Assembly (NCBI RefSeq): GCF_024710765.1
Contig: NZ_JANJUE010000168.1
Coordinates: 1 to 58,530 of the forward strand
Direction of reading: 5' to 3'
DNA length: 58,530 nucleotides
DNA from: Pseudoxanthomonas sp.
GTDB taxonomy: Bacteria; Pseudomonadota; Gammaproteobacteria; Xanthomonadales; Xanthomonadaceae
The notes below the pieces were generated by a model, which ran no database searches, was not told where the DNA came from, and worked only from the letters and a program-made list of their open reading frames with translations. Shown piece by piece: positions 1 to 58,530 of this stretch; within the stretch, counting starts at the first letter, position 1; each line of letters opens with the position of its first letter. The position numbers and the translations under genes were made by a program.

Positions 1-375
1 CTGCTGCCTGCCGTCGGGCAGTTGCAGGGTGCCGGAAAGCCGGCCGTCGCGCAGGCGTCCGTCGAACGACAGATCGCCCTGGCCGCCCTCCCATTGCGGC
101 GGGATGGCGAAATGCAGGGCGTCGCCGATCGCCTCCACCCGCGAGATCGGTCGCGCGCTGCCGGCGGTACCGACGAACTGGCCCACCAGCGCGCTCGCGC
201 CGGAACGGCGGATTTCCAGCCACGAAGGCTGATCACCCTCCGGGGTCTGGATCGTGATGTCCCACCGTCCCGTCAGTCCGTCCGCGCTGTTTCCAGCTTG
301 CGCGGTGGAAACAGCAGGCTGGCCTGCGGCGATACCGAGCGCGAGCAGAACCGGCAGGGGCGGGCGTGGGCGCAT
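1..375 (-). CDS. Secreted protein, N-terminal part of a DUF1080-like (sugar hydrolase-type) protein, runs off window
   Basis: The 125 visible codons begin with a signal peptide (MRPRPPLPVLLALGIAAG, likely cut after AQA near residue 27), so the product should be exported. The following stretch, with the pattern GRWDITIQ, PSWLEIR, LVGQFVG, GSARPI and IPPQWE, resembles the domain preceding the DUF1080 (3-keto-disaccharide hydrolase-like) jelly roll in other secreted proteins. That match is from memory. The catalytic part would lie beyond position 1, so the function is not proven. The ATG at 375 is the only start placed before the hydrophobic segment. Confidence 0.6.
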   Translation of the reverse strand, partial: MRPRPPLPVLLALGIAAGQPAVSTAQAGNSADGLTGRWDITIQTPEGDQPSWLEIRRSGASALVGQFVGTAGSARPISRVEAIGDALHFAIPPQWEGGQGDLSFDGRLRDGRLSGTLQLPDGRQQ

Positions 376-837
376 GCGTGCTTGTCCGGAAACGGAGGGC
401 GACGGCCGACTGTAAACGATGCCGGTGGGGCGACCACGATGCACTGCGGCATGTACCTTGGATGGATCACTGCACAGGTCGGAAAATGAAACCATTGCGC
501 TACCAATGTCCACTCCTGGCGTGCGTGGCGGCTTCTCCGATCAAACTTCGGTGCGGTGCCAATCTCCCGGCAAGCCAATGGCGAAGTGTGGGCATGAGCG
601 TCCCTGGGCTAGGTTTCCGCCGAGCGCGCGGGCCGCGCCCGGTTCAGTCGATCTGGCTCAAGGAAACATGACGATTGCGGAGTTGCGGAACCGCCTCGAG
701 GAAGCCGTTTTCCCGTGCACGGATGAACAGGCGGCGCGCCATCGCGCTGATGCGATGCAGTTGGTCCGGCATCCGGCCGCTTCGCATGATCGGGAAATCC
801 AATTGGCAGTCGGTACAGGGGGAATCTCCGAGCGGAG
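376..837. other. Gap with one weak small ORF
   Basis: This 462-bp stretch holds no convincing gene. A minus-strand frame from an ATG at 787 to a stop at 644 would give 47 residues with a basic middle (ARRLFIRARENGFLEAVPQL). The frame stays open upstream into the end of the methyltransferase, including a CxxC (CTDC). It has no clear ribosome binding site and I do not recognise it. It could be a remnant of a longer gene. Confidence 0.3.
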
Positions 838-1488
838 TCAGGATGCCTGCACCGCGTCCGGAACCGTGATGATCGTCGGCTTGTCGTCTTCGCGGTCCGG
901 CAGCGTGGCGAAGTAGTAATGGTTCTGGCCTTCGTCCTCGGTTTCGCCCGCCAGCACAAAACCTTCGGCTTCCAGGAGTTCACGGTACGCGCCGGCACCC
1001 AGCGAAACGGACGTCTGGCCGGTGAGGCTGTCCCGCCACGCGCAGGCCTGGCGCGGCGCGGTGAACAGGAATCGGCCGCCGGGTTTCAATGTCGCTGCCA
1101 CCTTCCGGATCAGCATCGCCTGGGTCTCCGGCGCCAGCAGGAACATCAAGCCCCACGCGACGGCGCCATCGAAGCTGCCGCCAGGAAGCTCCATGTCCTC
1201 GACGGTGGTGCGCGCCGCCGTCGCGTCCGGGACGCGGGCCCGGAACGCGGCGATCAGGCGGGACGAGGCGTCGATGCCGTGGACGGACAGCCCCGCCTCG
1301 ATCAGGGTTTTCGAAATCGGCACGCCATGGCCGCACCCCAGATCCAACACGGCGCCGCCGCGGGGCAAGGCCCTGGCCCAGGCGCGAACGGTGTCGGCAC
1401 CCGTCGCCGAATCGCTCCGGATGGACATGAAGTCGCCGGCGATCGCTTCGTAGCCGTTCGAGGGATCCGCAGGAGCGCGGTTCGTCAT
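838..1488 (-). CDS. Class I SAM-dependent methyltransferase
   Basis: A 216-residue protein with the Rossmann-fold SAM-binding motif I (VLDLGCGHG, near residue 45), an acidic residue at the end of strand beta2 (GIDASS) and the later LKPGGRFLFTAP motif typical of class I methyltransferases. It is soluble with no signal peptide. The frame is open 92 codons further upstream, but that extension is low-complexity and non-homologous in appearance, so the ATG at 1488 (MTNRAPADP) is preferred. Substrate is unknown. No neighbour suggests one, since the adjacent PLAT-domain gene is separated by about 140 bp. Confidence 0.8.
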   Translation of the reverse strand: MTNRAPADPSNGYEAIAGDFMSIRSDSATGADTVRAWARALPRGGAVLDLGCGHGVPISKTLIEAGLSVHGIDASSRLIAAFRARVPDATAARTTVEDMELPGGSFDGAVAWGLMFLLAPETQAMLIRKVAATLKPGGRFLFTAPRQACAWRDSLTGQTSVSLGAGAYRELLEAEGFVLAGETEDEGQNHYYFATLPDREDDKPTIITVPDAVQAS

Positions 1489-1631
1489 TTCCGTTGGAAG
1501 GGGCGGCGTTGAATGCAGGATGGGCGGGGATGCCTCGGAATCCCGGTCGTCCGGATTCTGGGTATCGCCGCCAGGAGGCGTCAATCGGGCGGCAGGCCCG
1601 GGGAGCATCGTCCCCGGGCTCATGCGGTGCA

Positions 1632-2114
1632 TCAGGATGCCAGTTCGCCCTTCACCGGTGGCCTGGGGGGAGCCGAATCGACATGCTTGGCCAGATGCAC
1701 CACCAGTCCCGCGTGCGTACCCAGCCAGATGCCCAGGCCGTGGATGATGCTGGCGGTACTCCATTCGTAGATGTCCGAGCCGTTCAGATACACGTCCGCA
1801 CGTGCCAGTTGCCAGCGATCAGCACGCGGATTTCCGCCCAATGGATGGAATCGAATGTAGACCGGAAATTTCTCCAGATTCTCGGTCCGGAGATAATGCG
1901 AAGTGGGATCGTTGAGGTCGGGGTGTTCGACATTCCGGTCGCTGTTCTCGTCGCCGAAAATGTAGGTCCGCGACGCGCCTTTCTCGAAGTCGTCCTTCGA
2001 TGAGTCGATGTAGAACTCGCGGCCGCACAGGCCGAGATAGACGTCGCCGTCGGTACCGGCGCCACTTTGTTCGCCGGTCTGCAGCTGGAGTTCGATGCGG
2101 GTGATCAGTGGCAT
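1632..2114 (-). CDS. PLAT/LH2-domain protein
   Basis: A 160-residue protein. The first 110 residues show the PLAT/LH2 beta-sandwich pattern (IELQLQTGEQSGAGTDGDVY, then LCGREFYID and a late W-L-A-DVY strand) known from lipoxygenases, lipases and stress proteins, where it binds lipid or protein partners. The start at 2114 is fixed by a strong AAGGAG ribosome binding site 7 bp upstream; the open frame beyond it is not coding-like. There is no signal peptide. The C-terminal 40 residues (HGLGIWLGTHAGLVVHLAKH) are moderately hydrophobic. A role in lipid or membrane contact is inferred from the domain only. Confidence 0.7.
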   Translation of the reverse strand: MPLITRIELQLQTGEQSGAGTDGDVYLGLCGREFYIDSSKDDFEKGASRTYIFGDENSDRNVEHPDLNDPTSHYLRTENLEKFPVYIRFHPLGGNPRADRWQLARADVYLNGSDIYEWSTASIIHGLGIWLGTHAGLVVHLAKHVDSAPPRPPVKGELAS

Positions 2115-2315
2115 GACACTCTCCTTGTGGCGGATGTACGCAGCACCCGTTCGGTTTGCGGGCAGGCAAGTACCGGCCGCATACGACGGGGAAGGGCGGC
2201 CCTGTGCCGCTGTCTGGGTAAACGCCCGGGTCCGGTAGCGACGGTCACCGTTCGTCGCCGCGTGCCGGGAATCCATCGTGGCGGCGCGGTGACTCGGGAA
2301 GCTCCTGGAATACCG

Positions 2316-3407
2316 TCAGGGAACGGACGCGGCGGGTGCCAGGCCAACGACGGTCTTCAACGCCGCCAGGGTCTGCGCATCGGAAAAGCCGCAATGGCCT
2401 TCGCCGGCGGCGGGCAGCAGCGTGGGGACAGATGTCGCCCCCGCCTGTTTCGCCAGTTGCGGATAAATGGCCTGCATGCGCGGCGTGATGGTCGGATCGC
2501 GATGATTGAACTGGATCACCAGCGGCTTGCCGAGTGCGCCGGTCAACCGGGGCTGGCCGCCGATGCGGGCCTGTGCGGCGGGATCCGCCGCGTAGCGCTT
2601 CACGCCCGCGTTGAACGCGTCGTCGTCGCCGAAGCCCTGGTAGACGGTCTCCCGGTTTCCCGCCGGCATGCCGCCCGAACGCCTGGCCATGTCATGGAAC
2701 ACCAGGGCATGCAGGCTGATGGTGCCGGCCAGATCGTCGGTGGAGACTTCCAGCCGGCCGGCAAGGCGCTGCGCCAGATCCGGTTTCGCCTGCAATGCGG
2801 TGGCGACACTTTGGTAGACCTGCATCTGGGGCAGGGCGCCGGCTTCGGCGGATGCCAGGCCGTCGGCCGGCAGACCTTCGGCGTTCGGGAAGAAGTAGTC
2901 GAAGGCGACCAGCGTGGTCAGCAGTTCACCGGCAAGCGTCGCGCCGGGCAGGTTGGCGCCGCACAGGGAGACACCACCGGCGTAGTGCCCTCCGTGTTGT
3001 TCCAGGCTGGCGATGGCAACCGCACCGCCCATCGAGAAGCCGAGTATCCAGGTGCGCCGGGTGTCCGGATGACGGGCGATGAACCGCTGGCGCAGGCGTT
3101 CGGTATCCGCCACACCCTCGACCACTGCCCAGCCCTGCCGGCTGTAGCCACTCTGCGCCACTGCATAGCCGGCGCCGAGAAGCGCGGGCGTGGCCTCGTT
3201 TGCCGGCCACGCCGCTTCGCGCGGTGCGCCCGCCGGCTCGAAGCCATGTGCCAGCATCACCAGTTCGCCGTTCCAGTTGTCAGGTACATCGATGCGCCAC
3301 GGCGCGCCCTGCAGTTCACCGGTTTCGGTGAGCGGGCCCCTGGCGAGCGCAAGCGGGGAAGAAACGAGGAGACCGATCAGAAGTGCGAGTCTTGCAACTG
3401 CGGGCAT
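2316..3407 (-). CDS. Secreted alpha/beta hydrolase
   Basis: A 363-residue exported enzyme. An N-terminal signal peptide (MPAVARLALLIGLLVSSPLALA) precedes an alpha/beta-hydrolase fold with the oxyanion-side motif LVMLAHGFE, the nucleophile elbow GFSMGG (Ser), a probable acid in FNHRDPT and the catalytic His in GEGHCGF near the C terminus. The substrate is unknown; an esterase or peptidase is possible. The ATG at 3407 has AGGA 8 bp upstream. An in-frame ATG at 3425 would add six residues and is less well supported. Confidence 0.8.
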   Translation of the reverse strand: MPAVARLALLIGLLVSSPLALARGPLTETGELQGAPWRIDVPDNWNGELVMLAHGFEPAGAPREAAWPANEATPALLGAGYAVAQSGYSRQGWAVVEGVADTERLRQRFIARHPDTRRTWILGFSMGGAVAIASLEQHGGHYAGGVSLCGANLPGATLAGELLTTLVAFDYFFPNAEGLPADGLASAEAGALPQMQVYQSVATALQAKPDLAQRLAGRLEVSTDDLAGTISLHALVFHDMARRSGGMPAGNRETVYQGFGDDDAFNAGVKRYAADPAAQARIGGQPRLTGALGKPLVIQFNHRDPTITPRMQAIYPQLAKQAGATSVPTLLPAAGEGHCGFSDAQTLAALKTVVGLAPAASVP

Positions 3408-3661
3408 GGTGTCCATCCTGGGCAAGGGGCCGGTCGAACCTTAGCATCCGTGTCGCGGATTCCACTATACGGAAACACGCAGCTTGCGCGGACTTCGGAA
3501 GGAGCGGACGCTTCCGGATGTCCGTGGTCGTCACGCGACATGAACCCATCGCTGGCCAGATTGATTCCGACAGGTTCGATTCCGCGGGCGTGGAAGGCGG
3601 TGCCGGTTTCCGGCGTCGTCGCCGGCCTGCCAGCACGGACAAATACGGAGGGACGAATACC

Positions 3662-4054
3662 ATGGAACGATTCACCGGAGGCTGCCTGTGCGGCGACGTC
3701 AGGCTGGTGGCGACCGGACGCCCCTATCGGGTGGGACTGTGCCACTGCCTCGATTGCCGCAAGCATCACGGCGCGCTCTTCTATGCCGCCGCGATGTTTC
3801 CCGAGGACGCGGTGATCATCGACGGCGAAACCCGCGACTACGCGGGACGGCATTTCTGTCCACGCTGCGGTTCCTCCGTGTTCGCGCGCAGTGCGGACGA
3901 AATCGAAGTGCACCTGGGGACGCTGGATGCGCCGGATCAGCTGATGCCGAGCTACGAAAGCTGGACCCTGCGTCGCGAATCGTGGCTACCGAAATTCCCG
4001 TTCGCGCGTGCGTTCGAGCGGGATCGGCAGACGCCGGGACGGACGGAGGAGTAA
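3662..4054 (+). CDS. GFA-family (CENP-V/GFA zinc-binding) protein
   Basis: A 130-residue protein of the glutathione-dependent formaldehyde-activating enzyme-like family. The family's zinc-ligand cysteines are visible: GGCLCGDVR near the start, CHCLDCRKHHG around residue 28 and FCPRCGSS around residue 69. GGAGGG lies 9 bp before the ATG at 3662, which fixes the start. Real formaldehyde-glutathione activity is shown for few members, so the catalytic role is uncertain. It stands immediately upstream of the frameshifted gene at the island's left edge. Confidence 0.85.
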   Translation: MERFTGGCLCGDVRLVATGRPYRVGLCHCLDCRKHHGALFYAAAMFPEDAVIIDGETRDYAGRHFCPRCGSSVFARSADEIEVHLGTLDAPDQLMPSYESWTLRRESWLPKFPFARAFERDRQTPGRTEE

Positions 4055-4089
4055 CGGGCTCGCCGGGCGCTGCGCAGGAGGATTTTCCG

Positions 4090-4565
4090 TTGGAAGCCGC
4101 GGTCGTGAAACCGTCGAACGGTACGCGCCTCTTCGGGCAGGCGCTCGCCGGCGAGGTGGACATGGTGGAAGTGGCTTCGCTGTATGCCTCCGATTTCATC
4201 GCTGCCGGCCCGACCGGTGTCAGGACCGGAAGGAACGATGGGAAGCTCAGGCAGGCGATGGCGCAGGGATAGCGCACTACCGGGACATCGGCACCCGCGA
4301 CATGCGGATTCGGGGCATCCGCCTTTCGCCCTTCGACGACGTTCATTGCGTGGCGCACGTGGCTTGGACCGCGACCCATGCCCGGGACGATCTCGCAAGG
4401 ACGGTGGTGGATTTCGAGGCGCACTACCTCGTCCTGGGACTGGACGGCGAGGCGAAGGCGTTAGGCTGGATATCCGGCGACGAAGAGGTACTGACCCCGG
4501 ACTTTGTCAGTAATTACTGGTACGGCCAGTGGGGGCAGGTCAAGCCTAATCTGATTCGGTTGTAA
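4090..4565 (+). pseudogene. Frameshifted and 3'-truncated NTF2/SnoaL-like protein gene
   Basis: A TTG start at 4090 with AGGAGG 8 bp upstream opens a frame that stops at 4272 (ends LRQAMAQG). The continuation, beginning AHYRDIGTRDMRIRG and running through VDFEAHYLVLGLDGEAKALG, lies in the frame one base earlier, so a single-base deletion near 4266-4272 would explain the break. The joined product looks like an NTF2-like small fold protein. After ISGDEEVL near 4490 the sequence stops looking like the family and base composition drops, so the last 25 codons are probably island DNA. A sequencing error is the alternative for the frameshift but not for the truncated end. Confidence 0.55.
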
Positions 4566-4738
4566 GAAAATTCCTACACGCATGACGGTTGACATGGCTT
4601 ACACGCTTTGCCATCTTCGATCTATCTGGCTACTTCCCTATTGGGTAACAAAAAGAAGAATAAGAAATGTGCTAATTGCCGTGCTGTCACGGCCCCGGTG
4701 CGCAGGGGAAACTGTGCTTTCAACAAGGAGATGTTGCA

Positions 4739-4996
4739 ATGCGTGAACTCAAATTGAGTGAACTGGATGCCGTTTCTGGTGGCGGCGAGGGAAACAATGG
4801 TTCCGCCCATAATGGTGTCATTGGCGGCCTGATTGGCGGCGCGACTAGCGGCGCAGTGGCTGGTGGCGCCGTCGGAGCATTCGTTGGCGGCCCAGTTGGT
4901 GCTGCCGTAGGCGCAGCGCTAGGTGCTGGAATTGGCGCGGTTGGTGGCGCCTTGGCCGGATATGGATCAAGCGAAGCACCGAAGCAAGCAGAGTAA
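4739..4996 (+). CDS. Double-glycine-leader bacteriocin-like peptide 1
   Basis: An 85-residue precursor. The leader MRELKLSELDAVSGG has the class II bacteriocin/microcin pattern: acidic-hydrophobic LxxxELxxVSGG ending in Gly-Gly, the cleavage site for C39 peptidases. The core of about 70 residues consists largely of Gly and Ala in GxxxG glycine-zipper repeats (GGLIGGATSGAVAGGAVGAF), as in two-peptide and microcin-type pore formers, and has no cysteine. AAGGAG sits 8 bp before the ATG. It is the first gene of the row ending in the exporter and adaptor. Antibacterial activity is inferred; a signalling or toxin-delivery role cannot be excluded. Confidence 0.85.
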   Translation: MRELKLSELDAVSGGGEGNNGSAHNGVIGGLIGGATSGAVAGGAVGAFVGGPVGAAVGAALGAGIGAVGGALAGYGSSEAPKQAE

Positions 4997-5045
4997 TTTG
5001 CTAACTTGGCATATTTCATTGTAATGGCCAAAAAGGAGAACATAT

Positions 5046-5288
5046 ATGCGCGAACTGACTCTGAACGAGTTGGACTTCATCAGCGGTGGTGACGCCCGCG
5101 GGACCTCGTCTGTCGTTGGTGGTGCGATCCAGGGTGGTCTTGCGGGTGCCGCTACCGGTGCAGCGGCAGGCGCCGCAGTAGGTACCTTCGTGGCCCCTGC
5201 GGTTGGTACTGCCGCGGGAGCTGCAATCGGGGCTGCCGCGGGTGGAATTCTGGGAGCCATTGCCGGCGCCTTTGATGCAGCATCGTAA
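5046..5288 (+). CDS. Double-glycine-leader bacteriocin-like peptide 2
   Basis: An 80-residue precursor whose 15-residue leader MRELTLNELDFISGG is nearly the same as that of the preceding peptide. The predicted mature peptide of 65 residues is again dominated by Gly/Ala zipper repeats (GAAAGAAVGTF, GTAAGAAIGAAAGG) without cysteines. An AAGGAG site is 8 bp before the ATG. The near-identical leaders and 49-bp separation suggest tandem duplication and processing by the same C39 transporter downstream. The pair could act together as a two-peptide bacteriocin. No modification enzyme gene is present nearby. Confidence 0.85.
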   Translation: MRELTLNELDFISGGDARGTSSVVGGAIQGGLAGAATGAAAGAAVGTFVAPAVGTAAGAAIGAAAGGILGAIAGAFDAAS

Positions 5289-5309
5289 TTCTGAGTAGTA
5301 GCGTTATCA

Positions 5310-5334
5310 GTGACCAGTCATAGCGACTGGTCAC
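5310..5334 (+). terminator. Perfect 10-bp hairpin between peptide and export genes
   Basis: GTGACCAGTC and GACTGGTCAC flank a 5-nt loop, 21 bp after the stop of peptide 2. No U-run follows, so it is not a classical intrinsic terminator. It may act as an attenuator or as a 3' stabiliser that keeps the peptide mRNA more abundant than the exporter mRNA. That role is inferred. Confidence 0.5.
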
Positions 5335-5361
5335 TCTCTAATCACAGTATTGGGGCTCTCT

Positions 5362-5478
5362 ATGGGTATTGCCAATTTCTCCAGCATAATTGCCGCTTCT
5401 GCGCTTCTGATCTCTGTTATGAACTTCATTGAAATACAGAAGATTAAAAAATCGCTAGGCGATAGAGATAAAAAGTAA
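5362..5478 (+). CDS. 38-residue single-helix membrane peptide, possible immunity protein
   Basis: A small ORF with no recognised family. Residues about 5-23 (NFSSIIAASALLISVMNFIE) would span the membrane once, followed by a charged tail rich in Lys and Asp (KIKKSLGDRDKK). Position and orientation, between the bacteriocin-like precursors and their exporter, are those where immunity genes are often found. The ribosome binding site is weak (GGGG about 8 bp upstream). Codon use is AT-rich like the rest of the island. Immunity is a guess from context; it could also be an export accessory peptide. Confidence 0.5.
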   Translation: MGIANFSSIIAASALLISVMNFIEIQKIKKSLGDRDKK

Positions 5479-5534
5479 TAGTTAAACGATTCTTGTAGAG
5501 GTGGGCGTTCACATATTTTCAGCAAGGACGCGGC

Positions 5535-7658
5535 ATGGAAGCGGTGTTGCAGTCAGAAAGCTCGGAGTGCGCGCTGGCCTGTTTGGCGATGGTGGCTGCC
5601 CACCACGGCAAAAGAATTGGATTACGGGAACTGCGTCAGCGATTCTCTTTCTCCTTGAAAGGAGCAAGTCTTACTCGCTTAGTTTTCGTGGCGGGCCAAC
5701 TAGGCTTTCAGAGTCGTCCGCTTCGCTTGGAGTTGGATGAGCTATCAAAATTGAGCGCTCCTTGTATCCTGCACTGGGACTTGAACCACTTTGTGGTGTT
5801 GGTCAAGGCAAAAAAAAGCCGTATTACGGTGCTGGACCCTGCGTTCGGCAAGCGCGAGTTGAGTTATGAAGAAGCCTCCGGCCACTTCACCGGCATTGCT
5901 TTGGAGCTCACACCCAGCACGCAATTTGAGCGTCAGGAAGCTCCTCCTTCAGTGTCCTTCCGTCAGCTTACCGGTCACGTCACCGGCCTAGGGCGTGCGC
6001 TAGCGTTAATCTTGTTGCTCTCAGTGGCCTTGCAGGTCTTTGTCATCCTGGCTCCGTTCTTCATGCAGTGGGTGGTTGACCAGGTTTTGATTTCAGCGGA
6101 TAGGGACTTGCTCACGGTATTGGGGCTCGGCTTTGGCGTGGCCCTGCTGTTGCAGGTGGGCATCGGTCTGCTCCGAGGTTGGGCGGTGGTGGTTCTGTCC
6201 ACGCGACTGGGTTTGCAGTGGATGGGCAATGTCTTCACCCATCTGCTCAAGTTGCCATTGGACTTCTTTGAAAAGCGGCATCTAGGAGATGTCGTTTCCC
6301 GTATGGGCAGCGTGCAGGCTATTCAGCGCACGCTGACCACCAGCTTCGTGGAGGCTATCATTGATGGACTGATGGCCTTCGTGACCTTGGGCATGATGTT
6401 GCTGTATAGCTGGAAGCTGGCCTTGGTCACGCTACTGGCGGTGGGGCTTTATCTAGCGGTACGAGCGCTTGCGTTCGGTCCCGTTCGTAAGGAGGTCGAG
6501 CAGCAGTTGGTCTCCGCCGCAAAACAGCAGAGCCATCTTCTGGAGTCCATCCGTGGCATACAGTCGGTCAAGGTCTTGGGCGTCGAGAACAACCGGCGTT
6601 CGGTCTATCTGAATCTAATGAACGACACGATCAACCGTGAAGTGAGCTTGGCCAAGCTGGGGTTAGGCTTTATATCCGCAAGTCAGCTCATCTTCGGAGT
6701 CGAGCGTATCGCTGTCATCTGGCTGGGTGCAGCTCTGACCATGAATAATGCTTTCTCAGTGGGCATGCTCATTGCTTATCTGGCCTACAAGGACCAGTTT
6801 GCCGGTCGCATCAGCGGCTTAATCGACAAATGGATTGAGTTTCGAATGCTACGCCTACACGGCGAGCGCTTGGCGGACATTGTGCTGACGCCTCCCGAGT
6901 CATCGGCAGAGCGCTCATTCGAAGGCGCTGATTCCAAGAGTGCGCGATTGGACGTTTCCAACCTGAGCTTCCGTTACGCGGAAGGCGAGCCTTGGATCCT
7001 GCAGGGGTGTAGCTTCTCCGTGGAAGAAGGCGAGGCAGTGGCCATCGTCGGTGCCTCTGGCTGTGGCAAAACGACATTGATCAAGCTCATGCTGGGCCTA
7101 CTCCGTCCGACCGAAGGCGAAGTGTCTCTAGGCACACAAAGCGTCCACCGAAAAAGTGCACACAGTCGCCGTCAGGTGGTTGGGGCTGTGATGCAGGACG
7201 ACCAGCTTTTCGCCGGCAGCATCGCAGAGAACATCGCGCTGGGAGACGAAGGCCACGATTCGATCCGTATCGAGGCCGCCGCCCGCTTGGCGGCCATCCA
7301 TGAGGAAATCGCCGCCATGCCCATGGGCTACCACAGTCTTATTGGCGACATGGGGACTACCTTGTCTGGCGGCCAAAAACAGCGGGTCATCCTAGCCCGG
7401 GCACTCTATCGCCAACCGCGCGTTCTGTTTCTAGACGAGGCCACCAGCCATCTGGACGTAGACAGCGAGCGACGAGTGAACCAAGCCGTGGCGCAACTCG
7501 CGCTCACCAAGGTGATTATCGCCCATCGACCGGAAACCATTGCCAGCGCCGATCGCGTGCTGGTCATGCAGGGTGGGAAGATTGTGCAAGAGCTACGCCC
7601 TAAACGGCAGATACCTAACGCTCCCGTCGAGACCAGCGTTGAGCCTGCATTGACATGA
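5535..7658 (+). CDS. C39 peptidase-containing ABC transporter (bacteriocin exporter)
   Basis: A 707-residue PCAT of the CvaB/RaxB/LagD type that cleaves double-glycine leaders while exporting the peptide. The N-terminal C39 domain has Gln6, catalytic Cys12 (SECALACLAM), His85 (LNHFVVL) and Asp101 (LDPAFG). A six-helix transmembrane domain spans about 150-430. The ATPase shows Walker A at 506-513 (GASGCGKT), Q-loop Gln554, signature LSGGQ at 610-614, Walker B LFLDE at 631-635 and switch His664. All key residues are present, so it should be active. AAGGA lies 7 bp before the ATG. It overlaps the adaptor gene by 4 bp (ATGA), implying coupled translation. Confidence 0.95.
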   Translation: MEAVLQSESSECALACLAMVAAHHGKRIGLRELRQRFSFSLKGASLTRLVFVAGQLGFQSRPLRLELDELSKLSAPCILHWDLNHFVVLVKAKKSRITVLDPAFGKRELSYEEASGHFTGIALELTPSTQFERQEAPPSVSFRQLTGHVTGLGRALALILLLSVALQVFVILAPFFMQWVVDQVLISADRDLLTVLGLGFGVALLLQVGIGLLRGWAVVVLSTRLGLQWMGNVFTHLLKLPLDFFEKRHLGDVVSRMGSVQAIQRTLTTSFVEAIIDGLMAFVTLGMMLLYSWKLALVTLLAVGLYLAVRALAFGPVRKEVEQQLVSAAKQQSHLLESIRGIQSVKVLGVENNRRSVYLNLMNDTINREVSLAKLGLGFISASQLIFGVERIAVIWLGAALTMNNAFSVGMLIAYLAYKDQFAGRISGLIDKWIEFRMLRLHGERLADIVLTPPESSAERSFEGADSKSARLDVSNLSFRYAEGEPWILQGCSFSVEEGEAVAIVGASGCGKTTLIKLMLGLLRPTEGEVSLGTQSVHRKSAHSRRQVVGAVMQDDQLFAGSIAENIALGDEGHDSIRIEAAARLAAIHEEIAAMPMGYHSLIGDMGTTLSGGQKQRVILARALYRQPRVLFLDEATSHLDVDSERRVNQAVAQLALTKVIIAHRPETIASADRVLVMQGGKIVQELRPKRQIPNAPVETSVEPALT

Positions 7659-8902
7659 GCGATGCTCTATTTCGCCACGAAGTATTAAACACCAAGCGGA
7701 TGAGCTGGCTGGGCCGCATCTCATTGGCACAGCCGCTCGGACTTTGGGTTCTGGCTGGAATGGGAGCGCTATGTGCCGCGGCGGTCGTGGCTTTCGGGGT
7801 TTTAGGCGAATACACACGACGTTCAACGGTAACGGGCCAGCTGGTCCCTGACTTGGGGCTGTCGGCGGTAATGTCCCCCACGGCCGGCGTCGTCAGTCGG
7901 TTGTTGCCCGAAGAGGGCGAGCCTGTGCGGGCGGGGGAAGCGCTGGCTCTCATCCAGGTGCCGCGAGCGATGGCCTCAGGACGGGATGCGCTGATGGCCA
8001 TCCGCGAAGGCTTGGATGAACGCCGCGACAGTCTGGAGCAATTGGCGCAATCTCAGCAAGTCCAAATGAATGCGCAACAGATGGGCTTGAGTCGGCAGTT
8101 GACGGGGGCGCGACAAGAGTTGAGCCAGATTGAACGCGAGATTGAAACCCGAAAAGAACAGGTACGCTTGGGCAATGAGACCATCCAGCGCTATCAGAGC
8201 GTGGCCGACGAGAAATATGTCAGCCAGGTGCAATTAAACCAGCAACAGCAGGCGGTGTTGGAACTCGTCAATGCCCAGCAGGCCCTTGAGCGGCAAGCCA
8301 CTGCACTACGGCGTAGTATTGCGCAGTTGGAACAGGCGCTGCGAGAACTGCCAGCACAACGGGGCATCTTGCAGGCCACCGCTCGCCGGGACTTGGCGAT
8401 GTTGGGGCAAGAGCGCGTTCAACAGGAGGCCAGTGGCGAGTTACTCATTAAGGCACCGGTCGCTGGTTTGGTGGCCAGTCGCTTGCTCGAACCAGGACAA
8501 AGCGTGCAAGCGGGACAGTCTCTCATGAGCCTGTTGCCGGAGGGGTCTAGGCTGCAAGCGCAACTTCTCGTACCAAGTCGCGCCGTGGGGTTCATCGAAC
8601 CGGGGGACCGAGTACTGCTGCGCTACCAAGCCTACCCGTACCAGAAGTTTGGTCACCATGGCGGCCGGGTGATTCGGGTCTCCCGCAGTGCGGTTAGCGC
8701 GCAGGCCTCTGAGGGGCAAGTCACGGAACCCTACTACCGGGTGCTGGTGGCCTTGGACCGTCAGACCATCCAGGCCTACGGGAAGCCTGAATCCTTGCGT
8801 CCTGGCATGACGCTGGAGGCCGATATCCTAGGGGAGCGACGCAAGCTCTACGAATGGGTATTGGAACCGTTGTATTCCCTGCATGGGAAGTTTGGAAACT
8901 GA
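7655..8902 (+). CDS. HlyD-family periplasmic adaptor of the bacteriocin exporter
   Basis: A 415-residue membrane-fusion protein of the CvaA/RaxA type, which links an inner-membrane ABC exporter to an outer-membrane channel. It has one N-terminal helix (about 29-50), a lipoyl half-motif (VMSPTAGVVSRLLPEEGEPV), a long Gln/Glu-rich coiled coil (about 110-245), the second lipoyl half (IKAPVAGLVASRLLEPGQSV) and a beta-barrel region. No TolC-like gene is in the window, so a host TolC would be used. Its start overlaps the stop of the transporter gene. Confidence 0.92.
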   Translation: MSDALFRHEVLNTKRMSWLGRISLAQPLGLWVLAGMGALCAAAVVAFGVLGEYTRRSTVTGQLVPDLGLSAVMSPTAGVVSRLLPEEGEPVRAGEALALIQVPRAMASGRDALMAIREGLDERRDSLEQLAQSQQVQMNAQQMGLSRQLTGARQELSQIEREIETRKEQVRLGNETIQRYQSVADEKYVSQVQLNQQQQAVLELVNAQQALERQATALRRSIAQLEQALRELPAQRGILQATARRDLAMLGQERVQQEASGELLIKAPVAGLVASRLLEPGQSVQAGQSLMSLLPEGSRLQAQLLVPSRAVGFIEPGDRVLLRYQAYPYQKFGHHGGRVIRVSRSAVSAQASEGQVTEPYYRVLVALDRQTIQAYGKPESLRPGMTLEADILGERRKLYEWVLEPLYSLHGKFGN

Positions 8903-9212
8903 GGAAAGGAATCGGGCCACATGTTGCCTGATTGCTGACTCGAGGGTACTGTCCAGCGTATTTGGTGCAGCTGTCCAGTTAGTTCGGCGGCAGCGCCCAG
9001 TTTATTTGGCGGCGGTGATCAGATGGCTGGCGGTATGTAGAGGCGTTGCTGAGGCGGCACGGCGTCACGGGATGACGGTTTTTCAAGCGATGCCCGCGAT
9101 CCGATGACGCATCGGGAAAGACGGGGTACTCGCGCCGGTGGCGAGCCGGCCAACGGCGCAGGGACCGAAGCCCCTGCGCTGCTGAGGGCAAGTGCGTGTC
9201 GTCCCTGCGGGC
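8903..9212. other. Island right edge and gap without genes
   Basis: This 310-bp interval between the adaptor and the DUF3011 gene contains the IS21-like end described separately. After about 9017 it contains GC-rich host-like sequence in which I see no gene. Open frames here are short and lack ribosome binding sites. Confidence 0.6.
8950..9016. mobile_element. Remnant of an IS21-family-like transposon end (three iterated repeats)
   Basis: Three diverged 22-23 bp repeats follow each other directly: TGTCCAGCGTATTTGG from 8950, TGTCCAGTTAGTTCGG from 8972 and GCCCAGTTTATTTGGCGG from 8995. Multiple head-to-tail TGTCCAG-type repeats of this length are known at the ends of IS21-family elements, where the IstA transposase binds. 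No istA or istB gene follows. It is therefore either a solo end left by deletion or a look-alike. It coincides with the composition change back to host DNA. Confidence 0.5.
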
Positions 9213-9986
9213 TTACCGCTTGCGGATCTGGGTCAGGGATTGGACCAGTCCGTCGTTGCGCACCATGCACAGGAAGCGGCCCTCGGGATAATCGACGATC
9301 AGTTCGGTGACCGTGTCGTTGACCGGAAGCCGGGTGACCAGCGCGCCTTCGGCCTGGGCGCGCGCGTTGCAGGCTCCCAGCAAGGTCGTGTCCATGCCGG
9401 GACGACTGGCGGGAGGCATCGTGTAGCGGCTGGCCGAGACGTTCTTGAATACCGCGCGGCACCCGTCCTTCACCCACACGGAATGGTGGTACAGGCCCCA
9501 GCTCTGGCCCTGCTCGCAATGAGCCTTGCTCAACTGGCGGATCAGGCGCACATCGCCATGCGTGTCCATCGCGCACTCGGCCTGGCGCTGGTCCACGGAC
9601 TCGCAAGTCACCTCCGTGGCGCCATCGGAGCGGGTTTCGACCCGGGTTTCCCTTGCCATCGCGGCGCCGGACGCGGGCGCTGCCTTGCCCACCGTGCAGA
9701 CCCCGTTCGCGCCCCCTTTGCCGGTATAGGAAAGCTGCACGCTTCCATCCGGCGATGTGCCGAGGGACAGCGTGACCTCGCTCTGTGCGTCCCGGGCTTC
9801 GAAGTAGTTGTCGTTGAAGCGCTTGAGCTGGGTCTCCCGTCCGTTGACGTAAACCGGCCCGCCCTCGTCGGCATGGACCTCGATCGCGCCCGGGCAGGTC
9901 GCGTTGAAGCCCGGTATGGCGGCCAGCGCGTTGCCGGCGTTCCCCAGGGACAGGACAATCGCGCCTGCCAGCATCCATCGGTTCAT
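9213..9986 (-). CDS. Secreted DUF3011-domain protein
   Basis: A 257-residue protein with an N-terminal signal peptide (MNRWMLAGAIVLSLGNAGNALA). The central and C-terminal part from about 125 matches the DUF3011 pattern: VTCESVDQRQAECAMD, then VRLIRQLSKAHCEQGQSWG, then IWV-like VWVKDGCRAVF, with paired cysteines expected to form disulfides in the periplasm. DUF3011 proteins are common in Xanthomonadaceae and have no settled function. The last 65 residues (CNARAQAEG to MVRNDGLVQ) form a separate segment with one Cys. The gene is monocistronic. Confidence 0.8.
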   Translation of the reverse strand: MNRWMLAGAIVLSLGNAGNALAAIPGFNATCPGAIEVHADEGGPVYVNGRETQLKRFNDNYFEARDAQSEVTLSLGTSPDGSVQLSYTGKGGANGVCTVGKAAPASGAAMARETRVETRSDGATEVTCESVDQRQAECAMDTHGDVRLIRQLSKAHCEQGQSWGLYHHSVWVKDGCRAVFKNVSASRYTMPPASRPGMDTTLLGACNARAQAEGALVTRLPVNDTVTELIVDYPEGRFLCMVRNDGLVQSLTQIRKR

Positions 9987-10221
9987 TCCGGCCGTCCTTT
10001 TGTGGTGGTCAGGCGGAAAAGCTTACTCCCGCGGGTTTGCGTTCGTGCACGCGGTTCTGTGACCCGTTGGTGGGTTTGATGCGTCCGATGCCCGGCGCGT
10101 GCCGCGCGATTGAACAGGCCTCGTGCGGATTGCCATTGACTCGCGCCGCCGCCCGCCGGAGCATTCCCCGACTTTCCCGGATCGCGCCGTCCTGGCCGCG
10201 GATCCAAACTCGGGGGCAGCG

Positions 10222-10626
10222 ATGGCAAGGGTGACCGGAATCGGCGGCGTCTTCCTGAAATGCAAGGGCGACAGCGCCGCCCTGGCGGCGTGGTACGAAA
10301 CGCATCTGGGCATGCCGTTGGAGCAGTGGGGAGGCGTGGTCCTGCGCTGGCCGGATGACAAGGCCGAGGACGGCGGCCTGACCGTATGGCACCTGGCCAA
10401 GCCGGACAGCCAATGGTTCAGCCCCAGCGAGTCCTCCTTCATGATCAACTACCGGGTCGACAACCTCGACGAGCTGCTGGCGCAGTTGCGCGTGGCCGAA
10501 GTGGACATCGTCGGCGGACCGGAGTCGCACGAGAACGGCAAGTTCGCCTGGATCATGGATCCGGATGGCAACAAGGTGGAGCTGTGGGAACCCATGCGTT
10601 GGGATGAGAAGAACAAGGAGGCGTGA
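10222..10626 (+). CDS. VOC-superfamily (glyoxalase/bleomycin-resistance-like) protein
   Basis: A 134-residue protein with the paired beta-alpha-beta-beta-beta modules of the vicinal oxygen chelate fold: an N-terminal GVFLKCKGDSAALAAWYET strand-helix and a C-terminal DPDGNKVELWEP strand holding the usual metal-ligand Glu. The ATG at 10222 follows a GGGGG purine tract. An open frame extends 33 codons upstream but lacks coding character. The substrate is unknown. It is the first of three VOC genes in the window, and they are not close copies of one another. Confidence 0.8.
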   Translation: MARVTGIGGVFLKCKGDSAALAAWYETHLGMPLEQWGGVVLRWPDDKAEDGGLTVWHLAKPDSQWFSPSESSFMINYRVDNLDELLAQLRVAEVDIVGGPESHENGKFAWIMDPDGNKVELWEPMRWDEKNKEA

Positions 10627-10653
10627 CCAGCGCACCGGATGGCCAGCGGCATC

Positions 10654-11136
10654 CTAGGGAATGCGAGAGAACGTCGTGGTCTGCAGGATCGGGCTGCCTT
10701 CCTTGCTGAAGAAGGCCTTGGTCTCGGTCAGCGTCTTGCCGTCCGCGCTCACCGTGTAGATGCGGGTGGAAGAGGGGGTGCCCTTGTACGCCAGTTGCAG
10801 CACCAGCACGCCGGGCGCGGGCATCTTCATCGCGGACACGTCGGCCCAGTAGTCGCCGGTGACCGGACCGGGGGTGCCGTCCAGCGGCAGCGTGGCGTCC
10901 GAATGCATCGTGCTGCCGTCCGGATTGACGATGCTGACCTGCGTGGCCCATTTGCCGTCGGCATGATCGCGGAATTCCAGCGTCACGCTCTTCGGTCGCG
11001 CTTCCGGCGGCATCGGCAGCTTGTCGACGTCGATGGCCCACTTTCCCGCCAGGGGAGACGTGGCCGGCGAATCGGCGAAGGCCGGGGCGGCTTGCAGGGC
11101 GACAGCGATCAGCAGGGTGGCGAACATCGTCTTCAT
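10654..11136 (-). CDS. Secreted protein of unknown function
   Basis: A 160-residue protein with a clear signal peptide (MKTMFATLLIAVALQAAPAFA). The mature part begins with SPLAGKWAIDVDKLPMPP, then alternates beta-strand-like stretches (VTLEFRDHADGKWATQV, LVLQLAYKG, RIYTVSADGKTLTETKAFF). This is typical of small lipocalin-like or beta-barrel periplasmic proteins that describe themselves as residual-weight or 'GKW' proteins. I cannot name a family. Start chosen at the ATG directly before the signal peptide; a 29-codon upstream extension is not supported. Confidence 0.65.
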   Translation of the reverse strand: MKTMFATLLIAVALQAAPAFADSPATSPLAGKWAIDVDKLPMPPEARPKSVTLEFRDHADGKWATQVSIVNPDGSTMHSDATLPLDGTPGPVTGDYWADVSAMKMPAPGVLVLQLAYKGTPSSTRIYTVSADGKTLTETKAFFSKEGSPILQTTTFSRIP

Positions 11137-11469
11137 TGGAATCTCCGGCGAAGGGGAGGAGGAACACGCAAGGGAGCAAGCGTACCTCGCGTCCGCGGGA
11201 ATGTACTTGGCGGATTGCGGCATTCTGCCGGGGCCAAGGTCGAATCCGCTTCAGCAACGCCCGGGCACGGGCGTCCGGGCATGGCGCGAAAATGAATCCG
11301 GTGCGTCTCCGGCCGCGCGGCGTGAATTCCGGGGCGGGAAAACAAAAAACGGGAGGCGCCGCGCGCCTCCCGCCATGAATTTATATAACGCGGGGGGGCT
11401 TGCGGCAAGGCCGGGCGCCCGCGGCAGCATCACCGGCCTGTCGAGATGGCAGGACACCGGAACAAGACG
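11137..11469. other. Intergenic region with an orphan terminator
   Basis: This 333-bp divergent region separates the secreted protein gene from arr. It carries an A-rich tract and a perfect hairpin (separate entry). No protein gene is convincing. A short AT-rich stretch (TTTATATAA around 11379-11387) could be part of a promoter. Confidence 0.5.
11350..11372 (-). terminator. Intrinsic terminator on the minus strand with no gene feeding it
   Basis: A perfect 10-bp stem (CGGGAGGCGC pairing with GCGCCTCCCG, 3-nt loop) is followed on the minus strand by TTTTTTGTTTT, the textbook form of a Rho-independent terminator. No minus-strand coding gene lies immediately to its right, as arr there is on the plus strand. 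On the plus strand it lacks a U-run. Confidence 0.7.
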
Positions 11470-11871
11470 ATGACGGATGCGCAGACTTACTACCACGGCA
11501 CCAGGGCGGACCTGCGGGTCGGCGATTTGATAATTCCCGGTCGTGCCTCCAACTATGGCGCCCGGAAGCAGGCGCGGTTCGTTTACCTGTCCGCGACGCT
11601 GGATGCGGCGATCTGGGGCGCCGAACTGGCGGTGGGCGACGGGCCGGGCAGGATCTACATCGTGGAGCCCACCGGTCCAATCGAGGACGATCCCAACCTG
11701 ACCGACAAGCGATTCCCCGGCAATCCCACCCGGTCGTACCGCTCTTCGCATCCCTTTCGCGTGATCGGCGAGGTCGCGTCGTGGGACGGGCATTCCCCGG
11801 AGCGACTGGCGGCGATGCGCGCGCATCTGGAGCAGTTGAAACGACAGGGCATCGAGGCGATTGAAGAGTGA
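11470..11871 (+). CDS. arr: NAD(+)--rifampin ADP-ribosyltransferase
   Basis: A 133-residue enzyme that inactivates rifamycins by ADP-ribosylating the C23 hydroxyl. It matches the whole length of the Arr family: YYHGTRADLRVGDLI at the N terminus, VYLSATLDAAIWGAELA in the middle, then GPGRIYIVEPTGPIEDDPN and KRFPGNPTRSYRS. The ATG at 11470 is preferred over one 24 bp upstream because family members begin close to the YHGT motif. Arr homologues are often chromosomal in environmental bacteria, and the GC content here matches the host. No mobile element flanks it. Confidence 0.93.
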   Translation: MTDAQTYYHGTRADLRVGDLIIPGRASNYGARKQARFVYLSATLDAAIWGAELAVGDGPGRIYIVEPTGPIEDDPNLTDKRFPGNPTRSYRSSHPFRVIGEVASWDGHSPERLAAMRAHLEQLKRQGIEAIEE

Positions 11872-11970
11872 GCGGGGTGGCGCGTCGATGGCTCCATTGT
11901 GCGCGTGCGCATTGGACGCTGTAATGGGTGCCCTCGGGTTCCCTCGTCGGGGAATCGGCATCGGCCAGTC

Positions 11971-12396
11971 ATGCCCATGAAGAAGTCCATGTTGTCCCTG
12001 CTCGTGTTCGCGATGGTTCCGATGCATCACGCGGCCGCGGCGGTCGAAGGGGATGCGGCGCCCCCGGCGGTCGTGACCGGGGGACACTGGCGCTCCGGCA
12101 CCGAGGAGGGCGGCTTCCGCGTCGCGACGGAAAGTGTCGGCTTCGAACACGTCAGTTGCCGCGCCTGGATTGAATGGGTCACGACGTCCGGCGCCGGGCA
12201 GCCCGCCCGGGTCGCGGCCCGCGTATCGTTCACCGAGGTCTCGAACGGATTCTGGTCATGCGAACCCGGAGCGAAGGCCGTCTCGCTGGTGGAGGACCGG
12301 CTGACCCTCCGGGCGACGCACGCGTACTCGCATGAAGCACGGGTGTTCGAGGCGATCCTGGGCATGCCCGGTGAGTATCGGCTGATCGAGCCGTGA
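11971..12396 (+). CDS. Small secreted protein of unknown function
   Basis: A 141-residue protein with a basic-hydrophobic signal peptide (MPMKKSMLSLLVFAMVPMHHAAAA). The mature part contains two cysteines (HVSCRAWIEW and FWSCEPGAK) that could form one disulfide. It ends in short strands (VFEAILGMPGEYRLIEP). No family recognised. An equally plausible start is the ATG six bases later (MKKSM). It lies about 100 bp after arr and converges with the CadC-like regulator gene. Confidence 0.6.
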   Translation: MPMKKSMLSLLVFAMVPMHHAAAAVEGDAAPPAVVTGGHWRSGTEEGGFRVATESVGFEHVSCRAWIEWVTTSGAGQPARVAARVSFTEVSNGFWSCEPGAKAVSLVEDRLTLRATHAYSHEARVFEAILGMPGEYRLIEP

Positions 12397-12445
12397 CCCC
12401 AGGCGGCCGTCATGGCCGTCATCACGCGGACACCCTCCGCTGAGG

Positions 12446-13252
12446 TCAGGAGCGTTTGTCCAGCGCGTCGGACAGCCCTGCCGCCATGCGTTCGGCCAGC
12501 GAGCGCTGCAACGGCACATAGTCGTCCATGTCCGTGTCGCCGCTGAACTCGCCCGACCAGAGCAGGTGTCCGTCGTGTTTGTCGACCAGGGTCAGCACGA
12601 CGACGGTCTGCTTCGGCGTCTGCCGGACGCTGACGCGGGCATGCAGGTCGGCTTCCCGACTGTCGGCGGCCACGCGGTAGCCGGCCGGCAGGCGATGGCT
12701 GACCTGCGCCGTCAGGCTTTCGCGCAGGCCGGCGTTGAACTTCGGGAACAGCACGTATTCGCACAGTCCCTGCACCGGTTCGATGGCGATGCGATGCTCG
12801 GGCGGGGATAGCGCGGCGTGCGCCCAGAGCGCGCCGCCGATGCCCAATGCCACGGCGAGCAGGCCGCCGGCCATCGGCAAGCGGGCGGGGCGACGGGCGA
12901 CGGGAAGCGGGGGGGGCGGCAGCGACTCGGCCACACTGTCTTCGCCGGCGAGCGTGCCGACGAAACGGTAACCCGCGCGCGGCCGGGTCTGGATGTAACG
13001 CGGGGCGTCGGCGTCGTCGTCCAGCAGGGTGCGGATGCGACGGATGCAGGTATTGAGGGCGGCATCGCCGCCGGTGCCGGCGCGCGGCCAGAACCGTTCG
13101 AGCAGTTCCTGCCGGGGCACGATCCGATCGCGGTGTTCGATCAGGCAGGCCAGGACTTCCACCACCTGGGGCGGGGCATCCAGCGCAATCCCGTTCCGGA
13201 AAACCTGCAAGGCGGCCGGATCCAGCCGGAAGTCATCGAAGTTCAGCATCAC
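12446..13252 (-). CDS. CadC/ToxR-like membrane-anchored winged-helix regulator
   Basis: A 268-residue protein. Residues about 1-98 form an OmpR/PhoB-type winged helix (FDDFRLDPAALQVFRNG, VVEVLACLIEHRDRIV, LNTCIRRIRTLLDDD, YIQTRPRAGYRFVG). A Pro-rich linker leads to one transmembrane helix at about 128-148, and the C-terminal part (about 150-268) would be periplasmic. This is the CadC/ToxR layout, which couples an external signal to DNA binding without phosphorylation. It is transcribed divergently from the secreted protein gene at 13426; the shared region holds three ATGTCA repeats that could be its operator. Confidence 0.85.
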   Translation of the reverse strand: MMLNFDDFRLDPAALQVFRNGIALDAPPQVVEVLACLIEHRDRIVPRQELLERFWPRAGTGGDAALNTCIRRIRTLLDDDADAPRYIQTRPRAGYRFVGTLAGEDSVAESLPPPPLPVARRPARLPMAGGLLAVALGIGGALWAHAALSPPEHRIAIEPVQGLCEYVLFPKFNAGLRESLTAQVSHRLPAGYRVAADSREADLHARVSVRQTPKQTVVVLTLVDKHDGHLLWSGEFSGDTDMDDYVPLQRSLAERMAAGLSDALDKRS

Positions 13253-13294
13253 CCTCTCCCAGTTCCGTCGGCCGGAAAGCCTTGCGGTAACGCC

Positions 13295-13326
13295 ATGTCA
13301 GCCAATGTCACGACATGTCATTGGCC
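13295..13326. promoter_or_regulatory. Three ATGTCA direct repeats at 10-bp spacing, candidate operator
   Basis: ATGTCA begins at 13295, 13305 and 13315, exactly one helical turn apart. An overlapping CCAATG/CATTGG dyad spans 13303-13325. OmpR/PhoB-type winged helices bind direct repeats with 10-11 bp periodicity on one DNA face. The site lies in the 173-bp gap between the winged-helix regulator gene and the secreted protein gene, so autoregulation or control of its neighbour is a reasonable inference. Confidence 0.5.
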
Positions 13327-13425
13327 GATTCTGACAGAAGGTCCCACCTTTTTCCGGACCGAACCGCGGGCCGCCCGCGGCGGACCCGCCCGGCGTCATC
13401 GCCTCCCTGCTTCCGGAGACCGTCC

Positions 13426-14196
13426 ATGCATTTAACTGTCCGCATCGCGCTGTGCATCTTCCTCGCGGGGGGCGGAATCGCCGCACCCGCCGCAGCCGAA
13501 CCGACGCAAGTGGAAGTCCGCGTGCTGGCGCGGGGCGCGAAGTTCCTTGGCGGGTACAGCGCGCCGGTACAGGTGGTGCTGAGCGACGCGGACACCGGTG
13601 AAATCCTGGCCCGCGGGCAGGCCTCCGGCACCACGGGCGATACCCGGCGCATCCTGGATACGGGAACGAAGCCGGGAGGGAAACGCTCCAGCGCGGACTC
13701 GGCGGTGTTCCGCACGACCCTTGACCTGGACCACCCGCGCCGGGTGACCGCGAGCGTGACCGGACCGCTGGCCCAACCGCAGGCGGCCACGACCGCCACC
13801 AGCACGCAGTGGATCCTGCCGGGCCGCGACCTCACCGCGGGCGATGGCTGGTTGCTGGAACTGCCGGGCCTGGTGGTCGACCTGGCCAGCCCGGTGGCCT
13901 ATCAATGGCTCAAGGCCGGTGCGGATGTACCGGTACGGGTGGGCGTCACGATGCTGTGCGGCTGCGCGATTACCGCGCAGGGGCCTTGGCGGGTGGACGA
14001 CACCGAGGTCGAAGTCCACGTGACGGTCGACGGCGGTCCTTCGCAGCGCTACCCGCTCAAGTTCGATCCGGCGAGCGCGCTGTTCGGCGCGGACATTCCG
14101 GCGGGGCGATCCGGACTGTATGAACTGGAGGTGCGCGCCTGGAGGGGGCCGGACAACAATGCGGGCGTGGCGCGCACCGCTTTTTTCGTCCAGTGA
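13426..14196 (+). CDS. Secreted protein of unknown function, beta-rich
   Basis: A 256-residue protein with a signal peptide (MHLTVRIALCIFLAGGGIAAPAAA) and GGAG 8 bp before the ATG. The mature part is built of repeated strand-like segments (VEVRVLARGAKFLGG, PVQVVLSDADTGEILARG, FRTTLDLDHPRRVTASV, LYELEVRAWRGPDNN). It carries one CGC motif (GVTMLCGCAITAQGPW). This suggests an Ig-like or carbohydrate-binding periplasmic protein, but no family is recognised. It is transcribed away from the CadC-like regulator and is the likely target of it. Confidence 0.65.
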   Translation: MHLTVRIALCIFLAGGGIAAPAAAEPTQVEVRVLARGAKFLGGYSAPVQVVLSDADTGEILARGQASGTTGDTRRILDTGTKPGGKRSSADSAVFRTTLDLDHPRRVTASVTGPLAQPQAATTATSTQWILPGRDLTAGDGWLLELPGLVVDLASPVAYQWLKAGADVPVRVGVTMLCGCAITAQGPWRVDDTEVEVHVTVDGGPSQRYPLKFDPASALFGADIPAGRSGLYELEVRAWRGPDNNAGVARTAFFVQ

Positions 14197-14284
14197 TGGC
14201 GGGGTGCTTCGCCGGATCGCGTCCGGGACGGCGTCCGGGCGATGGCGGAAGGCGCCGCAGGCAATCGAGCATGGGACACGCGGG

Positions 14285-15745
14285 ATGATGCGCAGGATGA
14301 AATACGGTGGCGTGATGAGCGCGGTGATCGGGCTGGTCGCGCTGCTGCCGTGCATCGCGAGCGCGGGTGAAGGTGCGCTGTCCCGTTCTCTGGAACAGCA
14401 GATGGAGCTGAACAGGCAGCGCTACGGCATCGCCGGACAAGCCTTGCGGGTCATGCGTGACGGACAGGTGGTTTTCCAGGGCGTGGACGGCGAGGCGGAC
14501 GTGGACACGCACCGGCCCGTCGCCAGCGACGATGTCTTTCCCGTCTATTCGCTGGCCAAGCTGTTCACCAGCACCCTGATCATGCAACTGGTCGAGCGCG
14601 GACGCGTGGATCCGGATGCGCCCGCGAGCGCCTACCTGCCGGGACTTCCCGCTGCCTGGCGGTCGATCGCCGTGCGCGATTTTCTCGATCACACCTCCGG
14701 CGTACCGGAATACTTCGACAACCGGAATGGCGCGGGCGCGTCGGCGGATACGGTGTTCGCCGGGGACGCGGCGCAGGTATTCCGGTCCTTGGCGGACAAG
14801 CCGATGCAGTTCGCGCCGGGGACCGATACGCGCTACACGCAGACCAACTACCTGGTGCTGGCCGCGCTGCTCGAGGCGCGGTACGGCAAGCCTTATCCGC
14901 GGATCGCGGAGCAACGCATCCTGCGCAAGCTGGGTATGCGCCATACCTGGCTGGGGCCGGCGGGACTGCCCCGCCGCGGCGTGGCGACGGCCTATGCCGG
15001 CAAGGAGGGACGCCTGCGGGAGGAAAGCGATCTGGCCTGGCCGGATTATGCCTACGGCCATGCCAGCCTGTATCTGACGCTGGATGATCTGGGCCGGTTC
15101 CTGCAGGCGATGACCTCGGGCGAACTGGTGGGCAAGGCGACATTGCGCCGCCTGTGGCAGCCGCGCACCCTCGCCAATGGAAAGCGCGCCTGGTTCGCCG
15201 CCGGCTGGGAGCACGGCGAGAGCGACGGATACCATCAGCTGGGCCATGACGGCGGTGCCCGCGTCCGTGTCCGCATCCTGTTCAAGGACGCGCTGGACAG
15301 CGACGTCCATGTCTTCGCCTACCTGACCAATGGCAGCGCCCGCAATGTGTGGTCGCGCGTGCTGGTGGACAGCGCGATGGCGGCCGCGGCGCCGGAACGA
15401 TTCCCGGCGGAAGCCTTGTCGGAAAAACTGGTGGCGTTCGCGCTCCGGCCGCACACGGCAGGCGACGTGCAGGCCATGGCGCAATCCATTCGCGCGAGCG
15501 ATGTCCTGAGCGGCGCCGTATTGGAGCAACTCGTCAACGCCACCGGCTACAGCGTGCGCGGGAATCTGGGCGTGGATGCGGCGCTGCGCGTCTTCGAGTT
15601 GAACACCATCCTGTTTCCGGATTCGGCCAACACCTGGGACAGCCTGGCCGAAGCCCACGAGGCCCGGGGGGACCTGGACAAGGCGAAGGCATTGCGTGAC
15701 AAGGTGCGATCGTTGTCGGCACCGCCCGTCGAATGCCGGCGATGA
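14285..15745 (+). CDS. Secreted serine hydrolase (beta-lactamase/class C-like fold) with a C-terminal TPR-like tail
   Basis: A 486-residue exported protein of the beta-lactamase-related serine hydrolase family. After a signal peptide (KYGGVMSAVIGLVALLPCIA) come the nucleophile motif SLAK (VYSLAKLFTS), the second motif YTQ where many relatives have YxN (RYTQTNYLVLAALL), and GHDGGARV as the KTG-box equivalent region. The last 60 residues (LRVFELNTILFPDSANTWDS then EAHEARGDLDKAKALRDK) resemble one TPR unit, seen in other family members. Peptidase or esterase activity is possible; resistance is not implied. Tandem ATGs at 14285/14288 make the exact start uncertain. Confidence 0.85.
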   Translation: MMRRMKYGGVMSAVIGLVALLPCIASAGEGALSRSLEQQMELNRQRYGIAGQALRVMRDGQVVFQGVDGEADVDTHRPVASDDVFPVYSLAKLFTSTLIMQLVERGRVDPDAPASAYLPGLPAAWRSIAVRDFLDHTSGVPEYFDNRNGAGASADTVFAGDAAQVFRSLADKPMQFAPGTDTRYTQTNYLVLAALLEARYGKPYPRIAEQRILRKLGMRHTWLGPAGLPRRGVATAYAGKEGRLREESDLAWPDYAYGHASLYLTLDDLGRFLQAMTSGELVGKATLRRLWQPRTLANGKRAWFAAGWEHGESDGYHQLGHDGGARVRVRILFKDALDSDVHVFAYLTNGSARNVWSRVLVDSAMAAAAPERFPAEALSEKLVAFALRPHTAGDVQAMAQSIRASDVLSGAVLEQLVNATGYSVRGNLGVDAALRVFELNTILFPDSANTWDSLAEAHEARGDLDKAKALRDKVRSLSAPPVECRR

Positions 15746-15807
15746 TGGCTCGACAAGGCCGGGCCGACGTACCATCCGGCCCATTCCCGCCAACGGAGGG
15801 TGAATGG

Positions 15808-16191
15808 ATGACGGCTGGGCAGCGTAGTGAACACCCCGGATTGATGTTCGCCGCGGAAACGGAAGAATGCAGGTTGTTCGTTTTCGCCAGCGAGGCCGAC
15901 GCCATCGCCCAGTGTGAAGGCCTCGACGTGGAAGCGGCCCTCTGGTTGTTCTGGACCACGGACGGAACGCCGCTGGAGCCCGATTTCCTCATCCCGAATC
16001 GGCGAGGGTTGTTCCGGGTCGCCAATGGCAGTTATCGCCTTGTCGAGGCGTCGCCGGATCATCATGCGGATCTCGCCGAGGCGCTGGACATGCTCCTGTC
16101 CATGGAGCCGAATCCGTTCTTTTCTTCCCTGGAACAGGTGCGCGCGCATGTCGCGGGCGGCGGTGGGCCGGCGCGGGCATCCACGGCGTGA
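15808..16191 (+). CDS. Conserved-looking cytoplasmic protein of unknown function
   Basis: A 127-residue soluble protein without signal peptide. It is acidic, with alternating strands and helices (LMFAAETEECRLFVFASEAD, ALWLFWTTDGTPLEPDF, YRLVEASPDHHADLAEALDM). No family recognised. The ATG at 15808 has GGAGGG about 9 bp upstream; the open frame reaching back into the serine hydrolase gene is not needed. It sits 62 bp after that gene on the same strand and could be co-transcribed. Confidence 0.6.
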   Translation: MTAGQRSEHPGLMFAAETEECRLFVFASEADAIAQCEGLDVEAALWLFWTTDGTPLEPDFLIPNRRGLFRVANGSYRLVEASPDHHADLAEALDMLLSMEPNPFFSSLEQVRAHVAGGGGPARASTA

Positions 16192-16311
16192 GTCTTTGAC
16201 GGACCGGGACGCGCGCTTGCGGGATGGCGTTACTTTCCTCCCGCGCGGTGCCGGCATCAAGCATGGTTCCATGCGGCGCATGAAGCCGAATCCTGGATAG
16301 TCGCCACACTC

Positions 16312-17841
16312 ATGCGTCGCTCACTTTCATGGACGATCCGGGCCGCGCTGGCGGCGTGCGGCGTCGTGGTCGCGGTGTTCGCCATCGGCGTCAACTGGCC
16401 GGAGCGGGAAATCCGACCGGCTCGCAATGCGGGCGTCTGGATGATAGAACACGTCGATGTGGTGGACGTGGCGCGGGGCCAGCTGCTGCGGGATCAATCG
16501 ATCGTGTGGTCCGCGGGAACCATCACCGACGCAGGACCGGCCAGCGAAGTGAAAGCGCCCGCGCACGCCCGCCGCATCGACGGGCGCGGCCGCACGCTGA
16601 TGCCGGCGCTGTGGGACATGCACACCCATCTGTATGCGTTCTCGCCGTTGCTGGACATGCCGCTTTACGTCGCCTACGGCGTCACCCACGTGCGCGATCT
16701 GCAGGGCTGCCCGAGCGCGGACGATCCGTTCATCGCCTGCGCCGGCGACAAACAGCGCTGGAGCCGCGAGGCGCTGGCGGGCGAGCGGGTGGGGCCGGTG
16801 GTGATCGAATCCTCCAGCTTCATGGCCAATGGACCGGGCATGGTGAAGCGTCTGGGAGACGTGCCGGATTTCTTCGACACCGGCACACCGGACCAGGCGC
16901 GGGCCTTCGTCCGCCATTTCGCCGGAAAGGTTGACACCATCAAGGTCTACGACCGCATCCCCGCGCCGGCGTGGCGCGCGCTGGTGGACGAGGCGCGCAA
17001 GGCCGGCATGCCGGTCGTCGGCCATCGGCCACACGCGGTCAGTGCGATCGAAGCGGCGCGGGGGCAACGCAGCCTGGAACACGCCCGCTTCCTGCTGCAC
17101 GAATCCTTCGATGGCAGCGATGCATTGCGTGCCGTCGCCGGTACGCCCGCCTGGCACGAGGATCGCCGCGCCATGGTCGACCGGCACGATCCGCGCCGCG
17201 CCGATGCGATCTTCGCGGCGATGCGCGCGAACGGGACCTACTACGTGCCCACCCACCTGACCCGCTGGGTGGACGCCTACGCGGATCGGGCCGAAGTCCG
17301 CGAGGATCCGGCGCTGCGGACCCTGCATCCCCTGCTGCGGCGCCAATGGCGGGAAGACATCGACGAAACCCTGGCCAGGGATCCTTCGCCGGCCGCGCGC
17401 CAGGCCTATGTCGATTTCCACCGCAAGGGACTGGAATTGACGGGACGCGCGCAGCGGGCCGGTGTCCGGATCATGGTCGGCACCGACTACATCGCGCCGG
17501 GGCTGGACGTGCATCGCGAACTCGAACAACTGGTGCGGGCCGGATTGACCCCCGTCGAAGCGTTGCGGGCGGCCACCACGACACCGGCGGAATACGCCGG
17601 GCTCTCGCATCGGCATGGCCGGATCGCCCGGGGCCATGCGGCGGATTTCCTGTTGCTGGACCGGAACCCGCTGGAGGACATCCGCCACACCCGCCGCATC
17701 CGGGCGGTGGTGTTCAACGGGGCCGTGCATGACCGCGCGGCGCTCGATGGCATCCAGCGCGAGGTCGAATCACGCGCAGGGAGCTGGACGGTGGCCTGCA
17801 AGATCATCTGGCGGTTCCTGAAGCATCCAGTCGGATACTGA
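16312..17841 (+). CDS. Membrane-anchored or exported amidohydrolase
   Basis: A 509-residue metal-dependent hydrolase of the amidohydrolase superfamily. An N-terminal hydrophobic segment (about 8-26, AALAACGVVVAVFAIG) precedes the small beta domain. The barrel shows the HxH pair (LWDMHTHLYAF), further His ligands (VVGHRPHAVS and LEHARFLLHE) and the conserved Asp (VGTDYIAPG), followed by LLLDRNPLEDI, which is typical of imidazolonepropionase/prolidase-like members. Dipeptides or cyclic amides are typical substrates of the family; the true substrate is unknown. Located 120 bp after the preceding gene. Confidence 0.88.
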   Translation: MRRSLSWTIRAALAACGVVVAVFAIGVNWPEREIRPARNAGVWMIEHVDVVDVARGQLLRDQSIVWSAGTITDAGPASEVKAPAHARRIDGRGRTLMPALWDMHTHLYAFSPLLDMPLYVAYGVTHVRDLQGCPSADDPFIACAGDKQRWSREALAGERVGPVVIESSSFMANGPGMVKRLGDVPDFFDTGTPDQARAFVRHFAGKVDTIKVYDRIPAPAWRALVDEARKAGMPVVGHRPHAVSAIEAARGQRSLEHARFLLHESFDGSDALRAVAGTPAWHEDRRAMVDRHDPRRADAIFAAMRANGTYYVPTHLTRWVDAYADRAEVREDPALRTLHPLLRRQWREDIDETLARDPSPAARQAYVDFHRKGLELTGRAQRAGVRIMVGTDYIAPGLDVHRELEQLVRAGLTPVEALRAATTTPAEYAGLSHRHGRIARGHAADFLLLDRNPLEDIRHTRRIRAVVFNGAVHDRAALDGIQREVESRAGSWTVACKIIWRFLKHPVGY

Positions 17842-17970
17842 GGCCGGGTTCCGGCGAGACCTTGCGGACGCATGCGGGCCGATGGCGAAACGGATTCGGC
17901 GAAGGCAAGATGAAACGGTCGGTTGCGCAGGCCACCATCGCGCTGCCCGCGGTGGTGATTCGCTTGATTC

Positions 17971-18417
17971 ATGTCCAGGGAGAGGCAAGTGCTGAAATCG
18001 GGAGTGTTGGCGCTGGCGAGCGCGATTGTCCTGGCGGGGTGCGGTCTGGGGGATGCCGGAAAGCCCGACCCCTATGTCCTGTTGCCGGGGAAATGGGGAT
18101 GGGAGGGTTCCAACGATTGCAGGGAGGCTCCCGAGGTGATCAGTTTCAGCGCCAGCAGGAAGCACATGTATCTGGCGCTTTCGCCCGCGCGGGAAGACGG
18201 TGGCCGGGAGCCGAGGAGAGTGGGCGAGTATCGGATCCTCCAGCAAATTCCCGAGGGGCTGCGGATGTCGCTGAAGGGCGAAACGCGCATGGATGATTCC
18301 GGCCAGCCGGTGACATGGGATCTCGTCCTGGTGGATCGGGACACTTATTGCTGGCGGCGCAACGATTGGGGAGATGGCTGCACGAAGCCCCTCCGCCGTT
18401 GCGGGGTCGAAGCTTAG
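17971..18417 (+). CDS. Small lipoprotein
   Basis: A 148-residue protein with a lipoprotein signal ending in the lipobox LAGC (LALASAIVLAGCGLG). The mature part has a GKWGWEGSNDC start, a basic central region and a Cys-rich end (YCWRRNDWGDGCTKPLRRC), giving about four cysteines for disulfides. A GTG at 17989 preceded closely by GGGAGAGG is a good alternative start that would trim six residues. No known family. It converges with the AraC regulator gene, 15 bp away. Confidence 0.65.
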   Translation: MSRERQVLKSGVLALASAIVLAGCGLGDAGKPDPYVLLPGKWGWEGSNDCREAPEVISFSASRKHMYLALSPAREDGGREPRRVGEYRILQQIPEGLRMSLKGETRMDDSGQPVTWDLVLVDRDTYCWRRNDWGDGCTKPLRRCGVEA

Positions 18418-18432
18418 AAGTCCGGCGCCGCG

Positions 18433-19332
18433 TTACGCCGGCTGCCGCGCATACCGCCCCGGCGACATGCCTACGTACCGGCTGAACGCCGCGCTGAAGG
18501 CACTGGGCGAACCATAGCCCACGCGTTCGGCGGCTTCGCCCACGCTGGCGTCCTGGTGGCGCAGCAGGTCGCGGGCCAGGGCCATGCGCCAGGACAGCAG
18601 GTATTCCATCGGCGCGATGCCGACCTGGCGGGTGAAGCGATCGAAGAACGCCGAACGCGACAGCGCGGCGAGTCGGGCCAATTGTTCGATGGTCCAGCCA
18701 TGCGCGGGACGCGCGTGCATCTCGCGCAGGGTCGGAGCCAGGCGGGCGTCGGCCAGTCCGCGCAGCAGGCCGGGGGAATTCCCGTCGCCCGCCGAGGTGC
18801 GCAGCGTTTCCACCAGCAACAGATCGATCAGGCGCGCCAGCACGATCCCGCGTCCCGGCCGATCCGCGTCGGCTTCCTCGGCCAGCAGGCGCACCAGCAT
18901 CGACAGTCGCGGCTGGCCGCGCACGTGCACCAGCGCCGGCAACAGGGAGGTGAGCAGCGCCGGATCATGCGCGTCGAACCGGAACCAGCCGCCGAGCAAT
19001 CGCACATCCGGGGGACCATCCGTGCGTCCGTGGCGGATGTCGGCGGGGTGGGCGGCGGCGGCATGCGGATCGATCCGGGTGGGCAGATGCGTGTCGCCGC
19101 TGCCCAGGGTGAAGCCGGGCGTCGCCGGCAGCAGCACGAAATCGCCGGCTTCCAGCGCAACCGGCGGATGGTCATCGACGCGCAGCAGGCAAGCCCCTTC
19201 CAGCACCACGCAGAAACTGGGCTCGCCGAACTCGGTGTAGTGGACCGCCCAGGTCCCGGCGCCGCTGATGCCCTTGGAGAACACCGCGCGGGGCCGGAGC
19301 AGGCGGACGATGTCGGAGAGCGGGTCGTTCAT
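18433..19332 (-). CDS. AraC-family regulator with cupin sensor domain
   Basis: A 299-residue regulator. The N-terminal half is a cupin-like AraC ligand domain (SFCVVLEGACLLRVDD, LEAGDFVLLPATPGFTLG). The C-terminal half from about 200 carries two helix-turn-helix units ending in ERVGYGSPSAFSAAFSRYVG, the AraC signature. The ATG at 19332 is chosen over one 21 bp upstream. It is divergent from the short-chain dehydrogenase gene, a common arrangement in which this regulator type controls the dehydrogenase. Confidence 0.9.
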   Translation of the reverse strand: MNDPLSDIVRLLRPRAVFSKGISGAGTWAVHYTEFGEPSFCVVLEGACLLRVDDHPPVALEAGDFVLLPATPGFTLGSGDTHLPTRIDPHAAAAHPADIRHGRTDGPPDVRLLGGWFRFDAHDPALLTSLLPALVHVRGQPRLSMLVRLLAEEADADRPGRGIVLARLIDLLLVETLRTSAGDGNSPGLLRGLADARLAPTLREMHARPAHGWTIEQLARLAALSRSAFFDRFTRQVGIAPMEYLLSWRMALARDLLRHQDASVGEAAERVGYGSPSAFSAAFSRYVGMSPGRYARQPA

Positions 19333-19351
19333 GGTAGGACGATGGCTAAAC

Positions 19352-19386
19352 AAAATCGGACTTTATCGCATGGATAGTCCGGTTTT
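19352..19386. promoter_or_regulatory. Inverted repeat in the AraC/SDR divergent promoter region
   Basis: AAAATCGGACT at 19352-19362 pairs with AGTCCGGTTTT at 19376-19386, 10 of 11 positions, separated by 13 bp. It lies between two divergent starts 97 bp apart and is the most obvious operator candidate for the AraC-type regulator. Binding is inferred. Confidence 0.4.
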
Positions 19387-19429
19387 GGCCGCCTATCGTC
19401 TGTTCTCCCTTTTTCCTGGAGTTTCCCGC

Positions 19430-20167
19430 ATGAAGACCGTCCTGATTACCGGCTGTTCCTCCGGCTATGGCCTGGAGACCGCCCGCCACTTCCACGCGCG
19501 TGGCTGGCGCGTGGTCGCCAGCATGCGCACGCCCCGGCCTGACCGGCTGCCGTCGGACGAACGCATGAGTGTCCTGCCGCTGGACGTCACCCGACCGGAG
19601 AGCATCGCCGCCGCGCTGCGGGCCAGTGGTCCGATCGACGCGCTGGTCAACAACGCCGGCATCGGCCTGTTCGGCGCATTCGAGGCCACGCCGATGCAGA
19701 CGGTGCGGGAGATCTTCGAAACCAATACCTTTGGAGTGATGGCGATGACCCAGGCCGTGATTCCGCAGTTCCGCGAACGCGGCGCGGGAACGATCATCAA
19801 CGTCACCTCCAGCGCCACGCTCGCGCCCATGCCGCTGGTGGCGGCCTATACCGCCAGCAAGACCGCCATCGAGGGATTGACCGGGTCGCTGGCGCACGAG
19901 CTGGAAACGCTGGGCGTGACGGTGAAACTGGTCGAGCCGGGCTACGCGCCCACCACCCGTTTTGCCGTCAATGGCGAAGAGCGCATGCGTGGATTGATCC
20001 CCGAGGCCTATGCGGATTTTGCCAACCGTGTCTTCGCCGGGTTCGCCGGAAGCGATGCCTTCACCCGTGAAACCGATGTCGCGCAGGCGGTCTGGGAGGC
20101 AGCGAACGACACGACCGGCACCCTGCGGTTTCCGGCGGGCGCGGATGCGCGTGCGCTGGCACGTTGA
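19430..20167 (+). CDS. Short-chain dehydrogenase/reductase
   Basis: A 245-residue classical SDR. It has the cofactor motif TGCSSGYG near the start, NNAG (VNNAGIGLFGAF), the catalytic Ser in NVTSSATL and YTASK (Tyr and Lys). The basic residue after the first strand pair (RTPRPDR) suggests NADP(H) preference. TGGAG lies upstream of the ATG at 19430. It is divergent from the AraC-family gene and probably regulated by it. Substrate unknown. Confidence 0.9.
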   Translation: MKTVLITGCSSGYGLETARHFHARGWRVVASMRTPRPDRLPSDERMSVLPLDVTRPESIAAALRASGPIDALVNNAGIGLFGAFEATPMQTVREIFETNTFGVMAMTQAVIPQFRERGAGTIINVTSSATLAPMPLVAAYTASKTAIEGLTGSLAHELETLGVTVKLVEPGYAPTTRFAVNGEERMRGLIPEAYADFANRVFAGFAGSDAFTRETDVAQAVWEAANDTTGTLRFPAGADARALAR

Positions 20168-20339
20168 AGCACGTCGATCGCGCCGTTGGTCGAGCCCGCC
20201 AGGCGAGGCCGGGATCGGCGCGGAAACGGACATGTCGCGTGAATGGTGACTGCCGTCGAATATCCCCTCTTGACCGCAGGTGGCATACGGATCAATTTTT
20301 CCGGGACGCCCCAAGGGAGAAAGGGGACCCTACCTCGAC

Positions 20340-21761
20340 ATGGCCTACCTGTCCGCGCTGCTGTTCCTGGCGGCCCATGCCTGCGCCATCGGCATCTCCG
20401 GTGGCGCGCCCCTGGCGTCCTATCCGTTCCTGGTGCTCGCCACCCTGATCGCCGCGATCAGCTGCGCCTGGCGCGCACGGCGCACGGCGCGGCCGGAGCG
20501 GGAATGGGACCTGGCCGCACTGGCGATGCTGCTGTGGGGCGGCGGCATGCTGATGGCGACCTGGCAGGCGGTGACCGGTGGCCAATTGGCGGCCACCGTC
20601 AGCCTGCTCCTGTACGTGCTGTACGGCGTGCCGCTGACCTTCGCCATCGCCAGCGCGGGCAGCGAGGCATGGCCCCTGCGGCTCATCGACGCGGTACTGG
20701 CAATCGGTCTGGGCGCACTGTACGCGACGCACACGCTCTCACTGGCGGCCGACCAGACCGTCGGTGGGCAGAACTTCCTGGATCTCCGGCTGACCCTGGA
20801 TCTGGAGAACCTGTTCATCGCCACCTTCGCGCTCGTGCGGCTGGCGACCAGCACGAACGCCCGCGCACGCGATTATTTCCGCGCGTTGTCCTGCTTCGCG
20901 GTCGCCTATCTGCTGGTGGCGGCGATCACCAACCACTTCTTTGCCGATGTGGACTTCGGCGGATACGCCGATCTGATCATCGGCGTTCCGTTCCTGTGGC
21001 TGGCCATCCTGGCCCGGCAATCGCCCTCCGCGCCCGTCGTGCGCGCCTATCCGCCGCGTCGCAACCACCTGGTGCGGGCCGGCAGCCACTTGTTCCTGCC
21101 GCTGACCCTGCTGCCGATTTCCGCGCTGGTGGTCGGCAACCGGCCTTGGCTGGGAGCCCTGGGCTTCGTGCTGGCCACGCTGGGCGCGGGCGTCCGTGGC
21201 GTGCTGCTGCAGATCCGGACCTACGAGGAACGCGACCAGCTCGACGTGCTCGCGCGCATCGACGGCCTGACCCGGATTCCCAACCGCCGCCATTTCGAGG
21301 AATCGATGGACCGCGAGTGGCGGCGCTGCATGCGCTCGGGCGACTCGCTGGCGCTGCTGATGATCGACATCGACCATTTCAAGCAGATCAATGATGCCTA
21401 TGGGCATCCTGAGGGTGATCGCATCCTGCAGGCGGTCGCCCGTGCGCTGGCGGGATGCGCGCACCGTTCCTCGGACACGGTGGCCCGGTACGGGGGCGAG
21501 GAATTCGCGGCGCTGCTGCCCTCCATCGGCCGAAACGGCGCGTTGAACGTCGCCGAAGCCATGCGCGCGGCGGTCGAGGAACTCGCGTTGCCATCGCCCC
21601 TCGCCAACGGCGTGGTCACGATCAGCGTCGGCGTGGCCTTCATCGCGGCGGTGGACGGTGGCCATCCTTCCGATCTGCTCGCGAACGCGGACGAGGCGCT
21701 GTACCGCGCCAAGGCGGAGGGACGCAACCGGATTCGGGATGCCGCGCCTTCGGCGGCGTGA
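20340..21761 (+). CDS. Membrane-bound diguanylate cyclase (GGDEF)
   Basis: A 473-residue protein that should make cyclic-di-GMP from two GTP. About eight hydrophobic helices occupy residues 1-300 (ALLFLAAHACAIGI, LLLYVLYGVPLTFAI, LGALGFVLATLGAGV) and form a sensor of unknown input. The C-terminal GGDEF domain is intact: IDIDHFKQIND, GGEEF at 385-389 and the product-inhibition I-site RSSD at 376-379, five residues before it. The ATG at 20340 is preferred to the open frame 60 bp upstream. No EAL domain is attached. Confidence 0.93.
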   Translation: MAYLSALLFLAAHACAIGISGGAPLASYPFLVLATLIAAISCAWRARRTARPEREWDLAALAMLLWGGGMLMATWQAVTGGQLAATVSLLLYVLYGVPLTFAIASAGSEAWPLRLIDAVLAIGLGALYATHTLSLAADQTVGGQNFLDLRLTLDLENLFIATFALVRLATSTNARARDYFRALSCFAVAYLLVAAITNHFFADVDFGGYADLIIGVPFLWLAILARQSPSAPVVRAYPPRRNHLVRAGSHLFLPLTLLPISALVVGNRPWLGALGFVLATLGAGVRGVLLQIRTYEERDQLDVLARIDGLTRIPNRRHFEESMDREWRRCMRSGDSLALLMIDIDHFKQINDAYGHPEGDRILQAVARALAGCAHRSSDTVARYGGEEFAALLPSIGRNGALNVAEAMRAAVEELALPSPLANGVVTISVGVAFIAAVDGGHPSDLLANADEALYRAKAEGRNRIRDAAPSAA

Positions 21762-21791
21762 ACCGCTCCCGCTGGCAGGACGTGGCCGGCG

Positions 21792-22421
21792 TCAGCCATG
21801 TGCCGGCGCCAGCGGCTTGAGCAGCAGCAACAGGCACAGGCCCAGCATGAACACCGCCATCAGCGCATCCAGCACGCGCCAGGCGCGCGGGTCGCGGAAG
21901 ATCGGCAGCAACAGGCGCGCGCCGTATCCCAGGCTGGAGAACCACGCCACGCTGGCCAGGCAGGCCCCAATCGCGAAGGCGACGCGCGCCTGGCCCGCGT
22001 AGCGGGTGGACAGGCTGCCCAGCAGCACCATGGTGTCCAGATACACGTGGGGATTGAGGAAGGTGAACGCCAGGCAGGCCAGCCAGACGCGCCGGCCATC
22101 GGAACCGCCACCGGCTCCGGGTGCCAGCGCGCCGCCGCCACGCCAGGCGCGCCCGGCCGCCATCAACCCGTAGGCCGCCAGGAAGGCCGCGCCGCCGTAG
22201 CGGAGCGCTTCCAGCAGGAACGGCCAGCGGACGACCAGCGCGCCGATGCCGGCGACGCCACAGGCGATGAGCAGAATGTCGCCGAGCATGCAGGTCAGCA
22301 CCACCCGCCCGACATACCGGCGTTGCAGCCCCTGGCGCAGGACGAAGGCGTTCTGCGCGCCGATGGCGATGATGAGGCCGGCGCCGGCGGCGAAACCGGC
22401 GGAAGCGGCGGCAAGGAGCAT
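21792..22421 (-). CDS. argO: LysE/ArgO-family basic amino acid exporter
   Basis: A 209-residue inner-membrane exporter with about six helices. The family signature GLIIAIGAQNAFVLRQGLQR is near the N terminus and FLNPHVYLDTMVLLGS is in the middle. Family members export L-arginine or L-lysine when internal levels are too high. It is divergent from an ArgP/LysG-type LysR regulator, the known regulator of such exporters, which supports the call. Which amino acid is exported cannot be decided from sequence. Confidence 0.88.
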   Translation of the reverse strand: MLLAAASAGFAAGAGLIIAIGAQNAFVLRQGLQRRYVGRVVLTCMLGDILLIACGVAGIGALVVRWPFLLEALRYGGAAFLAAYGLMAAGRAWRGGGALAPGAGGGSDGRRVWLACLAFTFLNPHVYLDTMVLLGSLSTRYAGQARVAFAIGACLASVAWFSSLGYGARLLLPIFRDPRAWRVLDALMAVFMLGLCLLLLLKPLAPAHG

Positions 22422-22524
22422 GGGGATATCCGGAAGCGGGGCAGGGCAGGCTGCTCCGTTGGCCTGACTAAGACAAACTGGTTTTGCTTTAGGCTATGAA
22501 GAAAATCTAATCGGGTCGTCCGCC

Positions 22525-23421
22525 ATGGATCTCATCCATCCGCAACTGGCCGCATTCGCCGCGGTGCTGGAAGAGGGCAGCTTCGACGCCGCCGCGCATC
22601 GCCTGTCGATCACGCCATCGGCGGTGTCGCAACGGATCAAGACCCTGGAGGACCGCCTGGGCCAGGTGATGGTCGTACGCCAGGCGCCCTGCCGGCCAAC
22701 CCCGGCCGGCGAGAAGCTGCTGCGGCGGGTGCGGCCGATGCAGGCGCTGGAAGCCGAGGCGCTGGCGGACTTCCTGCCCGAGACCATGGAGGCGCCGGCG
22801 GCACGCTCGATTGCCATCGCGGTCAACGATGACTCGCTGGAAACCTGGTTCCTGGGCGCCTTGGCGCGGCTGCACCAGCGGCATGGTTACCTGTTCGACG
22901 TGCGGGTGGATGACCAGGATCACACGCTGGCGCTGTTGCGCGATGGTTCGGTACTGGGCGCGGTCACCGCGGAGTCGCGGCCGCTGCAGGGCTGCAACGT
23001 GCATCCGCTGGGCACGATGCGCTACTGCGCGATTGCCTCGCCGGCCTTCGCCGCGCGCCATTTCCACGGCGGTGTCGATGCCGCGGCGCTCGCGCAGGCG
23101 CCGATGGTGGTCTACAACCGCAAGGATGAACTGCAGGCCCGATTCGTCCGCCGCATCACCCGCGCCCGCCTGGCGCCGCCCACCCACTACCTGCCCACGT
23201 CGACCGGCTTCGTCGAAGCGGCCGCGCGTGGCCTGGGCTGGTGCCTGGCGCCGGAGTCGCTGGCCGCGCCGGCGCTGAAGGCCAAGGCCATCGTCAACAT
23301 CGATTCCTCCCGCTGGATCGACGTGCCGTTGTTCTGGCAGCACGCGGCGGTGCGATCGAGCACCCTGCGGCAGATCAGCGATGCCTTGCGCGAGGCGGCG
23401 GCGGAGGTGCTGCGCGGGTGA
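22525..23421 (+). CDS. argP: LysR-type regulator, ArgP/LysG-like
   Basis: A 298-residue LysR-type regulator. The N-terminal winged helix (LAAFAAVLEEGSFDAAAHRL, then ITPSAVSQRIKTLEDRLGQ) and effector domain match the ArgP/IciA/LysG subgroup. It senses lysine or arginine and activates the divergent exporter gene. The 103-bp gap has an AT-richer core (GACAAACTGGTTTTGCTTTA) suited to LysR binding. Start is the ATG at 22525. Confidence 0.88.
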   Translation: MDLIHPQLAAFAAVLEEGSFDAAAHRLSITPSAVSQRIKTLEDRLGQVMVVRQAPCRPTPAGEKLLRRVRPMQALEAEALADFLPETMEAPAARSIAIAVNDDSLETWFLGALARLHQRHGYLFDVRVDDQDHTLALLRDGSVLGAVTAESRPLQGCNVHPLGTMRYCAIASPAFAARHFHGGVDAAALAQAPMVVYNRKDELQARFVRRITRARLAPPTHYLPTSTGFVEAAARGLGWCLAPESLAAPALKAKAIVNIDSSRWIDVPLFWQHAAVRSSTLRQISDALREAAAEVLRG

Positions 23422-23448
23422 CGGAGGCGTGCACAGAAGGAGAGCCTG

Positions 23449-24498
23449 TCACGCCTGGAGCGCATGCCTGGTGGCGGCGCTCCAGTACCGGATGACCTCG
23501 CGGCAGGTTTTCGCCAGCGCCGGGTCCGCCTGCATGCCGTCCATCGACGTCGCCAACAGGCCCGACTCGACCATGCGCAGGAATGCGGAAAATCCCGGCG
23601 CCAGGGCGATGAGGTCCGCCGATTTGGCATGCGCGGGCAAACCGACGCGCTCGCCCATCAGGCGTAACCGCTCCGCCGCCGAATCGGCCTGGGCACCGAG
23701 GTCCATCACTACGGACGTGTTGGTCCGCAGGGTGAGGTCCACCCAGCCCAGGACCGTGGATGCGACGAGTTCCTGCCTGGCCAGTTGCTGGCCCTGGCGG
23801 CGGGCCAGCAGGCGCTCACGGAGCTGGCTGGCCGCACGGGGCAGCGTGCCATCGTCTGCGGCGCCCGCGTCGAGCGCGCGGGAAATCCGCCGCAGCAGAT
23901 CCTCCAGCAGGGGCACGAAATCGGCGTTGTGTTGCTCGGCTTTTTCGTAGGCCTTGGGGCTGTTGTCCTCCGCGCCAAAGGCCAGCTCCATGCCCAGCAA
24001 TCGCCAGTACGCATTGCGGCGAACCGCTTCCGGGTCCGGTGCCGGGGATCGCAGGGATGCTGCGGGGACCATCGGACCGACTTCGCCGCCCAGGATCACC
24101 TCGGTGGCATCCAGCCAGCGTTGCGTCGCCATGCCCGGCACGCCCAGCGATTCGCCGCTGCGATAGCGCTGCAGCACGCGCTGGAAAATCTGCACGGCAC
24201 GCGTGTTTTCCAGCAGGAAGGCGTAGCCGAGGTGATGCCACGCCGGGTTCGCATCCGGAGCGAAGCGTGCGAACGCGCCGGTGGCCCAGCGGGTTCGCCG
24301 CGCGGGACCGGCGGGGCGCGGCTCCGGCGCCCACGGTTCGGACGCATCCCAGACCTGCTCCAGGTGCAACAGCAGATCGAGTGGATCGGATGCCAGGACG
24401 ATTGCATCGAATGCGCCACTTCCGGCCTGGCCGGCGGGCGCGTCCGGGACGCTTGCGGGTTCGCCTGCGGCAATCCGTTCGACAAGCTGGATGAACAT
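23449..24498 (-). CDS. Protein of unknown function, helical
   Basis: A 349-residue soluble protein that I do not recognise. It starts at the ATG 24498, which has AAGGGGGG upstream; the frame stays open for 314 more codons but that part is antisense to the GST gene. The sequence is mainly helical (LDLLLHLEQVWDAS, NTRAVQIFQRVLQRYRSGE, PLLEDLLRRISRALDAG, ELVASTVLGWVDLTLRTNTS). It is divergent from the GST gene. Confidence 0.6.
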   Translation of the reverse strand: MFIQLVERIAAGEPASVPDAPAGQAGSGAFDAIVLASDPLDLLLHLEQVWDASEPWAPEPRPAGPARRTRWATGAFARFAPDANPAWHHLGYAFLLENTRAVQIFQRVLQRYRSGESLGVPGMATQRWLDATEVILGGEVGPMVPAASLRSPAPDPEAVRRNAYWRLLGMELAFGAEDNSPKAYEKAEQHNADFVPLLEDLLRRISRALDAGAADDGTLPRAASQLRERLLARRQGQQLARQELVASTVLGWVDLTLRTNTSVVMDLGAQADSAAERLRLMGERVGLPAHAKSADLIALAPGFSAFLRMVESGLLATSMDGMQADPALAKTCREVIRYWSAATRHALQA

Positions 24499-24675
24499 GG
24501 CCGGCCCCCCTTTTGGGATGAACCATCGTAGACCTCCGAACGGGCCACGCGCCAACGCCCGGAACCGGTGGGGGATTGCGGCGTCCCGATATACTTTCCA
24601 GTACGGTCCGCACCTGATCTGCATGCGGTCTGCATGCGACGGGCCGCCGCCATTGCTTCGACCAGGAGACACCAC

Positions 24676-25296
24676 GTGCTGAAAATCTGGGGCCGCATCA
24701 ACTCGTCCAATGTGCGCAAGGTGTTGTGGGCGGCGGAAGAACTCGGCCTGGCCTATGAATCCATCAATGCCGGCGGCGCATTCGGCCTGGTCGACGGTCC
24801 CGAGTACCGTGGCAAGAATCCCAATGGCCGGGTGCCGATGATCGAGGACGGCGACTTCGTGCTCTGGGAATCCAATGCGATCGTCCGCTACCTGATGGCG
24901 CGATACGGGACGGCGGATCTCCATCCGGCCGATCCCGCCCTGCGCGCCGATGCGGACAAGTGGATGGACTGGACCACCTCGACCTTCGCCGGACCGTTCC
25001 GCGATGTCTTCTGGGGCGTGTTGCGAACCGCGCCGGAACAGCAGGATTGGCCCGCCATCCGGACCGGCATTCATGACATCGACGCGCTGCTGCGGATTCC
25101 GGAGCAGGCGCTCGCCACCCAGCCCTATCTTTCCGGCCAGTCGTTCGGTATGGGCGACATCCCGCTGGGCAGCTTCATCTACGCCTGGTTCGGGATGCCG
25201 ATCGAACGGGCGCCGACACCGCACCTGCTGGCCTGGTACGAGCGCCTGAAGGCGCGGCCGGCCTATCGGAAGGCGGTCATGACCGCGCTGACCTGA
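24676..25296 (+). CDS. Glutathione S-transferase family protein
   Basis: A 206-residue cytosolic GST. The thioredoxin-like N-terminal domain (KIWGRINSSNVRKVLWAAEE, NGRVPMIEDGDFVLWESNAI with the cis-Pro and the glutathione-contacting ES pair) is followed by the all-helical domain from about 88. It starts with GTG at 24676, preceded by AGGAGA 6 bp away; upstream sequence is not coding. The substrate is unknown. WESNAI-type members include maleylacetoacetate isomerase-like and beta/theta-like GSTs. Confidence 0.88.
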   Translation: MLKIWGRINSSNVRKVLWAAEELGLAYESINAGGAFGLVDGPEYRGKNPNGRVPMIEDGDFVLWESNAIVRYLMARYGTADLHPADPALRADADKWMDWTTSTFAGPFRDVFWGVLRTAPEQQDWPAIRTGIHDIDALLRIPEQALATQPYLSGQSFGMGDIPLGSFIYAWFGMPIERAPTPHLLAWYERLKARPAYRKAVMTALT

Positions 25297-25506
25297 GGCG
25301 GCCGCGACCGCCTCATCCGTTTCGTCCGATGACAGGGCGAAGTGCAAACGCATGAAATTCCTGCAGGCGATGCCGACGGTGACGGGCGGCAGGGGAAACG
25401 GGTTCATCCGCGGGCAGTGGCTGCGCCGGCTGTGACGCAAGGGACACGAATGCTATGGTCAGGCGGCGGGCACCGCAGACGTGCGGCGAGGCAGGGAGCG
25501 CCACGG

Positions 25507-25896
25507 ATGAAAAAAACACTGATCAGCGTAATCCTGGGAATCGCCTCCGGGCTGGCGACCGTCTACATATCGATCTACGCGCTGGGCCATACCAGCGCGT
25601 TCGTGATGCCGCACGGATTCCCGATTGTCCTCTGGTATGCCGTCATCGTGCTGGGGCTGGGCGCGTGCGCGGTGGCGCTGCTCGTCCACTTCCTCGCGCT
25701 CCGGTTTGTTTCCGGGCATGTCCTGACGGCGTTGCTCGCCTTTGTCGCCACCGATGCGGCTGCGCTCGCGGCCATTGGCGCGTTGCAGGCGAGTCCGCAG
25801 ACCCTGTTGGCCTGGACGCTGGGCGCGGGTGCGGCTTCGTGGTGGGCCGCGTGTCGCCGGGCGCGCAGGCAAAGCCGGGTTGCTCCGGGTCCATGA
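25507..25896 (+). CDS. Small four-helix membrane protein of unknown function
   Basis: A 129-residue hydrophobic protein with helices at about 4-26, 38-61, 66-89 and 95-113 and a basic tail (CRRARRQSRV). No family recognised. A moderate ribosome binding site (ACGG) precedes the ATG. Its stop lies 10 bp before the likely start of the nucleotidyltransferase gene, so the two are probably co-transcribed. Confidence 0.6.
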   Translation: MKKTLISVILGIASGLATVYISIYALGHTSAFVMPHGFPIVLWYAVIVLGLGACAVALLVHFLALRFVSGHVLTALLAFVATDAAALAAIGALQASPQTLLAWTLGAGAASWWAACRRARRQSRVAPGP

Positions 25897-25906
25897 GGTC
25901 CGACCG

Positions 25907-26677
25907 TTGATCCCCCACGTGGAAGTTCCGCGGCAGGCGCGTGACGCCGCCGATCTGCTGTCCGCGCGGTTCGGGGACGATCTTCTGGCGATCTACCTCT
26001 ACGGTTCCTTCGTCGAGGGCGGCCTGCAACCCCAGAGCGATATCGACCTGCTGGTGATACTGCGGCGTTGCCTGGATGGCGCCGCGCGCGGATTGTTGAT
26101 GCGCGATCTGCTGGCGTTGTCCACCTATCCCGCGAAGGACGGCGTGCAGCCGCTGGAGGTGACCTGCCTGGTCTTGTCCGACATCCAGCCCTGGCGGCCT
26201 CCCGCACGCCGTGAATTGCAGTTCGGCGAATGGCTGCGCATGGAGATTGAAGACGGGCGGGTGCCGGAGGCGGAAACGGATCCCGACATCGCCCTGCTGC
26301 TGGCGCAGGCGCGTGGGAAGGGCATCGCGCTGCGGGGACCGCCCGCCGCCGACCTGCTGCCGGAGATCCCGCCAAGAGACATCCGTGCGGCCATCGTCCG
26401 GATGATGCCCGAGGTCGCACGCCACTGGCGGGGCGAGGAGACGCATGCGCTGCTCACGCTCGCGCGCATGCGGGTCACCCTGCGCGATGGCGACATCGTC
26501 GCGAAGGACGTCGCCGTGGCGCGCATCCTCGGGCAGGTGCCGTCCGTCCACCACCCCGTGCTCGCGCACGCGGTAGCGGTCTATCGCGGGGAGGCGGAGG
26601 ATGACTGGAACGGCCGGGAGACACGCGTGGAAGCGTGCGTCGACCACCTGGCCGCCATCGTACGGGAAGCGGAATGA
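25907..26677 (+). CDS. AadA-like aminoglycoside nucleotidyltransferase (ANT(3'')/(9) type)
   Basis: A protein of about 256 residues resembling streptomycin/spectinomycin adenylyltransferases. The nucleotidyltransferase motif GS-x11-DxD is intact (LYGSFVEGGLQPQSDIDLLV), followed by the AadA-type LEVTCLVLSDIQPWRPP and FGEWLRMEIEDG and the C-terminal helical DUF4111 domain with ALLTLARMRVTLRDGDIVAK. No ATG starts the conserved part. TTG at 25907 with GAGGT 7 bp upstream is the best start, GTG at 25919 the alternative. Chromosomal and host-like in composition; actual resistance is unproven. Confidence 0.85.
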   Translation: MIPHVEVPRQARDAADLLSARFGDDLLAIYLYGSFVEGGLQPQSDIDLLVILRRCLDGAARGLLMRDLLALSTYPAKDGVQPLEVTCLVLSDIQPWRPPARRELQFGEWLRMEIEDGRVPEAETDPDIALLLAQARGKGIALRGPPAADLLPEIPPRDIRAAIVRMMPEVARHWRGEETHALLTLARMRVTLRDGDIVAKDVAVARILGQVPSVHHPVLAHAVAVYRGEAEDDWNGRETRVEACVDHLAAIVREAE

Positions 26678-26790
26678 GGGCCGAGCCGCCGCGTGCCGCG
26701 TTGGCATTGGATGGCGCAATCGCGTGGTCGCGCTTGGCGGATTCGACTCCAGCCGCGAAGATGGTGGCTGCCGACGAAACTTCCCGCCCG

Positions 26791-27426
26791 ATGATCACGT
26801 CCACCACCACCGAATACCTGGCCCGCCTGTTCGAAGCCCACCACATCGCCCATGTCACCGAGGGTGACTGGGTCGCACCCGGTGGCGAGCTGCCGGCGAT
26901 GCGCGCGATCTGGCACCCCGGCGACACCACGGGCCGGCTGGACGTGCACGTGGTGCTGCCGGACAAGACCATCGTCGAGGAGAACTTCGCCGGCATCGGC
27001 GAGGGCGAGGACGGCCTGAACGATGGCATGGCGAATTTCACCCGCAACGCCTTCCATGTGTTCCTGTCGGCGCTGTGGGGGCAGGCGGACGATGAGCAGG
27101 TGACGGTGGAAACCTGGTCGATTGCCGGCCGCGATTACACCGCGCATATCGGCAACTTCGGCACCCGCGGATCGGCGGGTGCGCAGCCGCCGATACCCGA
27201 GGGCCTGTTCGCCCAACTGGAAGCCGCCGTCCGCGCTGAAACACTCGCCTCGCACACGCACTGGTTCCGCTTCTTCTTCTGCAACCTCAACGGCGCGTTT
27301 ACCGTGGAGGCATTGCGCGACAACGAACCCTGGGAAGCCGGCGAACGCGCGCTGCGCTCGGCCGGTTGGGCGGCGCAGGACGGCTACTACAGCGTTCGCC
27401 TGTTCTTGATGCTGCGGGCGGCTTGA
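26791..27426 (+). CDS. DUF6348-family protein
   Basis: A 211-residue cytosolic protein matching the DUF6348 pattern: EYLARLFEAHHI, RLDVHVVLPDKTIVEENFAG, NFTRNAFHVFLSALWG, then WFRFFFCNLNG and WEAGERAL. The function of the family is unknown. Relatives tend to occur singly, as here. The ATG at 26791 (MITSTTTEY) is chosen because the upstream open frame does not resemble the family. It is followed directly by the repeat array. Confidence 0.75.
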   Translation: MITSTTTEYLARLFEAHHIAHVTEGDWVAPGGELPAMRAIWHPGDTTGRLDVHVVLPDKTIVEENFAGIGEGEDGLNDGMANFTRNAFHVFLSALWGQADDEQVTVETWSIAGRDYTAHIGNFGTRGSAGAQPPIPEGLFAQLEAAVRAETLASHTHWFRFFFCNLNGAFTVEALRDNEPWEAGERALRSAGWAAQDGYYSVRLFLMLRAA

Positions 27427-27494
27427 GCGCATCCAGCGGTTTGATGGCATCGCAGTCTGTCCGGCGGCGAACGGAGATTGGTTTGGAGATTTCC

Positions 27495-28020
27495 GGAATC
27501 TCAACCCCGTCATTCCAGCGCAAGCTGGAATCCATGTCGGCGCGGTGTCACGGGATTCGGTGGTGGCCGGTCTCTCCGCAAAAATGGGTCCCAGCCTTCG
27601 CTGGGACGACGGCAGTTGGTTGACGGGCCTCGGAATCTCAACTCCGTCATTCCAACGAAAGCTGGAATCCATGTCGGCGCGATGTCGCAGGATTCGGTGG
27701 TGGCCGGTCTCTCCGCAAAAAATGGGTCCCCGCCTTCGCTGGGCCGACGGCAGTGGGTTGACGGGCCTCGGAATCTCAACCCCGTCATTCCAACGAACGC
27801 TGGAATCCATGTCGGCGCGGTGTCACGGGATTCGGTGGTGGCCGGCCTCTCCGCAAAAATGGGTCCCAGCCTTCGCTGGGACGACGGCAGTTGGTTGACG
27901 GGCCTCGGAATCTCAACTCCGTCATTCCAGCGAAAGCTGGAATCCATGTCGGCGCGGTGTCACGGGATTCGGTGGTGGCCGGCATCTGGCGAAAGTGGGT
28001 CCCCGCCAGCGAGTGGAACG
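27495..28020. repeat. Tandem array of 137-138 bp units with paired palindromes
   Basis: Units begin at 27495, 27632 and 27770, with a partial fourth from 27907, each starting GGAATCTCAAC. Each contains two hairpins: ATTCCAGC...GCTGGAAT near the start, and GTCCCAGC-CTTC-GCTGGGAC near the end (weaker in the third unit). The units differ by few bases. Such REP-like palindromes are common in proteobacterial intergenic DNA, but the regular tandem arrangement is less so. The remaining sequence 28021-28173 carries the Fur-box region and no gene. Confidence 0.85.
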
Positions 28021-28086
28021 ACGAAGCCCCTGGCGGAATCGGGGACGGTCTTCGCCGGAAGGACAGGCGCCTTGATCTAAATCAAT

Positions 28087-28101
28087 TGCGAATCATTCTC
28101 A
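28087..28101 (+). promoter_or_regulatory. Fur box upstream of the siderophore receptor
   Basis: TGCGAATCATTCTCA matches the 7-1-7 Fur core TGATAATCATTATCA at 12 of 15 positions, in an AT-rich patch 73 bp before the receptor start. Iron-repressed transcription of the receptor and downstream genes is the expected consequence. Confidence 0.7.
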
Positions 28102-28173
28102 TCTGAGTAGAATGTCCCCCGACAGCCGCTGCGGACGCAGTCAGCCAACCCTCATTGCCCCAGGTTGGTTTCC

Positions 28174-30402
28174 GTGTCCAGCATGCAACGGCGCGTTTTC
28201 GCGCGCACTCCGCTTTCCCTCTCCCTCGCATCGCTCTTCGCACTGTCCGCCAGCACGATGGCGCAGACCGCGTCGCCTTCGGCGGGCGAGGCCGATGCAC
28301 CCGCGCCCACCACGCTCGATACCGTCCGGGTCAATGCCTACCGGACCACTTCCCACGCGCAGGGCGCGACCAAGACCGACACCACCCTCGCCGAGACACC
28401 GCAGTCGGTGTCGGTGATCGCACGCGAGGAACTGGATGCGCGCGGCGTGCAGAACCTCAACGACGCCATGCGCTACGTGGCCGGCGTTAGCCTGGAAAGC
28501 ACCGGCATCGACAATCGCGTCGACGACTTCCGCATCCGCGGTTTCGATGCCGGCAGCTGGAGCAACAACGTCACCCTCGACGGCATGCGCGCGCCGCAGG
28601 GGGGGCAATGGAACCGGACCATGTTCGACAGCTGGAACCTGGAACGGGTCGAAGTGCTGAAGGGACCGTCCGCCGTCATGTACGGGCAGGTCGCTCCGGG
28701 CGGCATGGTCAACCAGGTCAGCAAGACCCCCAGGCCGGATGCGGAGCAGCAGCTGCGCATCGGCGTGGACGGCCACGGCCAGGCCAGCGCGGCGTTCGAC
28801 GTCGGTGCGGGCAAGCAGGGCGATGCGCACCTGTTCCGGCTGGTCGGCCTGTATCGCGACGGCGACACACAGATCAAGCACACCGAACAGAAGCATGGCT
28901 TCCTCGCGCCGAGCTACAGCTGGCAGGTCGCAGAACGCACGCGCCTGACCCTGCTGGGCCTGTACCAGAAGGACGATGGTGGATCGACCTACCAGTTCCT
29001 GCCGATGGATGGCACCCTGCGACCGACCCGCTATGGCCGGATGAAGAACACCACCTTCATCGGTGAGCCGGACTGGAACACCTTCGATCGCACCATCTGG
29101 ACCGCCGGCTGGCTGTTCGAACACGCCTTCAACACGAACTGGACGTTGAGCCAGAGCGCGCGGCGCACGCACGTGGATTCGCTGTTCCGCACCGTGGTCA
29201 CCAGCGGCGGGCTCAATCCCGATGGCCGCACCCAGAACCGCCGCGCCACCTGGGGCACCGGCGATTCGGACGGCGATACCGTCGACACCCGCCTGCAAGG
29301 CAAGTTCGACACGGGCGCCGCCTCGCACACCCTGTTGCTGGGCGTGGACTGGCAGAAGGCCGACTGGGATGCGCAGCGGGGTGCGATGACCAACCCGGCG
29401 CCGATCGACATCTTCCGTCCGGTCTATACCGGTTACGTGCCGGTGACCCGCAGCATCAGCCTGTCGCGCGGCATCAATCGGCAGACGGGCATGTACCTGC
29501 AGGATCAGATCGCGTTGGACAACTGGCGCTTCACCCTGGGGGGCCGCTACGACTGGACCAAGGACGACACCGCGACCGCCACGCGCACCGTGGCCACCGG
29601 CGTCACCGGTGCGTGGACGCGCACGCAACTGGACGCCGAGGCCTTCACCGGCCGCGCCGGCGTGGTCTACCTGTTCGACAACGGCCTCACCCCGTACGTG
29701 AGCTATGCAGAATCGTTCCAGCCCTCTACCACCAGCGTGCTGCAGAGCTTCACCCGCACGCCATTCGATCCGATTACCGGCAAGCAATGGGAAGCTGGCC
29801 TGAAGTACCAGCCGGCCGGCTTCGACGGGCTGGTGACGCTGTCGGCCTACGACCTGCGCCAGCAGAACGTGCTGACCCAGGATCCGGATCCGGCGCACAA
29901 CACCTGCGGCGCCACCGGCCAGGATCGTTGTTCCATCCAGGATGGCGAGGGACGCGTGCGCGGCATCGAACTGGAAGGCCGGATCACGCCACTGGAAGGC
30001 TTCAGCGTAATCGGCGCGGCGACCCGGATGGATTCGGAAATGACCCGCAGCGATCTCTACCGGGGCAAGCAGATCGCGATGGTGCCGGACTACACCGCAT
30101 CACTGTGGGCGGACTACACCTTCCAGGGCGGCGCGCTGGCGGGACTGAGCCTGGCCGCTGGCGTGCGCTACAACGGCGAAAGCTACGGCGACAGCGCCAA
30201 TGTGTTCCGGATTCCCGCCTACACGCTGTTCGACGCGGCCCTGCGCTACGACCTGGGCGATTTCGGCGGCGTGCATACGCAATTCAGCCTCAACGTCAGC
30301 AACCTGTCGGACAAGCTGTACGTGTCGACCTGTGGCGGCGTGTCGTCCTGCTACTACGGCAGTGGCCGGACGGTGATGGCGACGGCGAGGCTCAGCTGGT
30401 GA
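28174..30402 (+). CDS. TonB-dependent siderophore receptor
   Basis: An outer-membrane receptor of about 742 residues that imports ferric siderophores using TonB energy. After a signal peptide (RTPLSLSLASLFALSASTMA) come the TonB-box region (TLDTVRVNAYR), the plug domain (TPQSVSVIAREELDARGVQN, VEVLKGPSAVMYGQVAPGG) and a 22-strand barrel ending in an aromatic residue (MATARLSW), as required for BAM insertion. A GTG at 28174 has CAGG 8 bp upstream; ATG 28183 is the alternative. The esterase gene starts within its stop codon, implying coupling. The siderophore is unknown; the family includes hydroxamate receptors. Confidence 0.93.
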   Translation: MSSMQRRVFARTPLSLSLASLFALSASTMAQTASPSAGEADAPAPTTLDTVRVNAYRTTSHAQGATKTDTTLAETPQSVSVIAREELDARGVQNLNDAMRYVAGVSLESTGIDNRVDDFRIRGFDAGSWSNNVTLDGMRAPQGGQWNRTMFDSWNLERVEVLKGPSAVMYGQVAPGGMVNQVSKTPRPDAEQQLRIGVDGHGQASAAFDVGAGKQGDAHLFRLVGLYRDGDTQIKHTEQKHGFLAPSYSWQVAERTRLTLLGLYQKDDGGSTYQFLPMDGTLRPTRYGRMKNTTFIGEPDWNTFDRTIWTAGWLFEHAFNTNWTLSQSARRTHVDSLFRTVVTSGGLNPDGRTQNRRATWGTGDSDGDTVDTRLQGKFDTGAASHTLLLGVDWQKADWDAQRGAMTNPAPIDIFRPVYTGYVPVTRSISLSRGINRQTGMYLQDQIALDNWRFTLGGRYDWTKDDTATATRTVATGVTGAWTRTQLDAEAFTGRAGVVYLFDNGLTPYVSYAESFQPSTTSVLQSFTRTPFDPITGKQWEAGLKYQPAGFDGLVTLSAYDLRQQNVLTQDPDPAHNTCGATGQDRCSIQDGEGRVRGIELEGRITPLEGFSVIGAATRMDSEMTRSDLYRGKQIAMVPDYTASLWADYTFQGGALAGLSLAAGVRYNGESYGDSANVFRIPAYTLFDAALRYDLGDFGGVHTQFSLNVSNLSDKLYVSTCGGVSSCYYGSGRTVMATARLSW

Positions 30403-31520
30403 GGGTACTGCTCGCTTTCATTGCGGCGGTGTTGCTGGCGATGGCGATACCCGCCGTCGCGCAGCCGGACCCGGGACGTCGCATCGGCACCACGGTCGCC
30501 GACACCGGTGCGCCGGGATACCGCTTCGAACGCGTCACCCTGCCGGCGCAAGGGGGCGGGCAGGGCTATCGGCTGAACCTCGCGATACCGCTGGCGCCGC
30601 CGCCTTCCACAGGCCATCCGGCGGTCTGGTTGCTGGATGGCAACGCGGCACTGATGGAAACGCCGGCCGCCTTGTTGCAGGAACTGGCAACGTCACCGGT
30701 GCCGCCCTTGCTGGTATTCGTCGCCCACGACAACGATCTGCGCATCGATGGCGCGGCGCGCGCGCTTGACTACACCCCGCGCCTGCCGGGCGGAGAGGCC
30801 GCACAGGTGGATCCGATGGGACGCCGCAATGGCGGCGCGGACGTTTTCCTCGACTTCATCATCGGCGTGGCGCGCGAGCGAGTGCGTCAGGTAGTGCCGC
30901 TGGATGATGCGCGGCAGGCGATGTGGGGGCATTCCTACGGTGGCGTGTTCGTGCTGCATGCGCTGTTCTCGCGGCCGGCAGCCTTTGATGTCTACGCGGC
31001 GGTGGATCCTTCGCTGTGGTGGGGTGATGGCTACCTGTTGAAGGAGGCCGTCGGTGCGCGGCCCGCGTCGGCAACGAGGTTGTGGCTGGCCGCAGGCGAG
31101 AGCGCCAATGAAGTTTCATCGGCGAAAGCGCCCCCATCCCAGCCTTCCCCCGCTGGCGGGGGAAGCGGCGGAAGCGCGGCACGTTCGCCCGAAAATCTGC
31201 TTCTTCGTTCGCCGGGGAATGCAGGAGGCGCGGAGCGCCCACCCGAAAGCTCCCTCCCCCGCTTGCGGGGGAGGGCCGGGGTGGGGGCCGCCGAAGCCGA
31301 TTTACGATCCGCCGCAAGCGTCGATCGACCGGATCACGCCCCGATGCGGCGTGCACGCGAGGCGGTGCCGCCGGGCGCGGCGAAGGATCTGGTGGAACAG
31401 CAAAAGGCGCGCGGCTTCGACGCGCGCTATGTTCCGCTGCCGGGCCTTTCGCACGGGCAGACGCTGGGTGCTTCATTGCCGCTGTTCCTGCGTGGGTTCG
31501 CGCAATCGGGATCACCATGA
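30399..31520 (+). CDS. Periplasmic siderophore esterase (IroE-like) carrying an in-frame repeat insertion
   Basis: A 373-residue exported esterase (PF00756-type). The signal peptide RVLLAFIAAVLLAMAIPAVA is followed by the nucleophile Ser179 in GHSYGG, then DPSLWW and the catalytic His352 in GLSHGQ. IroE/Fes-type enzymes hydrolyse siderophore esters, which fits its position directly after the receptor; the GTG start overlaps the receptor stop. Residues about 244-297 are not part of the fold: they are the translation of an inserted inverted-repeat element and are rich in Ser, Pro, Gly and Arg. The reading frame survives, so the enzyme may still work. Confidence 0.85.
   Translation: MRVLLAFIAAVLLAMAIPAVAQPDPGRRIGTTVADTGAPGYRFERVTLPAQGGGQGYRLNLAIPLAPPPSTGHPAVWLLDGNAALMETPAALLQELATSPVPPLLVFVAHDNDLRIDGAARALDYTPRLPGGEAAQVDPMGRRNGGADVFLDFIIGVARERVRQVVPLDDARQAMWGHSYGGVFVLHALFSRPAAFDVYAAVDPSLWWGDGYLLKEAVGARPASATRLWLAAGESANEVSSAKAPPSQPSPAGGGSGGSAARSPENLLLRSPGNAGGAERPPESSLPRLRGRAGVGAAEADLRSAASVDRPDHAPMRRAREAVPPGAAKDLVEQQKARGFDARYVPLPGLSHGQTLGASLPLFLRGFAQSGSP
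31130..31288. repeat. 159-bp inverted-repeat element inserted in the esterase gene
   Basis: The outer arms GCCCCCATCCCAGCCTTCCC (24 bp, 31130-31153) and the complement at 31265-31288 match at 21 of 24 positions. Each arm continues into a local CCCCCGC/GCGGGGG hairpin. The length is 53 codons, keeping the frame. It looks like a paired REP/MITE-like element of GC-rich proteobacteria. No target duplication could be defined by eye. Confidence 0.7.
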
Positions 31521-31804
31521 ACCCCATCCTGATCGTACTGGCCTCGGGTGCCGGCATCGCAGGCGCCGTGCTGCTCTACCTGGCTTCGCCACAACAGTCG
31601 TGGCGTGCCACCGGGCCGTGGCCCGCGCGGGCACGCGGATGGCCGGGCGGGCTGTGCCTCGTGATCTCGCTTGCGGCGCTGCTGCAACTGCTCGGTGCGC
31701 TTGCGGCGACGTTCACCTGGTTCACCCTGTTGATGCTGGTGTGGTCGGTGATGCCGTTCCTCGGCGCATGGCGGGCGCGCAACCGGAAGCGGGCGGCGCG
31801 ATGA
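31517..31804 (+). CDS. Small membrane protein of the iron-uptake locus
   Basis: A 95-residue protein with two to three helices (about 4-22, 45-65 and 67-83) and a basic tail (WRARNRKRAAR). No family firmly recognised; its size and place recall the DUF3325-type proteins that accompany siderophore receptors in related bacteria. Its ATG overlaps the esterase stop (ATGA) and its stop overlaps the next start, so translation is likely coupled. Confidence 0.65.
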   Translation: MNPILIVLASGAGIAGAVLLYLASPQQSWRATGPWPARARGWPGGLCLVISLAALLQLLGALAATFTWFTLLMLVWSVMPFLGAWRARNRKRAAR

Positions 31805-32103
31805 TCCAGGCCAAATCCAGACTGCAGAGCCGGCACTGGCTGGGCAAGAGCTGCGCCGGGCTGTTGCTGGGCTTCGGCCTGGCGCTCGCGGTGTCGGGCC
31901 TGTTCGCGTGGTGGGGACCGGGCGGCATCGCCGGTGGACCGGGCAAGCTGCAGTTCAACATGTGGCTGATGGCGCCAATCTGGGCGCTCGTGCTGGGTTT
32001 CGTCTTCCTGTTCCGCACCCCGCTGCGCGCGTGGCTGTGGCTGTCGCTGGCCAACGCGCTGGCATTCGGCCTGCTGTATGCCAGCCGCTGGCTGGCGGGC
32101 TGA
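31801..32103 (+). CDS. Second small membrane protein of the iron-uptake locus
   Basis: A 100-residue protein with three hydrophobic helices (about 15-37, 53-72 and 76-96), Trp-rich near the membrane edges. It resembles in size and layout DUF3649-like proteins found between siderophore receptor and PepSY genes, but that assignment is not certain. It overlaps the previous gene by 4 bp and is followed after 20 bp by the PepSY gene. Confidence 0.65.
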   Translation: MIQAKSRLQSRHWLGKSCAGLLLGFGLALAVSGLFAWWGPGGIAGGPGKLQFNMWLMAPIWALVLGFVFLFRTPLRAWLWLSLANALAFGLLYASRWLAG

Positions 32104-32123
32104 TTCTTCCTATCGGGTCCCGC

Positions 32124-33743
32124 ATGCGCATCCGCAACGACATCATCAAGGTCTACAAGGACGTCCACATCTGGGTGGGCATCCTCAGTGGGCTGTGCCT
32201 GTTCATCGCGTTCTATGCCGGCGCGCTGACCATGTTCGAGAAACCACTCGAACGCTGGGCCAGTCCGCCGAACCATCTGGCACCGGCACTGCCGCTGGAG
32301 CGCGCGCCCGAACTCGTCGCCGCCACCATCGCCGCGCATCCGGAAGCCGCGCGCGACTATGAAATCCGCATCACGCCAACACCCGACACTCCGGCGCGGA
32401 TGCTGTGGCACGTGCGCGGCGAGCGGCGCGGCGATGTCGCCAGTTTCGCCGCCGCGCTGGATGGCGAAGGCCGCCTGCAGACCCAGGCACTGGAGAAAGC
32501 CGAGGTCGCGGAGTGGATCGACGTCCTCCACCAGCAGGTCGGCCTGCCGTTTCCGCACGAGGTGGCGATGCCGATAATGGGCATCATCGCGTTGCTGTAC
32601 TGCGTGGCGCTGGTGTCCGGCGTGATCGTCCTGCTGCCGACCCTGGTCAAGGATCTGTTCGCGCTGCGCCTTGGCCACAACCTCAAGCGCATGTGGCTGG
32701 ACGCGCACAACGCGCTCGGCATCCTGAGCCTGCCGTTCCATATCGTCATGGCGCTGACCGCCGTGGTGTTCGCCTTCCACGATCAGTTCTACGACCTGCA
32801 GGAACGGGCCGTTTATCCGACCGCCATCGAATGGGGCGGGGAGCCGCCGCCGGAGCGCCCGCCGGGCGCGCAGGTGATGCCGCCCGCGGAACTGGTTCGG
32901 CAGGCCCGGCTGCAGGCACCGGGTTTCGAAGTGCTGGCGGTGAGCTACCAGACCCGCGGCGGGGTGACCCAGGCACGGCTGGAAGGCGTGGATCCGCGCC
33001 ATCCGATCCGTGGGCGCATCTCCACCCTGGTCGGCGCCAATCCCTATACCGGCGAACTGCACACGGACGACATTCCCGGACGCCATGCGGGCTACGAGAC
33101 GGCGATCGCCAGTTTCTTCAGCCTGCACTTCGGCAATTTCGGCGGACTGCCGGTGCGCTGGGCGTACTTCCTGCTCGGCCTGGCCGGCGCGATGCTGTTC
33201 TATACCGGCAACGTGCTGTGGCTGGAGTCGCGGCGCAGGAAGGAGCGCGGCCAGGGCATCGTCGTCCAGCGACGTTCGAGCCGGGTGATGGCCTGCCTGA
33301 CCGTGGGGGTGGCGCTGGGCTGCGTGGCCGGCATCTCCGCCACGCTCGCCGCGGCCAAGTGGCTGCCGGGGCGGGTGGAGGATCCGGCGGCGTGGCATCG
33401 GCTTGTCTACTACGCGGTGTTCCTGGCGGCGACGGGATGGGCGTTCCTGCGTGGCGCCGGCCGCGCGTCCTGGGAGCTGGCGCTGTTCGCCGCGCTCGCA
33501 ACCCTGTTGATTCCCTTCAGCAGCCTGCTCGGGCGCTGGCATCTGGGCGGCGCGTGGTTTCCCTCCGGTGCGCTGGCGTGGGTGGATGGCATCGCACTGC
33601 TGGGCGCGGGCGCGTTGATGCTGATGGCGGTGCATGCGCGACGGCGCGCGCGCTTCGGTCCGCGCGACAGCGTGTGGGCGGACGCGGACATGGCGGCGGC
33701 GCTCCCGGCGCGAGCGCGGCCAGAGCATCCGGCATCCGGTTGA
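32124..33743 (+). CDS. PepSY-associated transmembrane protein (probable iron-uptake reductase-like)
   Basis: A 539-residue inner-membrane protein. The first helix (KDVHIWVGILSGLCLFIAFY) and the helix containing MWLDAHNALGILSLPFHIV carry the paired His typical of the PepSY_TM family. A large periplasmic loop (about 230-345) contains a PepSY-like stretch, and further helices follow at about 365-385, 395-415 and 430-510. Family members next to siderophore receptors are thought to reduce ferric siderophore in the periplasm, probably with haem bound by the histidines. That is inferred from context. Confidence 0.85.
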   Translation: MRIRNDIIKVYKDVHIWVGILSGLCLFIAFYAGALTMFEKPLERWASPPNHLAPALPLERAPELVAATIAAHPEAARDYEIRITPTPDTPARMLWHVRGERRGDVASFAAALDGEGRLQTQALEKAEVAEWIDVLHQQVGLPFPHEVAMPIMGIIALLYCVALVSGVIVLLPTLVKDLFALRLGHNLKRMWLDAHNALGILSLPFHIVMALTAVVFAFHDQFYDLQERAVYPTAIEWGGEPPPERPPGAQVMPPAELVRQARLQAPGFEVLAVSYQTRGGVTQARLEGVDPRHPIRGRISTLVGANPYTGELHTDDIPGRHAGYETAIASFFSLHFGNFGGLPVRWAYFLLGLAGAMLFYTGNVLWLESRRRKERGQGIVVQRRSSRVMACLTVGVALGCVAGISATLAAAKWLPGRVEDPAAWHRLVYYAVFLAATGWAFLRGAGRASWELALFAALATLLIPFSSLLGRWHLGGAWFPSGALAWVDGIALLGAGALMLMAVHARRRARFGPRDSVWADADMAAALPARARPEHPASG

Positions 33744-33749
33744 ACGGCA

Positions 33750-34253
33750 TCAGCCCCGGGCCGGCAGATCCTTGCGCAGCAGGGCGACGACACGCCCGTC
33801 GGCGGTCACCCTGTCATCCAGGCGGGTGAAGCCAAGGCGCGTGTGGAAGGCGAGCGAAGCGGGGTTCGGCGGCGAGGTGTTGACCTCGCAGCAGAGCGTC
33901 GGTGCGCCCAGCTCGCGGGCACGCGCTTCCATCGCGGCATAGAGCTTCCGTCCGAGTCCGGCGGCGCGCAACCCTGGGTCCACCACGATCTGATCCACAT
34001 AGAGGAAGGGAACCTCCACGCTTCGGCGAAGCGCCAGGAATTCCTCGCCGTCATAGGCCTGGTCGCGGGAAAAGGCCAGTGCATAACCCACAAGACCACT
34101 TCCCGTTGCCGCGACGGCGATATGCAGGCCGGAGATCGCCATGAGTCGCGACAATTCGGCCGCATCGAGCGTGAACACCGCGGGCGTCGCGACGGCATTG
34201 AGCCTGAGCACCGCGTCGGCGTCGTCGGCGTGCATGGATCGCAAGGTATACAT
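33750..34253 (-). CDS. GNAT-family N-acetyltransferase
   Basis: A 167-residue acetyl-CoA-dependent acetyltransferase. The acceptor-side N-terminal part (LRSMHADDADAVLRLNA) is followed by motif D/A (VPFLYVDQIVVDPGLRAAGL then GRKLYAAMEARARELG) with the RxxGxG/A pyrophosphate loop, and by motif B (NPASLAFHTRLGFTRLDD). Substrate unknown. The stop lies 6 bp from the stop of the PepSY gene, which is convergent. Confidence 0.85.
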   Translation of the reverse strand: MYTLRSMHADDADAVLRLNAVATPAVFTLDAAELSRLMAISGLHIAVAATGSGLVGYALAFSRDQAYDGEEFLALRRSVEVPFLYVDQIVVDPGLRAAGLGRKLYAAMEARARELGAPTLCCEVNTSPPNPASLAFHTRLGFTRLDDRVTADGRVVALLRKDLPARG

Positions 34254-34499
34254 GGGTGCAGTCCGGGGTTTGTCGGCAGCAGGTGGTTGCGTGCCAGGAC
34301 AACGCGATGGCGACCACGATGCCGAGTCCGGCCAGCAGGCCAAGTACGCGCAGGCACAGGAACAGGATGCCGTTCGCGCAGTCGCTGCAGTATGCGTCGG
34401 AAACATCGTGATCCAGCCAGAACCAGAGCGGAAGGGCCACGGGCCATGGCAGCGTACCCGCCACGCGAGGCTGTTCGTGGCCGCGGCGGCAGATACGAC

Positions 34500-34904
34500 T
34501 CATGCGGCGGACCACTGGAAACACAGCAGGAAGCCGTCCGGATCGCTGACATACAACTGCTTCATGCCGTATGGCGCCACCTTCGGCGGTTCGGCTTCGA
34601 CGCCGTGTTCCCGCAACCGTCGATACACCGCATCCGGATCCGGACAACCGAAGTAGAGGCAGACATCGCGATGTTGCGACATGCGCTGTGGATCCGGCGA
34701 CGCCGGCCGGTCACCGGGTTCATAGGCCGTGTTCAACATCAGCTCCGCGCCGCCCAGCCGCAACAGTCCCCAGTCGAACTGGTCTCCGTCACGCGCCGAC
34801 GTCTCTGCGATCTCGAAGCCCAGCACGTCCCGATAGAAGCGGACGGACGTTGGCATGTCGAAGACCTGGAGCAACGCGCACACACCCTGTACTTCGATGC
34901 TCAT
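34500..34904 (-). CDS. VOC-family (glyoxalase/bleomycin-resistance-like) protein
   Basis: A 134-residue VOC protein: LLQVFDMPTSVRFYRDVLGF, then LGGAELMLNTAYEPG, and YVSDPDGFLLCFQW. In the last motif the usual metal-ligand Glu is replaced by hydrophobic residues, so it may be a binding protein rather than a metalloenzyme. GGAGGCGA precedes the ATG at 34904. The 246-bp stretch between it and the acetyltransferase gene holds no convincing gene. Confidence 0.82.
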   Translation of the reverse strand: MSIEVQGVCALLQVFDMPTSVRFYRDVLGFEIAETSARDGDQFDWGLLRLGGAELMLNTAYEPGDRPASPDPQRMSQHRDVCLYFGCPDPDAVYRRLREHGVEAEPPKVAPYGMKQLYVSDPDGFLLCFQWSAA

Positions 34905-35020
34905 GATTCGCCTCCGGGCGGGCAGGCCGCCATTCCGGCCTGGGCCGGCGCAGTATCGCACCCTGTCGCGGCGCAGCATTCTGCTAGATTCACCGGCGTC
35001 CCCGACATGCCGGTACTCCC

Positions 35021-35767
35021 ATGACCCGCATCGCCGTCGTCTCCGACATCCACGGCAACCTCGCCGCGCTGGAAGCGGTCGCGGCCGATATCCGGGGACG
35101 CGGGATCACCCGTGTGTTCAATCTGGGCGACAGCCTGTCGGGACCGTTGCTGCCGCGCGAGACCGCGCGCTTCCTGATGGATTCGGGTTGGCTGTCGCTG
35201 GCCGGCAACCACGAGCGGCAGATCCTGGAACTGCTGCGGGACGGGCGGGGCGCGGAATCGGATCGCTATGCGGCGTCGCAGCTCGGTTCCGCGGAACGGG
35301 ACTGGCTGCGCTCGCTGGCGCCCTGCGTGCGGGTGGACGATGAACTGCTGCTATGCCATGGCACGCCGCGCAGCGATTGCGAACACCTGCTGGAAACGGT
35401 GGTGGGCCCGGGAACGCGATGGGCCTCCGGCGACGAGATTGCGGAGCGGCTGGCGGGCGAGCGTGCTCCGGTCATCGCTTGCGGACATACCCACGTGCCG
35501 CGGGAGGTGCGCACGCCGGCGGGGCAACTGCTGTTCAATCCGGGCAGCGTCGGCCTGCAGGCCTATCGCGACGATCACCCGGTGCCCTACGAGGTCGAGA
35601 ACGGATCCCCGGATGCGCGCTACGCGATCCTGGAGAAGGACCGGCGCGGCTGGCAGGTGGTGCACATCGCCTTGCCCTATGATCACGAGGCGATGGCGCG
35701 GCTGGCGCGTGAGCGCGGGCGACCGGAATGGGAACAGGCGCTGCTGACCGGCCACGTCACGGCATGA
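35021..35767 (+). CDS. Calcineurin-like metallophosphoesterase
   Basis: A 248-residue phosphoesterase of the YfcE/MJ0936 type with the complete two-metal site: SDIHGN (DxH), LGDS (GD), AGNHE (GNH), LCHGTP (His) and CGHTHVPR (GHxH). The closing part (LFNPGSVGLQAY) is typical of this group, which hydrolyses phosphodiesters. The true substrate is unknown. It is divergent from the VOC gene and convergent with the isochorismatase-like gene. Confidence 0.9.
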   Translation: MTRIAVVSDIHGNLAALEAVAADIRGRGITRVFNLGDSLSGPLLPRETARFLMDSGWLSLAGNHERQILELLRDGRGAESDRYAASQLGSAERDWLRSLAPCVRVDDELLLCHGTPRSDCEHLLETVVGPGTRWASGDEIAERLAGERAPVIACGHTHVPREVRTPAGQLLFNPGSVGLQAYRDDHPVPYEVENGSPDARYAILEKDRRGWQVVHIALPYDHEAMARLARERGRPEWEQALLTGHVTA

Positions 35768-35794
35768 AGTGCGCGCCGTCGGCGTCGATGATGT

Positions 35795-36403
35795 TCAGGG
35801 CTGGACGCGCGAAACGCGGCTGATGCCGATGCCCGCGGCTCCCTGCAGGGTGGCCAGGGCGAGGTCGCGCAGCCGTGGGGTGCGCGAGGCCACGCCATCG
35901 CGCGGGATCTCCACCGCGTACTCGCGGGCATGCGCGTCCATCGCGGTGGCCAGGATGCAGGCGTCCGCCGCGATGCCGGTGAGCACCAGCCGCCGCACGC
36001 CCAGCTTCGCCAACAACAGCGGCAGCGGCGTGCACAGGAACGCCGAATGCTTGGGCTTGAGGATGTAGTAATCGCCAGGCTCTGGCCGCAGGCGTTCGGC
36101 GATCTCGGCGCCCGGGGCGTCGGGATGCGCGCAGACGGCGACCAGTTCCTTGAAGTCGGCCTGCCAGTGCATGAAGTTGTCGTTGACGTAGATGATCGGC
36201 GCACCCGCCTGGTGGAAGCGCTGCTTCAGCGCCTGCAGGCGACGCGCCAGCGGCCGGGCCTGGCGCGCAAGCGCGGCCCCGCCCGGAAAATCGAACAGGT
36301 TGATCATGTCGATGATCAGCAGCGCGCTGGCTTGCGGCGGGGCAGGGGGGCGGGCACCCAAGCGATGTCTCCCGTGGCGTTTGCCGACAGCATCCGGCGG
36401 CAC
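35795..36403 (-). CDS. Isochorismatase-like cysteine hydrolase
   Basis: A 202-residue hydrolase of the isochorismatase-like family (nicotinamidase and related amidases). The catalytic triad is visible as Asp in ALLIIDMINLF, Lys in LKPKHSAF and Cys in GIAADACILAT. A cis-peptide-like segment precedes the Cys. The N-terminal 28 residues before the fold are basic and of low complexity, so a later start is possible. Substrate unknown. Confidence 0.85.
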   Translation of the reverse strand: MPPDAVGKRHGRHRLGARPPAPPQASALLIIDMINLFDFPGGAALARQARPLARRLQALKQRFHQAGAPIIYVNDNFMHWQADFKELVAVCAHPDAPGAEIAERLRPEPGDYYILKPKHSAFLCTPLPLLLAKLGVRRLVLTGIAADACILATAMDAHAREYAVEIPRDGVASRTPRLRDLALATLQGAAGIGISRVSRVQP

Positions 36404-36505
36404 CCGCGTTCGCCATGTGAATTCGTCATGTGAAAGCGGGGCTTTTCACCCGTCCATGATGATCGCCGTCCTAGCTTGGAGCCCGGTCGAACAGGAGCAG
36501 GCACC

Positions 36506-36901
36506 GTGCATCGCAGCCGTTTGGCGCAGTGGGTCGTCGATTGCCGGCAGGCGAATCCGGATCCGATCGAGCTGGACCAGGCCGCCCGTTTCTGGGCCGC
36601 CGCGCTGGGCCGGGACTGGCGCCGCCTGCCGGATCCGGCCGACGCGCACTATCGCCAGCTGGACATGCCCGACGGCCAACCCGGCATCCTGTTGCAGGCG
36701 GTCAGGCATCCCAGCCGCGCGCACCTGGACATCGAGTCGACCGACGTGGACGCGGAAGTCCGGCGGCTCGAGTCGCTGGGCGCGCGGCGGGTGGCGCAGG
36801 TGCGCAACTGGTGGGTGATGCAGGCGCCGACCGGGCATCGCTTCTGCGTGCTGCGGCCGCAACGCGACGACCTGCTTCAGGAGGGCCATGCATGGCCGTG
36901 A
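36506..36901 (+). CDS. VOC-family (Glyoxalase_6-like) protein
   Basis: A 131-residue protein starting with GTG at 36506, which has AGGAG 9 bp upstream. The fold is VOC-like: VVDCRQANPDPIELDQAARF, then HLDIESTDVDAEVRRLESLG and WVMQAPTGHRFCVLRPQ. The last motif replaces the usual DPxGN-E with APTGHRFCV, as in Glyoxalase_6 members. It overlaps the exonuclease III gene by 10 bp, so the two may be translated together, though no functional link is evident. Confidence 0.8.
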   Translation: MHRSRLAQWVVDCRQANPDPIELDQAARFWAAALGRDWRRLPDPADAHYRQLDMPDGQPGILLQAVRHPSRAHLDIESTDVDAEVRRLESLGARRVAQVRNWWVMQAPTGHRFCVLRPQRDDLLQEGHAWP

Positions 36902-37722
36902 ACCGGCGCCGCACGCTGACCGTGGCGACCTTCAACGTCAACGGCATCCGCACCCGCCTGCCGCACCTGATCGCATGGCTGCGGCGGGAAGCGCCGGACG
37001 TGGCCTGCCTGCAGGAGTTGAAGGCCGTGGACGAGGGATTCCCGCGCGCGGAACTGGAAGCGGAGGGCTATCACGCGCGCTGGGTCGGGCAGCGTTCCTG
37101 GAACGGCGTGGCGGTGCTGACCCGCGGCGAGCCCGCGGAGGAAGTGCGGCGCAGCCTGCCCTGGGATCCCGGCGACAGCCATGCGCGCTACCTGGAAGTC
37201 GATGCGTTCGGCCTGCGCGTGGCCTGCCTGTACCTGCCCAACGGCAATCCGCAGCCGGGACCGAAGTTCGACTACAAGCTCAAGTGGTTCGATCGCCTGA
37301 TCCGGCATGCGCGCAAGCTGCATGCGCTGGAGCAGCCGGTGGTGATGGCCGGCGACTACAACGTGGTGCCGACCGACGAGGACATCTACAACCCGCGCTC
37401 CTGGCACAAGGACGCGCTGCTGCAGCCGGAAAGCCGCGAGCGCTACGCGAAACTGCTGGAGGCCGGCTGGGTCGATGCGATCCGCGAACGCCATCCCGAC
37501 GACCGCGTCTACACCTTCTGGGATTACTTCCGCCAGCACTGGGAACGCGATGCCGGCCTGCGCATCGACCACCTGCTGTTGAATCCGCCGGCGGCCGCGC
37601 GATTGAAGGACGCCGGCGTGGACCGCTGGGTGCGCGGGTTGCCCAAGCCCAGCGATCACGCCCCCACCTGGATCACGCTGGCACGCCCGGCACGCCCGGC
37701 ACGCCGCAAGCGCGGCGCCTGA
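36892..37722 (+). CDS. xth: Exodeoxyribonuclease III
   Basis: A 276-residue AP endonuclease/3'-5' exonuclease of base-excision repair. All core motifs are visible: FNVNGIRTRLPHL, LQELKA (metal-binding Glu), YLPNGNP, AGDYNVVPT, LRIDHLLLN and the catalytic SDHAPTW. The Arg/Ala/Pro tail (ARPARPARRKRGA) is longer than in the E. coli enzyme. CAGGAGGG lies just before the start inside the upstream VOC gene. Confidence 0.95.
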   Translation: MAVNRRRTLTVATFNVNGIRTRLPHLIAWLRREAPDVACLQELKAVDEGFPRAELEAEGYHARWVGQRSWNGVAVLTRGEPAEEVRRSLPWDPGDSHARYLEVDAFGLRVACLYLPNGNPQPGPKFDYKLKWFDRLIRHARKLHALEQPVVMAGDYNVVPTDEDIYNPRSWHKDALLQPESRERYAKLLEAGWVDAIRERHPDDRVYTFWDYFRQHWERDAGLRIDHLLLNPPAAARLKDAGVDRWVRGLPKPSDHAPTWITLARPARPARRKRGA

Positions 37723-37726
37723 CGCC

Positions 37727-38662
37727 TCAGCCCTGGCGCGCGTTGAACCGGACCTGGCCGATTTCCGAACGCGGCGGCGCGCCAAACAGGCGCTTGTATT
37801 CGCGGCTGAACTGGGACGGGCTTTCGTAGCCGACCCGGTGCGCGGCGGCGACCGCGTCGATGCCGTCGGCCAGCATCAGCCGGCGCGCCTCGTGCAGGCG
37901 CAACTGCTTCTGGAACTGCAACGGCGACAGGGTGGTGACCGCCTTGAACTGGTGGTGCAGCGAGGAGGTGCTCATGTGCACCGATTGCGCCAGCTCGTCG
38001 ATGTTGAGCGGATGCAGGAAGCGCTGGCGTAGATGCGCGACGGCGCGAGAAATGCGATGCGAACGGGTGTCGGCGGCGGCGATTTCCCGCAGGCTGTGGC
38101 CGAGGTCGCCGACCAGCACGCGGTAGAAGATTTCCCGGATCGCCAGCGGCGCCAGCACCGACAGGTCGGCGGGCGTGTCCAGCAGGCGCATCAATCGCAG
38201 CACGGCATCCAGTAAAGGGGTTGTCACCTTGGCGGCGTAGAGTCCGGGATCCAGCCGGTTGGACGTCGGTTGCGGACCCGCGTCCAGCATCAGCGAGGCG
38301 ATCACCGCCGGATCGATGTCCAGGCGCAGGCACAGGTAGGGCTTCTCCGGGGTGGCCTCGATGACCTGGCCGATCATCGGCAGGGTCACCGACACCACCA
38401 GGTAGTTCAGCGGGTCGTAGCGGTAGGTCTGCCCGGCCAGGGTCGATTCCTTGCTGCCCTGGGCGACGATGCACAGGCGCGGTTCGTAGACCGTGGGAAT
38501 GCAGGGCGTCGGCGTGTCACGCCGCATCAGGTGCAGTTGCGGGATGGCGGTGGCGTGGCTGCCGTCGGACGTTGCCAATTGGGCAATGCGATCCGCCAGC
38601 TCGGCCTTCGCCGCGCAGGTCGCGCGCTGGGCGAGGGTATCCGCGGAAGTGTTGGCGCTCAT
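37727..38662 (-). CDS. AraC-family regulator next to the RND pump
   Basis: A 311-residue regulator with the AraC_N (PF06719-like) sensor domain (PTVYEPRLCIVAQGSKEST, YLVVSVTLPMIGQVIEATPE) and a C-terminal AraC DNA-binding domain with two helix-turn-helix units (NIDELAQSVHMSTSSLHHQF, HRVGYESPSQFSREYKRLFG). The ATG at 38662 (MSANTSAD) is used because the upstream extension is low-quality. It is divergent from the RND pump, so control of the pump is plausible. Confidence 0.88.
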   Translation of the reverse strand: MSANTSADTLAQRATCAAKAELADRIAQLATSDGSHATAIPQLHLMRRDTPTPCIPTVYEPRLCIVAQGSKESTLAGQTYRYDPLNYLVVSVTLPMIGQVIEATPEKPYLCLRLDIDPAVIASLMLDAGPQPTSNRLDPGLYAAKVTTPLLDAVLRLMRLLDTPADLSVLAPLAIREIFYRVLVGDLGHSLREIAAADTRSHRISRAVAHLRQRFLHPLNIDELAQSVHMSTSSLHHQFKAVTTLSPLQFQKQLRLHEARRLMLADGIDAVAAAHRVGYESPSQFSREYKRLFGAPPRSEIGQVRFNARQG

Positions 38663-38768
38663 GGCGATGGAGGGGGGCGGGGGTAGGTCGATTATTCGGA
38701 AGCATGGCCGCCCATGCAAAGGCCGTGGTGCGGGTTTGCAGGAATAGGCAAGCATCGGGCAGCAATGT

Positions 38769-38799
38769 ACTAACGAACCCGCTCATGAGCCGACTAACG
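38769..38799. promoter_or_regulatory. Paired ACTAACG repeats upstream of the RND pump
   Basis: ACTAACG occurs at 38769-38775 and again at 38793-38799, starts 24 bp apart, in the 249-bp region between the divergent AraC regulator and pump genes. Spaced direct repeats are common AraC-family half-sites. The match is short, so chance cannot be excluded. Confidence 0.3.
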
Positions 38800-38911
38800 T
38801 AAAGGTCCCCCACCGGATGAGGCGCCCGCGCGCCTCGCGACGCGGGGTGGTGCCCGCTCGCCGGGGTACCGCCCGCGTACCGGCTTCCCCCGCCGTTGGA
38901 AGCACGCCCCC

Positions 38912-41900
38912 ATGTGGATCGTCCAGTACGCGCTCAACCGTCGCTACACCATCGGGGTGCTCGCCATCCTGATCCTGCTGTTCGGCACCCTGTCGGCCCG
39001 GCGCATGCCGACCGACATCCTGCCCGAGGTAGGCATCCCCTCCATCAACCTGGTCTGGACCTACAACGGCCTGTCGGCCGCGGACATGGCCGCCAAGATC
39101 ACCACCTTCTCCGAGGCGGCAATCCTGAACACGGTCGACGACCTGAAGGAAGTGCGCTCGGAGACCATCAACGGCGCCAGCATCATCCGCATCGACTTCC
39201 AGCCCGACGTCAGCCTGGATCGCGCGCTGGGCCAGATCACCGCGGTCTCGCAGACCATCCTGCGGCGCATGCCGCCGGGCACTTCGCCGCCGCTGGTGGT
39301 GCGCAACAACGTATCCAGCACGCCGGTGCTGCAGCTGGTGCTGTCGTCCGATTCGCTGACCGAGGCGCAGCTGTACGACTACGCGCGCCTGCAACTGCGC
39401 TCGCAGATCCAGACCATTCCCGGCATCCGCATGACGCTGCCCTACGGCGGCGCCGCGCGGCAGGTGATGGTGGACCTGAATCCGGCCGCCCTGCAGACCT
39501 ACGGCCTGACACCCTCGGACATCACCGGCGCGCTGGAGCGCGGCAGCCCGACCCTGCCGTCGGGTTCGATCCGCGAAGGCGTGCGCGAGCTGCAGATCTC
39601 GCTGGACGCCAGTCCGGCCTCGGTGCAGGAATTCCTGGATCTGCCGGTCGCCACCCGCAACGGCATCGTCCTGTACGTGCGCGATGTCGCCTCGGTGCGC
39701 GACGGTGGCGCGTTGCAGACCAACGTGGCGCGGATGGACGGTTCCAGCGCGGTGTCGGTGGCGCTGATCAAGCTGGGCGGCGCCTCGGCGGTGGAAATCG
39801 TGCGCGCGGTGCGCGAACGGCTGCCGGAAATCGAGGCCTCGGCGCCGCCGGGCATGCGCATCGCGCCGATTTTCGACCAGTCGGTGTTCGTCGACAACGC
39901 GATCGGTTCCATCCAGCACGAGGCGGTGCTGGTCGGCCTGCTGGTGGCGCTGGTGGTGCTGGTGTTCATCGGCTCGTGGCGATCCAGCGTGATCGTGCTG
40001 TCGGCCATTCCGCTGGCATTGCTGGCCAGCGTGGCGATGCTGGATCTGCTGGGCTACACCTTCAACGTGATGACCCTGGGCGGGCTGGCGCTGGCGATCG
40101 GCATCCTGGTCGACAACGCGGTGGTGGACGTGGAGAACACCAACCGCAACATCGCCCTGGGCAAGGACGTGCGCACGGCGATCCTGGACAGCGCCCGCGA
40201 GGTGGTGTTCCCCGAGTTCGTCTCCACCGTGTCCATCTGCATCGTGCTGACCCCGATCCTGCTGATGACCGGCCTGTCGGCGTGGGTGTTCACTCCGCTG
40301 GCGCTGGCGGTGATCTTCGCGATGATCGCCTCGTTCCTGCTCTCGCGCACGCTGATCCCGGTGCTGTGCTATCTGCTGCTGCCGGCCGACATCCGCAGCC
40401 GGGAGAACCCGCGCTGGGCGCCGGAGAAGCTGCTGCTCGGCATCAACCACAAGGTCGAGCATGCCCTGGAATCGCTGCGCGAGCGTCATCACGCGCTGCT
40501 GGTGCGGCTGGGCCATCACGGCGGCGTGCTGGCCATCACCGCGCTGCTGGTGATCGCGATCGGCGTGGGCGCCGGCGCGCTGCTGGGGCGCGAGTACTTC
40601 CCGCAGGTCGACGCCGGCCAGTTGCGCCTGCAGGTGCGCATGCCCTCCGGCACGCGGCTGGAGCAGACCACCCAGCGCCTGACCGACATCCAGCGCGAGA
40701 TCCGCCGGATCATCCCGGCGGAAGAACTGCAGACGGTCTACGAGCAAATCGGCGTGCCCGACGCGATCAACCTGTCGCTGGTCGACAGCGCGGTGGTGGG
40801 ATCGTTCGAGGCCGAACTGATGCTGCAATTGCGTTCGCCGCACGCGCCGACGCGCGACTACCTGGCGCAGATCCGCCAGCGCATGGCGGAGAAGTTCCCC
40901 GACGTGAAGGTGTTCGAGCGCCCGCCGGACGCCACCAGCCGGACCCTGGCCGGATCGGCCGCCGCCGCATTCGAAGTGCGCCTGATTGGCCGCGACGTGG
41001 CCGGCAACCTGGCGTTGGCGCGCGAGGTGGAAAGCCGCCTGCGCCAGGAACCGGGCGCGGTGGACGTGGCCCTGCGGCAGATCCTGGATCTGCCCGAGTA
41101 CCGCGTGCACATCGATCGCACCCGCGCCGCCCAGCTCGGCCTGGACGCGCAGCAGGCCAGCCGCGCGGTGCTGTCGGTGCTGGGCACCTCCGGCACGGTC
41201 ACGCCGGTGTACTGGACCGACACCGTCAACGCGATCGCCTACACCGTGCAGGTGCAGGCGCCGCCGGCCAGCCTGCCCGATGCCGAGACCCTGTTGAACA
41301 TGCCGCTGCGGATCGGCGGGGAAGGGCAGGCGGTCCTGCTGCGCAACATCGCCACGGTCACCCCGCGCAACGTGCCGGCCAGCATCGCCCGCACCACGCT
41401 GGCTCCCACGGTGAGCGTGCTGGCGAACGTGCAGGGTACGGATCTGGGTTCGGTGTATTCGCGCCTGACCGCCATCACCGCCGATGTGCAGGCGCGGATG
41501 AAACCGGGCAACCGCGTCGAGATCACCGGACAGGCCGGCGAGATGCAGAGCGCCTACGGCGAACTGGCCGGTGGCCTGCTGATGTCGGCGGTATTGGTGT
41601 TCCTGGTCCTGGTAATCAATTTCCAGTCCTGGATCCAGCCGCTGGTGGCGATGTCCGGCCTGCCGGTCGCGATCGCGGGCGCGGCGATCGGCCTGTTCGT
41701 CACCGGCACGCCGCTCAGCGTGCCGGCGCTGATGGGCCTGATGATGGTGATCGGCGTGTCCACCGCCAACAGCGTGCTGGTGACCAGTTTCGCGCGCGGC
41801 CTGATCGCCGACGGCCATGATCCGGAACTGGCTGCCTATGAATCCGCCGCCGTGCGCCTGCGTCCGGTGCTGATGACCGCCAGCGCGATGGTCCTGGGCA

Positions 41901-42139
41901 TCATCCCGATGGCGATCGGCCTGGGCGACGGCGGCGAGCAGAACGCGCCGCTGGGCCGCGCGGTGATCGGCGGGCTGCTGTTCGGCACCCCGGCCACGCT
42001 GGTGCTGGTGCCTTCCATCCTGGCGGTGCTCGGCCGCCGCCAGAAACGCCGCGCCGAAGCCGCGCAGGCGATCGACATCTCCGCTGTTTCCTCCCCCACC
42101 GCCACCGGCGACGCCGCCGGTGCAGGAGTCTCCCCATGA
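38912..42139 (+). CDS. RND efflux transporter permease subunit
   Basis: A 1075-residue inner-membrane transporter of the AcrB/MexB superfamily with the two-fold repeat of one helix, a large periplasmic loop and five or six helices. The TM4 motif is LVDNAVVDVEN (Asp401-Asn402) where AcrB has Asp-Asp, and the TM10 region reads GVSTANSVLVTSF without the Lys of AcrB. The proton relay therefore differs from AcrB but agrees with a separate HAE-type subgroup known to me. It is followed by its adaptor (4-bp ATGA overlap). The outer-membrane channel is not encoded here. Substrate unknown. Confidence 0.92.
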   Translation: MWIVQYALNRRYTIGVLAILILLFGTLSARRMPTDILPEVGIPSINLVWTYNGLSAADMAAKITTFSEAAILNTVDDLKEVRSETINGASIIRIDFQPDVSLDRALGQITAVSQTILRRMPPGTSPPLVVRNNVSSTPVLQLVLSSDSLTEAQLYDYARLQLRSQIQTIPGIRMTLPYGGAARQVMVDLNPAALQTYGLTPSDITGALERGSPTLPSGSIREGVRELQISLDASPASVQEFLDLPVATRNGIVLYVRDVASVRDGGALQTNVARMDGSSAVSVALIKLGGASAVEIVRAVRERLPEIEASAPPGMRIAPIFDQSVFVDNAIGSIQHEAVLVGLLVALVVLVFIGSWRSSVIVLSAIPLALLASVAMLDLLGYTFNVMTLGGLALAIGILVDNAVVDVENTNRNIALGKDVRTAILDSAREVVFPEFVSTVSICIVLTPILLMTGLSAWVFTPLALAVIFAMIASFLLSRTLIPVLCYLLLPADIRSRENPRWAPEKLLLGINHKVEHALESLRERHHALLVRLGHHGGVLAITALLVIAIGVGAGALLGREYFPQVDAGQLRLQVRMPSGTRLEQTTQRLTDIQREIRRIIPAEELQTVYEQIGVPDAINLSLVDSAVVGSFEAELMLQLRSPHAPTRDYLAQIRQRMAEKFPDVKVFERPPDATSRTLAGSAAAAFEVRLIGRDVAGNLALAREVESRLRQEPGAVDVALRQILDLPEYRVHIDRTRAAQLGLDAQQASRAVLSVLGTSGTVTPVYWTDTVNAIAYTVQVQAPPASLPDAETLLNMPLRIGGEGQAVLLRNIATVTPRNVPASIARTTLAPTVSVLANVQGTDLGSVYSRLTAITADVQARMKPGNRVEITGQAGEMQSAYGELAGGLLMSAVLVFLVLVINFQSWIQPLVAMSGLPVAIAGAAIGLFVTGTPLSVPALMGLMMVIGVSTANSVLVTSFARGLIADGHDPELAAYESAAVRLRPVLMTASAMVLGIIPMAIGLGDGGEQNAPLGRAVIGGLLFGTPATLVLVPSILAVLGRRQKRRAEAAQAIDISAVSSPTATGDAAGAGVSP

Positions 42140-43260
42140 ACACCATGTTCTTCACCCGCATCGCGCTGGCGGCGGCCGTCATGGCCGGCATTGCCATGCT
42201 CAGCGGCTGCGGCCGCAGTTCCGCCGCCACCCAGCCAGCCGGCGCCGTGCCGGAGGTGCTGACCGCGCCGGCCAAGGCGGCCGATCCGCAATCCGAGCTG
42301 CGCCTGCCGGCGCGCGCCGAGGCCGGCGAGTCGGCCAAGCTGTATGCGCGCGCCACCGGCTTTGTCAGCGAGCGCCGGGTCGATCTCGGCGACCACGTCA
42401 AGGCCGGGCAGGTGCTGGCGATGATTGCCACGCCGGAAGTCGACCAGGCCGTGCGCGAGGCCACCGCGGATCTGGAACTGGCGCAGGCCAACCAGGCATT
42501 GGCCAAGGCCAACTTCGATCGCGCCGACGTGCTGGTCGGCTCCGGCGCCATCTCCAGGGAGCTGCACAGCGAACGCCTGGCCAGCCTGAGCGCCGCGCGC
42601 GCGGCCACCTCGGCCGCGCAGGCGCGCCTGTCGAGCGCGCGCGAGCGGCAGGGCTTCCAGGTGGTGCGCGCGCCGTTCGACGGCGTGGTGGTGGCGCGCA
42701 ATGTCGAGCGCGGCGATCGCGTGGTCGGCGATTCGGCTTCGGCGACGTTGCCGATGTTCGAGGTCAACGCGCTGGATCCGCTGCGCATCGTGGTCGACGT
42801 GCCGCAGAACGCGGCGCTGCAGGTGCGTCCCGGCATGGCCGGGCAGATGCGTTTCCTGGAACTGGCCGATCAGGCCTTCGACGTGGACGTCGTGCGCAGC
42901 GCGCAGAACATCTCCAGCAGCGTCGGCGCCATGCGCATCGAACTGCGCCTGCCCAATCCGGAAGGCCGCATTCCCGCCGGCATGCTCGGCGAGGTCGGCC
43001 TGAAGGTGCCGCGCGCGGTGCCGGCGGTGCTGGTGCCGGTGTCGGCGGTGGCGCAGGACGCCAGCGGCGCGCAGGTGGCGGTGGTTGGTGGCGACGCGCT
43101 GCTGCAGTACCGCAAGGTGGTGCTGGGCCGCAACCTGGGCAACGAGGCCGAGGTGCTGTCGGGCCTGAAGGCGGGCGAACAGGTGGTGCTGGCGCCGAAT
43201 GCGATGCTGGAGGCCGGGCAGAAGGTCAGCGCGAAGGTGAACGCGCCGGTGAAGAAGTAG
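42136..43260 (+). CDS. RND periplasmic adaptor (membrane fusion) lipoprotein
   Basis: A 374-residue adaptor with a lipoprotein signal (AAAVMAGIAMLSGCGR, Cys as the lipid site). It has the lipoyl half-motifs (LYARATGFVSERRVDLGDHV and VVRAPFDGVVVARNVERGDR), a Gln/Ala-rich helical hairpin (about 105-170) and a beta-barrel plus membrane-proximal domain. It links the RND permease to a TolC-type channel. The start overlaps the stop of the permease gene. Confidence 0.92.
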   Translation: MNTMFFTRIALAAAVMAGIAMLSGCGRSSAATQPAGAVPEVLTAPAKAADPQSELRLPARAEAGESAKLYARATGFVSERRVDLGDHVKAGQVLAMIATPEVDQAVREATADLELAQANQALAKANFDRADVLVGSGAISRELHSERLASLSAARAATSAAQARLSSARERQGFQVVRAPFDGVVVARNVERGDRVVGDSASATLPMFEVNALDPLRIVVDVPQNAALQVRPGMAGQMRFLELADQAFDVDVVRSAQNISSSVGAMRIELRLPNPEGRIPAGMLGEVGLKVPRAVPAVLVPVSAVAQDASGAQVAVVGGDALLQYRKVVLGRNLGNEAEVLSGLKAGEQVVLAPNAMLEAGQKVSAKVNAPVKK

Positions 43261-43281
43261 CGTCCCCATCTTCCCTGCTTT

Positions 43282-43366
43282 CCCGGTAGGATCGGCGTAA
43301 GCCGCGACCGCCAGGTGTCCGCAAGAGGATGAATGGACGGTCGCGACTTGCGTCGCTCCTACCGGG
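43282..43366. repeat. Inverted repeat (29-bp arms, 4 mismatches) between convergent genes
   Basis: The left arm 43282-43310 begins CCCGGTAGGA and the right arm 43338-43366 ends TCCTACCGGG; they pair at 25 of 29 positions. A sister element with the same TAGGAGCGACG...AGTCGCGA core lies at 50080-50160. It sits between the convergent adaptor and mmsA genes and could serve as a bidirectional terminator or REP site. Confidence 0.6.
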
Positions 43367-43387
43367 AGCGGGAAGCAGCAGCGGCAC

Positions 43388-44881
43388 TCACTTCATCGTC
43401 GGCATCACGAACTCGGCGCCACGGGCGCCTTCGGGCCAGCGTGCGGTGATGGTCTTCAGGCGGGTGTGGAAGCGTACGCCGTCGGGGCCGTGCACGTGCA
43501 GCGGGCCGAACAGCGAGCGCTTCCAGCCGCCGAAGCTGTGGAAGGCCATCGGTACCGGAATCGGCACGTTGATGCCGACCATGCCGGCCTGCACCTGGTG
43601 GGCGAACGCGCGCGCGGCGCCGCCGTCGCGGGTGAAGATCGCGGTGCCGTTGCCGTACTCGTGTTCGTTGACCAGTCGCAGCGCGGTGTCCAGATCCGGC
43701 ACCCGCACCACGCACAGCACCGGGCCGAAAATCTCCTCGCGGTAGATGCGCATGTCCGGAGTGACGTGGTCGAACAGGCAGCCGCCGAGGAAGAACCCGT
43801 CGGGCGAACCCTCCACGGTCAATCCGCGTCCGTCCACCACCAGCGTGGCGCCCTCGGCGACGCCCAGATCGATATAGCCGCGCACCTTGTCGCGATGCAC
43901 GCCGGTGACCAGCGGTCCCATTTCGGTGTCCTGGCTGCCGGGCCCGATCTTCAGCGCGGCCACCTGCGGACCCAAGGTTTCAATCAGGGTATCGGCGGTG
44001 TGGTCGCCAACGCACACCGCCACCGAAATGGCCATGCAGCGCTCGCCGGCCGAACCGTAGCCCGCCCCGAGCAGGGCGGCGGCCGCGCCGTCGAGGTCCG
44101 CGTCGGGCAGCACCACCATGTGGTTCTTGGCGCCGCCCAGCGCCTGCACGCGCTTGCCGTTGGCGCTGCCGCGCGCGTAGATGTATTCGGCGATGGGGGT
44201 GGAACCGACGAAACTCACCGCCTGGACGCGTGGATCGTCCAGCAACGCGTCGACGGCTTCCTTGTCACCGTGCACGACATTGAACACGCCATCGGGCAGG
44301 CCGGCCTGGCGCAGCAGTTCGGCCAGCATCAGCGAGGCGGAAGGATCCCGTTCGGAAGGCTTGAGCACGAAGGTATTGCCGCAGGCCAGCGCCACCGGGA
44401 ACATCCACAGCGGCACCATCGCCGGGAAGTTGAACGGAGTGATGCCGGCGACCACGCCCAGCGGCGCATGCTCGCTCCAGGAGTCGACGTCGCGACCGAC
44501 ATTCATCGAATGCTCGCCCTTGAGCAGGTGCGGGATGCCGCAGGCGAACTCCACCACTTCCAGCCCACGCGTGACCTCGCCGCGCGCATCCGACAGTACC
44601 TTGCCGTGCTCGTAGGTGATGCGCAGGGCGATTTCGTCCGCGTGCCGCTCCACCAGTTCCTTGAAGCGGAACAGCACCCGCGCGCGGTTGAGCGGGGTGA
44701 CCGCGCTCCACGCCGGGAACGCCGCCTGCGCGGCATGCACCGCCGCGCCGACTTCGGCGGCGGAAGCCAGCGGCACGTGTGCGGCGACCTGGCCGGTGGC
44801 GGGGTCGAAGACCTCGCCATGGCGGCCGCTGGCGCCGGCCACCGGATGGCCGTTGATGAAGTGGTGCAGGGTGTCGATCAT
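43388..44881 (-). CDS. mmsA: CoA-acylating methylmalonate/malonate semialdehyde dehydrogenase
   Basis: A 497-residue aldehyde dehydrogenase family enzyme that turns malonate semialdehyde (or methylmalonate semialdehyde) and CoA into acetyl-CoA (propionyl-CoA) with NAD. Catalytic Cys282 is in [11 protein letters not shown]. The usual general-base Glu is absent (QALGGAKNH in place of ELGGK), which is a known property of this CoA-dependent branch. [11 protein letters not shown] and [11 protein letters not shown] are family motifs. It is 20 bp downstream of ald on the same strand. With the BauA-type transaminase upstream it forms a beta-alanine degradation route. Confidence 0.93.
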
Positions 44882-44901
44882 GGGGGAGTTCGCGTTCGGG
44901 T

Positions 44902-46017
44902 TCAGCCCAGCGCCTGCGCCGCCGGTACGTAGGGATAGCCCAGGTCCTCGGCCACCGCCTTGTAGGTGATCTTGCCGGCGTGCACGTTGAGGCCATTGAG
45001 CAGATGGGGATCGTCCAGCAACGCGCGGCGCGCACCCTTGTTCGCCAGTTGCACGGCGAACGGCAGGGTGGCGTTGGTCAGGGCGAAGGTGGAGGTGCGG
45101 GCCACGCCGCCGGGCATGTTGGCGACGCAGTAGTGGATGATGCCGTCCACTTCGTAGGTCGGATCCTGGTGGGTGGTCGGATGGCTGGTTTCGAAGCAGC
45201 CGCCCTGGTCGATCGCCACGTCCACCAGCACCGAGCCGGCGCGCATCAGTTTCAGCTGCGCGCGCGAGACCAGCTTGGGCGCGGCGGCGCCGGGAATCAG
45301 CACCGCGCCGATCACCAGGTCGGTGTAGGGCAGGCGTTCCTCGATGGCGTCATGGGTGGAATAGATGGTGGTCAGGCGGTCGCCATACAGCTCGTCGACG
45401 TACTTCAGGCGGTCGATGGAGCGGTCGAGGATGGTCACGTGCGCGCCCAGTCCCATCGCCATGCGCGCGGCGTTGAGTCCGACCACGCCGCCGCCGATGA
45501 CCAGCACTTCCGCCGGCTTCACTCCCGGCACGCCGCCGAGCAGGATGCCCGAGCCGCCCTGCGCCTTTTCCAGCGCATGCGCGCCGGCCTGGATCGACAT
45601 GCGCCCGGCCACTTCGCTCATCGGCGCCAGCAGCGGCAGGCCGCCGCGGTTGTCGGTGACGGTTTCATAGGCGATGGCGGTGACGCCCGAGGCAACCAGC
45701 GCTTTGGTCTGTTCCGGATCCGGCGCCAGGTGCAGGTAGGTGTAGAGCACCTGGCCGGGCCGCAGCATCGCGCACTCCACCGGCTGTGGTTCCTTGACCT
45801 TGATGATCATGTCGGCGCGCCGGAAGATTTCCTCGGCGCCGGTGACGATCTCGGCCCCCGCCTTGGCGTATTGCTCGTCGGCCAAGCCGATGGCCTTGCC
45901 GCCATCCTTCTGCACCATCACCTGGTGGCCATGGGCGACCAGTTCACGCGCACCGGCCGGGGTCAGGCCGATGCGGTACTCATGGTTCTTTATTTCCTTG
46001 GGAACGCCGATCAGCAT
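44902..46017 (-). CDS. ald: Alanine dehydrogenase
   Basis: A 371-residue NAD-dependent enzyme interconverting L-alanine and pyruvate plus ammonia. It matches the family end to end: [20 protein letters not shown], substrate-contact Lys in IIKVKEPQ, His in YTYLHLAPD, the Rossmann [10 protein letters not shown] and the late [18 protein letters not shown]. It lies between the BauA-type transaminase gene and mmsA on the same strand. It can recycle the alanine produced when the transaminase uses pyruvate as amino acceptor. Confidence 0.95.
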
Positions 46018-46131
46018 GTGTCTCTCCGTTGCGTGATGGTGGATGCGCGTGGGGAGCGCCGGGGCGTGCAGGATGGGATGTCAGGGAGCGCGGTGCGGGA
46101 GCGTGGACGGGAGCGTGTTACAGGAGCGGGG

Positions 46132-47508
46132 TCAGGCGGTGGTGCGGATGATATCGGCCAGGGTGCCGAAGATGCGATCGATATGGCCGCGCTCGACGAT
46201 CAGCGGCGGCGACAGGGCGATGACGTCGCCGGTGACCCGGGTCAGCAGGTTGCCCTCGTGGAAGGCGCGGTTGAACACGTCGTAGGCGCGGGCGCCGGGC
46301 GCGCCCGGGCGCGGCACCATCTCGATGGCGCCGATCAGGCCGAAGGTGCGGATGTCGGCCCCGGTGGGCCGATCGCGCAGGCCGTGGATGGCGTCCTCCC
46401 AGTAATCGCCCATCTCCAGCGAACGCTGGAACAGGTTTTCCTCGGCGTAGGTGTCCAGCGTCGCCAGCGCGGCGGCGCAGGCCAGCGGATGGCCGGAGTA
46501 GGTGTAGCCGTGGAACAGATCGATGGCGTTGTCCGGGCCGTGCGCGAAGGCGTCGTGGACCTTTTCGGAGACGAACACCGCGCCCATCGGCACGCAGCCG
46601 TTGGTCAGTCCCTTGGCGGCGGTGATGATGTCCGGGGTGACGTCGAAGCGCTGCGCGCCGAAGGCGTGGCCGAGGCGGCCGAAGCCGGTGATGACCTCGT
46701 CGAAGATCAGCAGGATGCCGTACTTGTCGCAGATCTCGCGGATGCGGCGCAGGTAGCCTTCCGGCGGGATGATCACGCCGGCCGAACCGGAAATCGGCTC
46801 GATGATCACCGCCGCGATGGTGGAGGCGTCGTGCAGGGCGACCATCCGCTCCAGATCCTCGGCCAGTTCGATGCCGAACGGCGGCAGTCCGCGCGAGAAC
46901 GCATTGCGCTCCAGGTCCAGGGTATGCCGCAGGTGATCCACGCCCGGCAGCAGGCTGCCGAACCATTTGCGGTTGTTGGGCAGGCCGCCGACCGAGATGC
47001 CGCCGAAGCCCACGCCGTGGTACGCCTTCTCGCGGCCGATCAGGCGGGTGCGCTGGCCCTCGCCGCGCGCGCGGTGGTAGGCCAGCGCGATCTTCAGCGC
47101 GGTGTCGACCGATTCGGAGCCGGAGTTGGTGTAGAAGACGTGGTTGAGATCGCCGGGGGTGAGTTCGGCGAGGCGCTCGGCCAGCACGAACGGCAGCGGC
47201 GAGCTCATCGAGAAATTGGGCGCGAAATCGAGCGTCTCGATCTGCTTCTTCACCGCCTCGACGATGCGCGGCCGCGCGTGCCCGGCGTTGCAGCACCACA
47301 GGCCGGCGGTGGCGTCGAGGATTTCGCGGCCATCGACCGAGCGGTAGTGCATGCCGGAGGCGCTGGCGAGCAGGCGCGGCGCGGACTTGAACTGCTTGTT
47401 GGCGGTGAACGGCATCCAGAACGCGTTGAGCGATTCCGGCGCCTGCAGGGCCTGGGCCTCGTAGAAATCCGCCAGTGCGCGGGAGGAGGAGGGGGCGTCG
47501 GCGCTCAT
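46132..47508 (-). CDS. bauA: Beta-alanine/omega-amino acid:pyruvate aminotransferase
   Basis: A 458-residue class III PLP aminotransferase. It follows the beta-alanine:pyruvate transaminase pattern closely: NAFWMPFTANKQFK, GLWCCNAGHARP, FYTNSGSESVDTALKIA, AYHGVGFGGISVGG, IIEPISGSAGVIIPP, LIFDEVITGFGRLG and the PLP Lys in IITAAKGLTNG. The expected reaction turns beta-alanine and pyruvate into malonate semialdehyde and alanine, feeding MmsA and Ald downstream. Putrescine, GABA or related amines may be alternative substrates, as in SpuC. A GTTG-N11-CAAC motif lies 41 bp before the start. Confidence 0.88.
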   Translation of the reverse strand: MSADAPSSSRALADFYEAQALQAPESLNAFWMPFTANKQFKSAPRLLASASGMHYRSVDGREILDATAGLWCCNAGHARPRIVEAVKKQIETLDFAPNFSMSSPLPFVLAERLAELTPGDLNHVFYTNSGSESVDTALKIALAYHRARGEGQRTRLIGREKAYHGVGFGGISVGGLPNNRKWFGSLLPGVDHLRHTLDLERNAFSRGLPPFGIELAEDLERMVALHDASTIAAVIIEPISGSAGVIIPPEGYLRRIREICDKYGILLIFDEVITGFGRLGHAFGAQRFDVTPDIITAAKGLTNGCVPMGAVFVSEKVHDAFAHGPDNAIDLFHGYTYSGHPLACAAALATLDTYAEENLFQRSLEMGDYWEDAIHGLRDRPTGADIRTFGLIGAIEMVPRPGAPGARAYDVFNRAFHEGNLLTRVTGDVIALSPPLIVERGHIDRIFGTLADIIRTTA

Positions 47509-47548
47509 GGCGGCTCCTGGCTGCAGGGGTAGGGCCGCAGCTTACCGC

Positions 47549-47567
47549 GTTGAATAAACTTTACAAC
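47549..47567. promoter_or_regulatory. Candidate PuuR operator, GTTG-N11-CAAC (copy 1)
   Basis: GTTGAATAAACTTTACAAC is a 19-bp AT-centred dyad 41 bp upstream of bauA. The same GTTG-N11-CAAC frame recurs at 55527 in the puuA/puuD divergent region. Its recurrence at both divergent promoters of the cluster, next to puuR, suggests it is the regulator's site. Confidence 0.5.
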
Positions 47568-47579
47568 TGCCGTTTGGCA

Positions 47580-47890
47580 CCTCCAGCAACTGCCTGGAAC
47601 CGCATGCGCAAAGGCAAAAGGCTTTCGCGCCTGCGGGCGCGAGTCACTTTCTTTGCTTGTGCAAAGAAAGTAACCAAAGAAAGCACACCCCCTCGGACGC
47701 CGCCCGCCCCGCTGCGCGGGCCGGGTTCGCAGTCCGGGCGGGCATTTCGGGAAGGCACATCCCTGTGCCTGCCCGAAAAGGCGCGCGTCCTGCGCGCCGC
47801 CCCTTCGGGGTATTCGCCCGCCCGGCCTGCCGGCTTTACGGGGCCCCAAGAGCGGAAGCAACAGCAAAAGCGACGGCCGCCTCCGAAATT
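47580..47890 (+). repeat. Large dispersed repeat, copy 1
   Basis: About 310 bp of patchy similarity to 58000-58260. Shared blocks include the hairpin CTTTCTTTGC-TTGT-GCAAAGAAAG (47647-47670), then GTAACCAAAGAAA, a GGGGCCCC-containing end and AGCAACAGCAAAAGC. The same element appears inverted at about 58270-58480. Confidence 0.75.
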
Positions 47891-47951
47891 GACGCCCTCC
47901 TCACCGGGTGTAAAGTATCCGCAACATCCGCCACCGGTACGCCCACGGGAA

Positions 47952-48500
47952 ATGGACATCGGCGCCCGCCTGCAACTGGTCCGCAAATCCAAGCACCTCA
48001 GCCAGCGCGAGCTGGCCAAGCGCGTGGGCGTTACCAACAGCACCATCTCGCTGATCGAACAGAACAAGGTCAGTCCCTCGGTCAGTTCGCTGAAGAAGGT
48101 GCTGGACGGCATCCCCATCTCGCTGGCCGACTTCTTCACCCTGGATCTGGAAGCCGGCCTGCCCGACACCCCGTTCTATGGCGTGGACGACCTGCCGGAC
48201 GTCGGCAGCAACGGCGTGCATTACTTCCTGGTCGGCCAGCACCGCCCGCAGCGGCAGATGTGCATCCTGCGCGAGGTGATGCCGGCCGGCACCGATACCG
48301 GCGAGACCATGCTTCGCCACGAAGGCGAGGAGGGCGGGGTGATCATCGCCGGCCAGGTGGAGGTCACCGTCGGTGATCAGGCCCGCGTGCTCGGTCCCGG
48401 CGAGGCCTACTATTTCGAGAGCCGGGTGCCGCACCGCTTCCGCAACGTGGGCGAGGGCGACGCGGTGATCGTCAGCGCCAATACACCCGCCACCTTCTGA
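47952..48500 (+). CDS. puuR: PuuR-like XRE/cupin transcriptional regulator of polyamine use
   Basis: A 182-residue regulator. Its N-terminal XRE helix-turn-helix (RLQLVRKSKHLSQRELAKRV then TNSTISLIEQNKVSPSVSSL) and C-terminal cupin (HEGEEGGVIIAGQVEVTVGD, ESRVPHRFRN) match PuuR, which represses putrescine-utilisation genes until the polyamine binds. It is followed 54 bp later by puuC on the same strand and is divergent from bauA. The ATG at 47952 starts exactly at the conserved domain; the longer open frame upstream is repeat sequence. Confidence 0.9.
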   Translation: MDIGARLQLVRKSKHLSQRELAKRVGVTNSTISLIEQNKVSPSVSSLKKVLDGIPISLADFFTLDLEAGLPDTPFYGVDDLPDVGSNGVHYFLVGQHRPQRQMCILREVMPAGTDTGETMLRHEGEEGGVIIAGQVEVTVGDQARVLGPGEAYYFESRVPHRFRNVGEGDAVIVSANTPATF

Positions 48501-48554
48501 TTCCCCTGCCGCCGTATCGGGCGGCATCGCAGTCCTTTCCCCCAGGAGCCGACG

Positions 48555-50057
48555 ATGAACGCACCCCGCACCCGTGAAGACTGGCTGGCGATGGCCGGTG
48601 GCCTGTCCATCCGCAGCCAGGCCTTCATCGACGGGCGTTACGTCGACGCAGCCAGCGGCCGGACCTTCGACTGCGTCAGTCCGATCGACGGGCGGGTGTT
48701 GGCGAAGGTCGCCGAGGGCGGCAGCGAGGACATCGACCGCGCGGTGGCGGCGGCGCGCCGCAGCTTCGAGGCCGGCGCATGGGCGAACGCGAAGCCGACC
48801 CATCGCAAGAAAGTGCTGCTGAAGTTCGCCCAGCTGATCGAGAAGCACGGCGACGAACTGGCGCTGCTGGAATCGCTGGACATGGGCAAGCCGGTCACCG
48901 ACGCGCGCCAGGTGGACGTGGCCGCGACCATCCGCTGCGTGAGCTGGACCGGCGAGGCGCTGGACAAGGTGTACGGTGAAATCGCCGCCACCGGCCCGGA
49001 CGAGCTGGGCCTGGTGACCCGCGAACCGCTGGGCGTGGTCGGCGCGATCGTGCCGTGGAATTTCCCGATGCTGATGGCGGCCTGGAAGTTCGCGCCCGCA
49101 CTGGCGACCGGCAACTCGATCGTGCTCAAGCCGTCGGAGAAATCCCCGCTGAGCGCGATCCGCCTGGCGGAACTGGCGATGGAGGCGGGCATTCCCGCCG
49201 GCGTGTTCAATGTCGTGCCCGGTTTCGGCAAGGAAGCCGGCGAACCGCTGGCGCTGCACATGGACGTGGACGGACTGGTGTTCACCGGTTCGACCGCGGT
49301 CGGCAAGCGCCTGCTGCAATGCGCGGGCCTGTCGAACATGAAACGCGCCTACATGGAGTGCGGCGGCAAGAGCCCGAACCTGGTGTTCGCCGACGCGCCG
49401 GATCTGGACAAGGCCGCCGAGGCCGCGGCCAGCGGCATCTTCTACAACCAGGGCGAAGTGTGCACGGCGGCTTCGCGCCTGCTGGTGGAACGCGCCATCC
49501 AGGAAGAATTCGTCGCCCGCGTGGTCGAGGCCGGACGCAAGATGCAGCCGCGTCATCCGCTGGATCCCGGCGCGCCGATGGGCGCGATGGTCGACGAGAC
49601 CCAGACCGCGCGCGTGCTCGGCTACATCGAGAAAGGCGTGGCCGAAGGCGCGAAGCTGGTGCTGGGCGGCGGCCGCGCCGAGGTGGTCACCGGTGGCTGC
49701 TACATCGAGCCGACCGTGTTCGATGGCGTCGCCCACGAGCACACCATTTCGCGCGAGGAGATCTTCGGGCCAGTGCTGTCGGTGATCGGCTTCGACACCG
49801 AGGAGCAGGCGCTGCGGATGGCCAACGACACCGAGTACGGCCTGGCCGCCGGCGTATGGACCCGCGACATCGGCCGCGCGCACCGCGTCGCCCGCAAACT
49901 GCGCGCCGGCAGCGTCTGGGTGAATTACTGGGATGGCGGCGACATGACCGCGCCGTTCGGTGGCTACAAGCAATCCGGCAACGGTCGCGACAAGTCGCTG
50001 CACGCCTTCGACAAATACACCGAGGTCAAGGCGACCTGGATCAACCTGGCGGAGTGA
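48555..50057 (+). CDS. puuC: Gamma-glutamyl-gamma-aminobutyraldehyde dehydrogenase
   Basis: A 500-residue NAD(P)-dependent aldehyde dehydrogenase. The catalytic residues are intact: Glu268 (YMECGGKSP) and Cys303 (FYNQGEVCTAASR), and IVPWNFPMLMAAWK is the cofactor-contact stretch. The PuuC/KauB subgroup oxidises gamma-glutamyl-aminoaldehydes from polyamine breakdown and also 3-aminopropanal-type aldehydes. Downstream of puuR with CAGGAG before the ATG. The assignment rests on sequence type and on the puu genes around it. Confidence 0.9.
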   Translation: MNAPRTREDWLAMAGGLSIRSQAFIDGRYVDAASGRTFDCVSPIDGRVLAKVAEGGSEDIDRAVAAARRSFEAGAWANAKPTHRKKVLLKFAQLIEKHGDELALLESLDMGKPVTDARQVDVAATIRCVSWTGEALDKVYGEIAATGPDELGLVTREPLGVVGAIVPWNFPMLMAAWKFAPALATGNSIVLKPSEKSPLSAIRLAELAMEAGIPAGVFNVVPGFGKEAGEPLALHMDVDGLVFTGSTAVGKRLLQCAGLSNMKRAYMECGGKSPNLVFADAPDLDKAAEAAASGIFYNQGEVCTAASRLLVERAIQEEFVARVVEAGRKMQPRHPLDPGAPMGAMVDETQTARVLGYIEKGVAEGAKLVLGGGRAEVVTGGCYIEPTVFDGVAHEHTISREEIFGPVLSVIGFDTEEQALRMANDTEYGLAAGVWTRDIGRAHRVARKLRAGSVWVNYWDGGDMTAPFGGYKQSGNGRDKSLHAFDKYTEVKATWINLAE

Positions 50058-50079
50058 GGCGACCCAGCAACTTTTCCCT

Positions 50080-50160
50080 GTAGGAGCGACGTGAGTCGCG
50101 ATGCTCTTGCTCCATGACATCGGAACCTTCGTGGGCTTTCGCGACTCACGTCGCTCCTAC
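50080..50160. repeat. Perfect 22-bp inverted repeat after puuC
   Basis: GTAGGAGCGACGTGAGTCGC (22 bp with GA, 50080-50101) is perfectly complementary to 50139-50160, with a 37-bp spacer. It shares its core with the element at 43282-43366. It lies 23 bp after the puuC stop and overlaps the end of the converging small gene at 50157. A REP-like site or transcription barrier is likely. Confidence 0.7.
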
Positions 50161-50441
50161 CGTTCGGTGTCGTCGGGGGCGAATGGCCGATCGGTGCGCG
50201 GCGCATCGGGCAGTTGCCGATCCAGCGATTGCCGGTAGCGGATGCAGCCGCGCAGGAACTGCGGCCACTCGGGAACTTCCGGCTGCGGATCGCTCTTCTC
50301 CGGCAGCAGGCCCCAGAGTGCGGGATGGTGCCAGCACAGGTCATGGCCGGTGCTGTCGCGGTGCTCGCGGATGCCGGCGCGCAGGCGGCGCACTTCGGCG
50401 ATCAGATCGTCGCGGGTAAGCGTGTCCAGATCTTCATCCAT
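50157..50441 (-). CDS. Small conserved-looking protein of unknown function
   Basis: A 94-residue soluble protein with a helical N terminus (LTRDDLIAEVRRLRAGIREH) followed by a His/Trp/Cys-bearing motif (GHDLCWHHPALWGLLPEK) that might bind a metal. Similar short proteins are familiar from other proteobacteria, but I know no function. GGAG lies 7 bp before the ATG at 50441. The upstream open frame is repeat-derived. Confidence 0.65.
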   Translation of the reverse strand: MDEDLDTLTRDDLIAEVRRLRAGIREHRDSTGHDLCWHHPALWGLLPEKSDPQPEVPEWPQFLRGCIRYRQSLDRQLPDAPRTDRPFAPDDTER

Positions 50442-50520
50442 GGCGGAGCTCCTGCATGAAGGGGGAACGCGGGGGAGGATCGCATGAAAGCGGCGAGGGG
50501 TGTGTGGCATGGCGCCAAGA

Positions 50521-50705
50521 GCAAATCCCCCGTCGCCTGCTTCGCGGTCGCCCGCCCCCCTTTTGCAAAGGGGGCAAAAGCGGCAAGGGACGCCCGGGAG
50601 GATTTGCTTCCTAGAGGAAAGCCAATCGAAGAGCTGGTCCTCCTCCCTTGCGGCGCGCCTCAACCGCCGAATGGCAGGTCAAAAGGGGGACCGAGGGGGA
50701 TTTGC
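50521..50705. repeat. 185-bp inverted-repeat element upstream of the MFS gene
   Basis: Perfect 11-bp outer arms, GCAAATCCCCC at 50521-50531 and GGGGGATTTGC at 50695-50705, enclose a strong internal hairpin CCCCCTTT-TGC-AAAGGGGG at 50556-50574. The general build is like the element inside the esterase gene but with different sequence. It ends 56 bp before the MFS start. Confidence 0.65.
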
Positions 50706-50761
50706 CTTTGCTCTCCTCCGGATCTGCCAGAATCGGACTGGTCATCCCCTCCCTTGCGCCC

Positions 50762-52045
50762 ATGACCGTCACCGCCGTCGCCGATTCCGCCTTGCCGGGC
50801 AACTCTCCCCGCCGGGTCCTGTTCGCCAGCCTCATCGGCACCACCATCGAGTTCTTCGATTTCTACATCTACGCCACGGCGGCGGTGCTGGTGTTCCCGA
50901 AGCTGTTCTTTCCCGCGGGTGACGGCAACGCGGCCACCCTCCAGTCGCTGGCGACCTTCGCGCTGGCGTTCTTCGCCCGCCCGGTGGGTTCGGCGGTGTT
51001 CGGCCACTACGGCGATCGCATCGGCCGCAAGGCCACCCTGGTCGCCGCGTTGCTGACCATGGGCCTGTCGACCGTCGCTATCGGCCTGCTGCCGACCTAT
51101 GCGGACATCGGTATCCTCGCACCGCTGCTGCTGGCGCTGTGCCGCTTCGGCCAGGGCCTGGGACTGGGCGGCGAATGGGGCGGCGCGGTGCTGCTGGCGA
51201 CCGAGAACGCGCCGCCGGGCAAGCGCGCCTGGTACGGCATGTTCCCGCAACTGGGGGCGCCGATCGGCTTCCTGTGTTCGACCGGCATCTTCCTGCTACT
51301 GACCGAACTGCTCAGCGACGCGCAGTTCCAGGCTTGGGGCTGGCGCATTCCGTTCCTGGCCAGCGCCGCGCTGGTGATTGTCGGGCTGTGGGTACGCCTG
51401 CGCATCACCGAGACACCGGATTTCCAGAAGACCCTGGATCGCGACGAACGCGTGCGCCTGCCGATGGCCACCGTGCTGAAGGAGCACCCGCGCGCGCTGC
51501 TGGCCGGTACCTTCGCGGCCATGGCGACCTTCGTGCTGTTCTACCTGATGACGGTGTTCGCGCTGAGCTGGGGTACCTCGCGGCTGGGCTATTCGCGCGA
51601 GCAGTTCCTCGTCCTGCAGATGGCCGGCGTGCTGTTCTTCGCCGCCGGTATTCCGGTGGCGGCGCTGTACGCGGATCGGCGCGGACGCCGCCGGGCGATG
51701 ATCGTCGCCAGCGTGGCCATCTTCGCGTTCGGCCTGCTGTTCGCGCCGTTGTTCTCCTCCGGCAGTGCCGGCGGCGTGTTGCTGTTCCTGGCGCTGGGCC
51801 TGGGCATCATGGGCCTGACCTACGGTCCGTGCGGCACCATCCTGGCGGAGATGTTCCCGACCGAAGTGCGCTACACCGGCGCGTCGCTGGCGTTCAACCT
51901 GGCCGGCATCTTCGGCGCGTCGCTGGCGCCGTACGTGGCGACACAACTGGCCGAGCGGTACGGATTGGCCTACGTCGGCTACTACCTGTGCGGTGCGGCG
52001 GCGCTGACCTTGCTGGCGTTGTGGCTGATGCCGCGCCCGCGTTGA
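50762..52045 (+). CDS. MHS-family MFS metabolite:H+ symporter
   Basis: A 427-residue, 12-helix transporter of the metabolite:H+ symporter subfamily (ProP/ShiA/KgtP type). Signature pieces are LIGTTIEFFDFYIYATAAVL in helix 1, GHYGDRIGRKATLV in the loop between helices 2 and 3 and FGQGLGLGGEWGGAVLLATE in helix 4, plus YADRRGRRRAM in the second half. Substrates of the subfamily are small carboxylates, betaines and amino acids. Its place among the puu genes makes an amine, amino acid or dicarboxylate plausible. Start at ATG 50762. Confidence 0.88.
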   Translation: MTVTAVADSALPGNSPRRVLFASLIGTTIEFFDFYIYATAAVLVFPKLFFPAGDGNAATLQSLATFALAFFARPVGSAVFGHYGDRIGRKATLVAALLTMGLSTVAIGLLPTYADIGILAPLLLALCRFGQGLGLGGEWGGAVLLATENAPPGKRAWYGMFPQLGAPIGFLCSTGIFLLLTELLSDAQFQAWGWRIPFLASAALVIVGLWVRLRITETPDFQKTLDRDERVRLPMATVLKEHPRALLAGTFAAMATFVLFYLMTVFALSWGTSRLGYSREQFLVLQMAGVLFFAAGIPVAALYADRRGRRRAMIVASVAIFAFGLLFAPLFSSGSAGGVLLFLALGLGIMGLTYGPCGTILAEMFPTEVRYTGASLAFNLAGIFGASLAPYVATQLAERYGLAYVGYYLCGAAALTLLALWLMPRPR

Positions 52046-52092
52046 AGGCGTGTTTCCGGCGGGGCATGCCGGCGCGGAACAAGCTCCGTTCC

Positions 52093-52128
52093 ATCCGCTG
52101 CAAGGCAATGACGTGCCTTGCAGCGGAT
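52093..52128. terminator. Perfect 15-bp hairpin between convergent genes
   Basis: ATCCGCTGCAAGGCA and TGCCTTGCAGCGGAT flank a 6-nt loop, between the convergent MFS and hemerythrin genes. No U-run follows on either strand, so it is a strong structure but not a typical intrinsic terminator. It may stop or protect both transcripts. Confidence 0.5.
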
Positions 52129-52240
52129 AGCCCGCTCGGCGGGGAGGGAGAATCCCCCGTTTCCCTTCTTCAGGTGCTCTTCAACAGATGAATGACGGGT
52201 CGAGGGGGAGGCAGATGCGGTCAGCCGAGCAGGCTCCGGG

Positions 52241-52702
52241 CTATCGGAACAACCGCTTGAGCGTGCGTCCCAGCCAGCCGCCTTCCTGGTGTTCGCGGGC
52301 GAACATGTTCAGATGGTGCTTCACCGCGTCGGCATAGTCCTTGTCGTCGCTGCGGATGTGGTTGTACAGCCAGCGCGCGAGCATGGAACGCAGTTCATCG
52401 CCGATGTCGTCACCGGCCTCGAAGCGCATGCGGTATTCGCCCACCCGCTTGGCGAACAGCTGGTGCACGCGCTTGTGCGCGGCCGAGAACGGATAGCCGG
52501 CCTCTTCCATCAGCTCCTCCTCGAAGGCGAAGTGGGAGAGGGTGTAGTCGACCAGTTCCTCGATCACCTCGGCCACCGCGATCCGTTCCATCGAGCGGTT
52601 GGCGATGTGCAGGCGGTTGATCATCTCGACGATGCGGCGATGCTGGGCGTCGATGACGTCCACGCCGGTGTTCAGGTCGTCCTGCCAGACGAGTAGGGCC
52701 AT
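52241..52702 (-). CDS. Bacteriohemerythrin
   Basis: A 153-residue diiron oxygen-binding protein. All seven ligands of the hemerythrin fold are present with the right spacing: His21, His57-x3-Glu61, His76-x3-His80, and His115-x4-Asp120. Single-domain bacterial hemerythrins bind O2 and have been linked to O2 sensing, delivery or iron handling. The start at 52702 ([10 protein letters not shown]) is the family's usual beginning; an open frame 13 codons upstream is not needed. It lies about 100 bp downstream of puuB, whose flavin oxidase consumes O2; the link is speculative. Confidence 0.93.
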
Positions 52703-52801
52703 GTCGGTACTTCCCGCACGCCGGGGTATGCGTGCCTGCAAAACACTCTAGGAAGGACCCGCCCGGCGGGCATTGATTCCGATCAAACCGGCGGCAAATC
52801 G

Positions 52802-54091
52802 CTACCAGAGTGCGTCGCGTAACTTGTACCAGGCCATCGCCGCCACCAGCATCGGCGTGCGCAGCAGCCGGCCGCCGGGGAAGGGGCGGTGCGGGATGCG
52901 GGCGAAGGCGTCCAGGCGTTCGGCCTGCCCGCGGATGGCTTCGGCGATGAAGCGGCCCGCCACGCCGGTGGCGGCCACGCCGTGGCCGCTGAAGCCCTGG
53001 GCGAAGTACACGTTGGGGGTCAACCGGCCCCAGTGCGGCGCCCGGTTGAGCGAGATGTCGACATAGCCGCCCCAGACATGCTCGATGTCCACATCGGCCA
53101 GTTGCGGGAACACCCGCCGCATCCGCCGCGCCATGGTGCCGCGCAGGTTGGGCGGGGGCAGGGTGGAATAGCTCGCACGGCCGCCGAACAGCAGGCGGTG
53201 ATCCCGGCTCAGGCGGAAATAGTCCAGGGCCCAGTTCACGTCGGCCACCGCCATGTCGTTGCGGATCAGCGCGCGGGCGCGTTCCTCGCCCAGCGGCACG
53301 GTGGCGCCGATGTAAGTGCCGACCGGCATGATCCGCGACTCCAGTTCTGGCGCGACGCCGCGCAGCCAGGCATTGCCGGCCAGCACGGCGAAATCGCACC
53401 GGACCTGGCCGGCATTCGTGCGCAGGACCGGCGTGGCGCCACGTTCCAGCCGGGTGACCCGCGAATGCTCGAAAATGCGCACGCCCGCCGCCAGCGCGGC
53501 GCGGGCCAGGCCGAAGGCGTATTCCAGCGGATGCAGGTGGCCGCTGAGCGGATCGTAGATGGCGCCGAGGTAGCGATCGCTGGCCAGCTGCGCGCGCAGC
53601 CGGTCGCGATCCCACCATTCCATCGGATAGTCGTAGTGCTCGGCCATGTGCGCCTGCCAGCGCTTCAGCGCCTGCTCCTGGCGCGGCTTGAGCGGCACGC
53701 TGGCATGGCCGTCGCGCCAGTCGCAGGCGATGTCGTGGCGCCGGATGCGGTCCCGCATCAGCGCCATGCCCTCGCGCGAGAAATCGAACAGCCTGCGCGC
53801 GTCGGCGCGTCCGACCAGCCGCTCCAGGGTGTCCTGTTCGCAGCCGTAGCCGACGATGGCCTGACCGCCGTTGCGTCCCGACGCGCCCCAGCCGATCCGG
53901 GCGGCTTCCAGCACCACCACCCGGTAGCCGGCCTCGGCCAGTTCCAGCGCCGCCGACAGTCCGGTGTAGCCGGCGCCGAGGATGCACACGTCGGCCCGCA
54001 GTTCGCCTTCCAGGCGCGGCTGCGGCGGCAGTGGCGCCGCGCTGGCGGCGTACCAGGAGGGGGGATAGGCGGCGGTGGCGCCCCGGCTCAT
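52802..54091 (-). CDS. puuB: Gamma-glutamylputrescine oxidase-like FAD oxidoreductase
   Basis: A 429-residue FAD-dependent amine oxidase of the DAO family. The dinucleotide motif DVCILGAGYTGLSAALELAE is followed by VVLEAARIGWGASGRNGGQ, the PuuB hallmark region, and near the end HVWGGYVDISLNRAPHWG and FAQGFSGHGVAATGVAG. PuuB oxidises gamma-glutamylputrescine to gamma-glutamyl-aminobutyraldehyde with release of ammonia and H2O2. It overlaps the puuA-like gene upstream by 4 bp (ATGA), indicating one operon. Confidence 0.92.
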   Translation of the reverse strand: MSRGATAAYPPSWYAASAAPLPPQPRLEGELRADVCILGAGYTGLSAALELAEAGYRVVVLEAARIGWGASGRNGGQAIVGYGCEQDTLERLVGRADARRLFDFSREGMALMRDRIRRHDIACDWRDGHASVPLKPRQEQALKRWQAHMAEHYDYPMEWWDRDRLRAQLASDRYLGAIYDPLSGHLHPLEYAFGLARAALAAGVRIFEHSRVTRLERGATPVLRTNAGQVRCDFAVLAGNAWLRGVAPELESRIMPVGTYIGATVPLGEERARALIRNDMAVADVNWALDYFRLSRDHRLLFGGRASYSTLPPPNLRGTMARRMRRVFPQLADVDIEHVWGGYVDISLNRAPHWGRLTPNVYFAQGFSGHGVAATGVAGRFIAEAIRGQAERLDAFARIPHRPFPGGRLLRTPMLVAAMAWYKLRDALW

Positions 54092-55482
54092 ACCGACCGC
54101 AGGTACCAGTCGTATTCCAGATCGGTGACCTGGGTGTGGAAGGCGCGCATTTCCTTGAGCTTCTGCTGGCCGTAGATGTGCCGGAACGAGGCGCCGAACC
54201 CGTCGGCGACGAAGTCGCTGGCGAGGAAGTCGTCGATGGTGTCACGCCAGAACGGCGTGCGGTTCTCGGTCTGCTCGTAGGCGTTGCCGACGATCGGCGG
54301 GCCGGGGTCGAAACCGTTCTCGATGCCGTGCAGCATGCCGGCCAGCACCGCGGCGGTGACCAGGTAGACGTTGGCATCGGCGCCGGCGATGCGATGTTCG
54401 ACCCGCGTGTTGGCCTCGCTGCCGTGCGGGATGCGCATGGCGACGGTGCGGTTGTTGTAGCCCCAGCAGGTGTTGAGCGGAACGAACGCGTTGAGCACGA
54501 AGCGCCGGTAACTGTTGGCGTTGGGCGCGAACAGCAGCAGGCAGTCGGCGGCGCTGCGCTGGAGGCCGCCGATGGCGTGGCGCAGCGCGTCGGCCGGTTG
54601 TCCGACCGGCGAGGCGAACACGTTGCGGCCATCGCGATCCAGCACGCTGGCGTGGATGTGCATGCCGCTGCCGGCCTGGTCGACCAGCGGCTTGGCCATG
54701 AAGCTGGCCAGGGTGCCCTGCTGCTGGGCGATCGCCTTGATCGCGCGCTTGAGGTAGATCGCATCGTCGCAAGCCAGCAGGGCGTCGTCGCGATGCTTGA
54801 GGTTGATCTCGAACTGGCCGGGCGCATATTCGGCCACCGCGGTGTCGGCGGGGATGCGCTGGGCGCTGCAGGCCGCGGCGACCGCGTCGGTGAAGCCGCG
54901 ATAGTCGTTGAGGTCTTCCATGTAGTAGACCTGCGTGCTGCGGTTGCGCGCGCCGGTGGCGGGATTGCGCGCGGCCATCGGCCGGCCGTCGGCGTCCGGG
55001 CGCTGGTCGAACAGGTAGAACTCCAGTTCCACCGCCACCACCGGTTTCAGCCCGCGCGCGGCGTAGCGCGCCAGTACCCGCCGCAGCACCTCGCGCGGGT
55101 TTGCCTCGAACAGGCCGCCGGCGGCGTCCTCCATCGCCAGCAGCAGCTGCGCCATCGGGCGCGGCGCCCACGGCACCGCTCGCAATGAACCCGGCACCGG
55201 CCGGCAGACGCGGTCCTCGTCGCCGATGTCGTAGCCCAGCCCGGTCTCCTCGACCGTGTTGCCGGTGATGTCGGTGGCGATCAGCGACATCGGCAGGCAC
55301 ACCCCATCGGCATAGACCTTTTCCAGCGCGTCGCCGGTGATGCGCTTGCCGCGCAGCAGCCCGTTCATGTCGGGCAGGATGAGGTCGACCAGTTCGCATC
55401 CGCCGAGGTCGCGCAGGGTCGCCGCGTCGTCGGCGGAAAGGCCCGCGGCGTCGGGCGATTCGAGATGGGAAGGGAGGTGCAT
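54088..55482 (-). CDS. puuA: Gamma-glutamylpolyamine synthetase (glutamine synthetase-like), paralogue 1
   Basis: A 464-residue member of the glutamine synthetase superfamily of the PuuA/PauA type. It joins glutamate to the amine of putrescine or another polyamine using ATP. Metal and nucleotide motifs are visible: VAVELEFYLFD, AGSGMHIHASVLDRDGRNVF, APNANSYRRF, NRTVAMRIPHG and VEHRIAGADANVYL. It is the first gene of a minus-strand operon with puuB. It is divergent from puuD, with two candidate operators in the gap. Clearly distinct from the second copy at 56515, so the two may prefer different amines. Confidence 0.92.
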   Translation of the reverse strand: MHLPSHLESPDAAGLSADDAATLRDLGGCELVDLILPDMNGLLRGKRITGDALEKVYADGVCLPMSLIATDITGNTVEETGLGYDIGDEDRVCRPVPGSLRAVPWAPRPMAQLLLAMEDAAGGLFEANPREVLRRVLARYAARGLKPVVAVELEFYLFDQRPDADGRPMAARNPATGARNRSTQVYYMEDLNDYRGFTDAVAAACSAQRIPADTAVAEYAPGQFEINLKHRDDALLACDDAIYLKRAIKAIAQQQGTLASFMAKPLVDQAGSGMHIHASVLDRDGRNVFASPVGQPADALRHAIGGLQRSAADCLLLFAPNANSYRRFVLNAFVPLNTCWGYNNRTVAMRIPHGSEANTRVEHRIAGADANVYLVTAAVLAGMLHGIENGFDPGPPIVGNAYEQTENRTPFWRDTIDDFLASDFVADGFGASFRHIYGQQKLKEMRAFHTQVTDLEYDWYLRSV

Positions 55483-55526
55483 GCAGGCGCTCCGGAAGGC
55501 CGGAGGCAGCTTAGCAGAGGAACCGT

Positions 55527-55545
55527 GTTGTCAAGAATACTCAAC
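55527..55545. promoter_or_regulatory. Candidate PuuR operator, GTTG-N11-CAAC (copy 2)
   Basis: GTTGTCAAGAATACTCAAC has the same 4-11-4 architecture as the site before bauA and lies 45 bp upstream of the puuA start. It is in the most AT-rich part of the puuA/puuD divergent region, where a promoter is expected. Confidence 0.5.
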
Positions 55546-55634
55546 GACGCGTCGGGGCTTGCGCGCGAAAAACGCCCGAAACCGGTGCTGCTGCGCACCA
55601 ATCAGGGGCGTGTGGACGCCGATTCGTGGCCCGT

Positions 55635-55653
55635 GTTGTAAAAATAAAACGGC
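55635..55653. promoter_or_regulatory. Half-conserved GTTG-N11 site before puuD (copy 3)
   Basis: GTTGTAAAAATAAAACGGC keeps the first arm and the AT-rich core but the second arm is CGGC instead of CAAC. It lies 39 bp upstream of puuD, facing the opposite promoter from copy 2. It could be a weaker regulator site or part of the promoter. Confidence 0.35.
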
Positions 55654-55691
55654 CGGGCTAAGGTGGGTCCAAGCCATCCCGAGCCCCCTGC

Positions 55692-56471
55692 ATGACCAGC
55701 CAGCCGCTGGTCGGCCTGCCGACCGATCACAAGCAAATCGGCGCGCATCCCTTCCTCGCGGTCGGGGAGAAGTACATCCGCGCGGTGGTCGATGGCGCCG
55801 GCGCGATGCCGGTGCTGCTGCCCACCCTGGATCCGGCGCTGCCGTTGCGCGAGTTCCTGCGCGGCGTGGACGGCATCCTGCTGACCGGCTCGGTCAGCAA
55901 CATCGAACCGCATCACTACAGCGACGAATCCAGCTACGAGGGCAACCTGCTGGACCCGCGCCGCGACGCCACCAACCTGGCGCTGATTCCGCTGGCGATG
56001 GACATGGGCGTACCGCTGCTGGCGATCTGCCGCGGCTTCCAGGAGGTCAACGTGGCGCTGGACGGCAGCCTGTACCAGAAGGTGCACGAGCAGCCCGGTT
56101 TCATGGATCACCGCGAACGCGCGGACGACCCGCTGGAGGTCCAGTACGGCCCCGCGCATGACATCGCGCTGGCGCCGGACGGCCTGCTGGCGCGCTGGGC
56201 CGGCACGCAGCGGGTGCGGGTCAATTCTCTGCACGGGCAGGGCGTGCGCCAGCTCGGGCGCGGCCTGATCGTCGAGGCCACCGCGCCGGACGGCCTGATC
56301 GAAGCCTTTCGTCATGACGGCCCGGGCTTCCTGCTCGGCGTGCAGTGGCATCCGGAGTGGCGGGTCACCGAAAACCCGTTTTACCTGTCGATCTTCCAGG
56401 CGTTCGGAGCCGCCTGCCGGGAACGCGCCGAACGGCGCGCGAGGGAACGCCCGCCGCCCCGCGCGGCGTGA
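55692..56471 (+). CDS. puuD: Gamma-glutamyl-GABA hydrolase
   Basis: A 259-residue class I glutamine-amidotransferase-like hydrolase (peptidase C26 type). The triad is Cys113 (AICRGFQEVN), His220 and Glu222 (VQWHPEW). PuuD splits gamma-glutamyl-GABA into glutamate and GABA, the last step of the gamma-glutamylated putrescine route. Other characteristic pieces are LLTGSVSNIEPHHYSDES and RVNSLHGQGV. It is followed 43 bp later by the second puuA-like gene on the same strand. Confidence 0.92.
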   Translation: MTSQPLVGLPTDHKQIGAHPFLAVGEKYIRAVVDGAGAMPVLLPTLDPALPLREFLRGVDGILLTGSVSNIEPHHYSDESSYEGNLLDPRRDATNLALIPLAMDMGVPLLAICRGFQEVNVALDGSLYQKVHEQPGFMDHRERADDPLEVQYGPAHDIALAPDGLLARWAGTQRVRVNSLHGQGVRQLGRGLIVEATAPDGLIEAFRHDGPGFLLGVQWHPEWRVTENPFYLSIFQAFGAACRERAERRARERPPPRAA

Positions 56472-56514
56472 AGCTGTTGCGTCCATCCCGTCCTCGATTT
56501 CCGAACGTGTTCCC

Positions 56515-57906
56515 ATGAGCCAGAAAAAAAACACCCGAAAACAGACCACGCCCCAGCAGGCCGAAGAAAGCGCGCTGCGGCGCTGGCTGAAGGAACGCCG
56601 CATCACCGAGGTCGAATGCCTGGTGCCGGACATCACCGGCAATGCGCGCGGCAAGATCATTCCCGCCGACAAGTTCTCGCACGATTACGGCACCCGCCTG
56701 CCGGAAGGCATCTTCGCCACCACCGTCACCGGCGACTATCCGGACGACTACTACGAACTCACCTCGCCGTCGGATTCGGACATGATGCTGCGCCCGGATC
56801 CGGACACGGTGCGGATGGTGCCGTGGGCCGCCGATCCGACCGCGCAGATCATCCATGACTGCTACACCAAGGCCGGGCAGCCGCACGAGCTGGCCCCGCG
56901 CAACGTGCTGCGGCGGGTGCTGGCCGAATACGAGAAGGCCGGGTTGCGCCCGGTGGTCGCGCCGGAACTGGAGTTCTTCCTGGTGCAGAAGAACACCGAC
57001 CCGGACTTCCCGCTGTTGCCGCCGGCCGGCCGTTCCGGGCGCCCGGAAACCGCGCGCCAGTCGTATTCGATCGACGCGGTCAACGAGTTCGATCCGGTCC
57101 TCGACCTGATGTACGACTACTGCGAGGCGATGGAGCTGGACGTGGACACGTTGATCCACGAGTCCGGCGCGGCCCAGCTGGAAGTCAATTTCACCCATGC
57201 CGGGGCGATGGCGCTGGCCGACCAGGTGTTCCTGTTCAAGCGCACCATGCGCGAGGCGGCGATGCGCCATGGCGTCTACGCGACCTTCCTGGCCAAGCCG
57301 ATGGAGAACGAGCCCGGCAGCGCCATGCACATCCACCAGAGCGTGGTGGACGCGAAGAAGGGCCACAACGTCTTCACCGGCAAGGATCCCGGCAAGTTCA
57401 GCCCGGTGTTCGGCCACTACCTGGCGGGCCTGCAGAAGTACGTGCCGATGGCGATGGCGTTCTTCGCCCCCAACGTCAATTCCTACCGCCGGCTGATGTT
57501 CGGCGAGGTCTCGCCGAGCAACGTGCAGTGGGGCTACGACAACCGCACCTGCGGCCTGCGCGTGCCGATGGACACGCCGGAGAACATGCGGGTGGAAAGC
57601 CGCTTCGCCGGTTCCGACGCCAATCCCTACCTGGCGATGGCGGCCACCCTGGCCTGCGGCCTGCTCGGTATCCGCGAGAAGCTCAAGCCGACCGCGCCGA
57701 CCTCCGGCAGCGCCAAGGAAATCGGTTACGACCTGCCGCGCTCGCTGGGCGAGGCGCTGGACGGGCTGGAGGCGTGCAAGCCGTTGCAGGAGATGCTGGG
57801 GCCGCGGTTCGTGCGGGCCTATGTGTCGGTGAAGCGCAAGGAGTACGAGACCTTCTTCCGGGTGATCAGTTCCTGGGAGCGGGAATTCCTGTTGTTGAAC
57901 GTCTGA
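56515..57906 (+). CDS. puuA: Gamma-glutamylpolyamine synthetase (glutamine synthetase-like), paralogue 2
   Basis: A 463-residue PuuA-type glutamine synthetase homologue. Motifs include VVAPELEFFLVQKNTD, EPGSAMHIHQSVVDAKKGHN, APNVNSYRRLMFGEVSP, NRTCGLRVPMDTPENMR and FAGSDANPYLAMAATLACGL. A Lys/Gln-rich N-terminal tail of 17 residues (SQKKNTRKQTTPQQ) precedes the fold. It is downstream of puuD and separate from the first paralogue, which shares its fold motifs but differs throughout. Pseudomonas uses several such paralogues (PauA) for different amines. Start at ATG 56515; the longer frame overlaps puuD. Confidence 0.92.
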   Translation: MSQKKNTRKQTTPQQAEESALRRWLKERRITEVECLVPDITGNARGKIIPADKFSHDYGTRLPEGIFATTVTGDYPDDYYELTSPSDSDMMLRPDPDTVRMVPWAADPTAQIIHDCYTKAGQPHELAPRNVLRRVLAEYEKAGLRPVVAPELEFFLVQKNTDPDFPLLPPAGRSGRPETARQSYSIDAVNEFDPVLDLMYDYCEAMELDVDTLIHESGAAQLEVNFTHAGAMALADQVFLFKRTMREAAMRHGVYATFLAKPMENEPGSAMHIHQSVVDAKKGHNVFTGKDPGKFSPVFGHYLAGLQKYVPMAMAFFAPNVNSYRRLMFGEVSPSNVQWGYDNRTCGLRVPMDTPENMRVESRFAGSDANPYLAMAATLACGLLGIREKLKPTAPTSGSAKEIGYDLPRSLGEALDGLEACKPLQEMLGPRFVRAYVSVKRKEYETFFRVISSWEREFLLLNV

Positions 57907-57999
57907 GTGTTCATGGTGCGAGTTCTCTTGGACCATCGCGGGATAGGTGTCCAGCGGGCGCTGGCGCGCGGGGTTGCTATCGGTGTTCACCGATGGTGC

Positions 58000-58260
58000 G
58001 CTCGCCGCGAGGCGTCACTTTTCTTTGCTTGTGCAAAGAAAAGTAACCAAAAGAAACACACCCCTGGCGGCGTGCCCAGCGCGCAGCGCGCGCAGGGTCC
58101 GCAATCGGCCCGGGAATTTTCGGAAGGGGCATCCTGCCCCTGCGGAAAACGGCGCACGTCCCTGTGCGCCGCCCTGCGGGTTTTGCCCGGCCCGCTTGCC
58201 ACGCCTGAACGGGGCCCCGTAGAGCAACAGCAAAAGCAACGGCGGCGGCAATCGGGAGGT
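58000..58260 (+). repeat. Large dispersed repeat, copy 2
   Basis: It begins with a hairpin, CTTTTCTTTGC-TTGT-GCAAAGAAAAG (58018-58043, 11-bp stem), followed by AGTAACCAAAAGAAA, paired GC-rich stems, GGGGCCCC and AGCAACAGCAAAAGC, in the same order as copy 1 at 47580. It differs in detail, so it is an old family rather than a recent duplication. Confidence 0.75.
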
Positions 58261-58269
58261 CGGCTTTGG

Positions 58270-58480
58270 CTCCTGGGGCCCCATCCGCAGCGGTGGCGCC
58301 GGTGGGTAATCCCGAAGGGCGCCGCGCACGAGGCGCGGCGGTTTGGGTCGGCACATGGATGTGCCGTCCCAAAATTCCCACCGGCGACACGAACCCCGGC
58401 CGCGCAGCGGCTGGGGCGCGAGGACCGGGGTGTGCTTTCTTTGCTTACTTTCTTTGCACAAGCAAAGAAAGTAAGGCCCC
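58270..58480 (-). repeat. Large dispersed repeat, copy 3 (inverted)
   Basis: The reverse-oriented partner of copy 2. The hairpin here is CTTACTTTCTTTGC-ACAA-GCAAAGAAAGTAAG (58444-58475, 14-bp stem), preceded by GTGTGCTTTCTTTG, the complement of the motif following the hairpin in copy 1. Copies 2 and 3 together form a 460-bp inverted pair. Confidence 0.7.
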
Positions 58481-58530
58481 GCGGCGAGCGCGCCATCTAT
58501 GGCCATCAATAGCAACACCGCGCAGCGCTC

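Follow-up and report, generated by a model that had tools for sequence, protein, structure and literature searches.

The described system closest to the locus analyzed here is the Cdz system of Caulobacter crescentus (eLife 2017), which comprises the toxins CdzC and CdzD (86 and 84 aa, respectively), the type I exporter CdzAB, and the immunity protein CdzI, predicted to have three transmembrane (TM) segments (PMC5380434). The cdz genes are split between two divergent operons, one with the order cdzC-cdzD-cdzI (cdzCDI) and an antisense RNA at its 3' end (PMC5380434). According to the parts of this publication considered here, the majority of Cdz-like systems have only one toxin gene, 14% have two, and glycine zippers favor aggregation (PMC5380434). 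Our comparison with Cdz draws on the published description of CdzC and CdzD. In Gram-positive class IIb/IIc two-peptide bacteriocins, the immunity gene adjoins the peptide genes, and class II microcins, including MccV and E492 with their CvaB/MchF-type exporters, leave the cell through host TolC.

The window, i.e., the whole stretch of DNA analyzed, comprises 58,530 nt from Pseudoxanthomonas sp. (GCF_024710765.1, contig NZ_JANJUE010000168.1). Its island at 4739-8902, with all genes codirectional, encodes two tandem peptides with double-glycine (GG) leaders, a C39 ABC exporter, and an HlyD adaptor, which confirms the overall observation of the preliminary description; a small open reading frame (ORF) and a hairpin, absent from that description's list, are two extra parts of the island. 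The features are as follows:

4739-4996, + strand: precursor peptide A, 85 aa, with a 15-aa leader MRELKLSELDAVSGG (4739-4783), a 70-aa glycine-zipper core, and a polar/charged C-terminus
5046-5288, + strand: precursor peptide B, 80 aa, with a leader MRELTLNELDFISGG (5046-5090) and a 65-aa glycine-zipper core
5309-5335, + strand: hairpin AGTGACCAGTC-ATAGC-GACTGGTCACT, 11 perfect pairs, between peptide B and the 38-aa ORF
5362-5478, + strand: small ORF, candidate immunity protein, 38 aa, with a single hydrophobic stretch at the N-terminus and a Lys-rich tail after it
5535-7658, + strand: C39 peptidase-ABC exporter, 707 aa, with Peptidase_C39, ABC_membrane, and ABC_tran matches
7655-8902, + strand: HlyD-type periplasmic adaptor, 415 aa (HlyD_3, E 2.9e-18; TIGR01843, E 2.9e-41, under its cut-off)

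The two leaders follow the pattern MREL.L.ELD..SGG and share 11 of 15 residues, and both cores lack cysteine and are rich in glycine and alanine (56% in A and 62% in B) and in GxxxG motifs (13 and 10, respectively), in agreement with the near-identical leaders and cysteine-free zipper cores described earlier. A strict MREL-type GG leader occurs in two of the 326 ATG ORFs of 40-170 aa in the window, both in the island, and in none of 12 first-order Markov windows, so the paired leaders are more than chance. With 49% identity overall and 44% in the core, A and B are paralogues; the AAGGAG-type ribosome site of A lies within repeat D10. Comparison with bacteriocin and microcin models did return matches, every one of them below its curated cut-off: Bacteriocin_IIc (PF10439; E 1.3e-4 and 22.4 bits for A, E 5.6e-5 and 23.5 bits for B, cut-off 27.1), Pfam MccV (E 0.01 and 16.8 bits for A, E 0.0014 and 19.6 bits for B, cut-off 27), and the NCBIfam E492 group (12.5 bits for A and 15.1 bits for B, cut-off 50). 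Searches with A and B in plasmids and viral contigs gave no matches. Weak matches to SlyB (E 0.043) and to Gly-zipper families would also suit ordinary membrane proteins or lipoproteins with a glycine zipper and a coincidental leader, a reading that is highly improbable given that two strict leaders, of a type never seen in the Markov windows, adjoin a C39 exporter, and that unrelated cores near the exporters of relatives carry the same leader type.

We compared five of the features by which Cdz-like systems are recognized in the parts of the source considered (PMC5380434), where a match to the CdzC/D profile is a further one. Four of the five are present for both peptides: a length of 60-151 residues (85 and 80 aa), a G[G/A/S] end to the leader (SGG at residues 13-15 of each), one or two zippers with proline or charge on their flanks but not within them, and a type I exporter within 10 kb, the exporter starting 0.25 kb and the HlyD gene ending 3.6 kb downstream of peptide B. 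Runs free of D, E, K, R, and P span residues 18-51 and 53-78 in A and 19-50 and 52-76 in B, with one Pro splitting each pair. The fifth feature, a polar/charged C-terminus, is clear in A alone, which ends in YGSSEAPKQAE; B ends in FDAAS, with one charge only. As in Cdz, a pair of glycine-zipper proteins, each about 85 aa long and with a leader that ends in G-G/A/S, adjoins type I exporter genes, a small membrane protein is encoded in the toxin operon, and no modification gene is obvious. In contrast to the divergent cdz operons, the genes of this island run in one direction; its immunity candidate of 38 aa has one hydrophobic stretch instead of the three predicted TM segments of CdzI, and it contains an intercistronic hairpin, a structure unmentioned in the Cdz sections of the publication covered here (PMC5380434). 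The island type is not unusual, since it fits the description of Cdz-like glycine-zipper systems (PMC5380434), and it joins an already known kind because relatives of the exporter are common, with homologs in 165 of 395 genomes of the family, its own included. Among the titles listed for Pseudoxanthomonas with bacteriocins or microcins, none names such a system, and one may already be in print.

Exporter residues Q6, C12, H85, and D101, which we take to be the catalytic residues of the C39 peptidase, align with the C39 domains of solved structures (PCAT peptidase domains), and the Walker A, LSGGQ, and Walker B motifs lie at residues 506, 610, and 631. The protein corresponds to the definition of a PCAT, in that a C39 domain with aligned Cys, His, and Asp is joined to ABC membrane and ATPase domains, and it shares approximately 41% identity with CvaB and MchF proteins encoded on plasmids. 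The complete catalytic set and the adaptor following the exporter had both been claimed before, and both hold; the start of the HlyD gene overlaps the 3' end of the exporter gene by 4 nt. Also as described, the ORF list and domain search revealed neither a modification enzyme nor a TolC gene among the ORFs of the island; its own genome contains 14 OEP (TolC-type) matches, two each on seven contigs. A GG leader, a C39 ABC exporter, an adaptor, and the predicted use of host TolC, which the portion of the source considered describes for class II microcin export (PMC13174018), are shared with class II microcins, whereas two zipper peptides instead of one, model scores under the curated cut-offs, and an immunity candidate downstream of the peptides set the island apart. 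Similarly, paired GG-leader peptides with GxxxG motifs and an adjoining immunity candidate recall the class IIb/IIc two-peptide bacteriocins, from which the island differs by its Gram-negative host with an HlyD adaptor and by Bacteriocin_IIc scores under the cut-off.

The island had been reported as AT-richer than both flanks. This is borne out by GC3 (0.45-0.67 in five island genes versus 0.77-0.86 in six flanking ORFs) and by GC in 500-nt windows, but for the latter the ranges touch, since 0.48-0.63 within the island and 0.61-0.71 in the flanks shown meet. Low GC is the one observation that supports horizontal insertion. The DUF3011 gene downstream of the island was matched in three of 38 genomes of the genus, its own being included in both figures; insertion was not demonstrable by empty-site comparison with the DUF3011-bearing genomes G174 and G191, because, apart from this gene, no part of the window's first 20 kb aligned to the 19.9 kb of G174 or the short locus of G191. 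The stretch at 8900-9130 after the HlyD gene was rejected as an insertion-sequence remnant, having no second copy in the genome and no plasmid match. An Rfam search of the window gave zero matches at the gathering score, and scans for promoters and terminators gave no excess over shuffles.

Peptides, hairpin, and small ORF recur in the same order as one cassette in another genus (G054), where no exporter neighbors them, so that the comparison of gene order in related genomes suggested in the preliminary description bore out this part of the island. Identity is 62% between A and its G054 counterpart and 59% between B and its counterpart, versus 34-49% for the cross pairs; because A and B have separate ortholog lines in G054, the pair is maintained. 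Among the profile matches, eight neighborhoods were read (G054, G155, G188, G170, G587, G638, G784, and G903; the fetched L206 of G166 was left out), and four of them (G054, G784, G638, and G587) have two tandem zipper peptides followed by a small membrane protein, G587 without an exporter in the 16 kb examined; this arrangement corresponds to that of cdzC, cdzD, and cdzI in the cdzCDI operon. In many of the weaker profile matches the alignment leaves out the leader, and these are probably zipper proteins of other kinds. We also considered that A and B arose by duplication as two one-peptide microcins sharing an exporter and an immunity gene, with no obligate pairing, a variant nested within the bacteriocin reading. 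Their paralogy speaks for it, as do the 44 of 61 cargo-bearing loci of the exporter clade that have a single cargo and the prevalence of single-toxin systems among Cdz-like loci (PMC5380434), yet the separate orthologues in a second genus, in the same order and with a single small ORF, make it unlikely.

For counts of cargos, small TM ORFs, and hairpins in the clade, loci sharing an exporter start were counted once, leaving 110 of 121. In 49 of these 110 loci no GG-leader ORF was found by the leader rule, which may count spurious ORFs as cargo, and certain cargos are not zipper peptides (Pro-rich or Thr-rich); for these two reasons, the exporter alone is no proof of a toxin. The cargo cores are highly variable, whereas the same type of leader keeps recurring, a combination to be expected of polymorphic toxins. 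It is also conceivable that the exported peptides are not weapons and act as surface amyloids or density signals, as suggested for Xylella GG peptides: the cargos of the clade are very diverse, glycine zippers favor aggregation (PMC5380434), and a quorum-sensing role has been suggested for a Xylella GG-leader microcin in the part of the source considered (PMC11885251). Co-conserved distinct peptides, an adjoining small membrane protein, and fast-varying cores nevertheless fit a toxin/immunity system better, and we regard the non-weapon function as improbable.

The 38-aa single-TM ORF is the best candidate for the immunity gene of the locus, and it likely has this role, although its ribosome site is weak. 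Its G054 homolog P0002, identified by position and not by search, occupies the same cassette position with a local score of 46, equaled by none of 2000 architecture-preserving shuffles. A search of 100 genomes, to which G054 does not belong, recovered the ORF itself and, in the 99 others, a single chance-level match (E 0.993), and a pattern search for similar mini-proteins across the 110 loci found the window itself and two unconvincing others. When a ribosome site was required, 19 of 54 clade loci had a small TM ORF directly after their last cargo, versus 28 of 1080 random positions; the remaining 35 loci had none there, the window itself counts as a miss under this rule, and seven of the 61 cargo-bearing loci had been removed by the start-motif filter. 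Without the rule, with all 61 loci included, the count was 28 versus 61 of 1220.

In contrast to the island type, the hairpin that marks the end of the cargo genes across the clade is the newer result and a general one. In the window, the 39-nt stretch containing it is far more stable than its shuffles (z -5.67, 0/200 as stable), with a weaker signal for the 80-nt spacer (z -2.05, 11/200), and a T-rich tail is absent. In G054 all 11 pairs are kept, two of them through changes on both sides. Of 66 last cargo genes next to such exporters, 43 have a strong hairpin after them, as do 15 of 19 in a held-out set, for which 40 loci were fetched and 22 proved new. By comparison, such a hairpin follows one inner cargo of 15 and, among control ORF ends, 61 of 890; a looser control set, which contains spurious frames, gave 97/1502. 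Identical cargos were counted once and those with less than 70 nt downstream omitted; an additional, hand-picked set consisted of four inner cargos and seven last ones. The strong hairpin of G587 lies after the first peptide and not the second.

These hairpins may simply be terminators, repetitive palindromes (REP), or chance structures with no special role in the cassette. Control ORF ends also carry them, a T-rich tail occurs in 7 of 58, and GTAG/CTAC, the tag of one REP super-family in the part of the source considered (PMC3733652), lies nearby in 7 of 43. Against this stand the excess after last cargos, reproduced in the held-out set, the rarity of T-rich tails (only 3/43 and, held-out, 4/15), the occurrence of the window's stem pattern at one place only in its own genome, and the distinctness of 42 of the 43 stems, and such an explanation is on balance somewhat unlikely. 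At slightly less than even odds, we tentatively propose that a dedicated RNA hairpin, in most cases lacking a T tail and conserved in structure and position but not in sequence, belongs to the cassettes of this clade, and that a 38-aa single-TM protein can confer immunity. The hairpin would mark the end of the toxin cistron(s) and split the transcript in two, the toxin part being abundant and the immunity/exporter part scarcer. If the hairpin splits the transcript in this way, the toxin:immunity stoichiometry would therefore be set post-transcriptionally. By title or abstract start, we found no description of a hairpin after cargo genes in the literature, where most subscription papers fell outside the coverage.

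Building on the genes found and their order, the residues of the leaders and of the catalytic site, the conservation of the cassette in G054, and the clade-wide hairpin, we consider the island most likely, with a probability of about 0.78, to encode an unmodified two-peptide glycine-zipper bacteriocin of the Cdz-like kind, exported via host TolC; the preliminary description's unmodified GG-leader system is supported by the two ortholog lines in G054 and the OEP matches in the genome. Synthesized with double-glycine leaders, A and B would be cleaved after Gly15 by the exporter's C39 domain, and their cores of 70 and 65 residues would exit through the exporter, the HlyD adaptor, and host TolC. 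Outside the cell, the glycine zippers may pack together and insert into the membranes of competing cells that have no immunity protein, killing them, probably through a joint pore of A and B, and the 38-aa single-TM protein in the inner membrane of the producer would protect it. We infer contact dependence and a mutual need of A and B. The hairpin may decouple toxin mRNA from the immunity and exporter genes; most likely it protects or separates the peptide mRNA, and toxin would therefore be present in excess over immunity protein and exporter.

The locus offers a clean, testable two-peptide bacteriocin of a Gram-negative bacterium with its probable immunity gene named. The hairpin, in turn, may serve as a sequence-independent signpost for unannotated GG-peptide toxins and provides a testable idea of how producers could hold toxin above immunity.

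The window is contig C346 of a 4.63-Mb draft genome, and the island within it comprises the following features:

4739-4996, + strand, precursor peptide A (85 aa)
5046-5288, + strand, precursor peptide B (80 aa)
5309-5335, + strand, hairpin between peptide B and the 38-aa ORF
5362-5478, + strand, small ORF (38 aa), immunity candidate
5535-7658, + strand, C39-ABC exporter (707 aa)
7655-8902, + strand, HlyD adaptor (415 aa)

By analogy with the glycine-zipper bacteriocin Cdz of Caulobacter crescentus, we read this locus as a putative Cdz-like two-peptide bacteriocin with a downstream single-transmembrane (TM) immunity candidate, because both peptides qualify under the criteria of the Cdz paper, the one exception being the C-terminus of B, which carries hardly any charge (PMC5380434). 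The near-identical double-glycine (GG) leaders reported in the preliminary description have 11 of 15 residues in common, and the strict leader motif occurs twice in the window and in none of 12 Markov windows. Alone, the looser GG motif carries little weight, its 14 occurrences comparing with a mean of 7.5 in the Markov windows. The island had also been described as AT-richer than its surroundings, and this held in 500-nt windows (GC 0.48-0.63 inside vs 0.61-0.71 in the flanks shown). GC3 of six flanking ORFs (0.77-0.86) exceeds that of all five island genes (A, 0.47; B, 0.55; small ORF, 0.45; exporter and HlyD, 0.67 each), and since the values are lowest in the two peptide genes and the small ORF (0.45-0.55), these appear, judged by composition, to be the most foreign.

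Upstream of the island, two overlapping ORFs (3688-4272 and 4008-4565) resemble one gene split over two frames; the pair (3688-4565) would then be a disrupted gene or the product of misassembly, and 4107-4562 gave no Pfam match above cut-off. On the 3' side of HlyD (8903-9190), repeated ctgtccag-like motifs resemble an insertion-sequence end; no second copy of 8900-9130 was found in the genome, and no plasmid match to 8900-9220.

A profile search with A and B, which also matched weaker cargos (GG-leader ORFs) in other families, identified a second complete pair in G054, a genome from another genus of the family. Its peptides A' and B' are 62% and 59% identical to A and B, respectively, with cross pairs at 34-49%. 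After them come a hairpin and a single-TM ORF of 47 aa, a homologue of the 38-aa ORF (local score 46, reached by 0/2000 shuffles keeping the hydrophobic/tail layout). No exporter matched within the 14 kb examined near this pair, and the G054 exporter, with another cargo, lies 1.35 Mb away in contig coordinates. Because pair, hairpin and ORF recur there without a neighbouring exporter, A, B, the hairpin and the small ORF form one cassette, which occurs with or without an exporter. In G054 the cassette (L202:4470-10261) is flanked by genes whose translations resemble obgE and uvrA, which we take to be a core chromosomal context.

The comparison of gene order in relatives, proposed earlier as a check, covered eight profile matches, in four of which (G054, G784, G638 and G587) tandem zipper peptides precede a small membrane protein. 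An exporter stands beside the pair in G638 and, as read from the end of the ABC protein's translation, in G784; none was found within 16 kb of the G587 pair. In three of the other four genomes (G155, G188 and G170), a single cargo is followed by an ORF classified as membrane-type, as elsewhere in the relatives, by reading its translation, and G903 has no GG leader at the profile match. At these three loci (L203, L204 and L205, respectively), each zipper-type GG cargo is followed by a hairpin scoring at least 9 and probably forms a toxin/immunity pair with its membrane-type ORF (123-143 aa); no exporter matched within the stretch examined at L203 and L204. Six membrane-type ORFs of relatives, those of L203 and L205 included, gave no Pfam match.

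In Caulobacter, the immunity gene cdzI is described as sharing one operon with cdzC and cdzD (PMC5380434). Counting, across the clade, small TM ORFs whose start lies between -30 and +150 nt relative to the stop of the last cargo, we found one with a ribosome site at 19/54 loci vs 28/1080 random positions, and at 28/61 vs 61/1220 when the ribosome-site rule was dropped. Owing to its weak ribosome site, the window's 38-aa ORF is not counted under the stricter rule.

Most of 20 inspected spacers between the last cargo and the small TM ORF contain strong stems of unrelated sequence. Under a rule fixed afterwards and applied to all cargos (a stem scoring 9 or more in the 70 nt past the cargo stop), hairpins follow 43/66 last cargos, a set containing the loci that prompted the idea, vs 1/15 inner (earlier) cargos, 97/1502 long-ORF ends and 2/405 shuffles. 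Against the stricter control of non-overlapping ORF ends (61/890), the odds ratio is 25, with a Fisher P of 2.7e-29 that ignores shared ancestry. At 22 further loci of the same family that were held out, 15/19 last cargos are followed by a hairpin; in a hand-picked extra set, 6/7 last cargos (two having the same hairpin) and 1/4 inner cargos are, the exception being G587, where the stem sits after the first peptide. The rate is 36/49 at exporter identities of at least 58% and 7/17 below. The hairpins lie at a median of 10 nt from the stop, the loop has 4 nt in 25/43, and 42 stem sequences of the 43 are distinct.

Classical intrinsic termination was rejected for most of these hairpins because T-rich tails are few: the following 8 nt contain at least five T in only 3/43 of the first set and 4/15 of the held-out set, with 7/61 among control hairpins. 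A repetitive palindrome was likewise rejected for the window's hairpin, since the genome contains its stem pattern at a single site. Between the window and G054, 11/11 pairs are kept, two through changes on both sides and two through one-sided changes; for these two sequences alone, shuffles reached this in 113/500 cases, a weak control with two sequences, and sliding the partner destroys the pairing. Given its position, the hairpin may stabilise the toxin part of the mRNA or separate it from the immunity and exporter parts. No description of a clade-wide hairpin was found in the literature searched, which was without most subscription journals.

In PCATs, the C39 domain cleaves after the double glycine, and HlyD and TolC complete the channel. 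As stated in the preliminary description, the exporter retains its C39 catalytic residues: Q6, C12, H85 and D101 line up with structurally solved C39 domains, among which an AMS/PCAT transporter's peptidase domain matches best (6mpz, E 6e-19), and the ABC motifs are intact. The genome encodes three C39 domains and has two OEP (TolC-type) matches on each of seven contigs. Its second complete GG exporter locus (L039, contig C46, 1891-7778, minus strand) has an ABC protein 57% identical to the window's exporter, an HlyD protein and different cargos, namely two other GG peptides of 112 and 58 aa, the shorter with a similar counterpart in the same-genus G091 (L078). It also has ORFs with weak transglutaminase and CAAX-protease matches, both below the Pfam cut-off; a TAG inside the exporter match fits the stop codon of the ORF itself, located 30 nt short of the match's end.

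Exporter relatives at E of at most 1e-100 occur in 165/395 family genomes, its own included, and the best 80 of 588 confirmed exporter loci include Lysobacter, Stenotrophomonas, Xanthomonas, Arenimonas, Nitrosomonas and Burkholderiales. Among 110 non-redundant neighbourhoods (of 121 loci, the window counted in), at least one GG-leader ORF lies beside 61 exporters (one in 44, two in 15, three or more in 2) and none by the same rule beside 49. Despite a recurrent leader type, MREL-x-x-x-E-I/L-x-x-V-x-GG, the cores vary from zipper to Pro-rich and Thr-rich. Pro-rich GG-leader cargos were observed beside the same exporter type at L071, L092, L275 and L279, with four in tandem at L071 (+2412 to +3126 from the exporter start). 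As these are neither hydrophobic nor glycine-zipper, the exporter clade has at least one further cargo class.

This type of system is already known, and the island adds another member to it, with modest variations: a single-TM mini-immunity candidate and a cassette that also occurs without an exporter.
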